Of a DNA stretch of 44,738 bases, positions 1 to 44,738 are shown one piece after another. A model generated the notes under the pieces. That model did no database searches, had not been told where the DNA came from, and was given only the letters and a program-made list of their open reading frames with translations. The stretch comes from Acidiphilium sp. 37-60-79. GTDB taxonomy: Bacteria; Pseudomonadota; Alphaproteobacteria; Acetobacterales; Acetobacteraceae. The position numbers and the translations under genes were made by a program. The stretch is from contig NCBV01000021.1 in the NCBI GenBank assembly GCA_002279355.1, positions 1-44,738 on the forward strand. The letters are read 5' to 3'. Position 1 is the first letter of the stretch; every line of letters starts with the position of its first letter.

Positions 1-5
1 ACATA

Positions 6-33
6 GATGCTGGCCTCCAACCCAGCCAGCATC
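6..33. other. Stem-loop downstream of the sox operon
   Basis: Perfect 9-bp inverted repeat GATGCTGGC (6-14) / GCCAGCATC (25-33) with a 10-nt loop. It lies about 160 bases past the stop of the last leftward sox gene and could end that transcript or one converging from the left. There is no U-tract on either side, so an intrinsic terminator is not proven. Positions 34-189 hold no gene that I can recognise. Confidence 0.4.
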
Positions 34-189
34 TTGAATCAGAAATCAGCCCGCGCCGGAATCCCGAAAATGAATCAATCAGAAAATATCAGACTCTAAT
101 ACATCCGTAGCACCTCAGAGCGCGGTGCCGGCCTGATTGCGATAGTGAGGCGAATGGCTTTGCCCGCGATACGGACCGCGCCAAGCGCG

Positions 190-621
190 TTACGGGCGCA
201 CTAAAATATAGCCTCGTTTGACTAACTGCATAATGCGCACCACGCCAAATGGGACTTTTTTCGCCGTTGGGTTGAGCTTGGGCGTTTTGCCGGTTTTTCG
301 GGTAATGGTGTTGATCGTGTTCATGCAAACATCGAACTCCACGCCCTGGGCGGCGAGGCTATCCACGCCGACGCGCTCCGGACTATCGGCGAATAGCAAG
401 GAGACACCCGGCCCGAACGCAACCACCACAATGGACACCGTATCGGGATAGGCCTTCAACACTGCATTCGCGTTGTTCAGCACTTCCTGTTGTTTGGCGG
501 GCGTCGCATCCGAGAGCTGCAACACCAATTTATGCGTGGCGAATGGATTTTTGCCCGCCCACGCAATGACAGGCGATGCGGCGAAAGCAACGCCGCCTAA
601 AAGCGCAAAACGTCGGTCCAT
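190..621 (-). CDS. Exported DsrE/DsrF-like sulfur-relay family protein
   Basis: 143 residues. The N-terminus MDRRFALLGG followed by an Ala-rich stretch to about residue 22 looks like a Tat/Sec signal peptide, so the protein is probably periplasmic. The rest resembles the small DsrE/DsrF-like fold: KLVLQLSD beta strand near residue 31, a central VVVAFGPGV strand-turn, and a single conserved-type cysteine in EFDVCMNT that could carry persulfide. The ATG overlaps the soxB stop (TGATG), so it is translationally coupled as the last gene of the sox operon. A role in accepting or passing sulfane sulfur is inference from family and location. The family call is moderately sure; the function is not demonstrated. 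Confidence 0.65.
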   Translation of the reverse strand: MDRRFALLGGVAFAASPVIAWAGKNPFATHKLVLQLSDATPAKQQEVLNNANAVLKAYPDTVSIVVVAFGPGVSLLFADSPERVGVDSLAAQGVEFDVCMNTINTITRKTGKTPKLNPTAKKVPFGVVRIMQLVKRGYILVRP

Positions 622-2354
622 CAGGTTTCGTAGCCGGGATTGCTCCCTATGCCAAGCAGTTTCACCTGGTTTGGTTTGACCACCTTGACCACCTTATGGC
701 GGCGCAGGTTCGATGCAACCACATCCCAAATCGGTTTGCCATCCTGCGGCAGACTTACTGAAGCCCAACTGACGATTTTATAGGATTTATTAGCCTCAAC
801 CGGCTTGCCGCTATCGAGCACAATGTCCGAAATTCGCTGGCCAATCAGCTTGCCCGGCGCACAGGAGTAATTCATCCCGCCGACCCGGATCATATCGCCG
901 CCTTGCTGATAGAACGGGTTCGGGTTGAATAGATTATCGCACACATCTTCCATCATCGCCTTGATCGCACTGCCGGTCATCATTTGTGTATAGGCCATCG
1001 GGTAGGTTATCGCTGTTTCGCTCAGTAAATCCCCCATGGTGAATGACGTGCCGGGCAGGAATGAATTGCCCCACCGAAAGCCGGGCGAGAAGGCAATTTC
1101 TGCGTCCATTTCCTCACGCGCGGCATTCATAATAAGCTGATCGACCGAACCATAGAAATTATTGCGCCGATACAGCAGAGATTCAGTTTCCGCCAATTTC
1201 TCGTTCAGCATGGTCTTGTAGGGCGCTTCGGATTTTTCGATCGCGGCTGTGACCAAAGGATCGGGTTTGATCATATCAGTATAGATTGGCAATAATTTAT
1301 AATGCATATCGCGCAGCTTGCCCTTGGCCAAATCCAAATCCAGCACGGCGACGAACTTGCCAGCCGTGCCGGCATTGGTCACGATGGTGGTGCCGCCAGG
1401 GTTTTTCACCAGCACGGGTTGCGGCACGGCATCATGGGTATGACCGCCCAAAACAATGTCAATTCCACGAACTAACGAGGCCAGTTTCAAATCGACTTCC
1501 ATGCCATTATGCGACAGGAGCAACACCGCATCGACCTTGTGGATTTCGCGGAGTTGATTGACCATTTTTTGCATATTGGCTTGGTGAATGCCAAAGCGCC
1601 AATCGGGCACAAACCGGCGCGGGTGGGCAATTGGCACATAGGGGAAGGCTTGACCAATCACGCCGACCCGGTGCGCGCCGAGCTCGCGGATCATATAGGG
1701 TTCAAACACCGAGCCGGAATTCGTGTTAAAGGCGGGCCTTCCCATCATGCCGGCTTCGGCGGATAAAAACACGTTCTGAGCCAGGAACTTGCCGTGCAGC
1801 GCTTTAACGATGGCCTCGACACCGTCTTGCCCGTAGGTAAATTCCCAATGCCCGGTCATCGCATCGATACCGAGTAGATTGCCGAGCTCGACCATGCTGA
1901 GCCCTTTGGTCAAATTCGCAACACCGCTGCCCTGGCACAAATCGCCGCCATCAAGCAGCAGCGATTTGCCGGGCCCCGCACTCGCGCGCAACTGATCGAT
2001 CACCGTCTTGATGTGGGCAAAGCCACCGAGCGGGCCGTATTGCTGGGCGAGCTTGACGAAATCGAGGAAGGTGAAGGCGTGGGCAGCACGGCTTGCGGGT
2101 GCCATGTGATAATGCTGCAGGAATGCATGCCCGACGAAATGCGGCGCCTGCCCTTTCGCGGCACCGACGCCGATATTTTGTGAAGGCTCACGAAATTGCA
2201 CCGGCCGCGCCTGCGCATGGGTATCGGTTTGATGAATAATCCGAGCATTGCCCTGCATGGGGATGTCGTACGGATCAGACGCCGAAAATGCGAAGCGAGG
2301 CAATAGGGCGGTGCTGCCCGCAGCGATCATAACTGCGCGTCGTGTGGCCTTCAT
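621..2354 (-). CDS. soxB: Thiosulfohydrolase SoxB
   Basis: 577 residues, normal for SoxB. It hydrolyses the sulfate group from SoxY-bound S-sulfonated cysteine in the periplasmic thiosulfate-oxidising complex. The N-terminus MKATRRAVMIAAG is a twin-arginine signal. Metallophosphoesterase-like motifs for a dinuclear metal centre are in order: QTDTHAQ (42-48), DGGDLCQGSG (135-144), GHWEFTYG (168-175), SHNGMEVD (281-288), GGHTHD (303-308), followed by the 5'-nucleotidase-type C-terminal domain. AAGGA lies 8-9 bases ahead of the ATG. A 57-bp gap with a hairpin separates it from soxK upstream, and its stop overlaps the DsrE-like start. Confidence 0.96.
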   Translation of the reverse strand: MKATRRAVMIAAGSTALLPRFAFSASDPYDIPMQGNARIIHQTDTHAQARPVQFREPSQNIGVGAAKGQAPHFVGHAFLQHYHMAPASRAAHAFTFLDFVKLAQQYGPLGGFAHIKTVIDQLRASAGPGKSLLLDGGDLCQGSGVANLTKGLSMVELGNLLGIDAMTGHWEFTYGQDGVEAIVKALHGKFLAQNVFLSAEAGMMGRPAFNTNSGSVFEPYMIRELGAHRVGVIGQAFPYVPIAHPRRFVPDWRFGIHQANMQKMVNQLREIHKVDAVLLLSHNGMEVDLKLASLVRGIDIVLGGHTHDAVPQPVLVKNPGGTTIVTNAGTAGKFVAVLDLDLAKGKLRDMHYKLLPIYTDMIKPDPLVTAAIEKSEAPYKTMLNEKLAETESLLYRRNNFYGSVDQLIMNAAREEMDAEIAFSPGFRWGNSFLPGTSFTMGDLLSETAITYPMAYTQMMTGSAIKAMMEDVCDNLFNPNPFYQQGGDMIRVGGMNYSCAPGKLIGQRISDIVLDSGKPVEANKSYKIVSWASVSLPQDGKPIWDVVASNLRRHKVVKVVKPNQVKLLGIGSNPGYET

Positions 2355-2373
2355 CGAGACATTCCTTGGCGAC

Positions 2374-2397
2374 GAGGCCGGTTGTTAATCCGGCCTC
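2374..2397 (-). other. Intercistronic hairpin between soxK and soxB
   Basis: Perfect 8-bp arms GAGGCCGG (2374-2381) and CCGGCCTC (2390-2397) with an 8-nt AT-rich loop. On the transcribed strand no T-run follows, so it looks like an RNA stabiliser or processing hairpin rather than a terminator. It sits just upstream of the soxB ribosome binding site and could set soxB dosage relative to soxXYZAK. Confidence 0.55.
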
Positions 2398-2412
2398 ATG
2401 ATTTAACCAATG

Positions 2413-2724
2413 CTATTTTATGACTTCGTTGACCCAGAGCTTCTTTTGCGCGCTGGCCTGCTGGATCGACAGGTTGGCGAGCGTGGCGGCGGTCATCGCC
2501 TTGGATTGGGCTAGCGCGAAATCACCTTTGGCCTGTGCTGCATTGGCTGCTTTGAACGCCGCCAGGGTTGCCAGCCATTGATCATTCATCCCCGCGGCAA
2601 TCTTGATCCGTGCGGCTGCGCTGGCAATTGCCTTGGCCGAATTGGCCTTGCTGGGTCCGCCAGCCTGAGCCATCAAAGGGGCAAACATTATGGCCGCAAC
2701 GGCCATCATGGCAGTTTTCCTCAT
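2413..2724 (-). CDS. soxK: SoxAX-binding protein SoxK
   Basis: 103 residues with a signal peptide (MRKTAMMAVAAIMFAPLMAQAGG). The mature part is short, Ala/Lys-rich and helical, with MNDQWLATLAAFKAA and KGDFALAQSKAMTAA, resembling the small periplasmic SoxK/SAXB family that stabilises SoxAX and enhances its activity. It overlaps soxA by 4 bp (ATGA). The order soxX-Y-Z-A-K-B matches the arrangement known from green sulfur bacteria such as Chlorobaculum tepidum. Sequence conservation in this family is low, so the name rests on composition, size and position together. Confidence 0.7.
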   Translation of the reverse strand: MRKTAMMAVAAIMFAPLMAQAGGPSKANSAKAIASAAARIKIAAGMNDQWLATLAAFKAANAAQAKGDFALAQSKAMTAATLANLSIQQASAQKKLWVNEVIK

Positions 2725-3572
2725 GGCCGTGCTCCCGGACCGGATACCGGCAAACCATTATTCATATAGGTCAAGAAATAAGCGAGATCGCGATAGGCGG
2801 CGCTATCGGGCTTAGCCGGGACCGAATGCACTTTTTTATTGCAGCCGATAAAGCGCCGCACGAGCGTGCCCATATTGCCCCATTTCGAGCGATAGAGCGG
2901 GAAAGCCGCCGTCATGCCTAAGGCTGGCGCCAGTACATTCCCGCGCAAATGCATCCCGGCTTCCTGCACATGGCAACTCGCGCAAGAGAAGTTCAACTGA
3001 CCACGCCGCGAGTAGAAATATTCTTTGCCAGCTCGGTACGCCGCCAAAGCTTTCGGATTGTTCGGCACCACGACATTAATGGGCTTACCATCCGAGGTCG
3101 AAGTCATATAGGCCAGAATATCGGCCATCGGCCCGGTGGTTAGTTTCAGCTTCTTCAAGCCATTGGCGACACGGCAGCGATTAATCGCGATCCCAAGCGT
3201 GACCACACGGCCGGTTTTCGGATCAAACATCGGGTAGTTCTGCGCGATTCCAACACCGCCATTCGGAAAGCATGAGGCGTAGTCCTTGCCGTTGGGAAAT
3301 TTCGTATTGAACACGGATTTTCCGGTATCAAGGGCGAACTGGTAGGGCGGAAACTCCATGATCTGCTTCCACTGATCGGCTTCCGACTTGCTGAAATTAT
3401 ACGGCCCATTCACATAAGCCGCCAACGGCACTTTTGGAAAGCGTTTCAGGAAATAACCCTGAAACGCCTTCATATCTGCCTGCGGATTAATCGGCGTCGC
3501 CGCACGCGCCGAGGCCAGTGACCCAAACAGCGCGAACGATGCACCCATCAGTGCCATGATAATCAATCTCAT
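2721..3572 (-). CDS. soxA: Monohaem cytochrome c SoxA, catalytic subunit of SoxAX
   Basis: 283 residues with a Sec signal (cleavage near SARA, about residue 24). SoxAX oxidatively conjugates thiosulfate to the SoxY cysteine. There is one haem site, CASCH (197-201). The active-site cysteine that becomes persulfide-modified is in RRFIGCN (C244). The N-terminal haem site of dihaem SoxA is absent; C101 and C133 remain and probably form the disulfide typical of single-haem SoxA. The start is fixed by GGGAGGG just upstream of ATG at 3572. It is followed by soxK with ATGA overlap. Confidence 0.94.
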   Translation of the reverse strand: MRLIIMALMGASFALFGSLASARAATPINPQADMKAFQGYFLKRFPKVPLAAYVNGPYNFSKSEADQWKQIMEFPPYQFALDTGKSVFNTKFPNGKDYASCFPNGGVGIAQNYPMFDPKTGRVVTLGIAINRCRVANGLKKLKLTTGPMADILAYMTSTSDGKPINVVVPNNPKALAAYRAGKEYFYSRRGQLNFSCASCHVQEAGMHLRGNVLAPALGMTAAFPLYRSKWGNMGTLVRRFIGCNKKVHSVPAKPDSAAYRDLAYFLTYMNNGLPVSGPGARP

Positions 3573-3623
3573 TTGCGTTCCCTCCCTAACAGTCTAATCC
3601 GCCCTGATGATCGTGGAGCGAAC

Positions 3624-3935
3624 TTACATGATATTCGAGCTGACGCTGGCTTTCTCGCCTTTATTGTCAACCCAGGACACGCTGATCGGATCGCCCGACT
3701 TGCCGCCCTTGAAGGAAAATTTGATGAACGGATTTTTTGAAACAGCGGGCCCCCAGAACCCCGTGAGCACGACCTTGCCGGCATGGGTGAACTCGATCAC
3801 CTCGATATAATGCGGCGGAATAATTTTGCCTGCCTTGTCTTTGACAAAGCCAGAATCCATCGGGTGCTTGACCAGCGCTTCAACCGTCGTCATGCCGCTC
3901 GCGGTGGATGCATGAATGAGAATTTGATGTGCCAT
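3624..3935 (-). CDS. soxZ: Sulfur carrier complex subunit SoxZ
   Basis: 103 residues, usual SoxZ size, without a signal peptide; it is expected to be co-exported with Tat-targeted SoxY. SoxZ forms the immunoglobulin-like partner of SoxY. The text VEALVKHPMDSGF and the C-terminal WVDNKGE are typical. A reading frame exists back to a TTG at 3956, but AAGGAG seven bases before the ATG at 3935 (MAHQILIHAS) decides the start. It lies 11 bp after soxY. Confidence 0.95.
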   Translation of the reverse strand: MAHQILIHASTASGMTTVEALVKHPMDSGFVKDKAGKIIPPHYIEVIEFTHAGKVVLTGFWGPAVSKNPFIKFSFKGGKSGDPISVSWVDNKGEKASVSSNIM

Positions 3936-3946
3936 GATTCTACTCC

Positions 3947-4453
3947 TTAACCGCAACCGCCGAGCGTGACTTTGACCGGCTTGGACGCGCTGTATAATTT
4001 TCCACCTGACTGCACGACCGAGACGACTTTGGTGGTTTTGGCGAGCTTTAACCGGCTCGAAATACCCGGATTAGTGCCGGCTGGAATTTTATACGCAGCC
4101 GCCATGGTGAACGGGTTATCAATCGCGAGCAGTGCGACCGATGTAACATTGGCCATACTCGTATCAACCGTTACCGGCACCACGGCACCATTTTCGGCAA
4201 TATCGGGCGCATTCATTTTGACAGCAGCCGAATGGGTCGGCGCCCCGCCATACATGATTTTCAACGCGGCCGCCTCGGTAGTTTGCGCAAATGCTTTGGC
4301 CGGATAGGCTGCGGCATCGGCGGTGACGGCCGCCTGTGCGGTGCCGGTCAAAACCGCTGGAGCAACCACCAAGGCCGCAGCCCCTGCCGCAGCACCGAGC
4401 AGCACTTCACGCCGACGCGGCGAACGTTCCATCATTGATAAAGTCTTTGTCAC
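3947..4453 (-). CDS. soxY: Sulfur carrier protein SoxY
   Basis: 168 residues. SoxY carries pathway intermediates on a C-terminal swinging-arm cysteine. The Tat signal is SPRRREVLLG (11-20) plus a hydrophobic stretch to about residue 41. The protein ends TLGGCG: the carrier cysteine is present, but the last Gly of the usual GGCGG tail is missing because a TAA follows directly. The start is GTG at 4453, supported by GAGGAA six bases upstream; a later ATG (MMERS) would leave a poorer signal for initiation. Followed by soxZ. Confidence 0.95.
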   Translation of the reverse strand: MTKTLSMMERSPRRREVLLGAAAGAAALVVAPAVLTGTAQAAVTADAAAYPAKAFAQTTEAAALKIMYGGAPTHSAAVKMNAPDIAENGAVVPVTVDTSMANVTSVALLAIDNPFTMAAAYKIPAGTNPGISSRLKLAKTTKVVSVVQSGGKLYSASKPVKVTLGGCG

Positions 4454-4464
4454 TGTTTCCTCGC

Positions 4465-4818
4465 TTATTTGGTGTACATGAAGTCGATAACGTCGTTGAT
4501 CTGTTCCGGCGACAAAATATGATTTTTGCCAAATGCCGGCATCACGGTTTGGGGGTTGCGGGCTTCCTCATCATAGATGATCGCGTAGAATTCCTTACGA
4601 TTTGGCACCATGGATTTTACGTTTTGCAATGCGGGACCAACATTTCCCGCCTCAGTCGCGCCGGTAAACATATGGCATGCGTCACAATTGCCCAGCGTGG
4701 TCGTTTCGGCAATTTTCTGGCCCGCCGCAATCTGAGCCGGCGTTGCGGCTTGGCCGACACCCGCCACACCCAGCCCCGCCAAAAGCGATAGACCCAACAT
4801 TGATGCGCGCAAATTCAT
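4465..4818 (-). CDS. soxX: Cytochrome c SoxX, electron-transfer subunit of SoxAX
   Basis: 117 residues with a signal peptide ending near GQAA (about residue 25). One c-type haem site CDACH (45-49), and a likely distal Met in TVMPAFG (M93). It accepts electrons from SoxA during thiosulfate conjugation and passes them to small cytochromes. The frame is open further upstream to 4839, but GAGGGGG before the ATG at 4818 and the position 10 bp after the soxD stop support this start. Confidence 0.93.
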   Translation of the reverse strand: MNLRASMLGLSLLAGLGVAGVGQAATPAQIAAGQKIAETTTLGNCDACHMFTGATEAGNVGPALQNVKSMVPNRKEFYAIIYDEEARNPQTVMPAFGKNHILSPEQINDVIDFMYTK

Positions 4819-4828
4819 AATATCCCCC

Positions 4829-5599
4829 TCATTTGCCATTCTTCATATGGTCCACCGGACCGGTCAGGTGCGGTGTCAAATTCATCGTTACGGCATTGGA
4901 TGTAATCTTCGGCGTGCCTGACCTCGCGCAATTACTCATACACGCAATATTATGCGTTGCAGGCCTTGGATCTTTCCAATTCCACCCATTTCGATCAGGC
5001 ATTTTCACATCGGCCAAACTTTGTGCATTGGCCACGAAGCTCGAATGCACGATCCCATTCATATTTAGCAGATACGCCGTTAATGCATAGACCTGATCAG
5101 GCTTTAATGTGTGCGGGGCGTAGAATGGCATGGCGCGGTTGATGTAATCCCAAACCGTGTTGGCAAACGGCCAATAGCTCCCCATCGTCTTGGTTTGCGT
5201 CGCCGATTTCAGCGAGCCCACGCCCCCCACCAATTGCGGATAGCCATTTTTTCCCTCAGCGAACGTGCCATGGCACATCGCACAATTCTGGCCGTAAATT
5301 TTTTCACCCTGCGCAACGGTTCCTTGCCCGGGCGGCAACCCAACACCGTTCGGATAAACGGTGATCGTCCAACCAGTGATTTGCGCAGGCGTGGGAGCGG
5401 TGCCAATTTTGTAAAACCCCGGCACATGGAGCGGTTTTTTGACCGGATGCTTGCCGAAATCCGAGGCCTCCGCGTTCCAGGTGCTCAGGTCGGTCGCGGG
5501 GATCGGGGCTGGTTTGAAGGGCGGCGCGGCAAGCGCCCCATGCGCGCCCACGCCGATCAGAACAGCAGCGCCAAACAGGCGATTAAGAAAGCTGGACAT
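4829..5599 (-). CDS. soxD: Sulfane dehydrogenase cytochrome subunit SoxD, short monohaem form
   Basis: 256 residues with a signal peptide (cleavage near ALAA, about residue 24). One haem motif CAMCH (106-110) in a cytochrome c domain. The Paracoccus-type SoxD is dihaem and considerably longer; here the second haem domain is missing, although two cysteines remain in IACMSNC (C220, C224). It partners the molybdenum subunit SoxC to oxidise the SoxY-bound sulfane sulfur. The start overlaps the soxC stop by 17 bp, indicating coupled translation and a stable pair. Confidence 0.9.
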   Translation of the reverse strand: MSSFLNRLFGAAVLIGVGAHGALAAPPFKPAPIPATDLSTWNAEASDFGKHPVKKPLHVPGFYKIGTAPTPAQITGWTITVYPNGVGLPPGQGTVAQGEKIYGQNCAMCHGTFAEGKNGYPQLVGGVGSLKSATQTKTMGSYWPFANTVWDYINRAMPFYAPHTLKPDQVYALTAYLLNMNGIVHSSFVANAQSLADVKMPDRNGWNWKDPRPATHNIACMSNCARSGTPKITSNAVTMNLTPHLTGPVDHMKNGK

Positions 5600-6833
5600 T
5601 ATTCACCTTTCCATTGGCCAGAATTTGCCAAGTCTGGATGGAATTATTTTCGTAAATTGGATCATTTCCCCAGAATTTATGCTTCTGCACGATCGTCGGC
5701 TGGACATAGCCGGTTTCGTCGGTCACGCGCGATTGGATCAGCGCCGGCTTGCCATCCCATTGCCACGGGAAGGTGAAGCGCGTGAGGCATTTTGATAGGA
5801 CCGGATCATCGAGCTTGGCGGGCCGATAAGTCTTGCCGCCATCCACTGAAACATCAACCCGCTTGACCTTGCCGCGACCGCTCCAGGCGAAACCGCGAAT
5901 TTCATAAAAACCGGGGCCACCTTGCAAGGGCTTTTCCGGACAGGGGAAGGTGATCACTGATTTTGCATCCATGACCCAGGTAAAGCCCAACGCCTCGCCC
6001 GAGGGCAGCAATTCACTATACTCGCTGGTCTCTTCGCGCGTGATTGCAGGAATTTTACTGACTTCGATCTGTCGAAGCCATTTGATATTCACATTGCCTT
6101 GCCAGCCCGGCACCACCAAGCGCACCGGATAACCCTGTTCGGGCCGCAGCGCCTCGCCATTCTGGCCGTAAGCGATGATGCAATCATCGAGACATTTCCA
6201 AAGAGGCAGCGAACGATCCATATGCGCACCATCTGAGCCCGACGCGACGATCCAGCGCGCATCCGGCGCGACCCCGACCTCGTCGAGCAAGGTCGAGAGT
6301 TTCACGCCCGTCCATACTGAACAGCCGATCATGCCATGGGTCAGTTGCAACGAATTGACTTGCGCGGCCGGCCATTCGGTTGCGCCGTTCGCCGGGCACT
6401 CGATGAAATGAATATGCGAAACCGAAGGGAAGCGCATCAGATCATTGAGCGTCAACAGCAAGGGTTTGCGCACCAAGCCCGAAATCATCAAACGATATTG
6501 GTCTGGATTGATCGTTGGCCTGCCGGAGTGATAGCGCTCGAAAAACAGCCCGTTCGAGGTGATGATACCAGGCTGATCCTGGAGGGGGGTGAAACTCGCA
6601 TCGGCATCGCGCGTTGGCGATAGCCACGGGATATACCGCCGCACAACGTTTTTCTCGAATCGCGATGGCTGCCCATAGGGCCGCGAATCCACGCCATGGC
6701 CCAGCGAATTCGACCAAGCATTATCGGCTGGCGGCGCCGATGGTGCGCCCGCAGCACGGGCCGATGCGGCAATCATCGATGCACCCGCTGCGGCACCAAC
6801 CTTAAACATGTCACGGCGATTTGGTTTGGTCAT
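5583..6833 (-). CDS. soxC: Sulfane dehydrogenase molybdenum subunit SoxC
   Basis: 416 residues from ATG 6833, which follows GAGGGG; an upstream extension to 6893 lacks such a site. The Tat signal NRRDMFKVGAAAG starts at residue 5. It belongs to the sulfite-oxidase/YedY-like molybdopterin family: the Mo-ligating cysteine is in HFIECPANG (C146), followed by the C-terminal Ig-like dimerisation domain (FAWSGRGKVKRVDVSVDGG). With SoxD it removes electrons from the sulfane sulfur left on SoxY so that thiosulfate can be oxidised fully to sulfate. It is the first gene of the leftward sox operon. Confidence 0.95.
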   Translation of the reverse strand: MTKPNRRDMFKVGAAAGASMIAASARAAGAPSAPPADNAWSNSLGHGVDSRPYGQPSRFEKNVVRRYIPWLSPTRDADASFTPLQDQPGIITSNGLFFERYHSGRPTINPDQYRLMISGLVRKPLLLTLNDLMRFPSVSHIHFIECPANGATEWPAAQVNSLQLTHGMIGCSVWTGVKLSTLLDEVGVAPDARWIVASGSDGAHMDRSLPLWKCLDDCIIAYGQNGEALRPEQGYPVRLVVPGWQGNVNIKWLRQIEVSKIPAITREETSEYSELLPSGEALGFTWVMDAKSVITFPCPEKPLQGGPGFYEIRGFAWSGRGKVKRVDVSVDGGKTYRPAKLDDPVLSKCLTRFTFPWQWDGKPALIQSRVTDETGYVQPTIVQKHKFWGNDPIYENNSIQTWQILANGKVNNVQLS

Positions 6834-7074
6834 TTCCCCTCGATCATCTTTGTATCGTCTTGGATCTGCAGAACTGACGGTGTTGGACGGCACCGCAGCA
6901 CTAAACTTATAAAGTTAGGTGTATTACGTATGAAGAATATGTCAAGCCGAATTCATCTTCGATCCGTTGCTTTGAACTCTGTTGCATACGGTGTAGCCTC
7001 TTCGTGAAGAGAGTTTGTTGCATATATTCGTTAAGGATCGATAAATTGATGTCAAACTCATCATCGGAGCGATC
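6834..7074. promoter_or_regulatory. Divergent promoter region, sox operon / methyltransferase-like gene
   Basis: AT-rich 241-bp gap between divergent genes. It contains an imperfect palindrome around 6901-6918 (AACTT-ATA-AAGTT core) overlapping a possible leftward -10 (TATAAG on the minus strand). A TTGACA on the minus strand (6940-6945) is too far from that box to pair with it cleanly. The exact promoter is therefore uncertain. I saw no gene in it. GGAGC precedes the rightward ATG at 7075. Confidence 0.4.
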
Positions 7075-7668
7075 ATGATAGGCTGGATCATCCCAATCGC
7101 GCTGTATGGCGCGCTCTGGATCAGTTTTGGCCTCAGCCATAGTTTTTTTGCCGCATCTCCCGGCCGATCCTGGCTCACCCGAATGGCCGGCCGGCGCGAA
7201 CGCCTGCTCTATAACGCGATTGCGCTACTTCATTTGATGATTGTGCTGGCCCTTGGGGTGATTCTGTTCAGTGCCCATGCGCCGTTTCACCTGCCACGCG
7301 CACTGCACGCGCTGATGGATGGCATCGCTCTGCTTGGTGTTCTTATTCTGTATCGCGCTGGTCGATCCTATGATCTCGCTCGTTTTCTCGGCCTCACCCA
7401 TTCAGAGACGATTGAGCCCCTTGCCGTGACGGGCATGAACCAGATTGTGCGTCATCCGCTCTATCTCGGCTTGATCTTGTTGCTGTTGGGTCTCAGTGCA
7501 ACGCCGCTCAGCCTTGCGACGACCATTTGCGTGGTGATCTATATTTTGATTGGAATTCGCTTCGAGGAACGCAAGCTGCTCGGATTATATGGCGCCGCTT
7601 ACCGCGATTATTGTCGTGCTGTGCCCATGCTGATCCCGCGCTGGACGCGATCACATAACCGATCGTAA
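7075..7668 (+). CDS. NnrU / isoprenylcysteine methyltransferase-family membrane protein
   Basis: 197 residues, about five hydrophobic segments. The C-terminal block NQIVRHPLYLGLILLLLG followed by GIRFEERKLLGLYGAAY is the signature of integral-membrane methyltransferases (ICMT/PEMT/NnrU/MddA), where His-Pro and Glu-Glu line the SAM pocket. The substrate is unknown. It sits between the sox operon and YeeE-type sulfur transporters, so an S-methyltransferase acting on thiols (MddA-like) is attractive, but this is inference. GGAGC lies seven bases before the ATG. Confidence 0.7.
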   Translation: MIGWIIPIALYGALWISFGLSHSFFAASPGRSWLTRMAGRRERLLYNAIALLHLMIVLALGVILFSAHAPFHLPRALHALMDGIALLGVLILYRAGRSYDLARFLGLTHSETIEPLAVTGMNQIVRHPLYLGLILLLLGLSATPLSLATTICVVIYILIGIRFEERKLLGLYGAAYRDYCRAVPMLIPRWTRSHNRS

Positions 7669-7675
7669 CAAACCC

Positions 7676-7729
7676 TTGACATTGACGGATATTCTATTTA
7701 TCGAATATGCATAAATAATGAATATATGA
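7676..7729 (+). promoter_or_regulatory. Promoter with SqrR/BigR-like palindrome before YeeE genes
   Basis: TTGACA at 7676-7681 is a consensus -35 (a second TTGACG starts at 7682). An exact inverted repeat ATATTC (7689-7694)-N8-GAATAT (7703-7708) lies in the spacer/-10 region. The ATTC-N8-GAAT layout matches, as far as I recall, the operator of the persulfide-sensing ArsR-family repressors SqrR/BigR, which control sulfide and YeeE-type genes. No such repressor gene is in the window. Repression in the absence of sulfide/persulfide is inference. Confidence 0.5.
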
Positions 7730-8179
7730 GTGTTCACCATGCATCAATTATTTTTGCCCGCGCCCGCACCAACAGCCTTTACCCCTGGATACGCGCTCGT
7801 CGGTGGCTTGATGATCGGCTTATCCGCTGCGTTGCTGTGGTTGAGCATCGGACGAATCGCCGGAATTAGCGGCATTATTGGTAATATTTTTGCGCCTGCC
7901 GAGCGGAACTGGCGCCTTGCCTTTCTCGCGGGCCTGGTCGTTATGCCCTTGGCTGCGCGTTTGTTCGGTATTGCGCCGACCGTGCATTTGCAGGGATCAC
8001 CTTCGTTGCTGCTGGCGGGCGGCGTGCTGGTCGGGGTTGGCAGCGCGCTTGGCGGCGGATGCACGTCGGGTCATGGGATTTGCGGCCTGTCACGATTCTC
8101 GACCCGCTCGATTGCCGCAACCGGCACTTTTATGGCCGTCGCCGTGATTGTGGTTTTATTGACGCGGGCCGTGTTCTGA
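7730..8179 (+). CDS. YeeE/YedE-family sulfur transporter, first half
   Basis: 149 residues from GTG 7730 (an ATG at 7739 is the alternative; neither has a strong ribosome binding site). About four membrane segments. The signature GGGCTSGHGICGLSR (108-122) with C111 and C118 is that of YeeE/YedE (PmpA/PmpB-type) proteins, which move thiosulfate or sulfur species via cysteine relays. The stop overlaps the ATG of the next gene, which encodes the partner half, so the two probably form one transporter. A sulfur role fits the sox neighbourhood. Confidence 0.85.
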   Translation: MFTMHQLFLPAPAPTAFTPGYALVGGLMIGLSAALLWLSIGRIAGISGIIGNIFAPAERNWRLAFLAGLVVMPLAARLFGIAPTVHLQGSPSLLLAGGVLVGVGSALGGGCTSGHGICGLSRFSTRSIAATGTFMAVAVIVVLLTRAVF

Positions 8180-8595
8180 TGCGCAATTCTCTCGCGGGTC
8201 TGGTATCGGGCATGTTGTTCGGCGTGGGGCTGATGGTGTCGCGCATGGCAGACCCGGCGAAGGTTCTGAATTTTTTGGATATTGCCCGGCATTGGGACGC
8301 AAGCCTCGCCTTTGTCATGGGCGGTGGGGTCGCGGTCGCGAGTGTCGGCTTCGCCCTAGCGCGGCGAATGGAACATCCATGGTTCAACCGGCAATTTCCA
8401 GTCCTCGCGACCGCCGGCATTACGCTGCGATTGCTCGTGGGCGCTGGTTTATTTGGCATTGGCTGGGGTTTGATCGGTCTCTGCCCTGGCCCGGCTTTGG
8501 TCGCGCTGGTACTGGACCCACGGCCCGTGGCGATTTTCGTGGTGGGGATGCTGGCCGGGTTGTGGGGTGTGCGTTTCCTCAATCAACGTCGTTGA
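8179..8595 (+). CDS. YeeE/YedE-family (DUF6691-type) sulfur transporter, second half
   Basis: 138 residues from ATG 8179 (TGATG overlap with the preceding gene); the frame is open farther upstream but that part lies inside the first gene. Four hydrophobic segments. Motifs: GLMVSRMADPAKVLNF near the N-terminus and GLCPGPALV with C102, the counterpart of the cysteine motif in its partner. It is typical of the split YeeE pairs found in sulfide-responsive operons. Confidence 0.85.
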   Translation: MRNSLAGLVSGMLFGVGLMVSRMADPAKVLNFLDIARHWDASLAFVMGGGVAVASVGFALARRMEHPWFNRQFPVLATAGITLRLLVGAGLFGIGWGLIGLCPGPALVALVLDPRPVAIFVVGMLAGLWGVRFLNQRR

Positions 8596-8699
8596 GCGAT
8601 CTGCACGACTGAAAACCAAGGGACCAGAAAGCTTAGTTGCGTGATTGCTGATGATTTGTGTAGAACTAATCAATAAATCAACAAATCGGGGGAAACACA

Positions 8700-10097
8700 A
8701 TGTCGGCGGTAAAATCAGCGGAAATCGCGGCGCGGCTTGATCGCCTGCCCGCCTCGCGCACGGTTTGGACCATCATCATCCTGATCTCGCTCGGCGGTTT
8801 ATTTGAGTTTTATGATCTATTTTTCACCGCCTATGTTGCGCCGGGCATGATCGGCTCGGGCCTGTTCAAACCGGCCTCGCTCGGTATTTTCGCCTCACTC
8901 AGCGCAATCAGGCTCGCCGGTTTCGGCAGCTTCGTGTTCGCCACCTTCTTTGGCCTCTGGGTTGGGGTGCTGATCTTCGGCCAAGTGGCGGATCGCTACG
9001 GACGTCGGTTAATTTTTACCATGGCGCTGCTGTGGTATTCGGCCAGCACGGCGATTATGGCCTTCCAAACGACCGGCTTTGGCCTTGATTTATGGCGCTT
9101 TATCGCCGGCGTCGGCATCGGCGTCGAATTAGTCACCATTGATACGTTTATTTCCGAACTGATGCCCCGCCGCGAGCGCGGGCGCGCATTCTCGATCAAT
9201 CAATTCATCACCTACCTGGTCGTACCTGTGATCGCATTCCTGGCCTTCGCGCTTAAAGGCTCAAAGCCATTTGGCCTCGATTATTGGCGGGTGGTGATCC
9301 TGGTCGGCTCGCTGGGGGCGCTGGTGGTGTTTTTTATCCAGCGCAACATCCCCGAAAGCCCGCGCTGGCTGGCGCGGCGCGGCCGCGTTGATGAGGCCGA
9401 GCGTATCGTCGCCGATATTGAGCGCAAAGTCATGGCGGAAACTGGCCAAAACCTGCCCGATCCCGCGCCTGCGGTGATTGAGGAAGACGGCAATGGCACG
9501 CTCTCGGAAATTTTTGCACCGCAATATCTGAAGCGCACCATTCTGCTCTCGATATTCAACATGGCCCAAGTGATCGGCTTTTATGGCTTCGCCGCCTGGG
9601 TGCCGACCTTGCTGATCCATCGTGGAATTCATGTAACGGCGAGCCTGGAATATGCCTTTATCATTGCCATCGCCAACCCGTTTGGCCCGCTGTTTGGCAC
9701 ATTATTTGCCGACCGAATCGAGAGGAAAACCCAAATTATGGGCAGTCTTGCGATGATGGGCGTGGTTATGGCGCTGTTCGCCATATCGAACGCGCCCGCC
9801 TTGCTGATCGTGCTGGGCGTGCTGTTCACCTTAGCCGCCAACGTCATGTCCTATGCGTTTCATAATTATCAGGCGGAGCTGTACCCGACCCGGATACGGG
9901 CCCGTGCGGTTGGATTTGTTTATTCCTGGAGCCGGTTAGCCGCCGCCTTCGCGGGTCTGGCCATCGGCTCGTTGCTCACAGCGGGTGGCGTACCCTATGT
10001 GGCGGTGTTTATTGGGATTGCGATGATCATTGGCATCACGGCAATTTCCTTTGGGCCGTCAACCAAAGGTCTCGCACTGGAGCAGATCAACCATTAA
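8700..10097 (+). CDS. MFS transporter, metabolite:H+ symporter type
   Basis: 465 residues with about twelve membrane segments. The loop motif GQVADRYGRRLIF follows the second or third helix. PESPRWLARRGR precedes the central cytoplasmic loop, and ADRIERKTQ is its second-half counterpart. The overall pattern (LISLGGLFEFYDLFFTAY) fits the sugar/aromatic-acid:H+ symporter branch. The substrate cannot be told. Start ATG after GGGGGAAACACA. It stands alone between the YeeE pair and the his genes and ends with a good intrinsic terminator. Confidence 0.85.
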   Translation: MSAVKSAEIAARLDRLPASRTVWTIIILISLGGLFEFYDLFFTAYVAPGMIGSGLFKPASLGIFASLSAIRLAGFGSFVFATFFGLWVGVLIFGQVADRYGRRLIFTMALLWYSASTAIMAFQTTGFGLDLWRFIAGVGIGVELVTIDTFISELMPRRERGRAFSINQFITYLVVPVIAFLAFALKGSKPFGLDYWRVVILVGSLGALVVFFIQRNIPESPRWLARRGRVDEAERIVADIERKVMAETGQNLPDPAPAVIEEDGNGTLSEIFAPQYLKRTILLSIFNMAQVIGFYGFAAWVPTLLIHRGIHVTASLEYAFIIAIANPFGPLFGTLFADRIERKTQIMGSLAMMGVVMALFAISNAPALLIVLGVLFTLAANVMSYAFHNYQAELYPTRIRARAVGFVYSWSRLAAAFAGLAIGSLLTAGGVPYVAVFIGIAMIIGITAISFGPSTKGLALEQINH

Positions 10098-10101
10098 TCG
10101 C

Positions 10102-10129
10102 AACCAGCGGTTGGCGCGGGCTGGTTTTT
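10102..10129 (+). terminator. Intrinsic terminator of the MFS gene
   Basis: Stem AACCAGC (10102-10108) / GCTGGTT (10120-10126), 11-nt loop, followed by TTT and embedded in a run of five T. It begins 4 bases after the MFS stop. Only 16 bases separate it from the hisB start, so a hisB promoter must lie within the MFS gene or read-through must occur. Confidence 0.75.
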
Positions 10130-10143
10130 CCGCTAGTCAGCGG
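10130..10143 (+). other. Small hairpin next to the hisB start codon
   Basis: CCGCT (10130-10134) / AGCGG (10139-10143) with an AGTC loop, ending two bases before the hisB ATG. No clear Shine-Dalgarno sequence is present ahead of hisB. The hairpin might occlude initiation or may be chance; it is short. Confidence 0.3.
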
Positions 10144-10145
10144 CG

Positions 10146-10736
10146 ATGAACCGCATTGCGCAGATATCCCGCACGACGGCTGAGACCGCCATCGAGATCA
10201 CGCTCGATCTTGATGGCAGTGGCCGCACCGACATCGCCACCGGCATTGGTTTTTTTGACCATATGCTGACCGCCTTTGGTCGCCACGCCATGCTCGATTT
10301 ATCCGTGCGTGCGACGGGCGATGTGCATATTGATGCGCATCACACGATCGAGGATGTCGGCATCGTGCTCGGCCAAGCGCTGCGCACGGCCTTGGGCGAT
10401 AAGGCTGGCATCACCCGTTTTGGCCAATCGCTGCTGCCGATGGATGAAGCCTGCGTGCAAGCGGCCCTTGATTTGTCCGGACGTGGCTTTTTGGTGTTCG
10501 AGGTCGCCTTCGAGCGACCGATGCTCGGCACCATGGACACCCAGTTGATTGAAGAGTTTTTCCGCGCCCTCAGCGCCAACGGCGCGTTCGCGCTTCACCT
10601 TTATCAGCGCGCAGGCAGCAACGCCCACCATGTCGCCGAAGCCACATTCAAGGCGGCCGCCCGTGCATTACGCCAAGCGATCGAGCCCGATCCGCGCAGC
10701 GCGGGCGCGATTCCCTCGACCAAGGGATCGCTGTGA
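10146..10736 (+). CDS. hisB: Imidazoleglycerol-phosphate dehydratase HisB
   Basis: 196 residues, normal for the single-domain enzyme. It catalyses the Mn-dependent dehydration of imidazole glycerol phosphate in histidine synthesis. Motifs GFFDHMLTAFGRHAMLDL, DAHHTIEDVGIVLGQAL and NAHHVAEATFKAAARAL contain the paired His metal ligands. It overlaps hisH by 4 bp and heads the cluster hisB-hisH-GNAT-hisA-hisF-hisE. Confidence 0.97.
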   Translation: MNRIAQISRTTAETAIEITLDLDGSGRTDIATGIGFFDHMLTAFGRHAMLDLSVRATGDVHIDAHHTIEDVGIVLGQALRTALGDKAGITRFGQSLLPMDEACVQAALDLSGRGFLVFEVAFERPMLGTMDTQLIEEFFRALSANGAFALHLYQRAGSNAHHVAEATFKAAARALRQAIEPDPRSAGAIPSTKGSL

Positions 10737-11392
10737 TTTGCGCCGTGATCGATTACGGCAGCGGCAATCTCGCCTCCGCCGCCCGCGGCTTGAAAATTGC
10801 CGCCGAGCGTGCCGCTTGTGCTGCCGAGGTGCTGATCACCGATGATCCGGCGGTGGTCGCGCGCGCCGAGCGCATCGTGCTGCCCGGCCAGGGCGCGTTT
10901 GCCGATTGCGCGGCGGGATTAGCCGCACGCCCTGGTTTGCGCGCGGCCATGCTGGACCGGGTCGATCAGGGCGTCCCGTTTCTCGGTATTTGCGTTGGCA
11001 TGCAGCTCATGGCCATGCGCGGGCTGGAGCATGAAATCACCCCAGGTTTCGCGTGGTTGGCCGGGGATGTCGCGCCGATCGACGCTCCTGGGCTGCGTAT
11101 GCCGCATATGGGCTGGAATAATCTCGATTTTATCGCCGGAGCGCATCCGCTGCTCGCTGATCTGCAGCCGGGTGATCACGCGTATTTCGTGCATTCCTAC
11201 GCCCTCACCGGTGCTGATCGCGCAACGGTGCTGGCCCGCACCGAGTATGGTGGTGACGTGGTGGCGATGGTGGCCACCGGCAATCGCGCTGGCACGCAGT
11301 TTCATGTCGAAAAAAGCCAGGAAGTTGGCCTGACGATTCTCCGTAATTTTCTGCGCTGGGATGGAATAGCGCCAAAAAGGATGCCGCAATGA
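10733..11392 (+). CDS. hisH: Imidazole glycerol phosphate synthase glutaminase subunit HisH
   Basis: 219 residues, class I glutamine amidotransferase. It supplies ammonia to HisF. Nucleophile C87 in GICVGMQLM; His/Glu of the triad in QFHVEKSQEVG (H191, E193), where Val replaces the usual Pro of HPEKS. The oxyanion region is PGQGAF. GTG start overlapping the hisB stop (GTGA); the stop overlaps the next start (ATGA). Confidence 0.96.
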   Translation: MICAVIDYGSGNLASAARGLKIAAERAACAAEVLITDDPAVVARAERIVLPGQGAFADCAAGLAARPGLRAAMLDRVDQGVPFLGICVGMQLMAMRGLEHEITPGFAWLAGDVAPIDAPGLRMPHMGWNNLDFIAGAHPLLADLQPGDHAYFVHSYALTGADRATVLARTEYGGDVVAMVATGNRAGTQFHVEKSQEVGLTILRNFLRWDGIAPKRMPQ

Positions 11393-11961
11393 GCCGCACG
11401 CCGAAGCTCCGCGAGCCGAAAAACGATTTACCGGCCCCCGATAGTCTCGCGGTTGAGCGCCTTACCGCCATCGCCGATGACGATATGCAGGCATTATGCG
11501 AGGCCGCCGATGCGGCGATCATTGATGGCGGTGGCTTCGGCTGGCTTCGCCCACCCGGTCGGGTGCCGCTAGAGCAATATTTTCGCGGGGTCGTGTTGGT
11601 TCCGGAACGCGAATTATTTGTCGGGCGGATGGATGGGGTGATTTACGGGGCCGCCCAGCTGGTGCGCCCCCCGCGCAACAATGAGGCGCAAGCCTTCGGC
11701 GCGACCCTCGCCCATAATTTCGTGGCACCCTATGCGCGCGGCCATGGCTTGGCCCGCCTGCTGATCCGCCGGGTTGAGGAACGGGCACGGGCCCTGGGGT
11801 TTCAGGTGCTCAATCTCGATGTGCGTGAAACCCAGACCGCCGCCATCGCGCTATACGAGGCGGCCGGATTTATCCGCTGGGGCACCCATCCCGCCTATGC
11901 CCGCGCAGAAGGGCAAACGCTGCGTGGACATTTTTATCATAAATTACTGCAAACAGGCTGA
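11389..11961 (+). CDS. GNAT-family N-acetyltransferase in the his operon
   Basis: 190 residues. Acetyl-CoA binding motif A is YARGHGLARLLIRRVEERA, and LNLDVRETQTAAIALYEAAGF is the usual C-terminal GNAT signature. Substrate unknown. It overlaps hisH by 4 bp and stops 3 bp before hisA, so it is co-translated with histidine genes; that does not by itself show a role in histidine synthesis. Confidence 0.88.
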   Translation: MSRTPKLREPKNDLPAPDSLAVERLTAIADDDMQALCEAADAAIIDGGGFGWLRPPGRVPLEQYFRGVVLVPERELFVGRMDGVIYGAAQLVRPPRNNEAQAFGATLAHNFVAPYARGHGLARLLIRRVEERARALGFQVLNLDVRETQTAAIALYEAAGFIRWGTHPAYARAEGQTLRGHFYHKLLQTG

Positions 11962-11964
11962 ACC

Positions 11965-12699
11965 ATGGCGTTGACTCTCTACCCGGCAATTGATCTGAAA
12001 GACGGCGTTTGCGTGCGCCTTGCCCGCGGGGATATGCAGCGCGCAACCATTTATGCCGAAGACCCCGCTGCGCAAGCGAGCGAGTTTGTTGCGGCTGGAT
12101 TTATGGCTTTGCATGTGGTTGATTTGAACGGTGCCTTCGCGGGCGCTTCGGTCAATGGTGCTGCGGTGCGCGCTATTCTCGCCGCCGTGAAAGTGCCGGT
12201 GCAACTGGGCGGCGGCATCCGCGATATCGCCGCGATCGAATCTTGGCTTTCCCTTGGAATCGCTCGGGTGATCCTGGGCAGCGTCGCGGTTAAAAATCCA
12301 ACGCTGGTGCGCGAGGCAGCGCGGCAATTTCCGGGCCAGATCATTGTCGGCATCGATGCGCGCGATGGGATGGTGGCGACCGAAGGCTGGGCGGAAACCT
12401 CCAGCATGACCGCCGAAAATCTGGCGGAGCAATTAGAAGATGTCGGCATTAGTGCGATCATCCATACCGATATTGCCCGTGACGGCATGTTATCGGGTCT
12501 GAATTTGGTGGCCACCGAAGATTTGGCACGGCGCGTGACAATCCCGGTGATCGCTTCAGGTGGTGTTGCGGGACTTGGCGATATCGCGCTGCTGCGCGAT
12601 TGCGCGATGCGGGCGCGTAATATCGAGGGCGCTATCATTGGCCGAGCCCTTTATGATGGCCGGATCGATCCCATCGCTGCCCTGAAACTGGCCGCCTGA
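11965..12699 (+). CDS. hisA: Phosphoribosylformimino-5-aminoimidazole carboxamide ribotide isomerase HisA
   Basis: 244 residues, TIM barrel. It converts ProFAR to PRFAR by Amadori rearrangement. Catalytic Asp in YPAIDLKDG (D10) and in HTDIARDGM; phosphate-binding loops [11 protein letters not shown] and [10 protein letters not shown]. Its stop overlaps the hisF ATG (TGATG). Confidence 0.97.
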
Positions 12700-13487
12700 T
12701 GCTCAAACTCCGGGTTATTCCCTGCCTCGATGTAAAAGATGGCCGGGTGGTCAAAGGGGTCAATTTCGTCTCGCTCCGCGACGCGGGCGATCCGGTGGAA
12801 CAAGCCGCCTTGTATGATGCCGCCGGGGCTGATGAGCTGACTTTTCTGGATATTACTGCAAGTCACGAAAATCGTGACACGATTTTGGACGTGGTTTCAC
12901 GCACCGCCGCCCGGGTATTTCTGCCGCTTACCGTGGGGGGTGGCATTCGCTCGACCGAGGATATGCGCAGGCTATTGCTGGCGGGGGCGGATAAATGCAG
13001 CATGAATTCGGCGGCGTTGGCCAGGCCGGATCTGATCAACGAAGCGGCTCATAAATTTGGCAGCCAATGTGTTGTAGTCGCCATCGATGCGCGCGCGACG
13101 GCAAATGGCTGGGAGGTGTTTACCCATGGCGGCCGCCGCCCCACCGGAATTGACGCGATCGACTGGTGCCGCCAAGTCGAAGCACGTGGTGCTGGCGAAA
13201 TTTTGCTGACCTCGATGGATCGCGATGGGACGGGCAGCGGCTTTGATTTGCCGCTCTTGCGCGCTGCCTGCGCTGCTGTGCGTTTGCCGGTGGTGGCTTC
13301 CGGCGGCGTTGGTGCGCTCAGCCATTTCATCGAAGGCGCAGAGGCGGGCGCCACCGGCTTGCTCGCGGCGAGCGTGTTTCATTTTGGCCAATTCACCATC
13401 GCGCACGTCAAGGCAGCACTCGCGGCGGCAGGCCTGCCGGTGCGTTTGGTGCCATCGCATTTGCCCGACGCGGCGCGGCAGGATTAG
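12699..13487 (+). CDS. hisF: Imidazole glycerol phosphate synthase cyclase subunit HisF
   Basis: 262 residues, TIM barrel homologous to HisA. It uses ammonia from HisH to make IGP and AICAR. D11 in [15 protein letters not shown] and the Asp in VVAIDARA are the catalytic pair. Phosphate loops are [11 protein letters not shown] and [11 protein letters not shown]. It is coupled to hisA at the start and followed closely by hisE. Confidence 0.97.
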
Positions 13488-13495
13488 AAAAACAC

Positions 13496-14047
13496 ATGTC
13501 CAAGAAATCCACCATCACGCTCCCGGCAAAGCCCATTAAAGCCAAGGCAAAGCCCCCCAAGGCCAAGGCGCCGAAAGCCAAGCCGGTCAAGGCCAAGCCG
13601 GTCAAGGCCAAGCTGCTCAAGACCAAGAGGGCGAAAACGCGGGTTCAACCCCCCGTCACCGTGCCACCCGTGCCGCCGCTCAACCCTGACGCGCCTGATG
13701 CGCGGGTGCTGGATCGGCTCTGGTCGATTGTGTTGTCGCGCAAATCGGCCGATCCGCTGATCAGCCATTCGGCCCGTTTGCTCGCCCGCGGACCCGCGAA
13801 AATCGCCCAAAAATTCGGCGAAGAGGCGGTCGAATGTCTGATCGAGGCGGTGTTGGGTAATCGCGACGCGCTAATCGCTGAAAGTGCCGATGTGCTCTAT
13901 CACATGATGGTCATGTGGGTCGGTTGCGGCTTACGGCCCGATGATGTTTGGGCCGAGCTTGGGCGGCGCGAAGGGATTAGCGGTATTGCCGAAAAAGCGG
14001 CGCGGCGGGTGCCGGTCGCCATCGCAGAAACAAGGAAAATACCATGA
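13496..14047 (+). CDS. hisE: Phosphoribosyl-ATP pyrophosphatase HisE with basic N-terminal tail
   Basis: 183 residues; typical HisE is about 90-110. The catalytic domain occupies about 66-183 with [17 protein letters not shown] and [13 protein letters not shown], the all-alpha NTP-pyrophosphatase metal site (EExxE/ExxD). Residues 1-55 are almost only Lys, Ala, Pro and Val ([11 protein letters not shown] repeats), resembling histone H1-like tails; the DNA has a 15-bp tandem repeat around 13575-13620. No internal start codon would remove the tail cleanly. It starts 9 bp after hisF and overlaps the HIT gene by 4 bp. Confidence 0.93.
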
Positions 14048-14454
14048 ATTCAGAGGGTCGTAACCAAATTCTTCGGCGCGGTGTCAGCGGTGTGCCGCCC
14101 TATGACGATAACAACATCTTTGCCAAAATCCTGCGCGGCGAAATCCCCAACCGGACAGTGTACGAAGATGAATGGGCGCTGGCCTTCCATGATATCAACC
14201 CGCAAGCGCCGGTGCATATTCTGGTGATCCCCAAAGGCAAATATGTCTCGTTTGCCGATTTTTCGGACACCGCCAGCGATGCAGAAATCACCGGCTTGAT
14301 CCGGGCGATCGGCCATGTTGCGCGCATGCTCGGCTATGAGGCGAGCGGCTATCGATTACTCTCGAATATGGGGCCGGACAGCCACCAAGAAGTGCCCCAT
14401 TTGCACGTGCATCTGTTCGCTGGACGCCCGCTCGGACCGATGCTGGTCACCTGA
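14044..14454 (+). CDS. HIT-family (HinT-like) nucleotide hydrolase
   Basis: 136 residues. HIT proteins hydrolyse nucleoside phosphoramidates and similar AMP conjugates. The catalytic triad HLHVHLFAG is near the C-terminus; the fold start is [21 protein letters not shown] and the middle [16 protein letters not shown]. It overlaps the hisE stop (ATGA), a common arrangement in alphaproteobacteria. Biological substrate not deducible. Confidence 0.92.
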
Positions 14455-14460
14455 ACGCCC

Positions 14461-16533
14461 ATGCTGATCGCGGCCCCTGCCCTGCTCCGCGATGGATCGA
14501 TAACCGGGCCCGGCGTGGTCGAGATCGCCGATGGATTAATCACCGCGCTGCATGACCACCCGCCGCCGGATCGCCCGGTTATCAAGCTCGATCGCGGCAT
14601 CCTCGCCCCCGGCCTGATCGATTTGCACATGAATGGCGCGTTCGGCGTCGATTGCGCCTGCGCAACCCCAGCCGAAATGGCTTATCTCTGCCAAAAGCTG
14701 GCCGCGTGCGGCGTGACCAGCTTTCTTGCCACCATCATCACCGCACCGATCCCTGATTTGTTGGCGGCAACGGCCCGATGGGCCGATGCCACACCAATGA
14801 CCGATGGTGCCGCGTCGCTTGGTATGCACTGGGAAGGGCCGTTTCTCGCGCCGCTTCGGCGTGGCGCGCATCGGCTCGATGATCTTGCTTTGCCAGAGGC
14901 CGGCATCATCGATGGGTTGTTGCAGGATCGTGCCGTGCAGCGCGCCGTGCGGCTGATCACACTGGCGCCCGAATTGCCGGGCGGCTTGGCCGCCATCACC
15001 CGCTTGGCGCAGGCGGGCTGCACGGTCGCTCTCGGTCATTCGGACGCCGATGCCGCAACTAGCTTGCGCGCCATCGATGCGGGCGCCAGGCTGGTTACGC
15101 ATGTATTTAACGCCATGCGCGGCCTGCATCATCGCGATCCCGGCTTGATCGGTGTGGCGCTGAGCGATCCGCGTCTATGGCCCTGCTTTATCACCGATTT
15201 GATCCATGTCGATGCAATGGCGCTGCGCCTTGGCTTCGCCGCAGCCGGGCCGCGCGCCATCGCGGTGACCGATTCGATCAGTCTGGCGGGCTTGCCCGAA
15301 GGCGCCACCCAAATATTCGGCGGTACACCCGCCTTTGTGCACGATGGTGCGGCGCGGCGCGCGGATGGCGCGCTCACCGGGGCGAGCATCACGCTGGATC
15401 AGGGTGTGCGGCGGCTGATCGCCCACGGTATCACCCCCGCCGCCGCCCTGGCTGCGGCCAGCGAAACACCCGCAACCGCCATGGGCTTGCTGGATCGAGG
15501 CCGCATCGCGCCCGGACTGCGCGCCGATCTCATTTGGCTCGATGATGATTTTTTGCTCCGCGAAACATGGATCAAAGGCCGCCCGGTGCTAGGCCAAGCG
15601 CCGCAGCCAGGCACGTCGCGTCGATCTTGCGCGCCGACCGAGCAAGTCCACGCCAGCGCCGCAGCGCTCGATGCGCTTGCGAGCGATCAGATCATCGATG
15701 CGTTGCTGCGCCAGGAACAACGAAGTGTGCAGGCGCTCAGCGCATCAATTCCCAGCTTGGCGAGGCTCGCGGACCAAATGGCCGCAACGATTGCGCAGGG
15801 TCACCGGGTATTCACTTTGGGCGCTGGCACCTCCGGGCGGCTCGCGGTGCTCGATGCGGTTGAATGTGGGCCGACCTTTGGCCTGCCTGCGGGCGTATTG
15901 ATCCCGGTGCTGGCTGGTGGCCCTGCGGCGGTCACTGGCGCTGTCGAAGGTGCCGAAGATGATGGCGCCGCCGCGATCGCGGCACTGCACGCGCATCACC
16001 TCACGCGCGATGATTTAGTGCTCGGCATCGCCGCGTCCGGCAATACCGAATTTGTCCGCGCAGGAGTAGCGGCGGCGCGCGCGCTTGGCTGTGCGACCGC
16101 TGCGATCAGCAATAACCCGGATGGTAAAATTCTGGCGGTCGCGGACATGGTGGTGATCTTGCATAGCGGCGCAGAAATTCTTGCCGGATCAACCCGGCTT
16201 TCGGCTGGCACCGCGCAAAAAATCGCGCTCAACGCATTATCCACCACCGCAATGATCCGGCTCGGCAAGGTCTATGGCCCATATATGGTCGACATGCGGC
16301 CCACCAACGCCAAGCTGCGCGCCCGCGCGCGTGGGATTGTCGCGACCCTCGCGGGCTGTTCACCAGAAGCCGCCGAGGCCGCCCTCGTGGCCTGCGGCGA
16401 TCAGATCAAACTTGCGGTGATCATGCAACGATTAGGCGTGACCGCGCAGGCCGCTCAAGCGCGCCTCGATGCGGCGGACGGGCATTTGCGCGCCGTGATT
16501 GGCGCTGTCGGCCTTCAGCCCGGATCAAGCTAA
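14461..16533 (+). CDS. Fusion: GlcNAc-6-phosphate deacetylase (NagA) + MurNAc-6-phosphate etherase (MurQ)
   Basis: 690 residues, two full enzymes in one frame. Residues 1 to about 380 are NagA: IDLHMNG (53-59), HWEGPFLAP (123-131), GHSDAD (H193), THVFNAM (H214) and catalytic-type D271 in AVTDSIS. Residues about 390-690 are MurQ: GAGTSGR (454-460), DAVEC with E468, GIAASGNTEFV (522-532) and GSTRLSAGTAQK (577-588), the sugar-phosphate isomerase fold. MurQ turns MurNAc-6-P into GlcNAc-6-P, which is the NagA substrate, so the fusion joins consecutive steps of cell-wall sugar recycling. The linker is only ~10-15 residues, and I see no internal ribosome site at the junction. Confidence 0.93.
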   Translation: MLIAAPALLRDGSITGPGVVEIADGLITALHDHPPPDRPVIKLDRGILAPGLIDLHMNGAFGVDCACATPAEMAYLCQKLAACGVTSFLATIITAPIPDLLAATARWADATPMTDGAASLGMHWEGPFLAPLRRGAHRLDDLALPEAGIIDGLLQDRAVQRAVRLITLAPELPGGLAAITRLAQAGCTVALGHSDADAATSLRAIDAGARLVTHVFNAMRGLHHRDPGLIGVALSDPRLWPCFITDLIHVDAMALRLGFAAAGPRAIAVTDSISLAGLPEGATQIFGGTPAFVHDGAARRADGALTGASITLDQGVRRLIAHGITPAAALAAASETPATAMGLLDRGRIAPGLRADLIWLDDDFLLRETWIKGRPVLGQAPQPGTSRRSCAPTEQVHASAAALDALASDQIIDALLRQEQRSVQALSASIPSLARLADQMAATIAQGHRVFTLGAGTSGRLAVLDAVECGPTFGLPAGVLIPVLAGGPAAVTGAVEGAEDDGAAAIAALHAHHLTRDDLVLGIAASGNTEFVRAGVAAARALGCATAAISNNPDGKILAVADMVVILHSGAEILAGSTRLSAGTAQKIALNALSTTAMIRLGKVYGPYMVDMRPTNAKLRARARGIVATLAGCSPEAAEAALVACGDQIKLAVIMQRLGVTAQAAQARLDAADGHLRAVIGAVGLQPGSS

Positions 16534-16606
16534 TCCTTGATCGAATGATGACATTATCATGCTCGACGTGATGGACTTTTCATCCCAAATCGGCGCAAGG
16601 TTAGTG

Positions 16607-16627
16607 CCCGGCGCACAATGAGCCGGG
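16607..16627. other. Hairpin between nagA-murQ and phaB
   Basis: CCCGGC (16607-16612) / GCCGGG (16622-16627), 9-nt loop, followed by AGCTTTAT. It may weakly terminate the nagA-murQ transcript or lie in the phaB leader; the poor T-tract leaves this open. Confidence 0.35.
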
Positions 16628-16651
16628 AGCTTTATCGAAAGGGAAGAAAAA

Positions 16652-17374
16652 ATGTCCAGAATCGCATTAGTCACCGGCGGAACTCGCGGTATTGGCGCAG
16701 CAATCAGCATCGCGCTGAAGGCCGCGGGCCGCACCGTGGTGGCGAGCTATGCCGGCAATCAAACTGCCGCCGAAAATTTCACCGAAGCTCATAAAATCGA
16801 AGCGATCAAGTTTGACGCAGGCGATTTTGACGCCTGCATGAAAGCCGTCGAGCAAATTACCAACCGCCTCGGCCCGATCGAGATTCTGGTCAATAATGCC
16901 GGCATCACCCGCGATGGCACCATGTCGCGCATGTCACGCGATATGTGGGATCAGGTGATCGACACCAATTTAGGCTCCTGCTTCAACCTGTGCAAAGCCA
17001 CCTTCGATGGTATGCGCACGAAAAAATTTGGCCGCATCGTCAATATCGGCTCAATTAATGGCCAGGCCGGGCAATATGGTCAGGTTAATTATGCCGCAGC
17101 CAAATCCGGCATTCACGGCTTTACCAAAGCCCTCGCCCAAGAAGGGGCGCGCTTTGGCATCACCGTCAATGCCATCGCCCCTGGTTATGTCGATACTGAT
17201 ATGGTGCGCGCCGTGCCACCCGACGTGCTTGAAAAAATCATCGCACGAATTCCGGTTGGCCGATTGGGGCATGCCGAGGACATCGCCCGTGGCGTGCTGT
17301 TCCTCACCGCTGATGACGCTGATTTCGTGACCGGCTCAACCCTGTCGATCAATGGCGGTCAGCATATGTATTAA
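16652..17374 (+). CDS. phaB: Acetoacetyl-CoA reductase PhaB
   Basis: 240 residues, short-chain dehydrogenase. It reduces acetoacetyl-CoA to (R)-3-hydroxybutyryl-CoA with NADPH for polyhydroxybutyrate. Cofactor motif TGGTRGIG (8-15), NNAG (81-84), catalytic S134, Y147, K151. The text ITRDGTMSRMSRDMWDQVI and the ending STLSINGGQHMY are characteristic of PhaB rather than FabG. AAAGGGAAG precedes the ATG. No phaC or phaA is in the window. Confidence 0.92.
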   Translation: MSRIALVTGGTRGIGAAISIALKAAGRTVVASYAGNQTAAENFTEAHKIEAIKFDAGDFDACMKAVEQITNRLGPIEILVNNAGITRDGTMSRMSRDMWDQVIDTNLGSCFNLCKATFDGMRTKKFGRIVNIGSINGQAGQYGQVNYAAAKSGIHGFTKALAQEGARFGITVNAIAPGYVDTDMVRAVPPDVLEKIIARIPVGRLGHAEDIARGVLFLTADDADFVTGSTLSINGGQHMY

Positions 17375-17400
17375 AGCGACCATCCAATCGGATGTTGCTC
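17375..17400. terminator. Short stem between convergent phaB and rnd
   Basis: CATCC (17381-17385) / GGATG (17390-17394) with outer AGC/GCT pairs sits exactly in the 25-bp gap between converging stops. It could act as a weak bidirectional terminator; there is no T-run of note. Confidence 0.35.
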
Positions 17401-18575
17401 TAAATCGCGATGGTCTCAACCCGCTTGCCACGCGCCACGAGGGCGATTTTGCCCGATTTGAGCCGCAGCGCGTCATCGCCGAACACGGTGGCGCGCCAGC
17501 CGGTCAGGCAAGGCAAATCGGCATTGTCATCACCCGCCAGGCGGTCGATATCATCGGAGGATGCGATCAATCGCGCCGCAACATGATGCGCATTCGCCCG
17601 CTCGGCGAGCAGCACTTTCAACAAAGCCACCAAAGCCGGTGATGGTCGCGCAGAGTCATGGTTGCTCGGCAGATTTGGCAATTCACCATCGGGCATGGTT
17701 TTCGCCTCAGCAATCACCGCGAGTAGCGAGACACCTGATTTACCTTCCGCAAACCCTTTGGTTAGGCCCCGCACGCGGGTTAAATCATCGGCATTGGCCG
17801 GGGCAATCGCTGCTAATTCCGGGATTTGCTCATCCTTGATCACGCGCTGGCGCGGAATATTGATTCGCGCCGCCTCACGCTCGCGCCACGCGGCGATGGC
17901 TTGCACCAAAGCAAGCTGGCGCCGGTTCGCGCCGCGCAGCTTCAACCGCCGCCACGCATCCTCAGGCTCGGTGCGATATGTGCCCGGCTCCGCCAACTGC
18001 CCCATCTCCTCGGCGACCCAGGCGAGCCGACCATCGCGATGGAGCCGCTCGCATAACGCTTGATACACCAATCGCAGCCACGTCACGTCTGCCGCCGCAT
18101 AGCTGATTTGCGCCGGTGACAAAGGCCGTGCCTGCCAATCGGAAAACCGATGCGCTTTATCAATCGCGCCACCCGCCAAGGCCGATACCAGCGTATCATA
18201 CCCAACCTGATCGCCGAATCCGGCCACCATCGCTGCCACTTGAGTGTCAAAAATCGGTGTCGGGACCTCGCCAAATTTAAGCAGAAAAATTTCTACATCC
18301 TGGCGGCAAGCGTGAAATACCTTGGTAACCGCTGGATTAGCGAGCAGCGTGCCCAAAGGCGCCAAATCCAACCCCGGTGCTTGCGCATCGATCACCGCGA
18401 CGTCATTCTCGCCGCCGAGCTGGATCACGCAAAGCTCAGGGAAATAGGTGCGCTCGCGCATAAACTCGGTATCGACCGTGACAAAATCCTGCTGCGCCAA
18501 TCGCGCGCACAAGGCGGCGAGGGTCGCGGTTTCTGTGATCAAAACGGGCGTGGCAAACGCGGTGCGAGATTTCAT
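17400..18575 (-). CDS. rnd: Ribonuclease D
   Basis: 391 residues. A 3'-5' exoribonuclease for tRNA and stable RNA maturation. The DEDD exonuclease domain starts with [19 protein letters not shown] (D35, E37), continues with [12 protein letters not shown] and [18 protein letters not shown], and YAAADVTWL gives the last acidic site. The HRDC domain lies at about 215-290 ([15 protein letters not shown]). It is divergent from aspS, with the start region within an 83-bp shared control region. Confidence 0.94.
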
Positions 18576-18580
18576 TCTGG

Positions 18581-18654
18581 GTCAGTGGCACGGGCTGGCT
18601 TGACAGGAAAGAGGGTGGCCCGTCATTTGCGCGACCACCCTCATCAGGACTGAC
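18581..18654 (+). promoter_or_regulatory. aspS promoter with nested inverted repeats
   Basis: TTGACA (18600-18605), a 17-bp spacer, and a weak TCATTT box (18623-18628) could be the aspS promoter. Perfect arms GAGGGTGG (18611-18618) / CCACCCTC (18635-18642) flank the -10 area, and outer arms GTCAGT (18581-18586) / ACTGAC (18649-18654) enclose it. If the promoter is right, the repeats are DNA-level operator candidates rather than an RNA leader. Confidence 0.4.
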
Positions 18655-18658
18655 GCTC

Positions 18659-20440
18659 ATGCATGATTATCGGACCCATTCTTGCGGCGCTCTGCGGAGC
18701 GAAAATGCTGGGATTACCGCTCGCCTTTCGGGCTGGGTGCATGCCAAGCGCGACCATGGCGGTTTGCTCTTCATCGATGTGCGCGATCATGCGGGGTTAA
18801 CCCAATGCGTGTTTGCCCAAGGCTCGGCGTTGTTCGCGCAGGCCGAGTCGCTGCGGGTCGAGAGCGTGATCACCGTCACCGGCGCCGTGGTGTTGCGCGC
18901 CGAAGGCACGGTGAACCCCAAACTGCCCACCGGCGCCATTGAGTTGCGGGTCGAGGCCATGGTGGTGCAATCGGCGGCGGAGCAACTCCCCATTTTGGTC
19001 GCCGGAGATGCGCAATTCCCCGAGGATTTGCGGCTGCGCTATCGTTTTCTCGATCTGCGCCGCGAAAAACTCCATCGCAACATCATGCTACGCGCCAATG
19101 TGGTGGCTTGGCTGCGCCGCGAAATGACCGCGCGCGGCTTCACCGAATTCACCACCCCGATCCTCACCGCCTCGTCGCCCGAAGGGGCTCGCGATTTTCT
19201 AGTCCCCGCCCGCCTGCATCCGGGCAAATTTTACGCGCTGCCGCAAGCGCCGCAGCAATTCAAGCAATTGCTGATGGTCGCCGGGTTTGACCGCTATTTC
19301 CAAATCGCGCCCTGCTTTCGCGATGAAGCGAGCCGCGCCGACCGCGCTCCCGGTGAATTTTATCAGCTCGATTTCGAGATGAGCTTCGTGACGCAAGAAG
19401 ATGTATTCGCGACGATCGAGCCGGTCTTGGGTGGCTTGTTCAAGGAATTCTCCGGCGGCAAAACCGTCAGCGATTGGCCGTTTCCGCGCATCCCGTATGA
19501 CGATGCGATGCTCAAATATGGCTCCGATAAGCCCGATTTGCGCAACCCGTTGATCATTGCGGATGTCACCGAACCATTTCGCGATTCCGCCTTCGGCCTG
19601 TTTGCCAAAATCGTGGCATCCGGCGGCGTGGTTCGCGCCATCCCGGCCCCCGGCTGTGGTGCGAATCCACGCAGCTTTTTCGATAAATTAAACGAATGGG
19701 CGCGCGCCGAAGGGGCGGGTGGTCTCGGCTATATCCAATTTGATGCCGAGGGCGCCAAAGGCCCGATTGCGAAAAACCTCGAAGCCGAGCGCGCTGAAGC
19801 GATCCGCCAAGCGGTCGGCGCCAAGCAAGGTGATGCGGTATTTTTTGCCGCTGGCCCGCGCGACCATGCGGCCAAATTTGCTGGCGCCGTGCGCACCAAA
19901 CTCGGCACTGATTTGAGCTTGATCGATCCCGATAGCTTTAAATTTTGCTGGATCGTTGATTTTCCGATGTATGAATATGACGAGGAGAGCAAATCTATTG
20001 CCTTCTCGCATAACCCGTTCTCCATGCCGCAAGGCGGCCTCGAGGCGCTGAACGGCCAAGACCCGTTGACCATAAAAGCCTATCAATATGACATCGTGTG
20101 CAACGGCATCGAGCTCTCCTCCGGTGCCATTCGCAATCACAAACCCGAAATCATGATCCGGGCTTTTGAAATCGCCGGGTACGGCGCCGATGAGGTCGAG
20201 GCCCGGTTTGGTGGCATGCTTAATGCGTTTCGCTACGGCGCCCCACCCCATGGCGGTTCCGCGCCGGGCATTGACCGCATGGTGATGCTGCTCGCCGATG
20301 AACCTAATCTGCGCGAAATTATCGCTTTCCCCCTCAACCAGCAGGGCGAAGATTTGATGATGGGCGCCCCGGCCGAGATCGCACCCGCCCGGCTCAAGGA
20401 GCTTTCGCTCGCGCTGGCTCTGCCGCCGAAAAAAGCCTGA
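18659..20440 (+). CDS. aspS: Aspartyl-tRNA synthetase
   Basis: 593 residues, bacterial-type class II synthetase. The N-terminal OB-fold anticodon-binding domain ([20 protein letters not shown]) is followed by motif 2 ([19 protein letters not shown]), the bacterial GAD insertion (about 290-420) and motif 3 ([17 protein letters not shown]). Charges tRNA-Asp; many alphaproteobacterial forms are non-discriminating and also charge tRNA-Asn, which I cannot decide here. The start ATG at 18659 has only a weak AGGAC upstream. Confidence 0.97.
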
Positions 20441-20466
20441 TCACCGCCCCATCGGCCGTCCCGCGA

Positions 20467-21228
20467 TCAAGCGATACTTGGCTCACCCGGCATCGGCGTA
20501 ATCCCCTGCGCCACGATCAACGCGCTGCATTCGGCAATCGCCGCATCGAGGGCCGCAATATCGGTCCCCTTGGCCACCATCGCCACGCCCGAGCCCGACT
20601 CGCGGTAAAACGGATAGGAGCCCAGATCGAGCTGCGCGAACCGCGCCTGGATCGCCCCGAGCCCCGCCGCAATACTGCCTTCCAGGAGCCCAAACCCATG
20701 GACCGCCCGCATCGCAATCGGCGTGCCGCGCGATAGGCTCGGTTCCAGAGCGACAAACATCGATTGCATGATGCGCGGCACGCCCGCCATCACATGCACA
20801 TTGGCCATTGAGAAACCCGGCGCGACCGAAATCGCATTGGGGATTGGCACGGCACCGCGCGGCATCGTCGCCATGCGCTGACGTGCTTCGTTGAAGCGCT
20901 CTCCCAAATGCTTGCGCATCGCTTCAAACGTTGGCGGATGCGGCTCCCAGGGCACGCCAAATGCCGCCGCGACGCATTCGCTGGTAATATCATCATGGGT
21001 CGGACCAATCCCGCCGGTGGTAAACACATTGTCATAGGCCGCCCGTAATTCATTCACCGCACTGATAATACGGAGCGAAATATCGGGGATCACCCGCACC
21101 TCTTCGAGCCGATGGCCGATGGCCGCCAAGCGCTGGGCGAGAAATTGCACATTGATGTCCTGGGTGCGGCCGGAGAGAATTTCATTGCCAATAATCAGGA
21201 TCGCGGCGGTAGGATTATGTTGAGTCAT
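20467..21228 (-). CDS. CinA-type molybdopterin-binding domain protein
   Basis: 253 residues. The MoaB/MogA-like (CinA N-terminal) domain is shown by GNEILSGRTQDINVQFLAQ near the start and TTGGIGPTHDDITSECVAAAFG. It lacks the C-terminal nicotinamide-nucleotide amidase half of full CinA and therefore resembles the short competence/damage-inducible CinA-like proteins. Biochemical role uncertain. It follows the GNAT-Nudix gene by 9 bp, so the two are likely co-transcribed. Confidence 0.85.
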   Translation of the reverse strand: MTQHNPTAAILIIGNEILSGRTQDINVQFLAQRLAAIGHRLEEVRVIPDISLRIISAVNELRAAYDNVFTTGGIGPTHDDITSECVAAAFGVPWEPHPPTFEAMRKHLGERFNEARQRMATMPRGAVPIPNAISVAPGFSMANVHVMAGVPRIMQSMFVALEPSLSRGTPIAMRAVHGFGLLEGSIAAGLGAIQARFAQLDLGSYPFYRESGSGVAMVAKGTDIAALDAAIAECSALIVAQGITPMPGEPSIA

Positions 21229-21237
21229 GTCAGAACC

Positions 21238-22236
21238 TTACAGGAAATCGCGCAGCATCGGGATAAGCGGACGGTCTGCCGGGGGCAGCGGATATTCATC
21301 AAGCCGGTGCGGCGCCACCCAGGCCAGCGCCTGACCCTCGCGCCCGACTGGCTCACCGCGCCAACGGCGGCAGAGATAAAGTGGCATCAGCAGATGAAAA
21401 TCGCCATAGGCATGCGAGGCAAACACAAACGGCGCCAGATCGCCCATGTTCACACCAATCCCAAGCTCCTCGGCCAATTCCCGCACCAAAGCCGCCTCAG
21501 GCGTTTCCCCGGCGACCAGCTTGCCGCCGGGAAATTCCCACAACCCCGCCAAACGCTTCCCCGGCGGACGACGGGCGAGCAAAATATCGCCCGCCTGATT
21601 GATCAGCGCACACGCCGCCACCAGCACCACCGGCTTTTCAACCCGCTCCGCATTCGCCGGCGCCGCAAAACCCTCATTCAAATCGCGCAGGAGCGAAAAA
21701 TGCAGCACGGCGATCCGTTCATTCGGCTTGCCGATAAACTGCGCCTGCCCCGCGCCGGTTTGGCGAAATCCCAGCCGCGCCAGCAGCGCACAAGAGGCGT
21801 GATTATCCTCAGCCACATCCGCAGTGATCGCGCTAATCGGCAATTCGGCAAATCCCCAGGCGATCAGGCTTTCCAACGCCTCACGGGCAAAACCTTGGCG
21901 CCAATGCGCCCGCCCGGTCCAATAACCCAGGCTCGCCGTGTCAGCCCCCTTGGCCAGCCGCAGACCGGCGCTGCCAATCAGCCGATCATGCGCTGCCTCT
22001 ATCATCGCGAACTCGTAAGCCGTGCCCTGGATGCGATCGGTAATCGCCGCATCGATCCAAGCCCGCGCCAGCGCTTCGGGATACGGATAGGGCGATTGCG
22101 GCAAGCGCCGGCATATTTCCCAATCATTGATCTGGCGATGAAAAGCCGCCTGATCCTGCACGGTGAAACCACGCAAGCGCAACCGCCGGGTCGGCGCAGG
22201 TTCAGGATGCAGCGGTCCGACCGCGCGGGGAGACAT
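21238..22236 (-). CDS. Fusion: RimJ/RimL-type GNAT acetyltransferase + MutT-type Nudix hydrolase
   Basis: 332 residues. Residues about 15-190 form a GNAT domain (TRRLRLRGFTVQDQ, YWTGRAHWRQGFAREALE, NHASCALLARLGF). Residues about 198-332 form a Nudix domain with the full box GX5EX7REUXEEXG starting at GGKLVAGETPEAA. PPGKRLAGLWEFPGGK is the typical context of 8-oxo-dGTP pyrophosphatase MutT. The Nudix part probably sanitises oxidised nucleotides; the acetyltransferase substrate is unknown. Followed by the CinA-like gene. The 113 bp upstream (22237-22349) hold nothing that I recognise. Confidence 0.88.
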   Translation of the reverse strand: MSPRAVGPLHPEPAPTRRLRLRGFTVQDQAAFHRQINDWEICRRLPQSPYPYPEALARAWIDAAITDRIQGTAYEFAMIEAAHDRLIGSAGLRLAKGADTASLGYWTGRAHWRQGFAREALESLIAWGFAELPISAITADVAEDNHASCALLARLGFRQTGAGQAQFIGKPNERIAVLHFSLLRDLNEGFAAPANAERVEKPVVLVAACALINQAGDILLARRPPGKRLAGLWEFPGGKLVAGETPEAALVRELAEELGIGVNMGDLAPFVFASHAYGDFHLLMPLYLCRRWRGEPVGREGQALAWVAPHRLDEYPLPPADRPLIPMLRDFL

Positions 22237-22349
22237 GCGTCTCAGATAGCCGTTTCACGCCCATGCCGGAAGGGTGCCAAGCAGCGCTATGCACGATTTC
22301 GCCCCCGCCATGACCAAATGAATTTTGCCGAGCCGCTCAACGCGGCCAT

Positions 22350-22880
22350 CTAAGACCGATCCAGTTTCGATGTGACATATGTTGTGCAACACTCCACCAA
22401 GTCGGCCAACGTCATCGTCGCGGTGTCCAAGAGCAGGTGATCATCATCGCGCGGTTCAAACATATGGCGCATGACCGAGCTCCAATTCGGTAAACGATGG
22501 CCCGGAATGTCAGCGGAGCGCTCGTCCACCCGACGTCGATGCTCGGCGGCGTCAGAGCAAATCAGGTGGATATTAATCAACTCTGCAGAGGCCTCAGCCG
22601 CCACTTTGCCCCAGCCGAGCCGACTTTCTCGCACCGGATTGACGCAATCGGCCACGATGGAGTGGCCCAGCAGGAGATTTGCGCGCGCCAAACCATTCGC
22701 GACAGCATATCCCGACGGGCCAATCTGTTTCGCACCGGCCGCTCGCATGGCTTGCTCGATCGTATCGATGCGCAAATATACCGCGTGGAGTGCGGCGGCG
22801 AGCATGGTCGAGATTGTCGTCTTTCCGGTGCCCGGTAATCCACTGAATACAACCAGAAACGGCTGTTGATTTTTTGTCAT
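22350..22880 (-). CDS. P-loop kinase of the AAA_33 / zeta-like family
   Basis: 176 residues. Walker A is SGLPGTGKTT (13-22); YLRIDTIEQAMRAAG is the second acidic region, and CSDAAEHRRRVDERSADIPGHR resembles the lid of small-molecule kinases in the AAA_33 group. ATP-dependent phosphorylation of an unknown metabolite is likely. I see no antitoxin beside it, so a toxin role is not supported. Divergent from proA. Confidence 0.8.
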   Translation of the reverse strand: MTKNQQPFLVVFSGLPGTGKTTISTMLAAALHAVYLRIDTIEQAMRAAGAKQIGPSGYAVANGLARANLLLGHSIVADCVNPVRESRLGWGKVAAEASAELINIHLICSDAAEHRRRVDERSADIPGHRLPNWSSVMRHMFEPRDDDHLLLDTATMTLADLVECCTTYVTSKLDRS

Positions 22881-22926
22881 GGACGGAGTTTGCCGATGAG
22901 ATCGATGATTGAGAAGGGGGAGCGCA

Positions 22927-24273
22927 ATGATGGCTGATGCCGCGTCAACCGAGCAGGGAGTTGATTTGCGCCCAAGCTCGGCGCACCCTGAGCCGATTAT
23001 GGATCACGCCACCGCTTCGGACCCGCTCATCGAAATATTCGGCGCCCGCGCCCGCAGCGCCGGAGCGCTTCTGGCTCGCTCGAGCACCGGTCAACGCAAC
23101 GACGCGTTGCGCGCCGCAGCGATTGCCCTGCGTGCGCACGCACCTGCAATTCTCGAAGCAAATGCACGAGATTTGGCGAATCTCGACCCGCACGGCCATC
23201 GGGCGAGCGAGGCGTTCCGCGATCGGCTGCGCCTCACGCCCGCGCGTGTCGCTGCGATGGCGGATGGCGTCGCGGCGGTGGCTGACCTGCCTGATCCGCT
23301 CACTAAAATCCTCGCCGAGTGGGCGCGGCCCAACGGGTTGGTCATCCGGCGCGTACCCCAACCGATCGGCGTTATCGGCATGATCTATGAAAGCCGCCCA
23401 AATGTCGGCGCGGATGCTGCCGCCCTGTGCCTGAAATCGGGCAACGCCGTGCTGCTCCGCGGCGGCTCGGAAAGTCTTGGCTCCGCCACCACGATCCATG
23501 CGGCCATGCAAGCGGGGCTCGATGAAGCCGGCCTGCCGCGCGATGCGGTCCAAATCGCGCCAAGTGCTGATCGCGCCTTTGTGGCGGCGATGCTCAGTGC
23601 CAGTGGCCTCATTGATCTGATCATTCCACGTGGCGGCAAAAGCCTAGTCGAACGTGTGCAACGCGAGGCCCGCGTGCCGGTTCTCGCTCATGCTGAAGGG
23701 CTGAACCACACTTATATCCACGCCGAGGCCGACCCCGCCATGGCCCGCGCTGTTCTCGCCAACGCGAAAATGCGCCGCCCCGGCGTTTGCGGCGCCACCG
23801 AAACTTTGCTGCTAGACGCCGCCATTGCCCCTGCCCTGCTGCCGCTGCTCATCGCGGATCTCGCTGCTTTGGGCTGCGTGTTTCGTGCCGATGCGCGGGC
23901 GCGGGCGATCCTGCCGGATTTGCCTGCCGCTGCTGATACTGATTTTCACACCGAATGGCTGGATGCGATCCTATCGATCAAGCTGGTCGATGGGGTGCAG
24001 GAGGCCCTCGCCCATATCGCCGCCCATGGCTCCTCGCACACCGAAGCCATCGTAACGCAGGACCGTGCAACGGCGGAGATATTTCTCGCCGGAATCGACG
24101 CGGCCGTCGGGCTGTGGAATGCCTCGACCCAGTTTTGCGATGGCGGCGAATTCGGCTTCGGCGCTGAAATCGGCATCGCCACGGGGCGGTTGCATGCGCG
24201 TGGGCCGGTTGGGCTCGATCAACTGGTCACCTATCGCTATCAAATTACCGGCACCGGTCAGGTGCGCCCCTGA
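22927..24273 (+). CDS. proA: Gamma-glutamyl phosphate reductase
   Basis: 448 residues from ATG 22927, which follows AAGGGGGAG; an upstream TTG (22909) is unlikely. Reduces gamma-glutamyl phosphate to glutamate semialdehyde in proline synthesis. Aldehyde-dehydrogenase fold: PIGVIGMIYESRPNV, LKSGNAVLLRGGSE, and catalytic Cys in RRPGVCGATETLL. The C-terminus FGFGAEIGIATGRLHARGP is diagnostic. The first ~28 residues are extra compared with common ProA. Followed 23 bp later by nadD. Confidence 0.95.
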   Translation: MMADAASTEQGVDLRPSSAHPEPIMDHATASDPLIEIFGARARSAGALLARSSTGQRNDALRAAAIALRAHAPAILEANARDLANLDPHGHRASEAFRDRLRLTPARVAAMADGVAAVADLPDPLTKILAEWARPNGLVIRRVPQPIGVIGMIYESRPNVGADAAALCLKSGNAVLLRGGSESLGSATTIHAAMQAGLDEAGLPRDAVQIAPSADRAFVAAMLSASGLIDLIIPRGGKSLVERVQREARVPVLAHAEGLNHTYIHAEADPAMARAVLANAKMRRPGVCGATETLLLDAAIAPALLPLLIADLAALGCVFRADARARAILPDLPAAADTDFHTEWLDAILSIKLVDGVQEALAHIAAHGSSHTEAIVTQDRATAEIFLAGIDAAVGLWNASTQFCDGGEFGFGAEIGIATGRLHARGPVGLDQLVTYRYQITGTGQVRP

Positions 24274-24296
24274 CTCGATTTGGCGATAAAAGGCGC

Positions 24297-24893
24297 ATGC
24301 GCATTGGCCTCTTGGGCGGCAGCTTCAATCCAGCCCATGCGGGCCACGCGCATATCGCCCGCGCAGCCTTGCGCCTGCTCCGGCTCGATCAAGTGTGGCT
24401 GCTCGTCTCGCCCGGCAACCCGCTGAAATCCGGCGTGGGCATGGCGCCCTTGGCCCAACGCCTCGCCTCGGCTGAACGCCTCTGCACCAATCGCCATCTC
24501 CGCGCCACCGATATCGAGGCGCAACTTGGCACCCGCTATACCGCGGACACATTGCGGGCATTGCGCCAGCGCTTTCCCCGCGCCCGGTTCGTTTGGCTGA
24601 TGGGGGCCGATAATTTGCGCCAATTGCCCAGCTGGAAAAGCTGGCAGCGCATCACCCGCCTGATGCCCATCGCGGTCCTGCCGCGCCCCGGCTCAACCCG
24701 AACCGCCCTGGCCAGCCAAGCCGCCCAGCGCCTGCGCCATGACCGGCTGCGCCCCGGTGCCGGGATTTTACTCGCACGCAGTGCCGCGCCGCGCTGGAGC
24801 TTATTGCCGATTCGTGAAAATCCTTTATCAGCAACCCAGATACGATCGCGGCGCCAGAGGCTTCGCTCGGCCGCCTCACCCAAGGAGTTCTGA
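24297..24893 (+). CDS. nadD: Nicotinate-nucleotide adenylyltransferase
   Basis: 198 residues. Makes nicotinate adenine dinucleotide in NAD synthesis. RIGLLGGSFNPAHAGHAHIA at the start is the nucleotidyltransferase GxFxPxHxGH motif; FVWLMGADNLRQLPSWKSW is the adenylate pocket, and PLSATQIRSR is the (S/T)xxxxxR loop. Its stop lies within the putative rsfS initiation region. Confidence 0.94.
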   Translation: MRIGLLGGSFNPAHAGHAHIARAALRLLRLDQVWLLVSPGNPLKSGVGMAPLAQRLASAERLCTNRHLRATDIEAQLGTRYTADTLRALRQRFPRARFVWLMGADNLRQLPSWKSWQRITRLMPIAVLPRPGSTRTALASQAAQRLRHDRLRPGAGILLARSAAPRWSLLPIRENPLSATQIRSRRQRLRSAASPKEF

Positions 24894-25099
24894 TCATCGC
24901 TCGAACGCCCTCCCGCACGTCGCCGCCGGCGCCCGCAACCCCGCGCACGCGGGCGCCACGCAAACCCCCCAAGCCCGCCGATGCCGCGCCCAAGGCACCC
25001 GGCACGCCGCGCAAAAAGGCCGTAATTGCTGGCCCGAAAAAGCCGACCACACCGAAAAAAGTCGCCAGCCGCAAAGTCGCGCCGGATCGGCTCGCCCAA
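24893..25099 (+). other. Open N-terminal extension of rsfS with no canonical start codon
   Basis: The rsfS frame is open from 24818 but contains no ATG, GTG or TTG before 25100. A strong Shine-Dalgarno AAGGAG (24882-24887) lies 5 or 8 bases before two ATC codons (24893, 24896) at the nadD stop. The 69 codons to 25100 encode a Pro/Lys/Ala/Arg-rich tail (TPRTRAPRKPPKPAD and similar), then APDRLAQ running straight into RsfS. Either initiation uses AUC, or the sequence carries an ATG-to-ATC change or error. Confidence 0.5.
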
Positions 25100-25423
25100 A
25101 TGCAGGCCGTGATTGTCGCCAGCCTCGATGACGACAAGGCCGAAGAAATTGTGGTGCTCGATTTGGCCGGCCGCGCCAGCTTCGCGGATCGCATGGTCAT
25201 CGCGACGGGCCTCGCGGATCGCCAAATCGCGGCGATGGCCACGCATCTGATCGATAAGCTCGCGGAAATCGGCGTGAAACGGGTGCAAACCGAGGGCGCC
25301 TCCGGCTCGGACTGGGTGCTCGTCGATGCCGGTGACATCGTGGTGCATTTGTTCAAGGCCGATGCCCGCGCCCTGTATGCCCTGGAAAAAATGTGGGGTG
25401 CCGACCTCGACGAGCCGGTCTGA
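25100..25423 (+). CDS. rsfS: Ribosomal silencing factor RsfS
   Basis: 107 residues from the first ATG. Binds ribosomal protein L14 (uL14) and blocks subunit joining in starvation. The text DDKAEEIVVLDLAGRASFADRMVIATGLADRQI and SDWVLVDAGDIVVHLF, ending in YALEKMW, is diagnostic. The ATG lacks a good ribosome site, and the true protein probably begins upstream (see 24893-25099). The neighbours nadD and rlmH are classic. Confidence 0.92.
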   Translation: MQAVIVASLDDDKAEEIVVLDLAGRASFADRMVIATGLADRQIAAMATHLIDKLAEIGVKRVQTEGASGSDWVLVDAGDIVVHLFKADARALYALEKMWGADLDEPV

Positions 25424-25438
25424 CCCTGGGGCCGCGCC

Positions 25439-25900
25439 ATGCGATTGAGCCTGCTCGCCATCGGTCGCGACCGCGCAGGTCCGGAATCGGACCTGTTCAA
25501 CCGCTATGCCGTGCGGATCAATCCGCGTTTGGAACTGATCGCCTTGGCCGATGGCGTGGGTAGTCCTGCCGAAATCAAAAATCGCGAAGCCACCGCTCTG
25601 CTGGGGCGCATCAAACCCTCCCACCACGTCATCGCCCTCGATAGTGGCGGTGTCGCACCCGATACACTCGGTCTCGCCGCCCAAATGGGCCAATGGCGTG
25701 AGGCTGGGCGCGATTGCGCCTTTATCATCGGTGGTGCGGAAGGCTTGGCGCAGAGCATTCTGGATCGCGCGGATCTGGTGCTCTCGCTCGGCAGGCTGAC
25801 GCTGCCGCACATGCTCGCACGCGTTATTCTGGCCGAACAGCTATACCGTGCGCAATCCATTCTTGCGGGGCACCCCTATCACCGCGCCGGTCGGCCATGA
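25439..25900 (+). CDS. rlmH: 23S rRNA (pseudouridine1915-N3)-methyltransferase RlmH
   Basis: 153 residues, SPOUT fold. Methylates pseudouridine 1915 in helix 69 of 23S rRNA. The SAM knot is seen in CAFIIGGAEGLAQSIL and LSLGRLTLPHMLARVILAEQLYRA; it ends HPYHRAGRP with the functional YHR. The stop overlaps the next ATG (ATGA). Confidence 0.95.
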   Translation: MRLSLLAIGRDRAGPESDLFNRYAVRINPRLELIALADGVGSPAEIKNREATALLGRIKPSHHVIALDSGGVAPDTLGLAAQMGQWREAGRDCAFIIGGAEGLAQSILDRADLVLSLGRLTLPHMLARVILAEQLYRAQSILAGHPYHRAGRP

Positions 25901-26517
25901 AACGCTATGCCGGATTCGTGCTGATCGCGATCGTCGCGCTGGTCGCTTCACTTGCTTTCATCACCCTCCGCGCGCCCAAAGATCAGGCCCGCAACGCCGC
26001 GTTCGGCAATCCGGTCGATGGGTTGGTGCTCGGCCTGCGCGCCGAACTCGGTAATCCGGACGCGCAATTCTGGTATGGGGTGACTTGCCAATATGGTTTT
26101 GGCCGGGCGCAGAACATCAAAGCCGCCAAACATTGGTATCGGCGTGCCATCGCCCAAGGGAACGCGCCCGCCGCGTTCAATCTCGGCAATTTATACGAGC
26201 AGGGCAAATACGTGCCGCAAAACCTCGCCCGCGCCGCCTATTGGCTGAAAATCGGTGCCAAGCGCGGCAATCCCGAGGCGGAAAATTCTTTCGGCTATCT
26301 GTTAATGACCGGCCAAGGCGTCACGGCCGATCCGAAACAAGCATTTTTCTGGCTGGCGCGCTCGGTTCTACAAGGCAACGCCATTGCCGCCCGCAATCTG
26401 GCGCTCATGTACCAGCAAGGTCTGTTCGTGCCGCGCGATCAGCAAGCTGCGCGCTTTTGGCGCGAGCGCGCCCGCCACATGGCCGCGAATGGCCCGGAAA
26501 GCCACAAAATCCAATAG
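25897..26517 (+). CDS. Sel1-repeat (TPR-like) protein with N-terminal membrane anchor
   Basis: 206 residues from ATG 25897 (overlaps the rlmH stop); an earlier frame opening is inside rlmH. A hydrophobic segment (about 5-25) anchors or exports it. It then has about four Sel1-like repeats, e.g. GNPDAQFWYGVTCQYGFG, NAPAAFNLGNLYEQGKYV, GNPEAENSFGYLLMTGQGV and GNAIAARNLALMYQQGLFV. Such solenoids mediate protein-protein contacts, often at the envelope. Partner unknown. Confidence 0.85.
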   Translation: MKRYAGFVLIAIVALVASLAFITLRAPKDQARNAAFGNPVDGLVLGLRAELGNPDAQFWYGVTCQYGFGRAQNIKAAKHWYRRAIAQGNAPAAFNLGNLYEQGKYVPQNLARAAYWLKIGAKRGNPEAENSFGYLLMTGQGVTADPKQAFFWLARSVLQGNAIAARNLALMYQQGLFVPRDQQAARFWRERARHMAANGPESHKIQ

Positions 26518-26552
26518 AATCTGCGGCGATTTACCGGTAAGGAGACACCATC

Positions 26553-28094
26553 ATGCGCCCCGTCATGTTAACAATTCTGGATGGATTCGGCTGCCGTTCA
26601 GACAGCGCCGATAACGCCGTCGCCCTGGCGCGCACCCCGCATTTCGACCGGCTCTGGGCAACATCTCCGCATGGCCACTTGCGCACCTGCGGCCTTGATG
26701 TCGGCTTGCCTGACGGCCAAATGGGCAACTCCGAGGTTGGCCATACCAATATCGGCGCGGGCCGCGTGGTGATGCAGGAATTGCCGCGCATCGATAATGC
26801 CATTGCCGATGGATCACTCGCAAGCAATCCAGCACTCGGTGCGTTCATCGCGGGCTTGCGCCAAAGCGGTGGTGCTTGCCATTTGATCGGCCTCGTTTCC
26901 CCCGGCGGCGTGCATGCCCATCAGCGCCATATCGCCGCCCTAGCCACCATCATCGCGGCCGCGGGCATTAAAATTTGGGTGCATGCGCTGATGGACGGGC
27001 GCGATACCCCACCCCAATCCGGCGCGGCTTGCCTCGATTGGCTGCAAGCATCCCTACCCCCAACCGCGCAAATCGGCACCCTCTGTGGCCGCTATTTCGC
27101 GATGGACCGTGATCATCGCTGGGAGCGGGTGCAGCGCGCCTACGATTTGCTCATTGCCGCCCAAGGCACCAAGGCCGAGACCGCTCAGGCCGCAATCCAG
27201 GCCAGCTATGCGGCTGGCCAGACTGACGAATTTGCGCCTCCGTTCGCGATGGCCGATTATCCCGGGATGCAGGATGGTGATGGCGTGCTCTGCGCCAATT
27301 TTCGAGCGGATCGGGTGCGCGAGATCCTCACCGCTTTGCTCGATCCGGATTTTGACGGTTTCAACCGCGCCCGATCCTGCATATTCGCGGCAACCCTCGG
27401 CATGGTCGCTTATTCGACCGAGCTAGACCGATATATGCCAGCCTTGTTCTCGCCCCCGCCGATGGATCAATTGCTCGGCGCGGTGGTGTCCGCCGCCGGG
27501 ATGACCCAGCTACGCGCCGCCGAGACCGAAAAATACCCGCATGTGACCTATTTTCTCAATGGCGGCGCCGAGCAGGAATATCCCGGCGAAGAGCGGATCA
27601 TGGTCGCGTCGCCCAAAGTCGCGACCTATGATTTGCAGCCCGAAATGTCCGCCCCCGAACTCACCGAAAAACTGGTCGCCGCCATCGCATCGGGACGGTT
27701 TGACCTGATTGTGCTGAATTTCGCCAATCCCGACATGGTCGGCCATACCGGCAATCTCGCAGCGGCGATCAAGGCGGTCGAAGCCGTCGATACCGGCCTG
27801 GGTGCCATCGCCGATGCCATCGCCGGGCAAGGCGGCGCGCTGCTGGTCACCGCCGATCACGGCAATTGCGAATTGATGAAAGACCCGGAAACCGGTGGCC
27901 CGCACACCGCCCACACGCTCAATCAAGTGCCGGTGCTGCTGGCAGGCGCCCCTGGCGTCACCGGGCTACATGACGGGCGGCTTGCCGATATTGCCCCCAC
28001 GCTGCTGGCCTTACTCGGCTTGCCGCAACCGGCCGTAATGACCGGCCAAAGCCTGCTGGTTCACGCCGATGCGCCAACGTCGCGTGCGACCTGA
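26553..28094 (+). CDS. gpmI: 2,3-bisphosphoglycerate-independent phosphoglycerate mutase
   Basis: 513 residues, normal length. Interconverts 3- and 2-phosphoglycerate with two Mn ions. TILDGFG (D10), nucleophile S60 in MGNSEVGHTNIGAG, the RADRVREIL loop, NFANPDMVGHTGN and TADHGNCE are the alkaline-phosphatase-superfamily metal sites. AAGGAG precedes the ATG. The last 26 bases overlap the EnvC-like gene. Confidence 0.96.
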   Translation: MRPVMLTILDGFGCRSDSADNAVALARTPHFDRLWATSPHGHLRTCGLDVGLPDGQMGNSEVGHTNIGAGRVVMQELPRIDNAIADGSLASNPALGAFIAGLRQSGGACHLIGLVSPGGVHAHQRHIAALATIIAAAGIKIWVHALMDGRDTPPQSGAACLDWLQASLPPTAQIGTLCGRYFAMDRDHRWERVQRAYDLLIAAQGTKAETAQAAIQASYAAGQTDEFAPPFAMADYPGMQDGDGVLCANFRADRVREILTALLDPDFDGFNRARSCIFAATLGMVAYSTELDRYMPALFSPPPMDQLLGAVVSAAGMTQLRAAETEKYPHVTYFLNGGAEQEYPGEERIMVASPKVATYDLQPEMSAPELTEKLVAAIASGRFDLIVLNFANPDMVGHTGNLAAAIKAVEAVDTGLGAIADAIAGQGGALLVTADHGNCELMKDPETGGPHTAHTLNQVPVLLAGAPGVTGLHDGRLADIAPTLLALLGLPQPAVMTGQSLLVHADAPTSRAT

Positions 28095-29289
28095 CCATCG
28101 CCTCATCACGGGGCTGGCGCTGGGCGCTGCTTTAGCCGCTGCCCTGGCAGGCCATGCTCATGCTGCCCAGCCGAGCCTCAGCCGTGCCGAGCAGCAGCGC
28201 GCCGCCGTCCTCGCGCATGCCCATGCCGATCAACAACGCGCCGCCCGCGCCGCCCGCGATGAAGCCGCCGCGCAGCAACGCGCCAACGCGCTGGTCCATC
28301 AGGAAATCACCCTCAACGCCACCTTGCGCTCCACCGAGGATCATACAGCGCGCATCACCGCCCGCCTCGCCACCCTGGATCAAGCGATGATTACAGCCGA
28401 TGCGACCCGCGCCCATGACACCGCATCGATCCGCCCGCTCATTCCCGTGATGCTGCGCCTCGCGCTGCACCCCACAGCGAGCCTGCTCGGCAGTGGCCGC
28501 GATCTGGGCAGCGCCGTACAAGGTGCTTTGGTGATGCGCGGCCTGACCCGCGAGATCAATCAACGCGCCGCAGCCTTGCGCGCTGTGATAACCCAGGATC
28601 AGGCACTCCGTCAGCAAATCGCCACACAGCAAACCGCGCTGCAAGCCGCCACGACCCGCCAAACCACAGCGCGTGACCAGCTGCAAACCGCCATCGCCGC
28701 CGCTCAGACCGCACAACGCGCCGCCAGTGCGATCCAATTGCGTGCGCAACGCGCCGCCGCGGCGGATGCCGCCCGCGCCCGATCGCTCGGCGGCCTCATC
28801 GCCCGCTTGCAAGCCGCGCAACGCCAAGCCGCCGCCCGCGCCGCCGCCGCGCGGATCAAGCCATTTGCCCCCGCGAACAACCATTCCAAGAGCAGCGCCC
28901 CCACCGATTTGCGCGGCGCACCAGTGGCTGGGCGGTTGATCCGCCAATTCGGCGAGCAAACCATGGCCGGTCCTGCGTTGGGCGACACATTCGCCACCAC
29001 CCCCTCCGCCATGGTGAGCGCCACCTGCACCGGGCGCGTCGCCTTTGCCCGCCGATTCCAATCCTATGGTAAGCTGCTGATCCTCTCTTGCGCGGGCGGC
29101 AACGATTTTGTGATCGCCGGCGTTGACCGATTTGTGGTGCAGGTTGGTCAAAAAATCGTGCCCGGTCAGCCCATTGCCGCCATGGCGGCACACGGCAACC
29201 ATGGCGCGGCTGCACCGAAACTCTATGTAGAATTGCGTCATGATGGTAAGCCAGTGAACCCGGCGTTGGGATTTGGTGTGGGACGCTAG
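28069..29289 (+). CDS. EnvC-like murein hydrolase activator (degenerate M23)
   Basis: 406 residues: signal peptide (about 1-32), then a long Ala/Gln/Arg-rich coiled coil (about 35-265), then a LytM/M23 domain (about 280-400). The peptidase metal ligands are not apparent: the usual HxH-type strand HLHFE reads KLYVELRHDG, and no HxxxD is seen. It therefore matches EnvC-type activators of amidases rather than an active endopeptidase. It overlaps gpmI by 26 bp and lies upstream of ctpA, the usual alphaproteobacterial order. Acts in the periplasm at division septa by analogy. Confidence 0.87.
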   Translation: MRQRRVRPDHRLITGLALGAALAAALAGHAHAAQPSLSRAEQQRAAVLAHAHADQQRAARAARDEAAAQQRANALVHQEITLNATLRSTEDHTARITARLATLDQAMITADATRAHDTASIRPLIPVMLRLALHPTASLLGSGRDLGSAVQGALVMRGLTREINQRAAALRAVITQDQALRQQIATQQTALQAATTRQTTARDQLQTAIAAAQTAQRAASAIQLRAQRAAAADAARARSLGGLIARLQAAQRQAAARAAAARIKPFAPANNHSKSSAPTDLRGAPVAGRLIRQFGEQTMAGPALGDTFATTPSAMVSATCTGRVAFARRFQSYGKLLILSCAGGNDFVIAGVDRFVVQVGQKIVPGQPIAAMAAHGNHGAAAPKLYVELRHDGKPVNPALGFGVGR

Positions 29290-29341
29290 TGTCCTGCCCC
29301 TGAAATTCATGAGATGAATTTCAGGGATAAGCAGGCCACTA
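29286..29341. repeat. REP-like palindrome A between envC-like gene and ctpA
   Basis: Inner arms of 13 bp are perfect (29298-29310 / 29314-29326) around a GAG loop. Outer arms TAGTGTCCTGC (29287-29297) and GCAGGCCACTA (29331-29341) pair with one mismatch. The structure starts at the last codons of the upstream gene and could also terminate it. Confidence 0.65.
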
Positions 29342-29355
29342 AATCATTGAATTCT

Positions 29356-29408
29356 CTAGTGTCCACTCTGATTCCGAAATCCAACGGATTTCAGAATCGG
29401 GACACTAG
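29356..29408. repeat. REP-like palindrome B between envC-like gene and ctpA
   Basis: Outer arms CTAGTGTCC (29356-29364) / GGACACTAG (29400-29408) are perfect; inner arms ATTCCGAAATCC (29371-29382) / GGATTTCAGAAT (29386-29397) have one mismatch around an AAC loop. It shares the outer TAGTGTCC box with palindrome A but has a different inner stem, as in paired REP/BIME-type elements. Confidence 0.65.
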
Positions 29409-29480
29409 CCAGATTGCGATGGCTGGACTTCCGCGCCAAGCCCCCGCATGATGCTGCCATAGACAAAGGATTGAAAACGG

Positions 29481-30851
29481 ATGACGCGTAAGGCTGGATT
29501 ATTAGTGTCCTGCGGATTTGTGCTCGGAATTGGCGTTGGCACCATCGCGCCTGCGTTCCACGCGGCCTTGGCCGATTCGGCACCTGGTTCGAAGACCGAT
29601 CAACAACTCAGCCTGTTCGGCGATGTGTTCGAGCGCGTGCGCGCCGATTACGTTTCGCCCGAGCCCGCCCGCAAACTGATCTATGGTGCCCTCAACGGCA
29701 TGCTCGCGGCACTCGATCCGCATAGCGGCTACATGAATAAGCGCCAATACAAGGACATGCAGGCCGAAACCTCAGGCCAGTTCGGCGGGTTGGGGCTTGA
29801 AGTGTCTGAAGCCTCCGGCTTCATCAAAGTCATCACCCCGATCGATGACACCCCCGCCGCCAAGGCCGGCATCAAGCCCGGTGATTTGATCGTCGCGATC
29901 AACAACAAGCCGCTGGTCGGATTGTCGCTCAATCAGGCGGTCAATGACATGCGTGGCAAGGTTGGTTCGCCGATCACCTTGACAATCAAGCGCGCTGGTA
30001 TCGAAAAGCCGATTACGGCCACGCTGGTCCGCGCGATCATCCATGTCAAAGCCGTGCATAGCCATCTCTATGGTTCCATCGGCTATATGCGCCTGACCAG
30101 CTTCGCCCAAAACGCCAATCGCGATATCCGCCGCGCCGTGCGCAAGCTTAACAAGGAAGCCAAAGCCAAGGGCCACCCGATCACGGGTTACGTGCTCGAT
30201 TTGCGCAACAACCCCGGCGGCTTGCTCGATCAAGGCGTCGCCGTCGCCGATGATTTCCTCAATTCAGGCGAAATCGTCTCGACCCATGGACGCCATTCGG
30301 AAGATGATGCGGTGTGGTATGCGCATCCGGGCGATATTCTGCATGGCAAGCCCATGGTCGTGCTGATCAATGCCGGCACCGCCTCCGCTGCCGAAATTGT
30401 CACCGCCGCCTTGCAGCAAAATCGCCGCGCCGTGGTCATGGGCACGCGCAGCTTCGGCAAAGGCTCGGTGCAAACTATTTTCCGCATCCCCGGCCACGGC
30501 GCGTTGCGCCTGACCACCGCCCTCTATTACACGCCGTCCGGCAAATCCTTGCAGGATTACGGCGTCACCCCGGATATTGTGGTGCACGAAACCCGCAACC
30601 CCAAGGATCATTTCCCGAAAGTGCGCGAAGCCAATATGCCCAACGCTTTTCACAACCCATCCGGCCTGAAAGCACCGCAACTGCCTCCCAAAATCACGTT
30701 GCCGCCGATGGTGCAAACCATCGATCCGCGCCCACCAACCGGCTTCCCCGCCCTGAAACCCGGCGTAGCCGCCACCGACTATCAGCTGCAAACGGCGCTG
30801 AAACTGGTCGGGGCAATGGCCTCCACACCGGCATCGGCAAAAGCGCCCTAA
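29481..30851 (+). CDS. ctpA: Carboxy-terminal processing protease CtpA (S41)
   Basis: 456 residues. Signal peptide or anchor (about 5-32), N-terminal helical part, PDZ domain (about 100-185, with GLGLEVSEASGFIKV), and catalytic core with the Ser/Lys dyad S302 in NAGTASAAEIV and K327 in RSFGKGSVQT. Periplasmic protease that trims C-termini and regulates murein hydrolases in related bacteria. The neighbouring EnvC-like and YibQ-like genes fit a cell-wall role. ATG follows AAGGATTG. Confidence 0.94.
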   Translation: MTRKAGLLVSCGFVLGIGVGTIAPAFHAALADSAPGSKTDQQLSLFGDVFERVRADYVSPEPARKLIYGALNGMLAALDPHSGYMNKRQYKDMQAETSGQFGGLGLEVSEASGFIKVITPIDDTPAAKAGIKPGDLIVAINNKPLVGLSLNQAVNDMRGKVGSPITLTIKRAGIEKPITATLVRAIIHVKAVHSHLYGSIGYMRLTSFAQNANRDIRRAVRKLNKEAKAKGHPITGYVLDLRNNPGGLLDQGVAVADDFLNSGEIVSTHGRHSEDDAVWYAHPGDILHGKPMVVLINAGTASAAEIVTAALQQNRRAVVMGTRSFGKGSVQTIFRIPGHGALRLTTALYYTPSGKSLQDYGVTPDIVVHETRNPKDHFPKVREANMPNAFHNPSGLKAPQLPPKITLPPMVQTIDPRPPTGFPALKPGVAATDYQLQTALKLVGAMASTPASAKAP

Positions 30852-30939
30852 ATCGTGGCTGTGCGGCATCAATCACCATCGAGCCTTGGCCGCCCGCGCC
30901 AGCGGACGGCCAAGCACGATAAATCGGGGTCAATGAAAC

Positions 30940-31890
30940 GTGACGTCGGTGACCGGTGAATTGGCAGCGCTGCCACGCGGGGTAATCTGGTTCTGGGCGG
31001 TCATTCTCGGCGCCGCCGCGATAGGTGCCGCTTGGCTAGATTATCTCGGCCCCCCATCCGCCCTCACCTCAACCGCCCTCACCTCGGTTGCAGCGATCCA
31101 CCGGCCCAGCGCCGCCCTATCGCGCCCCAGCCGGTACAACGCCGCTTGGTCAGTGCCCCGGCCCAGCCCCTATGGCGTGCTGCCCAAGCAATATTACGGC
31201 GCCCCCACAGCGCCGCTGATGCGCCATCAAGCGCCTATAGCCTTGTTGGTTACCGGCTTTGGCGGCTTAAACGGCCCGGGCAGCGCCGCGATCAACGCGT
31301 TACCGGCCGGCGTGTCAATCGCGATCACACCGTTCGGTTTGGGATTGCACCAACTCGCCCGCACGGCACGTCGCTCAGGTCACGAAACCCTGGTCAGCCT
31401 GCCGGTCGGCGGCGTCTCGGCGCGACAGGAACCCTATATCCTCAATATCGGCAATCAATCGGACGTCAATGGCCGCGCCTTGGACTGGGCGCTCTCGCGC
31501 TTCGAGGGGTATGTCGGCGTCACCGATGCTGGCGCCTTGCCCAATAGCGGGCGGTTCTTGCAAGACCCGGCCGATGCGTTCTGGCTAATCAACAGTCTGA
31601 AAGCGGATGGGCTGTTTATGCTCGATATCAACCCTGCTGCCGCCCTGCCTGACGGCCCGGATGCCGGGCGCGCCAGCGTGGTGATGGCCGCCGATCAAGG
31701 CGTTGTCGGCCTCAAGGCGGGTCTGGCCCGGCTCGTCCGCATTGCGCATCGTGGCGGCAGCGCCATTGGCGTGATCGAATCGCCCAATACCGCCGAATTA
31801 GCCGCACTCGCAGCCTGGGCACAGCACTTGCCCGCCGCGACCGCCTTGGTTCCGGTCAGCGCGGTCATGGCCAACGGAGCCAGCCAGTGA
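30940..31890 (+). CDS. Divergent polysaccharide deacetylase family protein (YibQ/DUF610)
   Basis: 316 residues from GTG 30940. An N-terminal membrane segment (about 12-32) and a Pro-rich linker precede the NodB-like fold: IALLVTGFGGLNGPG, GVSIAITPFGLGLHQLARTARRSGHETLVSLPVGG, and the region around SRFEGYVGVTDAGALPNSGRFL. YibQ-like proteins lie next to envC and ctpA in many proteobacteria and are presumed envelope enzymes; activity is unproven. Overlaps rppH by 4 bp. Confidence 0.87.
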   Translation: MTSVTGELAALPRGVIWFWAVILGAAAIGAAWLDYLGPPSALTSTALTSVAAIHRPSAALSRPSRYNAAWSVPRPSPYGVLPKQYYGAPTAPLMRHQAPIALLVTGFGGLNGPGSAAINALPAGVSIAITPFGLGLHQLARTARRSGHETLVSLPVGGVSARQEPYILNIGNQSDVNGRALDWALSRFEGYVGVTDAGALPNSGRFLQDPADAFWLINSLKADGLFMLDINPAAALPDGPDAGRASVVMAADQGVVGLKAGLARLVRIAHRGGSAIGVIESPNTAELAALAAWAQHLPAATALVPVSAVMANGASQ

Positions 31891-32393
31891 CGCAACCGAA
31901 CGCCCAGCCAAGCGCCCTGCCCTATCGCGCCAATGTCGGCGCTGCTCTGTTCAATCGCCAGGGTGAAATTTTGGTCGCTCGCCGTGCGGATTTGCGCGCG
32001 TTCGAGCATTTTCCTTGGCAACTTCCCCAAGGCGGCATTGATGCCGGCGAAGATCCGCGCCGCGCCGTGGTGCGCGAATTGCGCGAGGAAATCGGCACCG
32101 ATGCGGTCGAAATTATCGGCGAAATCCCCGATTGGCTGACCTATGAATTCCCTGATGAGGTCGTGCAAAAATTCGGCAATCGCCATCGCGGGCAGCGCCA
32201 GCGCTGGTTTGCGCTGCGTTTTCTCGGCACCGATGATCTGATCCGGTTGGATGCCGATGCGCATCCAGAATTCTCCGAATGGCGCTGGGTTCCCTTGGAA
32301 TCGATCGTGGCTCTGGCGGTTCCGTTCAAGCGCCATATCTATCAACGCATTGCTGATGCTTTTTCACAATTCACCACACCGAATGGAGCGTAA
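31887..32393 (+). CDS. rppH: RNA pyrophosphohydrolase RppH
   Basis: 168 residues, Nudix hydrolase. Removes pyrophosphate from mRNA 5' ends to start decay. PYRANVGAALFNRQGEILVARR, FPWQLPQGG, Nudix box from GGIDAGEDPRRA to LREEIG, and the RppH-typical GQRQRWFALRFLG. GTG start overlapping the yibQ-like stop; 3 bp before the next gene. Confidence 0.94.
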   Translation: MTQPNAQPSALPYRANVGAALFNRQGEILVARRADLRAFEHFPWQLPQGGIDAGEDPRRAVVRELREEIGTDAVEIIGEIPDWLTYEFPDEVVQKFGNRHRGQRQRWFALRFLGTDDLIRLDADAHPEFSEWRWVPLESIVALAVPFKRHIYQRIADAFSQFTTPNGA

Positions 32394-32395
32394 TA

Positions 32396-33061
32396 ATGGG
32401 TGAGATGATCGAATTAACCGCCTCTTGCGGCCATAAATTTGCGGCCTACGCCGCAGGCGAGCCAACCGCCCGGCGCGGGCTCGTGGTGGTGCAGGAAATT
32501 TTCGGCGTGAATAGCCATATGCGCCAAATCGCCGATCATTTGGCCTCATTCGGTTATCGGGTGATCTCGCCTGCCCTGTTTGATCGTGCTGAACGCGGCG
32601 TCGAACTCGCCTATAATCAGGAAGGTATCCAGAAAGGCTTGGCACTGCGCGCAGCAATCGATGAAGCCGACGTGATGCGCGATATCGAAGCCTCAGCCGC
32701 CGCCCTCTCGCCGCGCCCGACCGGCATTATCGGCTATTGCTGGGGCGGGACGATCGCTTGGTGGGGTGCCACGCGCAGCAAAAGCTTCAAGGCCGCAATC
32801 GGCTGGTATGGCGGGGGCATCGCCGCCAGCAAAGACGCCGAACTCCATTGCCCGGTGCAATTGCATTTCGGCGCCGAGGATAAAGGCATTCCGCTCACCG
32901 ATGTCGAAGCGATTCAAAAATCCCACCCTGAGCTTCCGATTTTCATCTATCCCGGCGCCGATCACGGCTTTGGTTGCCATGATCGCGCCAGTTTCAACAG
33001 CCAGGCTAACGAAATCGCCGAGCATCGCAGCCTCGCTTTTTTCGCTGAACATCTGGTCTGA
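32396..33061 (+). CDS. Dienelactone hydrolase family protein
   Basis: 221 residues, alpha/beta hydrolase. Nucleophile C115 in IIGYCWGGTIAW, acid in HFGAEDKGIPL, His in YPGADHGFGCHDR: the Cys-Asp-His triad of dienelactone hydrolase. The natural substrate is not evident; no aromatic degradation genes are nearby. Follows rppH by 2 bp, so it is co-transcribed. Confidence 0.92.
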   Translation: MGEMIELTASCGHKFAAYAAGEPTARRGLVVVQEIFGVNSHMRQIADHLASFGYRVISPALFDRAERGVELAYNQEGIQKGLALRAAIDEADVMRDIEASAAALSPRPTGIIGYCWGGTIAWWGATRSKSFKAAIGWYGGGIAASKDAELHCPVQLHFGAEDKGIPLTDVEAIQKSHPELPIFIYPGADHGFGCHDRASFNSQANEIAEHRSLAFFAEHLV

Positions 33062-33118
33062 CCCGAACGCACCACGACAGAGATTGAACCGCACGGCGGG
33101 AAGTGCTCATAGATCGCC

Positions 33119-34696
33119 ATGACCGAGCATCATCACGCCGAGCGGATTCTCATTCTCGATTTCGGCAGCCAAGTAACCCAACTCATTGCCCGCCGCCTGC
33201 GCGAAGCCGGTGTCTATTGCGAAATCTGGCCGTTTGACGCTGATCCTGCCCGCATGGCGGCGTTCGGCGCGCGCGGCTTTATTCTGTCGGGCGGCCCCGC
33301 CAGCGTCAGCGAGGCCGGTTCGCCCCGCGCCCCTGATTTGGTGTTTCACGCGGGCGTGCCGGTGCTGGGCATTTGCTATGGCCAAATGACCATGTGCGCC
33401 CAACTCGGCGGCGATGTGGATAGCGCGCATATCCGCGAATTTGGCCGCGCAACTGTCCAAATTACCGAAAATTGCGGCCTGTTCGAGGGGGTTTGGGCGG
33501 CTGGCAGCCAGGAAACCGTCTGGATGAGCCATGGTGACCATATCAGCGCGCCACCACCCGGCTTTCGCACCGTTGCGGTCAGTGAAGGCGCGCCCTACGC
33601 CGTCATCGCCGATGATAGCCGCAAGTTTTACGGGCTGATGTTCCACCCGGAAGTCATGCACACGCCGCACGGCGCCCAATTGCTCGGCAATTTCGTTCAT
33701 CGCGTCTGCGGCCTTGCGCGCCGCTGGACCATGGCCAATTTCCGCGACACCGCCCGTGCGGCGATCAAATCCCAGGTTGGCGCCGGCCGGGTCATTTGCG
33801 GTCTCTCCGGTGGCGTCGATTCCGCCGTGGCCGCTGCCCTGATCCACGAAGCCATCGGCGAGCAGCTGGTCTGTATTTTCGTCGATCACGGCCTATTGCG
33901 CGCCCATGAGGCGGATGAGGTGGTGAGCCTGTTCCGGGATCGTTTCAATATCCGCCTGATCCATCGCGATGCGTCGGATTTATTTTTCACCGCCCTCGCG
34001 GGTATCAGCGATCCGGAGCAAAAGCGCAAAATTATCGGCGGGCTGTTCATCGATGTGTTCGAGCAAGAGGCCCAAAAGCTGGGCGGTGCCGATTTCCTTG
34101 CCCAAGGCACGCTCTATCCCGACGTGATCGAAAGCGTCTCGGTCAGCGGTGGACCCAGCGCTGTGATCAAATCACATCATAATGTCGGCGGCCTGCCTGC
34201 GCGTATGCGCCTCAAATTGGTCGAGCCGCTGCGCGAGCTCTTCAAAGACGAAGTCCGCGCCTTGGGCCGCGAATTGGGCCTGCCCGAAACATTGGTCGGC
34301 CGCCATCCGTTCCCCGGCCCCGGCCTCGCGATCCGCATCCCCGGCCCGGTCGATCGTGAAAAAGTTTCGATCCTGCAAAAAGCTGACGCGATCTACCTGC
34401 ATGAAATTCGCGCAGCCGGCCTCTATGACCAAATCTGGCAAGCCTTCGTCGCCCTGCTGCCGGTGCGTAGCGTCGGCGTCATGGGCGATGGCCGCACCTA
34501 CGATTATGCCTGCGCCCTCCGCGCCGTGACCAGCACCGACGGCATGACCGCCGATGTATTCCCCTTCGAAATGACCTTCCTCAACCGCGTCGCTGGCCGC
34601 ATCGTCAATGAAGTGCGCGGCATCAACCGCGTAACCTACGACATCACCAGCAAACCCCCCGGCACCATCGAGTGGGAACATAAGATACTGATATAA
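33119..34696 (+). CDS. guaA: GMP synthase (glutamine-hydrolysing)
   Basis: 525 residues. Converts XMP to GMP. N-terminal glutaminase ([18 protein letters not shown]86 in [15 protein letters not shown]), ATP pyrophosphatase P-loop [11 protein letters not shown], then the dimerisation domain. Most GuaA proteins end GTIEWE; here the frame continues with HKILI before TAA. The added residues lie just after an island attachment core, so the C-terminus seems to have been rewritten by integration. Confidence 0.97.
34670..34677 (+). other. Putative att core (left junction of the island) in the guaA 3' end
   Basis: GAGTGGGA at codons for E-W-E of guaA matches the conserved core at which integrases of guaA-associated genomic islands are known to recombine. 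The sequence after it departs from the usual stop. I found no second copy up to the window edge. Confidence 0.65.
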
Positions 34697-34761
34697 ATAT
34701 ATATTCTGTCATTCTCTATCGACACCTATCGGGGCGCAGTGCTTCGCGCTCACGGCTTACC

Positions 34762-34907
34762 TGACGGTATGCCTAGATATTGCGTAAGGCCGAAAACCAG
34801 AATACCGTCAGAGGTGTTGAGGCTCTTGACGGTATTCTTTCTAGGCTAATTATCTGGAAACAAAGTGAAATCTGATCCAAGAGCCTGTCAAAAGTGCGTG
34901 ACGGTAT
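34762..34907. repeat. Four TGACGGTAT boxes upstream of the integrase
   Basis: Direct copies at 34762-34770, 34827-34835 and 34899-34907, and one inverted copy at 34802-34810. The second and third boxes extend into a perfect 12-bp inverted repeat (34799-34810 / 34827-34838, 16-nt loop). Direct copies are 65 and 72 bp apart. This looks like arm-type integrase or excisionase sites beside attL, possibly also controlling int. Confidence 0.65.
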
Positions 34908-34926
34908 TTTTGGAAAGGAGGCCGCG

Positions 34927-36183
34927 ATGCTGACGGATGTCGCCATTAAGAACCTGAAATCACAAGAAAAACCATACAAGGTCACCGACCGGGACGGCAT
35001 GTATTTGCATGTCGCTCCGAGTGGAGTGCTGACTTTCAGGCTGGATTACCGTCTCAACGGTCGCCGCGAGACGGTGTCGTTCGGAAGGTATGGACCAGGC
35101 CATCTGTCACTCGCACGAGCCCGGGAAATGTGCATCGACGCGAAGCGCGCGGTCCGCGAGGGGCAGTCGCCCGCGATCGAGAAGCAACGCGCCAAGCGGC
35201 GGCTGAAAGAAGCCAAGAGCTTCGGCGAATTCGGTGAGAAGTGGCTGACGGCAGGACCCATGGCCGACAGCACGCGCGCGATGCGCCGTTCAATCTTCGA
35301 ACGCGAATTACTGCCTGTATGGCGCGGTCGCTTGTTGACAGAAATCACCCCCGACGATCTCCGGGCGCATTGCGGCAAAATCGTGGACCGGGGTGCGCCG
35401 GCTACGGCCATCCACGTCCGCGACATCCTCAAGCAGATTTACGGCTTCGCGATCCTGCATGGCGAGAAGGTGTCGAACCCTGCTGACGAGGTCGGGCCGG
35501 CCTCGATCGCGACCTTCGTCCCGAAAGATCGCTCACTGTCGCCTACCGAGATTCGTGTAATGCTTAAGCAACTCGATCATGTTGCTACGCTGCCAACGAT
35601 CCGTCTCGGCCTTCGCTTGTTTCTTCTGACCATGGTTCGCAAGAGCGAGCTTCAGGACGCCACATGGGATGAGGTCGATTTCGAGAACGCGGTCTGGACG
35701 ATTCCGAAAGAACGGATGAAGCGGTCGAAGGCGCACAATGTCTATCTATCGTGCCAGGTCCTCGACATTTTCATCGCGCTGAAGACGTGCGCGGGGAACT
35801 CACGGTATGTCCTGCCGTCGCGCTATGACGCTGATGCTCCGATGTCTCGCGCGACATTCAACCGAGTGACCTACTCCGTAGTTGACCAAGCCAAGAAGGA
35901 GGGGCTACCGCTCGAACCGTTCACGGTCCACGATCTACGCCGGACCGGATCGACATTGCTGAATGAACTCGGCTTCAACAGCGACTGGATTGAAAAATGC
36001 CTCGCGCACGAGGATGGGCGGTCGTCGCGCGCCGTCTACAATAAGGCGGAGTACGAGATCCAGCGGCGGCACATGATGCAGGAATGGTCGGATGTCGTCG
36101 AAGCCTGGGTCTCGGGTCGCAAGCGAGCTGCTGTACTTATGCCCCCTCCGATGCCGGTCTTGGAGCCCGATCCGGCTCTCTGA
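34927..36183 (+). CDS. P4-type site-specific tyrosine integrase
   Basis: 418 residues from ATG 34927 with AAGGAGG upstream; a GTG at 34894 is in frame but falls on a repeat box. Domains: N-terminal arm-binding DUF4102 (LTDVAIKNLKSQEKPYKVTD), SAM-like core-binding (about 95-185), catalytic part with R238 (MVRKSEL), H335 and R338 (HDLRRTGS), H361 (LAHED) and Y371 (AVYNKAEY). Catalyses integration at guaA, by location. Its 3' end overlaps the convergent AlpA-like gene by 47 bp. Confidence 0.95.
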   Translation: MLTDVAIKNLKSQEKPYKVTDRDGMYLHVAPSGVLTFRLDYRLNGRRETVSFGRYGPGHLSLARAREMCIDAKRAVREGQSPAIEKQRAKRRLKEAKSFGEFGEKWLTAGPMADSTRAMRRSIFERELLPVWRGRLLTEITPDDLRAHCGKIVDRGAPATAIHVRDILKQIYGFAILHGEKVSNPADEVGPASIATFVPKDRSLSPTEIRVMLKQLDHVATLPTIRLGLRLFLLTMVRKSELQDATWDEVDFENAVWTIPKERMKRSKAHNVYLSCQVLDIFIALKTCAGNSRYVLPSRYDADAPMSRATFNRVTYSVVDQAKKEGLPLEPFTVHDLRRTGSTLLNELGFNSDWIEKCLAHEDGRSSRAVYNKAEYEIQRRHMMQEWSDVVEAWVSGRKRAAVLMPPPMPVLEPDPAL

Positions 36184-36433
36184 CCGGACGGGTGCGGCGT
36201 TGATTGACGTCGGGGCCAGGTGCAAGGAGAATTGGTTTTGAGCGACGGGCGGCGAGCCATGCCTGAACTTCGCCCAGGTCCCAAACCACGCATCGGGGGG
36301 TCAAAGCGAAGCGTCGCGGAAATTCTCCTCGCTGCTCCATTTCGTAGATCGTGCTGTCGGCCAGCGGCACTATCTCGCGAAGCTGTTGCCGCCGGATGGT
36401 TTTCGTAATCGCGGCATCTCGTTCTCCAGGCAT
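36137..36433 (-). CDS. AlpA-family excisionase/regulator
   Basis: 98 residues. Winged-helix (MerR-like) AlpA/phage regulatory domain: RRQQLREIVPLADSTIYEMEQRGEFPRR, then WDLGEVQAWLAAR. AlpA proteins activate P4-type integrase genes or act as directionality factors. GAGGAG precedes the ATG at 36433. It converges on and overlaps the integrase tail; the last ~30 residues are Arg/Pro-rich, beyond the domain. Confidence 0.85.
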   Translation of the reverse strand: MPGERDAAITKTIRRQQLREIVPLADSTIYEMEQRGEFPRRFALTPRCVVWDLGEVQAWLAARRSKPILLAPGPDVNQRRTRPVREPDRAPRPASEGA

Positions 36434-36652
36434 CTCGATCTCCTCGGGCGTTGATGTTCCAATAGAAATCGATAGCTTCTGGTAATTGGAAGGCCCTTCA
36501 GCACGGCGTAGGGCTAGGGCGGGCCATCGGATATAAATAGGACGTATCGCCTAGGGGGCAGAGCTCGCGCGGCGACAGGTGGCGTTGACGGCTCGCGCGG
36601 CTGGGGCGAGTACCTTCGGTCTAAGTCGTCAACTTGGCCCGCCAATAAATGT
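36434..36652. other. Intergenic region between alpA-like gene and higBA
   Basis: No gene seen. It holds the leftward start signals of the AlpA-like gene and an 11-bp direct repeat GCTCGCGCGGC at 36563-36573 and 36591-36601, of unknown role. Confidence 0.4.
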
Positions 36653-36672
36653 ATAGCGTCACTTGACGCTAT
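36653..36672 (+). promoter_or_regulatory. higBA operator/promoter
   Basis: Perfect palindrome ATAGCGTCA (36653-36661)-CT-TGACGCTAT (36664-36672), 24 bp before the higB ATG. Its right arm includes TTGACG, a candidate -35. Such palindromes over the promoter are the usual HigA/HigBA autorepression site. Confidence 0.75.
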
Positions 36673-36696
36673 GCGGGCGTTTCGTTAGCTTCAGGC

Positions 36697-36987
36697 ATGA
36701 GGATTAAAAACGTGGTCCACGAGGGGCTGCGCCGGTTCATCGCGGATGATGACGCAGCCGGTCTCCAGGCTGCCGCCGTAACGAAGGTGCGGCGAATTCT
36801 ATCCTTCCTACAAGATATGGAGAGGGAAGATGAGATCGGGACTGTGCCGCATTGGAAAGCGCATCCGCGCGCTAGGGGCCGTTTGGCAAGCCGGAGCGTC
36901 GCTGTCACGGAGCACTGTCGGCTCACGTTTCAGATCGATCAGACCAACGCCGAGATCATTGATCTCGATTGCGGCGATTGCCGATAG
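36697..36987 (+). CDS. higB: HigB-like RelE/ParE-superfamily toxin
   Basis: 96 residues. Matches the HigB plasmid-maintenance-killer pattern: IKNVVHEGLRRFIADDDAAG, a central helix KVRRILSFLQDM, HWKAHPRARGRLASRSVAV and CRLTFQIDQTNAEIIDLD. HigB cuts mRNA on the ribosome. Toxin-first order, antitoxin 9 bp downstream. Confidence 0.88.
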   Translation: MRIKNVVHEGLRRFIADDDAAGLQAAAVTKVRRILSFLQDMEREDEIGTVPHWKAHPRARGRLASRSVAVTEHCRLTFQIDQTNAEIIDLDCGDCR

Positions 36988-36996
36988 GAGGCGGCG

Positions 36997-37329
36997 ATGA
37001 TGGCGATGGAAGGTATGAGGATGCGGAATCCTGCCCACCCAGGGGGATTTGTGAAGAGTGAAGTCATCGAAGCCCTGGGGCTTTCGGTGACCAACGCGGC
37101 TCAGGCGCTTGGCGTCACACGGGCAGCGTTGTCGGCCGTGCTAAACGAACGTGCGCATCTTTCACCGGAAATGGCGCTGCGGCTCGAAAAGGCGTTCGGG
37201 GTGTCGATGGATACGCTGATGCGAATGCAGAACAGCTATGACATCGCCCGGACCCGAGAGCGAGAGGCGGAGATCAGGGTTACCCCCTTCAAGGGCAAGC
37301 CGTTCGATCCACAACCGGGGCTCAATTGA
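36997..37329 (+). CDS. higA: HigA-like antitoxin
   Basis: 110 residues. HTH_XRE antitoxin of the HigA family: NPAHPGGFVKSEVIEALGLS, SVTNAAQALGVTRAALSAVLNER, MALRLEKAFGVSMDTLMRMQ. Neutralises HigB and represses the pair through the upstream palindrome. AGGAGG precedes the ATG. The pair likely stabilises the island. Confidence 0.9.
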   Translation: MMAMEGMRMRNPAHPGGFVKSEVIEALGLSVTNAAQALGVTRAALSAVLNERAHLSPEMALRLEKAFGVSMDTLMRMQNSYDIARTREREAEIRVTPFKGKPFDPQPGLN

Positions 37330-37369
37330 GGTTATCGGGTAGAATTTTTAGGGATGGGACGACGAACGA

Positions 37370-40120
37370 ATGAACGCTGTAGAGATCGAAGAAGCAATAT
37401 CGGCGCTGGCGGAGCGCCCCTTCGACTCTGACGAGTTCCCCTACGCATTCCTCGAAGCCTTCGGGAACAAGGAAACGACGCTCAAGCGCTTGCGCAAAGG
37501 CGAGTCCAACAAGTCCGATCTGGGCGGCGTGCTTCAGACGAACAACATCCACATCGCCGTTTGCAAGCCTGGCGAAGTTACTCGTACGCTCGCGGCGTTG
37601 AAGGCCAGCCCGGCGACCGCGCGGGCGAAGGCGCGCTTTGTGCTCGCCACGGATGGCGATCTGTTCGAGGCTGAAGACCTCACGACCGACGACGCGCCGG
37701 TCTCCTGCACCTATGCCGATTTCCCGAACCACTTCGGCTTCTTCCTGCCGTTGGCCGGCATCACGACGGTCCGGCAGGTGCGGGAAAGTTCATTCGACAT
37801 CCGGGCGACCAGCCGGTTGAACCGGCTGTATGTCGAGCTGCTGAAGGATAATCCCGAATGGGGCACCGTACAGCGCCGGCATGACATGAACCACTTCATG
37901 GCACGCCTGATCTTCTGCTTTTTTGCCGAGGATACAGAGATTTTCAACGGAGGCGGCGCGTTCACCTCTACCATTGAGACAATGAGCACAAGGGATTCGT
38001 CCAACACCCATGAGGTGATTCGCGAACTGTTCCGTGCCATGAACACTAAGACAACGGAACGGGTGAGAGCTGACACTCCGCGCTGGGCCGATGGCTTTCC
38101 CTATGTGAATGGCGGGCTGTTCTCTGGCAGCGCGGATGTCCCGCGGTTCAGCCGCATCGCGCGCTCGTATTTGCTACATATCGGCGGTCTGGATTGGAGG
38201 AAGATCAACCCGGACATTTTTGGATCGATGATCCAGGCGGTGGCAGATGACGACGAGCGCGGCGCGCTCGGTATGCATTATACAAGCGTGCCGAACATCC
38301 TGAAGGTGCTGAACCCGCTATTCCTCCAAGACCTGTGGCAGCAGCTTATGGAAGCCGAAGATAATACGCGCATGTTACTCAACCTGCGTAAGCGGATGGC
38401 GAAAATTCGGGTGTTCGATCCGGCCTGCGGCTCGGGCAACTTCCTTGTTATCGCCTACAAGGAAATGCGAGCGATCGAGGCGGAGATTAATCGCCGCCGC
38501 GACGAAGCACACCGGAGCACGGAAATTCCGTTGACAAACTTTCGTGGGATCGAGCTGCGCGACTTTCCGGCCGAGATCGCACGCCTAGCGCTCATCATCG
38601 CCGAATATCAGTGTGACGTGCTTTATCGGGGCCAGAAAGAGGCGCTCCATGATTTCCTGCCGCTAGATGCGCAGAACTGGATTACCTGTGGTAATGCTCT
38701 GCGACTCGATTGGCTTAGCATATGCCCACCGACCGGAACCGGCGTAAAGCATTATGCGGATGATCTGTTTCACACACCGCTCAACCAGGCACAGATCGAC
38801 TTTGAGAACGAAGGTGGTGAAACATATATTTGTGGGAACCCCCCATATTTGGGCCAGGCTTGGCAAAATGCCGACCAAAAATCAGATCTTGCCGCAATTT
38901 TGGACAAATATAGAAGTAAATCAGCCGCAATCGATTACGTTTGCGCATGGCTTATAAAGGCGGCTGAGTACAATCAGAAAACGTCAGCAGCATATGCTTT
39001 TGTGACCACGAATTCCTTGTGGCAAGGGCAGCAAGTATCCGTACTATGGCCAATTCTGAGAGAATTAGAAGCCGAGATTGTGTTTGCCGAGCCGTCATTC
39101 AAATGGCGGAACTTGGCCAACTACAACGCAGGCGTTATCGTTTCCATTGTGGGGCTTGAGCACCGAACGAAACGTAGAAGGGTTTTATTCGAGGAAGCGG
39201 AGGTGGGGTCGGTCGGCGTTAGGGAAGTAACAAGCATAAATGCATATCTTGTCCAAGGACCTGATGTAGTTATAGAGGCACAATCTGCTCCGATCAATGG
39301 TTTATCACCGATGTTATACGGCAACCAGCCACGAGATGGCGGACATCTCTGCCTTGACTGGACCGAAGTGCAGAAGTGCAAAGAAACGTTTTCAAAGGAG
39401 GCTCACTGGTTCAAACGATATATTGGTTCCGCTGAAATGATACGCGGGCAGATGCGCGGCTGTATCTGGATTCCCGATAATGAGGCAAAGGAAGCAATTA
39501 AACATCCCTTTGTCGGTCCCAGACTAGCACTTGTAGCGAAAATGCGTGCAGAAAGTCGGGCACCATCCACTCAAGCTTTTTCATCTCGCCCACACCGTTT
39601 TGTTCAAATACAAGGTGTAGCAAAAAATTATACAATAGCGGTCTCTAAAGTATCCTCCGAGCGGAGAAAATATTTGCCTGCTGACATATTCGACAGCGAG
39701 ACAATTATTAGTGATCTTTTATTTGGGATATACGATGCTCCACTTTGGAATTTCGCTATCATCTCTTCGTTGATGCATACAGTTTGGATTGGCGCTGTAT
39801 GTGGAAAACTCAAAACTGATTATCGATATTCAAACACGCTTGGCTGGAACACCTTTCCAGTTCCAAAGCTCACAGAGAAAAATAAGGTCGATTTGACGCG
39901 TTGCGCTGAGGATATCCTCCTTTCACGCGAATCATATTTTCCATCTACAATCGCGGACTTGTATGATCCAGATAGCATGCCCGATGACTTGCGCGCGATG
40001 CACTTGAGAAATGACGAAGTGTTGGAGCGTATTTATATTGGTAGGTGCTTCCGAAATGACACAGAGCGGCTCGAAAAGCTTTTCGAATTATTCTCAAAGA
40101 CACGTTGCGCAAGGTTGTAA
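37370..40120 (+). CDS. Class I SAM-dependent DNA methyltransferase (MmeI/YeeA-like, no nuclease domain)
   Basis: 916 residues. An N-terminal helical region without an evident PD-(D/E)XK motif leads to a gamma-class N6-adenine methylase: motif I VFDPACGSGNFL (about 347-358), GIELRDFPAEIARLALI, motif IV NPPY (490-493). The C-terminal ~400 residues should hold target recognition. Base composition drops sharply from about 38.85 kb, right at NPPY: the 60-base row starting 38521 is about 57% GC, while 38881 is about 38% and 39601 about 35%. Probably marks self DNA for the following nucleases. First gene of the four-gene block; a 2-bp gap to the PLD gene. Confidence 0.9.
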   Translation: MNAVEIEEAISALAERPFDSDEFPYAFLEAFGNKETTLKRLRKGESNKSDLGGVLQTNNIHIAVCKPGEVTRTLAALKASPATARAKARFVLATDGDLFEAEDLTTDDAPVSCTYADFPNHFGFFLPLAGITTVRQVRESSFDIRATSRLNRLYVELLKDNPEWGTVQRRHDMNHFMARLIFCFFAEDTEIFNGGGAFTSTIETMSTRDSSNTHEVIRELFRAMNTKTTERVRADTPRWADGFPYVNGGLFSGSADVPRFSRIARSYLLHIGGLDWRKINPDIFGSMIQAVADDDERGALGMHYTSVPNILKVLNPLFLQDLWQQLMEAEDNTRMLLNLRKRMAKIRVFDPACGSGNFLVIAYKEMRAIEAEINRRRDEAHRSTEIPLTNFRGIELRDFPAEIARLALIIAEYQCDVLYRGQKEALHDFLPLDAQNWITCGNALRLDWLSICPPTGTGVKHYADDLFHTPLNQAQIDFENEGGETYICGNPPYLGQAWQNADQKSDLAAILDKYRSKSAAIDYVCAWLIKAAEYNQKTSAAYAFVTTNSLWQGQQVSVLWPILRELEAEIVFAEPSFKWRNLANYNAGVIVSIVGLEHRTKRRRVLFEEAEVGSVGVREVTSINAYLVQGPDVVIEAQSAPINGLSPMLYGNQPRDGGHLCLDWTEVQKCKETFSKEAHWFKRYIGSAEMIRGQMRGCIWIPDNEAKEAIKHPFVGPRLALVAKMRAESRAPSTQAFSSRPHRFVQIQGVAKNYTIAVSKVSSERRKYLPADIFDSETIISDLLFGIYDAPLWNFAIISSLMHTVWIGAVCGKLKTDYRYSNTLGWNTFPVPKLTEKNKVDLTRCAEDILLSRESYFPSTIADLYDPDSMPDDLRAMHLRNDEVLERIYIGRCFRNDTERLEKLFELFSKTRCARL

Positions 40121-41280
40121 ATATGAAGGTATCCTCGTTTATACACTCAGATAGCGCCCATCCTACGACCTTGACTGAAATAAAGCGTATGCATGACCGT
40201 GTTTCGCCCACGGATTTTTTCGGCGTTTATGCATATGCAACGTCGTCGGGAGTTGCTTCGTTTGAATTAGAATTCGGTCAGAGTTTCTGGTTGGACGCAC
40301 CATCAAGGTGGCTCTTCGGACTGGACTACGGGAGAACGCAACCACAGGCGCTCAGGAGGATTATTCAAAAGCCAAACACAGAAGTCAAGATTGTAGATGG
40401 AGCTTGGATAGTTGAGCAAGAAGGCTTTCTTCCGCGCCGCGACTTCCATGCGAAATTAGCTCTTCTTCGCAATCCGCAGGAAGTGCGATTCGGGATGGTC
40501 GTCGGCTCTGGGAACTTTTCCTCAAACGGACTAAAGAAGAGTCTTGAAGGAGGAGCAGTGATTTATGTAGACAATAAGGTTGACTACAATAAATGCTTGT
40601 CAAAAAGCTTCGCTATTGCAAAGGGGCTCTGGAAAAACGCGACGCCGGCCGAAGAAGTCTTGAGTGCATATGAAGAGCGCTGGACCAATTCCTTCTCGCG
40701 AGGTGTAGCAATCGCGGAAGATGGCATTTTTGGTCCTAGACAAATATTCTGGATCGAAGCAGGTTATGTAACGAAGAATAGGGGAGAATTCTCTCCAGGC
40801 AATCAAATTGATTTGCCTCGTGGCATGTCACGATTTTTTGGCTTCAATCCAGACAGAAATCTACCGTTGAATTCGATAATAGGAGCAGTGACCTTCCTTA
40901 CACCCGTCGGCGGCCCGATAACCAGAAATTTAAGACTTGGAAATAACCAAATGGAAAAGATTACTCTTCCTATACCTGAAACCCATGGATTCGACATTTA
41001 TGATGGCAAGGTTCTTGTATTTCAAACGCATGAAGATGGCTTCAAAACGAGGGCATTAGAGGGCGATGACTTTGAGTCTGCCTTTGGAGATAGATTAAAG
41101 GATGTCCGTGTCATGGGTAGTGGACGACGATACGGATATATTGAGTGAAGAAGACCTCTTGTCGCGTCTTGAGTTGTGATGAAATTGAGAGATCCTCCTA
41201 TGAATAATGTCAAATCCGTACCTTCGGTATCTGTTCGATATTCGCAACGTGGAAGTTCGACTAAGGCTAATGAATTCGGT
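38840..41280. other. AT-rich exchange cassette (methyltransferase C-half, PLD nuclease, helicase N-tip)
   Basis: Composition is low throughout (for example the 60-base row starting 40561 is about 32% GC by hand count) between GC-richer flanks (row 41281 is about 62%). The left edge coincides with methyltransferase motif IV and the right edge with the start of the conserved helicase domain. Boundaries are approximate, read by eye. Confidence 0.7.
40123..41148 (+). CDS. Phospholipase D-like (NgoFVII/HKD-type) nuclease
   Basis: 341 residues from ATG 40123, 2 bp after the methyltransferase stop (a TTG at 40105 lies inside it). RRDFHAKLALL (H109, K111) followed by GMVVGSGNFSSNGL (128-137) is a single HKD half-site as in NgoFVII/BfiI-type restriction nucleases that work as dimers; the canonical Asp of HxKx4D is not in register. 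The C-terminal half is unrecognised and may bind DNA. AT-rich throughout. Predicted cleavage subunit of the system. Confidence 0.75.
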   Translation: MKVSSFIHSDSAHPTTLTEIKRMHDRVSPTDFFGVYAYATSSGVASFELEFGQSFWLDAPSRWLFGLDYGRTQPQALRRIIQKPNTEVKIVDGAWIVEQEGFLPRRDFHAKLALLRNPQEVRFGMVVGSGNFSSNGLKKSLEGGAVIYVDNKVDYNKCLSKSFAIAKGLWKNATPAEEVLSAYEERWTNSFSRGVAIAEDGIFGPRQIFWIEAGYVTKNRGEFSPGNQIDLPRGMSRFFGFNPDRNLPLNSIIGAVTFLTPVGGPITRNLRLGNNQMEKITLPIPETHGFDIYDGKVLVFQTHEDGFKTRALEGDDFESAFGDRLKDVRVMGSGRRYGYIE

Positions 41281-43254
41281 ATGCGGCCGATGCAGGAGCG
41301 CGCCTTCGAGAAGCGCGGCGAGCAATATCTGCTGATCAAGTCGCCGCCGGCTTCGGGCAAGAGCCGCGCACTAATGTTTATCGCCCTGGACAAGCTCAGC
41401 AATCAGGGGATCAAGCAGGCCATTATCGTCGTGCCGGAAAAATCCATCGGCGCCAGCTTCCATGATGAGGATTTGAGTAAGCATGGTTTCTGGGCGGACT
41501 GGCATGTGGAGCCGAAATGGAATCTGTGCGACGCGCCTGGTAATGACAATGGCGGCAAGGTCAAATCGCTTGGCGCGTTCCTGGAGAGCGATGACAAGAT
41601 GCTGGTCTGCACCCACGCCACATTCCGCTTTGCCGTAGAGAAATTTGGGGTTTCGGCTTTTGATGACCGGCTGATCGCGGTGGATGAGTTCCACCATGTC
41701 TCAGCAAATCCTGATAACAAGCTCGGCATTCATCTGGGTGATTTTATTAGCCGCGACCGCGTGCATATCGTCGCGATGACCGGGTCCTATTTCCGTGGTG
41801 ACGCTGAGGCGGTCCTGGCGCCGCAAGACGAAGGCAGGTTCCAGAGCGTAACGTACACCTATTATGAGCAGCTCAACGGCTATCAGTATTTGAAGCAGCT
41901 CGACATCGGCTATTTCTTTTACTCGGGCGCCTATGCCGACGACATTCTGAAGGTGCTGAACGCGAACGAAAAGACGATCATCCACATTCCGAACGTCAAT
42001 GCGCGCGAGAGCACGAAGGACAAGATTAAGGAAGTGGAGCATATCATCGAGACGCTGGGGGATTGGCAAGGGACCGATCCGGCCACCGGCTTCCAGCTTG
42101 TTAAGGCTGCGGATGGCCGGATTTTGCGCATTGCCGATTTGGTCGATGATGACCCCGCCAAGCGGGATCGTGTTTCCGCGGCGCTGAAAGATTCGAGGCA
42201 GAAGAACAATCGCGATTATGTGGACATCATTATCGCGCTCGGCATGGCGAAAGAAGGGTTTGACTGGATTTGGTGCGAACACGCGCTGACGGTCGGCTAC
42301 CGGTCCAGCTTGACCGAGATCGTTCAAATCATCGGCCGCGCGACCCGCGATGCGCCGGGCAAGACCCGCGCCCGTTTCTCGAACCTGATCGCTGAACCGG
42401 CTGCCGCCGATGACATCGTGACAGAGGCGGTCAACGACACCCTTAAGGCCATCGCGGCGAGCCTGCTGATGGAGCAGGTGCTGGCACCGCGGTTTGAATT
42501 TAAGCCCAAGAACCCGCAGAACGGGCCAACGCCCGGTTTTGACTATGGCGAGGGCGGATACGACCCGAATAAATGCAATGTCGGTTTCAGCGAGGAATCC
42601 GGCAAGTTCCAGATTGAGATAAAAGGCTTGGCGACGCCCAAGAGCGAGGAGGCGACTCGCATCTGCCAGGAAGATTTGAACGAAGTGATCGCGGCCTTTG
42701 TGCAGGACAAGACGACGATCGAGCGTGGCCTGTTCGACGAAGAGCTGGTGCCCGAGGAACTGACCCAGGTGCGCATGGGTAAGATTATCAAGGACAAGTT
42801 CCCACAGCTCGACGCCGAGGATCAGGAAGCTGTTCGCCAGCACGCCGTCGCAGCCCTTAACCTGACCCAGAAGGCGAAGGAAGTGGCGTCCGGCAGTTCG
42901 CTTGGCGAGGAGAGCGCCAATACGGCGTTTGTCGATGGCGTCCGCAAGTTCGCGATGGACGTGCGGGAGCTGGACATCGATCTGATCGACCGGGTCAATC
43001 CGTTCGGCGAAGCCTATGCCATTCTCGCCAAGACGATGAGCGAGGAGAGTCTGAAGCAGGTTGCTGCGGCAATTGCCGCCAAGCGCACCAGCCTGACGCC
43101 GGACGAGGCGAAGGTGATCGCCAAACGCGCTGTTGAGTTCAAGCGGGAGCGCGGGCGTCTGCCGTCGATCAGTTCGGCCGACGCCTGGGAAAAGCACTTG
43201 GCTGAAGGCGCTGCCGCATTCGTCCGCTTCAAGGATGAGGGCCGCTATGAGTGA
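41179..43254 (+). CDS. SF2 DEAD/DEAH-type helicase
   Basis: 691 residues from ATG 41179 (a GTG just before or an ATG at 41200 are alternatives; no strong ribosome site). Motifs: MRPMQERAF (Q-motif-like), Walker A SPPASGKSR (about 55-63), DEFH box in AVDEFHHVS (about 168), motif III MTGSYF, motif V GMAKEGFDW and motif VI QIIGRATRD (about 383-391). The C-terminal ~250 residues are helical and unrecognised. ATP-driven DNA translocation or unwinding is expected. Its tail overlaps the GIY-YIG gene by 8 bp. Confidence 0.9.
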   Translation: MKLRDPPMNNVKSVPSVSVRYSQRGSSTKANEFGMRPMQERAFEKRGEQYLLIKSPPASGKSRALMFIALDKLSNQGIKQAIIVVPEKSIGASFHDEDLSKHGFWADWHVEPKWNLCDAPGNDNGGKVKSLGAFLESDDKMLVCTHATFRFAVEKFGVSAFDDRLIAVDEFHHVSANPDNKLGIHLGDFISRDRVHIVAMTGSYFRGDAEAVLAPQDEGRFQSVTYTYYEQLNGYQYLKQLDIGYFFYSGAYADDILKVLNANEKTIIHIPNVNARESTKDKIKEVEHIIETLGDWQGTDPATGFQLVKAADGRILRIADLVDDDPAKRDRVSAALKDSRQKNNRDYVDIIIALGMAKEGFDWIWCEHALTVGYRSSLTEIVQIIGRATRDAPGKTRARFSNLIAEPAAADDIVTEAVNDTLKAIAASLLMEQVLAPRFEFKPKNPQNGPTPGFDYGEGGYDPNKCNVGFSEESGKFQIEIKGLATPKSEEATRICQEDLNEVIAAFVQDKTTIERGLFDEELVPEELTQVRMGKIIKDKFPQLDAEDQEAVRQHAVAALNLTQKAKEVASGSSLGEESANTAFVDGVRKFAMDVRELDIDLIDRVNPFGEAYAILAKTMSEESLKQVAAAIAAKRTSLTPDEAKVIAKRAVEFKRERGRLPSISSADAWEKHLAEGAAAFVRFKDEGRYE

Positions 43255-44455
43255 CTTCGATCTTGACGAGCTGCGTGACGAACTGGCGGATTTCGCCCAG
43301 CCGGAAAAGAAGGGCGGCCGCTCGCCCCGCGAGGAACGCATCATCGCGGGCTTCGAGGAAATTCAGCGGTTCGTCGAAAAGAACGGCCATGCGCCCCGAC
43401 ACGGCGAGGACGGCGACATATTCGAGCGACTCTACGCCGTGCGGCTCGACCGCCTGCGCGCGCTGGACGATTGCCGGTCCCTGCTCACGCCGTTTGATCA
43501 TCAGGGATTGCTGACGGGGGTGCCTGTGGCCTCTGCCGCGCCGGCGGATTTTATGGACGAGGATGAACTGCTCGCCGAACTGGAGGGTGCGGCAGGTTCA
43601 TCCGACATCACTAGGCTGCGCCACGTGCGCACCAGCGCCGAAAAGCGCGAAGCCGAGGAAATCGCGAGCCGCGAAAAGTGCCTTGATTTCGAGACGTTCA
43701 AGCCCCTCTTCCAAGAAGTGCAAAACGACCTTGAAAATGGGCTGCGCACGACAAGGCGCTTTGTCAAAGATGCGGGCTTCCTCAAAGCCGATATTCAAAT
43801 CGGTCAGTTTTTCATCCTTGGCGGCCAGACGGCCTACGTCGCCGAGGTCGGCGATCCGATAAAGGCGCCGAACGGGGAAACCGACGCGCGGCTCCGGGTG
43901 ATCTATTCCAATGGCACCGAGAGCGATCTGCTGCTGAGGTCGCTCCAGCGTGCCCTCTACAAGGATGAGGCCGGTCGGCGGATCACCGAGCCCAGCGCCG
44001 GACCGCTTTTTGACGACCAGACTGGTGACGGCGATCAGGCCAGCGGCACGATCTACGTGTTGCGGAGCAAATCCGATCATCCGCTGGTGGTCGCGAACCG
44101 GGAAATTCTCCATAAAATCGGCGTGACAGGTGGAAGCGTGGAGCGCCGCATCGCCAATGCGCGCCTCGACCCCACCTATCTCATGGCCGAGGTCGAGATC
44201 GTCGCCACCTATGAACTCTACAACGTCAATCGGGCGAAGCTCGAAACCCTGATCCACAGGGTCTTTGGCGCGGCGCGCCTTGATGTCGAAATCAAGGATC
44301 GTTTCGGCCAGCCGATCGTGCCCAAGGAGTGGTTCCTTGCGCCTCTGTTTGCCATCGATGAGGCTGTTGGGCGGATCAAGGACGGCACAATCACCGGATA
44401 CATTTACGACCCGAAGACCGCGAAATTGGCCCTCGCCTCGACGCATGATCGGTGA
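43247..44455 (+). CDS. GIY-YIG nuclease-family protein (T5orf172/MUG113-like C-terminus)
   Basis: 402 residues from ATG 43247 (AAGGATGAGGG upstream, inside the helicase end). Residues 1 to about 265 are acidic and helical without a family I recognise. The C-terminal part begins GTIYVLRSKSDHP (about 267), with KIGVTGGSVERRIANA and AKLETLIHRVFGAARLDV, the GIY-YIG arrangement in T5orf172/MUG113-type domains. Translationally coupled to the helicase; probably an effector or second nuclease of the system. Confidence 0.82.
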   Translation: MSDFDLDELRDELADFAQPEKKGGRSPREERIIAGFEEIQRFVEKNGHAPRHGEDGDIFERLYAVRLDRLRALDDCRSLLTPFDHQGLLTGVPVASAAPADFMDEDELLAELEGAAGSSDITRLRHVRTSAEKREAEEIASREKCLDFETFKPLFQEVQNDLENGLRTTRRFVKDAGFLKADIQIGQFFILGGQTAYVAEVGDPIKAPNGETDARLRVIYSNGTESDLLLRSLQRALYKDEAGRRITEPSAGPLFDDQTGDGDQASGTIYVLRSKSDHPLVVANREILHKIGVTGGSVERRIANARLDPTYLMAEVEIVATYELYNVNRAKLETLIHRVFGAARLDVEIKDRFGQPIVPKEWFLAPLFAIDEAVGRIKDGTITGYIYDPKTAKLALASTHDR

Positions 44456-44527
44456 GGAACGGTCAATTTGTCGACACAAGTCCGTCACCTCAACTATGTC
44501 ACGGAGGCGGCGGCGGAGGGCCGCTGA

Positions 44528-44737
44528 TCAATCTGGCGCTAGTGCTTCAGAACACGATGCTGATATCGACTGTACCGGTTCCGACGACGTCCGACGGCGT
44601 GCTTGGTTGAACGCCCGGTCCGACGTCATGAACTGGGCAAGCATTGGCCCAACCAACTTGGCAGGTTGGATCGCAGGTTTCCCGCCTTCGCGGCCGAGGA
44701 TTTCGCCGTAGGCGATGAGATCGCGGTGGACTGTGGC
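44528..44737 (-). CDS. Partial unknown protein, C-terminal end
   Basis: Leftward open frame entering from the right edge and ending at TGA (44528-44530): 69 residues, including YGEILGREGGKPAIQPAK and LVGPMLAQFMTSDRAF. Third codon positions are mostly G/C over the first ~40 codons, as in real genes here, though the last ~25 codons look like a loose tail. It converges on the GIY-YIG gene. No family recognised; positions 44456-44527 hold no gene. Confidence 0.5.
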   Translation of the reverse strand, partial: ATVHRDLIAYGEILGREGGKPAIQPAKLVGPMLAQFMTSDRAFNQARRRTSSEPVQSISASCSEALAPD

Positions 44738-44738
44738 T

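Follow-up and report, generated by a model that had tools for sequence, protein, structure and literature searches.

The four adjacent genes at the end of an Acidiphilium contig raise the question of whether they form a stand-alone defence system, and what the nuclease gene lodged among them contributes. We addressed this computationally in a window of 44,738 nucleotides (Acidiphilium sp. 37-60-79, contig NCBV01000021.1), which is the whole contig and ends at position 44738. All four genes lie on the plus strand: a YeeA/dnmA-like methyltransferase gene (37370-40120, an ORF of 916 aa), a PLD (HKD) nuclease gene (40123-41148, 341 aa counted from the ATG at 40123), a yeeB-like SF2 helicase gene (41179-43254, with an alternative ATG start at 41200) and a yeeC-like gene for a GIY-YIG protein (43247-44455), whose T5orf172/GIY-YIG domain is encoded by 44045-44377. 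They are separated by 2 bp and by 30 bp (to 41179), and the last two overlap by 8 bp, as an earlier sequence-only reading of this DNA had described. That reading had also placed the genes on an integrated island, and a tyrosine integrase gene (34894-36183, plus strand; Pfam Phage_integrase 1e-21, Arm-DNA-bind_3 1e-18) indeed lies directly behind guaA (33119-34696, identified from its own sequence). No further copy of the guaA end turned up in the same genome with up to 2 mismatches allowed, and the right border of the island was not located in the window. A HigBA-like pair lies between the integrase gene and yeeA, consisting of a HigB-like toxin (36697-36987, plus strand), which is a weak match of 20.3 bits below the cut-off of 27, and a HigA antitoxin (36997-37329, plus strand; TIGR02607, 99.6 bits against a cut-off of 47.7).

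Each of the four proteins has intact catalytic motifs, which are conserved, with single exceptions, in 20 aligned loci. YeeA carries all five MmeI domains (N, hel, Mtase, TRD and C) above the Pfam cut-offs (MmeI_Mtase 4e-111, MmeI_TRD 4e-77, MmeI_N 3e-35) and aligns with the MmeI structure 5hr4 at 8e-131. Its SAM motif FDPACGSGNFL and its NPPY are kept in 20/20 aligned loci, and G489 before NPPY in 19 of the 20. By family, it is an m6A-type DNA methyltransferase, and methylation is predicted. The five domains are common to YeeA and MmeI/Type IIL enzymes, but we dropped Type IIL membership, since the N-terminal domain of the window YeeA lacks the D...ExK nuclease residues present in its relatives at loci L023 and L079; cutting must therefore come from other proteins. 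The MmeI-like methylase without a nuclease of the earlier reading is thus accurate, with the qualification that the MmeI_N domain itself is kept. The PADLOC label for YeeA, REase_MTase_IIG (913 bits), is misleading in this respect.

The PLD protein of the window gave no Pfam match at E ≤0.1, and at E ≤1 only PLDc_2 (12.8 bits) and RE_NgoFVII (11.5 bits) appeared; the best of 32 relatives reached 7e-6 with PLDc_2. The family profile matches the PLD region of 7clg, which we take to be SauUSI, at 1e-14 and BfiI (2c1l) at 0.03. Residues H109, K111, N131 and E142 are invariant in the 20 loci and in 32 aligned rows, and BfiI and SauUSI show the same fold with HxK...GSxN and the E, in agreement with the HKD nuclease proposed earlier. 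BfiI works by itself and has a B3 domain, and in SauUSI one chain also includes a helicase. None of the 32 family members has a Pfam B3 match in its C-terminus, the C-terminal profile retrieved a single chance-level PDB chain (E 1.2) and none below E 1, and PF20731, included in the B3 search, gave no hit in 190 genomes from the class, the own genome included. Judged by motif and profile, gene 2 is a PLD (HKD-type) nuclease of predicted activity, followed by a conserved C-terminal domain of unassigned fold. The idea that it replaces the lost nuclease of YeeA was dropped, since at L023 and L079 a PLD accompanies an MmeI-like enzyme in which D...ExK is retained.

The other two proteins are also as first described, an SF2 helicase and a two-part GIY-YIG protein. 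YeeB matches DEAD (3e-6) and ResIII (2e-5) in Pfam; its motifs PPASGKS and DEFH are invariant in 20 loci and QIIGRATRD has one exception. A relative of this helicase on an Acetobacter plasmid carries the annotation YeeB. YeeC matches MUG113 (3e-13, residues 289-376) and T5orf172 (5e-12, residues 267-377) in its C-terminal part, and its N-terminal part matches no Pfam family. Y270, K290, G292 and R301 are invariant in 20 loci, and E333 is present in 19/20, with one gap.

The sequence-only reading had matched the set to no named system. This does not hold, as three of the four genes correspond gene for gene to the known yeeA(dnmA)-yeeB-yeeC cluster, and the PLD gene between yeeA and yeeB is the unusual, additional part. 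YeeABC of Bacillus subtilis, with homologues in Vibrio crassostreae, likewise combines an MmeI-like methylase devoid of the nuclease motif with an SF2 helicase and a T5orf172/GIY-YIG protein, in the same relative order; since the PLD gene intervenes, the helicase and GIY-YIG genes stand at +2 and +3 from yeeA in the window instead of +1 and +2. A restriction role resembling that of Type I systems has long been suspected for the cluster. PMC9973331 reports that three phages were unaffected by deletion of yeeB or yeeC, or of dnmA, in B. subtilis; it also cites deletions in V. crassostreae that did have an effect.

We considered several other systems. Type I membership was dropped on general grounds; in Type I systems, restriction takes its target from the methylase. 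The comparison with DISARM and BREX drawn by the sequence-only reading fails as membership. The PLD, helicase and GIY-YIG proteins of the window do not match DrmA, DrmB or DrmD, and the methylase gives only partial DrmMI matches (best 4e-21); there is a resemblance to DISARM class 1 in that a distant PLD relative (32%) stands behind the methylase of a Methylocystis plasmid locus whose annotation is DISARM. Of the BREX core (PglZ, BrxC, PglX), all that we observed were partial matches between the methylase and PglX, which stay far below the NCBIfam cut-offs. YprA and the other ARMADA helicases are not seen in the window cluster, although the ARMADA methylase is called YeeA-related in PMC12458937. 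CglI and NgoAVII share the logic of methylase, PLD nuclease and SF2 ATPase and an asymmetric cut site (PMC4267653), but their methylase is an m5C enzyme whereas that of the window belongs to the MmeI family, and their nuclease bears a B3 domain, for which the PLD C-terminus of the window gives no profile match. Our literature search for a PLD with YeeA/DnmA, or with MmeI plus helicase plus GIY-YIG, found no description; subscription journals were mostly outside its reach.

Is the PLD a regular part of the cluster? Seen from the PLD side, the homologues do co-occur: among relatives with at least 38% identity, yeeA and yeeB are present in 28/29 loci (the exception being L068), and yeeC accompanies them in 25 of the 28, the remaining three stopping at a contig end. 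The gene orders are A-P-B-C (20), A-B-C-P (7) and one with P divergent. The records are named Proteobacteria, Acidobacteria and Verrucomicrobia, and many are metagenome bins; strains with a name that bear the PLD include Methylosinus trichosporium OB3b, Sphingopyxis sp. HIX and Erythrobacter sp. NAP1. Seen from the YeeB side, we found a PLD in 0/35 loci sampled by genome; several of these are on short contigs (the shortest 5.5 and 6.7 kb), so a more distant PLD could be missed. From the phylum sample, 18 of 20 further YeeB genomes were taken in and fragments in G529 and G555 left out, as was, from the count, a protein of 815 aa near yeeA of L039 that matched the PLD at 28 bits. By a hand tally, 15 of the 35 loci have other genes before yeeB, the slot of the PLD here: RhuM, PDDEXK_4, DUF1016, toxin-antitoxin genes and unknowns. 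For L131, the stretch examined revealed no yeeA. YeeB itself occurred in 17/385 genomes of the class sample and 24/398 of the phylum sample; four genomes belong to both samples. The viral contigs yielded 24 loci to the YeeB search and no relative to the PLD-alignment search. Among plasmid records, 264 matched YeeB and 8 the PLD, with the PLD beside yeeABC only in two records of a Methylosinus plasmid. The PLD is therefore an uncommon addition to YeeABC and there is no fixed four-gene unit; of the defence system with two nuclease folds that had been proposed, the restriction-type gene set and the two folds stand, and the unit does not.

The PLD is not random cargo either, because it co-occurs with yeeA and yeeB and follows the target-recognition domain of YeeA (residues 630-834, Pfam MmeI_TRD; 39257-39871, plus strand). 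We scored 31 loci as PLD-bearing (the window, L021 and 29 found by the PLD). Both regions were present in 85 loci, of which 78 were kept after dereplication, 23 with and 55 without the PLD; outside the 23 are L056 and L058, with too little recognition domain, L068, which lacks YeeABC, and the near-copies L045, L046, L051, L053 and L054. On the recognition-domain tree of the 78 loci, PLD presence requires 2 changes against a shuffled mean of 20.1 (0/500 as low). It is mildly clustered on the other trees too, with 16 changes against 20.2 for YeeB (5/500 as low; 78 loci) and 14 against 18.9 for the N-terminal half of YeeA (3/500 as low; 69 rows). The loci are related, so the rows are not independent. 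The nearest relative by recognition domain bears a PLD in 23/23 cases, compared with 11/23 by YeeB. Five loci whose PLD does not adjoin the domain (L050, L052, L055, L059 and L066) stay in an all-PLD clade of 15 rows with support 89. Among 79 pairs with differing gene order, PLD identity correlates at 0.63 with the recognition domain, 0.65 with YeeB and 0.77 with the methylase core; with the domain controlled for, the partial correlations are 0.48 for YeeB and 0.46 for YeeC, which leaves room for physical linkage or for a tie to YeeB.

The comparison of the window with L169 delimits a swapped cassette, from about residue 460-500 of YeeA through the PLD gene (38750-41148, plus strand; left edge approximate). 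Up to residue 450, the two YeeA proteins are 84-96% identical in 8/9 windows of 50 residues and 66% in the ninth; identity is then 66% at 451-500, 28-48% at 501-800 and 70-72% at 801-900, and the YeeB proteins are 86-100% identical. GC3 in yeeA is 0.70-0.79 and drops to 0.31-0.55 past residue 400, the PLD gene having 0.44 and yeeB 0.73.

We then compared the 11 residues equivalent to the base contacts of MmeI, which in the window YeeA read AVQ/YQ/KDLKDR. Only 4 signatures occur in the 23 PLD-bearing YeeAs, compared with 50 in the 55 others. The position-1 trio AVQ is found in 23/23 PLD rows versus 2/55, and K/R..D at the residues for both positions 3 and 6 in 23/23 versus 10/55. The residue-to-base code was taken from MmeI-family enzymes (PMC4833311) and may not hold in the YeeA subfamily. 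By this code, the K/R..D residues of the PLD-bearing YeeAs would specify G at both position 3 and position 6, the predicted target of the window YeeA is NNGGAG with the A methylated, compared with GACGAG for B. subtilis DnmA, and that of 20/23 PLD rows would be NAGGAG or NAGCAG. The six residues that correspond to positions 3, 4 and 6 underwent 5 changes on the tree of the PLD rows versus 22 in matched columns (p 0.002); the entropy test of this freeze in matched columns was not significant (p = 0.10), and a zero-change result of a clade test is circular, the signatures themselves having served to choose the clades. Among disjoint pairs whose domains are 45-80% identical, the six residues are alike in 10/11 PLD pairs versus 4/21 others, at mean identities of 0.70 and 0.58, respectively. 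In the held-out partial YeeAs of L056 and L058, nine positions are covered, and they read AVQ and KDLKDR. Distant MmeI-like enzymes beside distant PLDs have KDLKDR, with differences at positions 1 and 2 (L023 and L024), or ACQ FM RDQKDR (L079). The closest domain without PLD (L168, 64%) has AN at position 3 where the PLD relatives have RD; L039 has AVQ and the RD..RD residues, yet no PLD of the window type. In the MmeI family, specificity normally diverges, as one domain serves both cutting and marking (PMC4081073); a freeze in spite of this suggests an independent reader of the site.

We favour, with a probability of about 0.58, a YeeABC-type restriction-modification system joined by a second, dedicated PLD restriction nuclease that would be sequence-specific with a fixed target, the specificity of YeeA being frozen. 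YeeA would methylate one adenine in an asymmetric 6-bp site (NNGGmAG predicted for the window), and YeeB as SF2 translocase and YeeC as GIY-YIG nuclease would restrict unmarked DNA in a Type I-like manner, with the target given by YeeA. The PLD would recognize its own fixed target, N-N-G-(G/C)-A-G with mostly A at position 2, and cut unmarked sites in the fashion of BfiI or CglI. Its persistence would require a neighbouring YeeA with a recognition domain that protects this site; PLD and domain would therefore move as a cassette, and YeeA specificity would be frozen. One methylase would serve two restriction arms, presumably for defence.

The same tracking of the recognition domain would be expected if the PLD read no DNA and docked on a particular form of this domain and formed the nuclease subunit of a complex with YeeA, in which YeeB might be the driving component, as the N-protein is in CglI. 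The partial correlation of 0.48 between YeeB and PLD identity (p 0.013) fits such docking, as do the presence of YeeB in every close PLD locus but L068 and the requirement of the CglI and NgoAVII R-proteins for the SF2 ATPase in cutting (PMC4267653). However, docking need not freeze base contacts, and these changed less than matched columns, the non-significant entropy test notwithstanding; moreover, PLD relatives stand beside other methylases without a YeeB match, and the distant MmeI-like partners share the G-specifying residues. We consider docking unlikely.

Even less probable, in our judgement, is that the PLD is functionally untied to the target and co-travels with the recognition domain merely as its neighbour in a recombining cassette. 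The yeeA-yeeB stretch is an insertion slot, as the 15 occupied loci show, and the cross-order pairs give the recognition domain no edge over YeeB. Against this, the PLD tracks the domain even from behind yeeC or upstream of yeeA, the intervening C-terminus of YeeA is untied to the PLD once the domain is controlled for (partial r -0.05), and two RhuM and two PDDEXK_4 inserts are unpaired on the domain tree, with differing signatures. Some of the other slot occupants resemble embedded toxins or solo defence candidates (PDC-S05, PDC-S26, BrnT, zeta-like), which would suit a PLD acting as back-up effector that kills or arrests the cell when an anti-restriction protein blocks the system, comparable to a PrrC-like guard. 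A guard should track the conserved YeeB and YeeC or the whole complex, not a recognition domain with conserved base contacts, and we regard this as very improbable.

Beyond YeeABC, it is plausible, though somewhat less likely than not, that this PLD family amounts to a portable restriction enzyme whose target core is fixed, GGAG or GCAG, and which settles beside any protecting methylase, be it YeeABC, an active MmeI-type enzyme or perhaps DISARM-like and multi-methylase clusters; in YeeABC, one methylase would then serve two independent arms, the fixed one locking the evolvable one. YeeABC is not rare, and what it does is disputed. Should the PLD arm indeed read a fixed site, these loci would offer a natural experiment on why certain restriction specificities are free to evolve and others are not, and the methylation motif would be checkable and offer a handle on whether the YeeB-YeeC arm restricts DNA.

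The sequence-only reading had described four tightly spaced genes on one strand, and we observed exactly this packing at 37370–44455 of the forward strand: the first three genes are spaced by 2 and 30 bp, and the last two overlap by 8 bp. It had also been unable to assign the exact set to any named system. The methylase has all the MmeI domains and lacks the nuclease residues, the helicase is the counterpart of YeeB, and the GIY-YIG protein is that of YeeC. Three of the four genes are the known cluster dnmA(yeeA)-yeeB-yeeC, and therefore that statement is good only for the fourth gene, encoding the PLD (HKD) nuclease. According to PMC7261158 and PMC9973331, this cluster is conserved and possibly a Type I-like restriction system; that of B. 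subtilis had no effect on three phages, and that of V. crassostreae is cited as affecting phage sensitivity. PADLOC model PDLC03598 labels the window YeeA (37370–40120) a Type IIG restriction enzyme-methyltransferase (913 bits) despite the absent nuclease residues. YeeB (41200–43254) has a sub-threshold match to the Pfam pseudomurein-binding repeat, which may lie behind the name "pseudomurein-binding repeat-containing protein" in several plasmid records.

The operon lies downstream of a HigBA-like pair and a tyrosine integrase that adjoins guaA, and its last gene ends 283 bp before the contig end. A search of the same genome that allowed up to 2 mismatches found no second copy of the guaA end. 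A HigA-type antitoxin gene (within 36697–37329) directly precedes yeeA. The Agrobacterium rubi locus L169 has a similar backbone (YeeB 91%) and no PLD; a HigA-type gene (1443–1736) likewise stands directly before its yeeA.

Co-occurrence, which the sequence-only reading had proposed to count, was examined from both sides. Our PLD scan of genome contigs yielded 57 loci. Twenty-nine of them reached an identity of 38% or more, and yeeA and yeeB were present in 28 of these, in three gene orders. Conversely, apart from the window, 35 YeeB loci were fetched, some on short contigs, and none of them had this PLD. YeeB itself occurs in 17/385 genomes of the class and 24/398 of the phylum. In L048, L061 and L065 an extra stretch of 0.6–1.3 kb separates the PLD from yeeB. 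Among the more distant PLD loci, a DNA methylase of some kind was present in 27 of 28 fetched stretches (L077 counted on a weak match only), belonging to other families except for the MmeI-like one of L079; none was detected in the stretch fetched for L096, whose PLD is near a contig end. In 18 of the 19 loci L082–L100, distant relatives of ∼350–420 aa form a recurrent cluster with two methylases, one PglXI-like of ∼615 aa and a second of ∼700 aa; a third, Type IIG-like methylase of 1071 aa was matched in 9 of those 18.

By hand tally, other material stood in front of yeeB in 15 of the 35 fetched YeeB loci, and no insert was seen between yeeB and yeeC where both were called. Across L030–L143, the yeeA–yeeB stretch is an insertion slot for varied genes, some named from sequence only: RhuM (PDC-S05), PDDEXK_4 (PDC-S26), a DUF1016/YhcG nuclease, BrnT, HigBA-like, RelBE-like and zeta-like genes, and unknowns. 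The plasmid loci L168, L170, L175–L177 and L179 hold further inserts.

In the PLD protein, H109, K111, N131 and E142 are invariant over 32 aligned rows. A profile of these rows matched structure 7clg at 1e-14; this entry, titled putative helicase, we take to be SauUSI. The same profile reached BfiI at 0.03. Conservation is strong over the last 137 residues, which gave no family match, and in the PDB one chance-level chain only (E 1.2). A PLD remnant of the last 87 residues (67% identical) lies on a Paracoccus plasmid (L025, 8001–8261), where no gene is annotated; sul2 and a gene for an N-6 DNA methylase are close by.

Among 20 dereplicated PLD loci, pairwise identity of the YeeA recognition domain correlated with that of the PLD at 0.78 and with that of YeeB at 0.27, while the YeeA N-terminal half correlated with YeeB at 0.65 to 0.72. 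Loci lacking the PLD, drawn from genomes, viral contigs and plasmids, enlarged the set to 78 dereplicated loci, 23 with the PLD. On the recognition-domain tree, PLD presence then required 2 changes, where shuffles averaged 20.1 (0/500 as low); the corresponding figures were 16 and 20.2 on the YeeB tree (5/500) and 14 and 18.9 on the N-half tree (3/500; 69 rows). A smaller earlier set gave 3 (46 rows), 13 (54 rows) and 10 (46 rows) changes, respectively. The cassette is directly visible in pairs with similar backbones. L044, which has the PLD, and L126, which lacks it, are 86–100% identical per 50-residue window up to YeeA residue 450 and 75–100% over YeeB, but 34–52% over YeeA residues 501–800. 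The GC3 of the window falls over about the same stretch. The PLD thus appears to follow the recognition domain, although this is tempered by cross-order pairs, where correlation with the PLD is 0.63 for the domain and at least as high for YeeB (0.65) and the methylase core (0.77).

We then compared the 11 YeeA residues equivalent to MmeI base contacts, carried over through the window YeeA–MmeI alignment. Only 4 signatures occur among the 23 PLD rows, against 50 among the 55 others: AVQ FM KDLKDR (n = 13), AVQ FM RDRRDS (n = 7), AVQ YQ KDLKDR (n = 2, including the window) and AVQ FM RDSKDR (n = 1). AVQ is found in 23/23 PLD rows versus 2/55 others, and K/R..D at the residues for both position 3 and position 6 in 23/23 versus 10/55. 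This conservation is not just recent descent, because the 15 KDLKDR domains share down to 50% identity and, at 60–70% domain identity, the six residues for positions 3, 4 and 6 are common to 33/33 PLD pairs versus 2/17 others (pairs overlap). Disjoint pairs shared them in 10/11 versus 4/21 cases, their identity averaging 0.70 and 0.58, respectively. Mapped on the tree, these six residues underwent 5 changes among PLD rows against 22 in matched columns (p = 0.002); a column-entropy version gave p = 0.10, and a zero-change count for the contact residues is circular. At the nine positions that they cover, two partial YeeAs held out of the set agree with the PLD rows. Distant MmeI-like enzymes beside distant PLDs likewise carry the residues that specify G at both position 3 and position 6; of these enzymes, L023 and L024 depart from the rest at positions 1 and 2. 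In L168, whose domain is the closest of those lacking the PLD, AN replaces RD at position 3. The rule runs from PLD to specificity and not the reverse, because L039 has similar contact residues without this PLD.

The MmeI structure paper (PMC4833311) assigns base pair 1 to residues 723, 737 and 738, base pair 2 to several residues including 642 and 645, base pair 3 to 751 and 773, base pair 4 to 774 and 810, and base pair 6 to 806 and 808. There, M645 specifies A at position 2; K or R at 751 with D773, G at 3; L774 with R810, G, and K774 with S810, C at 4; and K806 with D808, G at 6. Extrapolating this code, we read R774 with S810 as giving C at position 4 too; R806 with D808 would likewise give G at 6. 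The predicted targets are NNGGAG for the window, with the A methylated, NAGGAG for 13 other rows, which have M645, and NAGCAG for 7.

The simplest reason for such a freeze of the base contacts would be a second protein reading the same site by itself. MmeI-family specificities diverge since one domain does both cutting and marking (PMC4081073), and from this together with the freeze we take the PLD protein as a probable site-specific nuclease, against whose cutting YeeA would protect. It may need no partner, as in BfiI, or may work together with an ATPase in the manner of CglI (PMC4267653). It would operate in addition to a YeeB–YeeC arm that borrows the specificity of YeeA.
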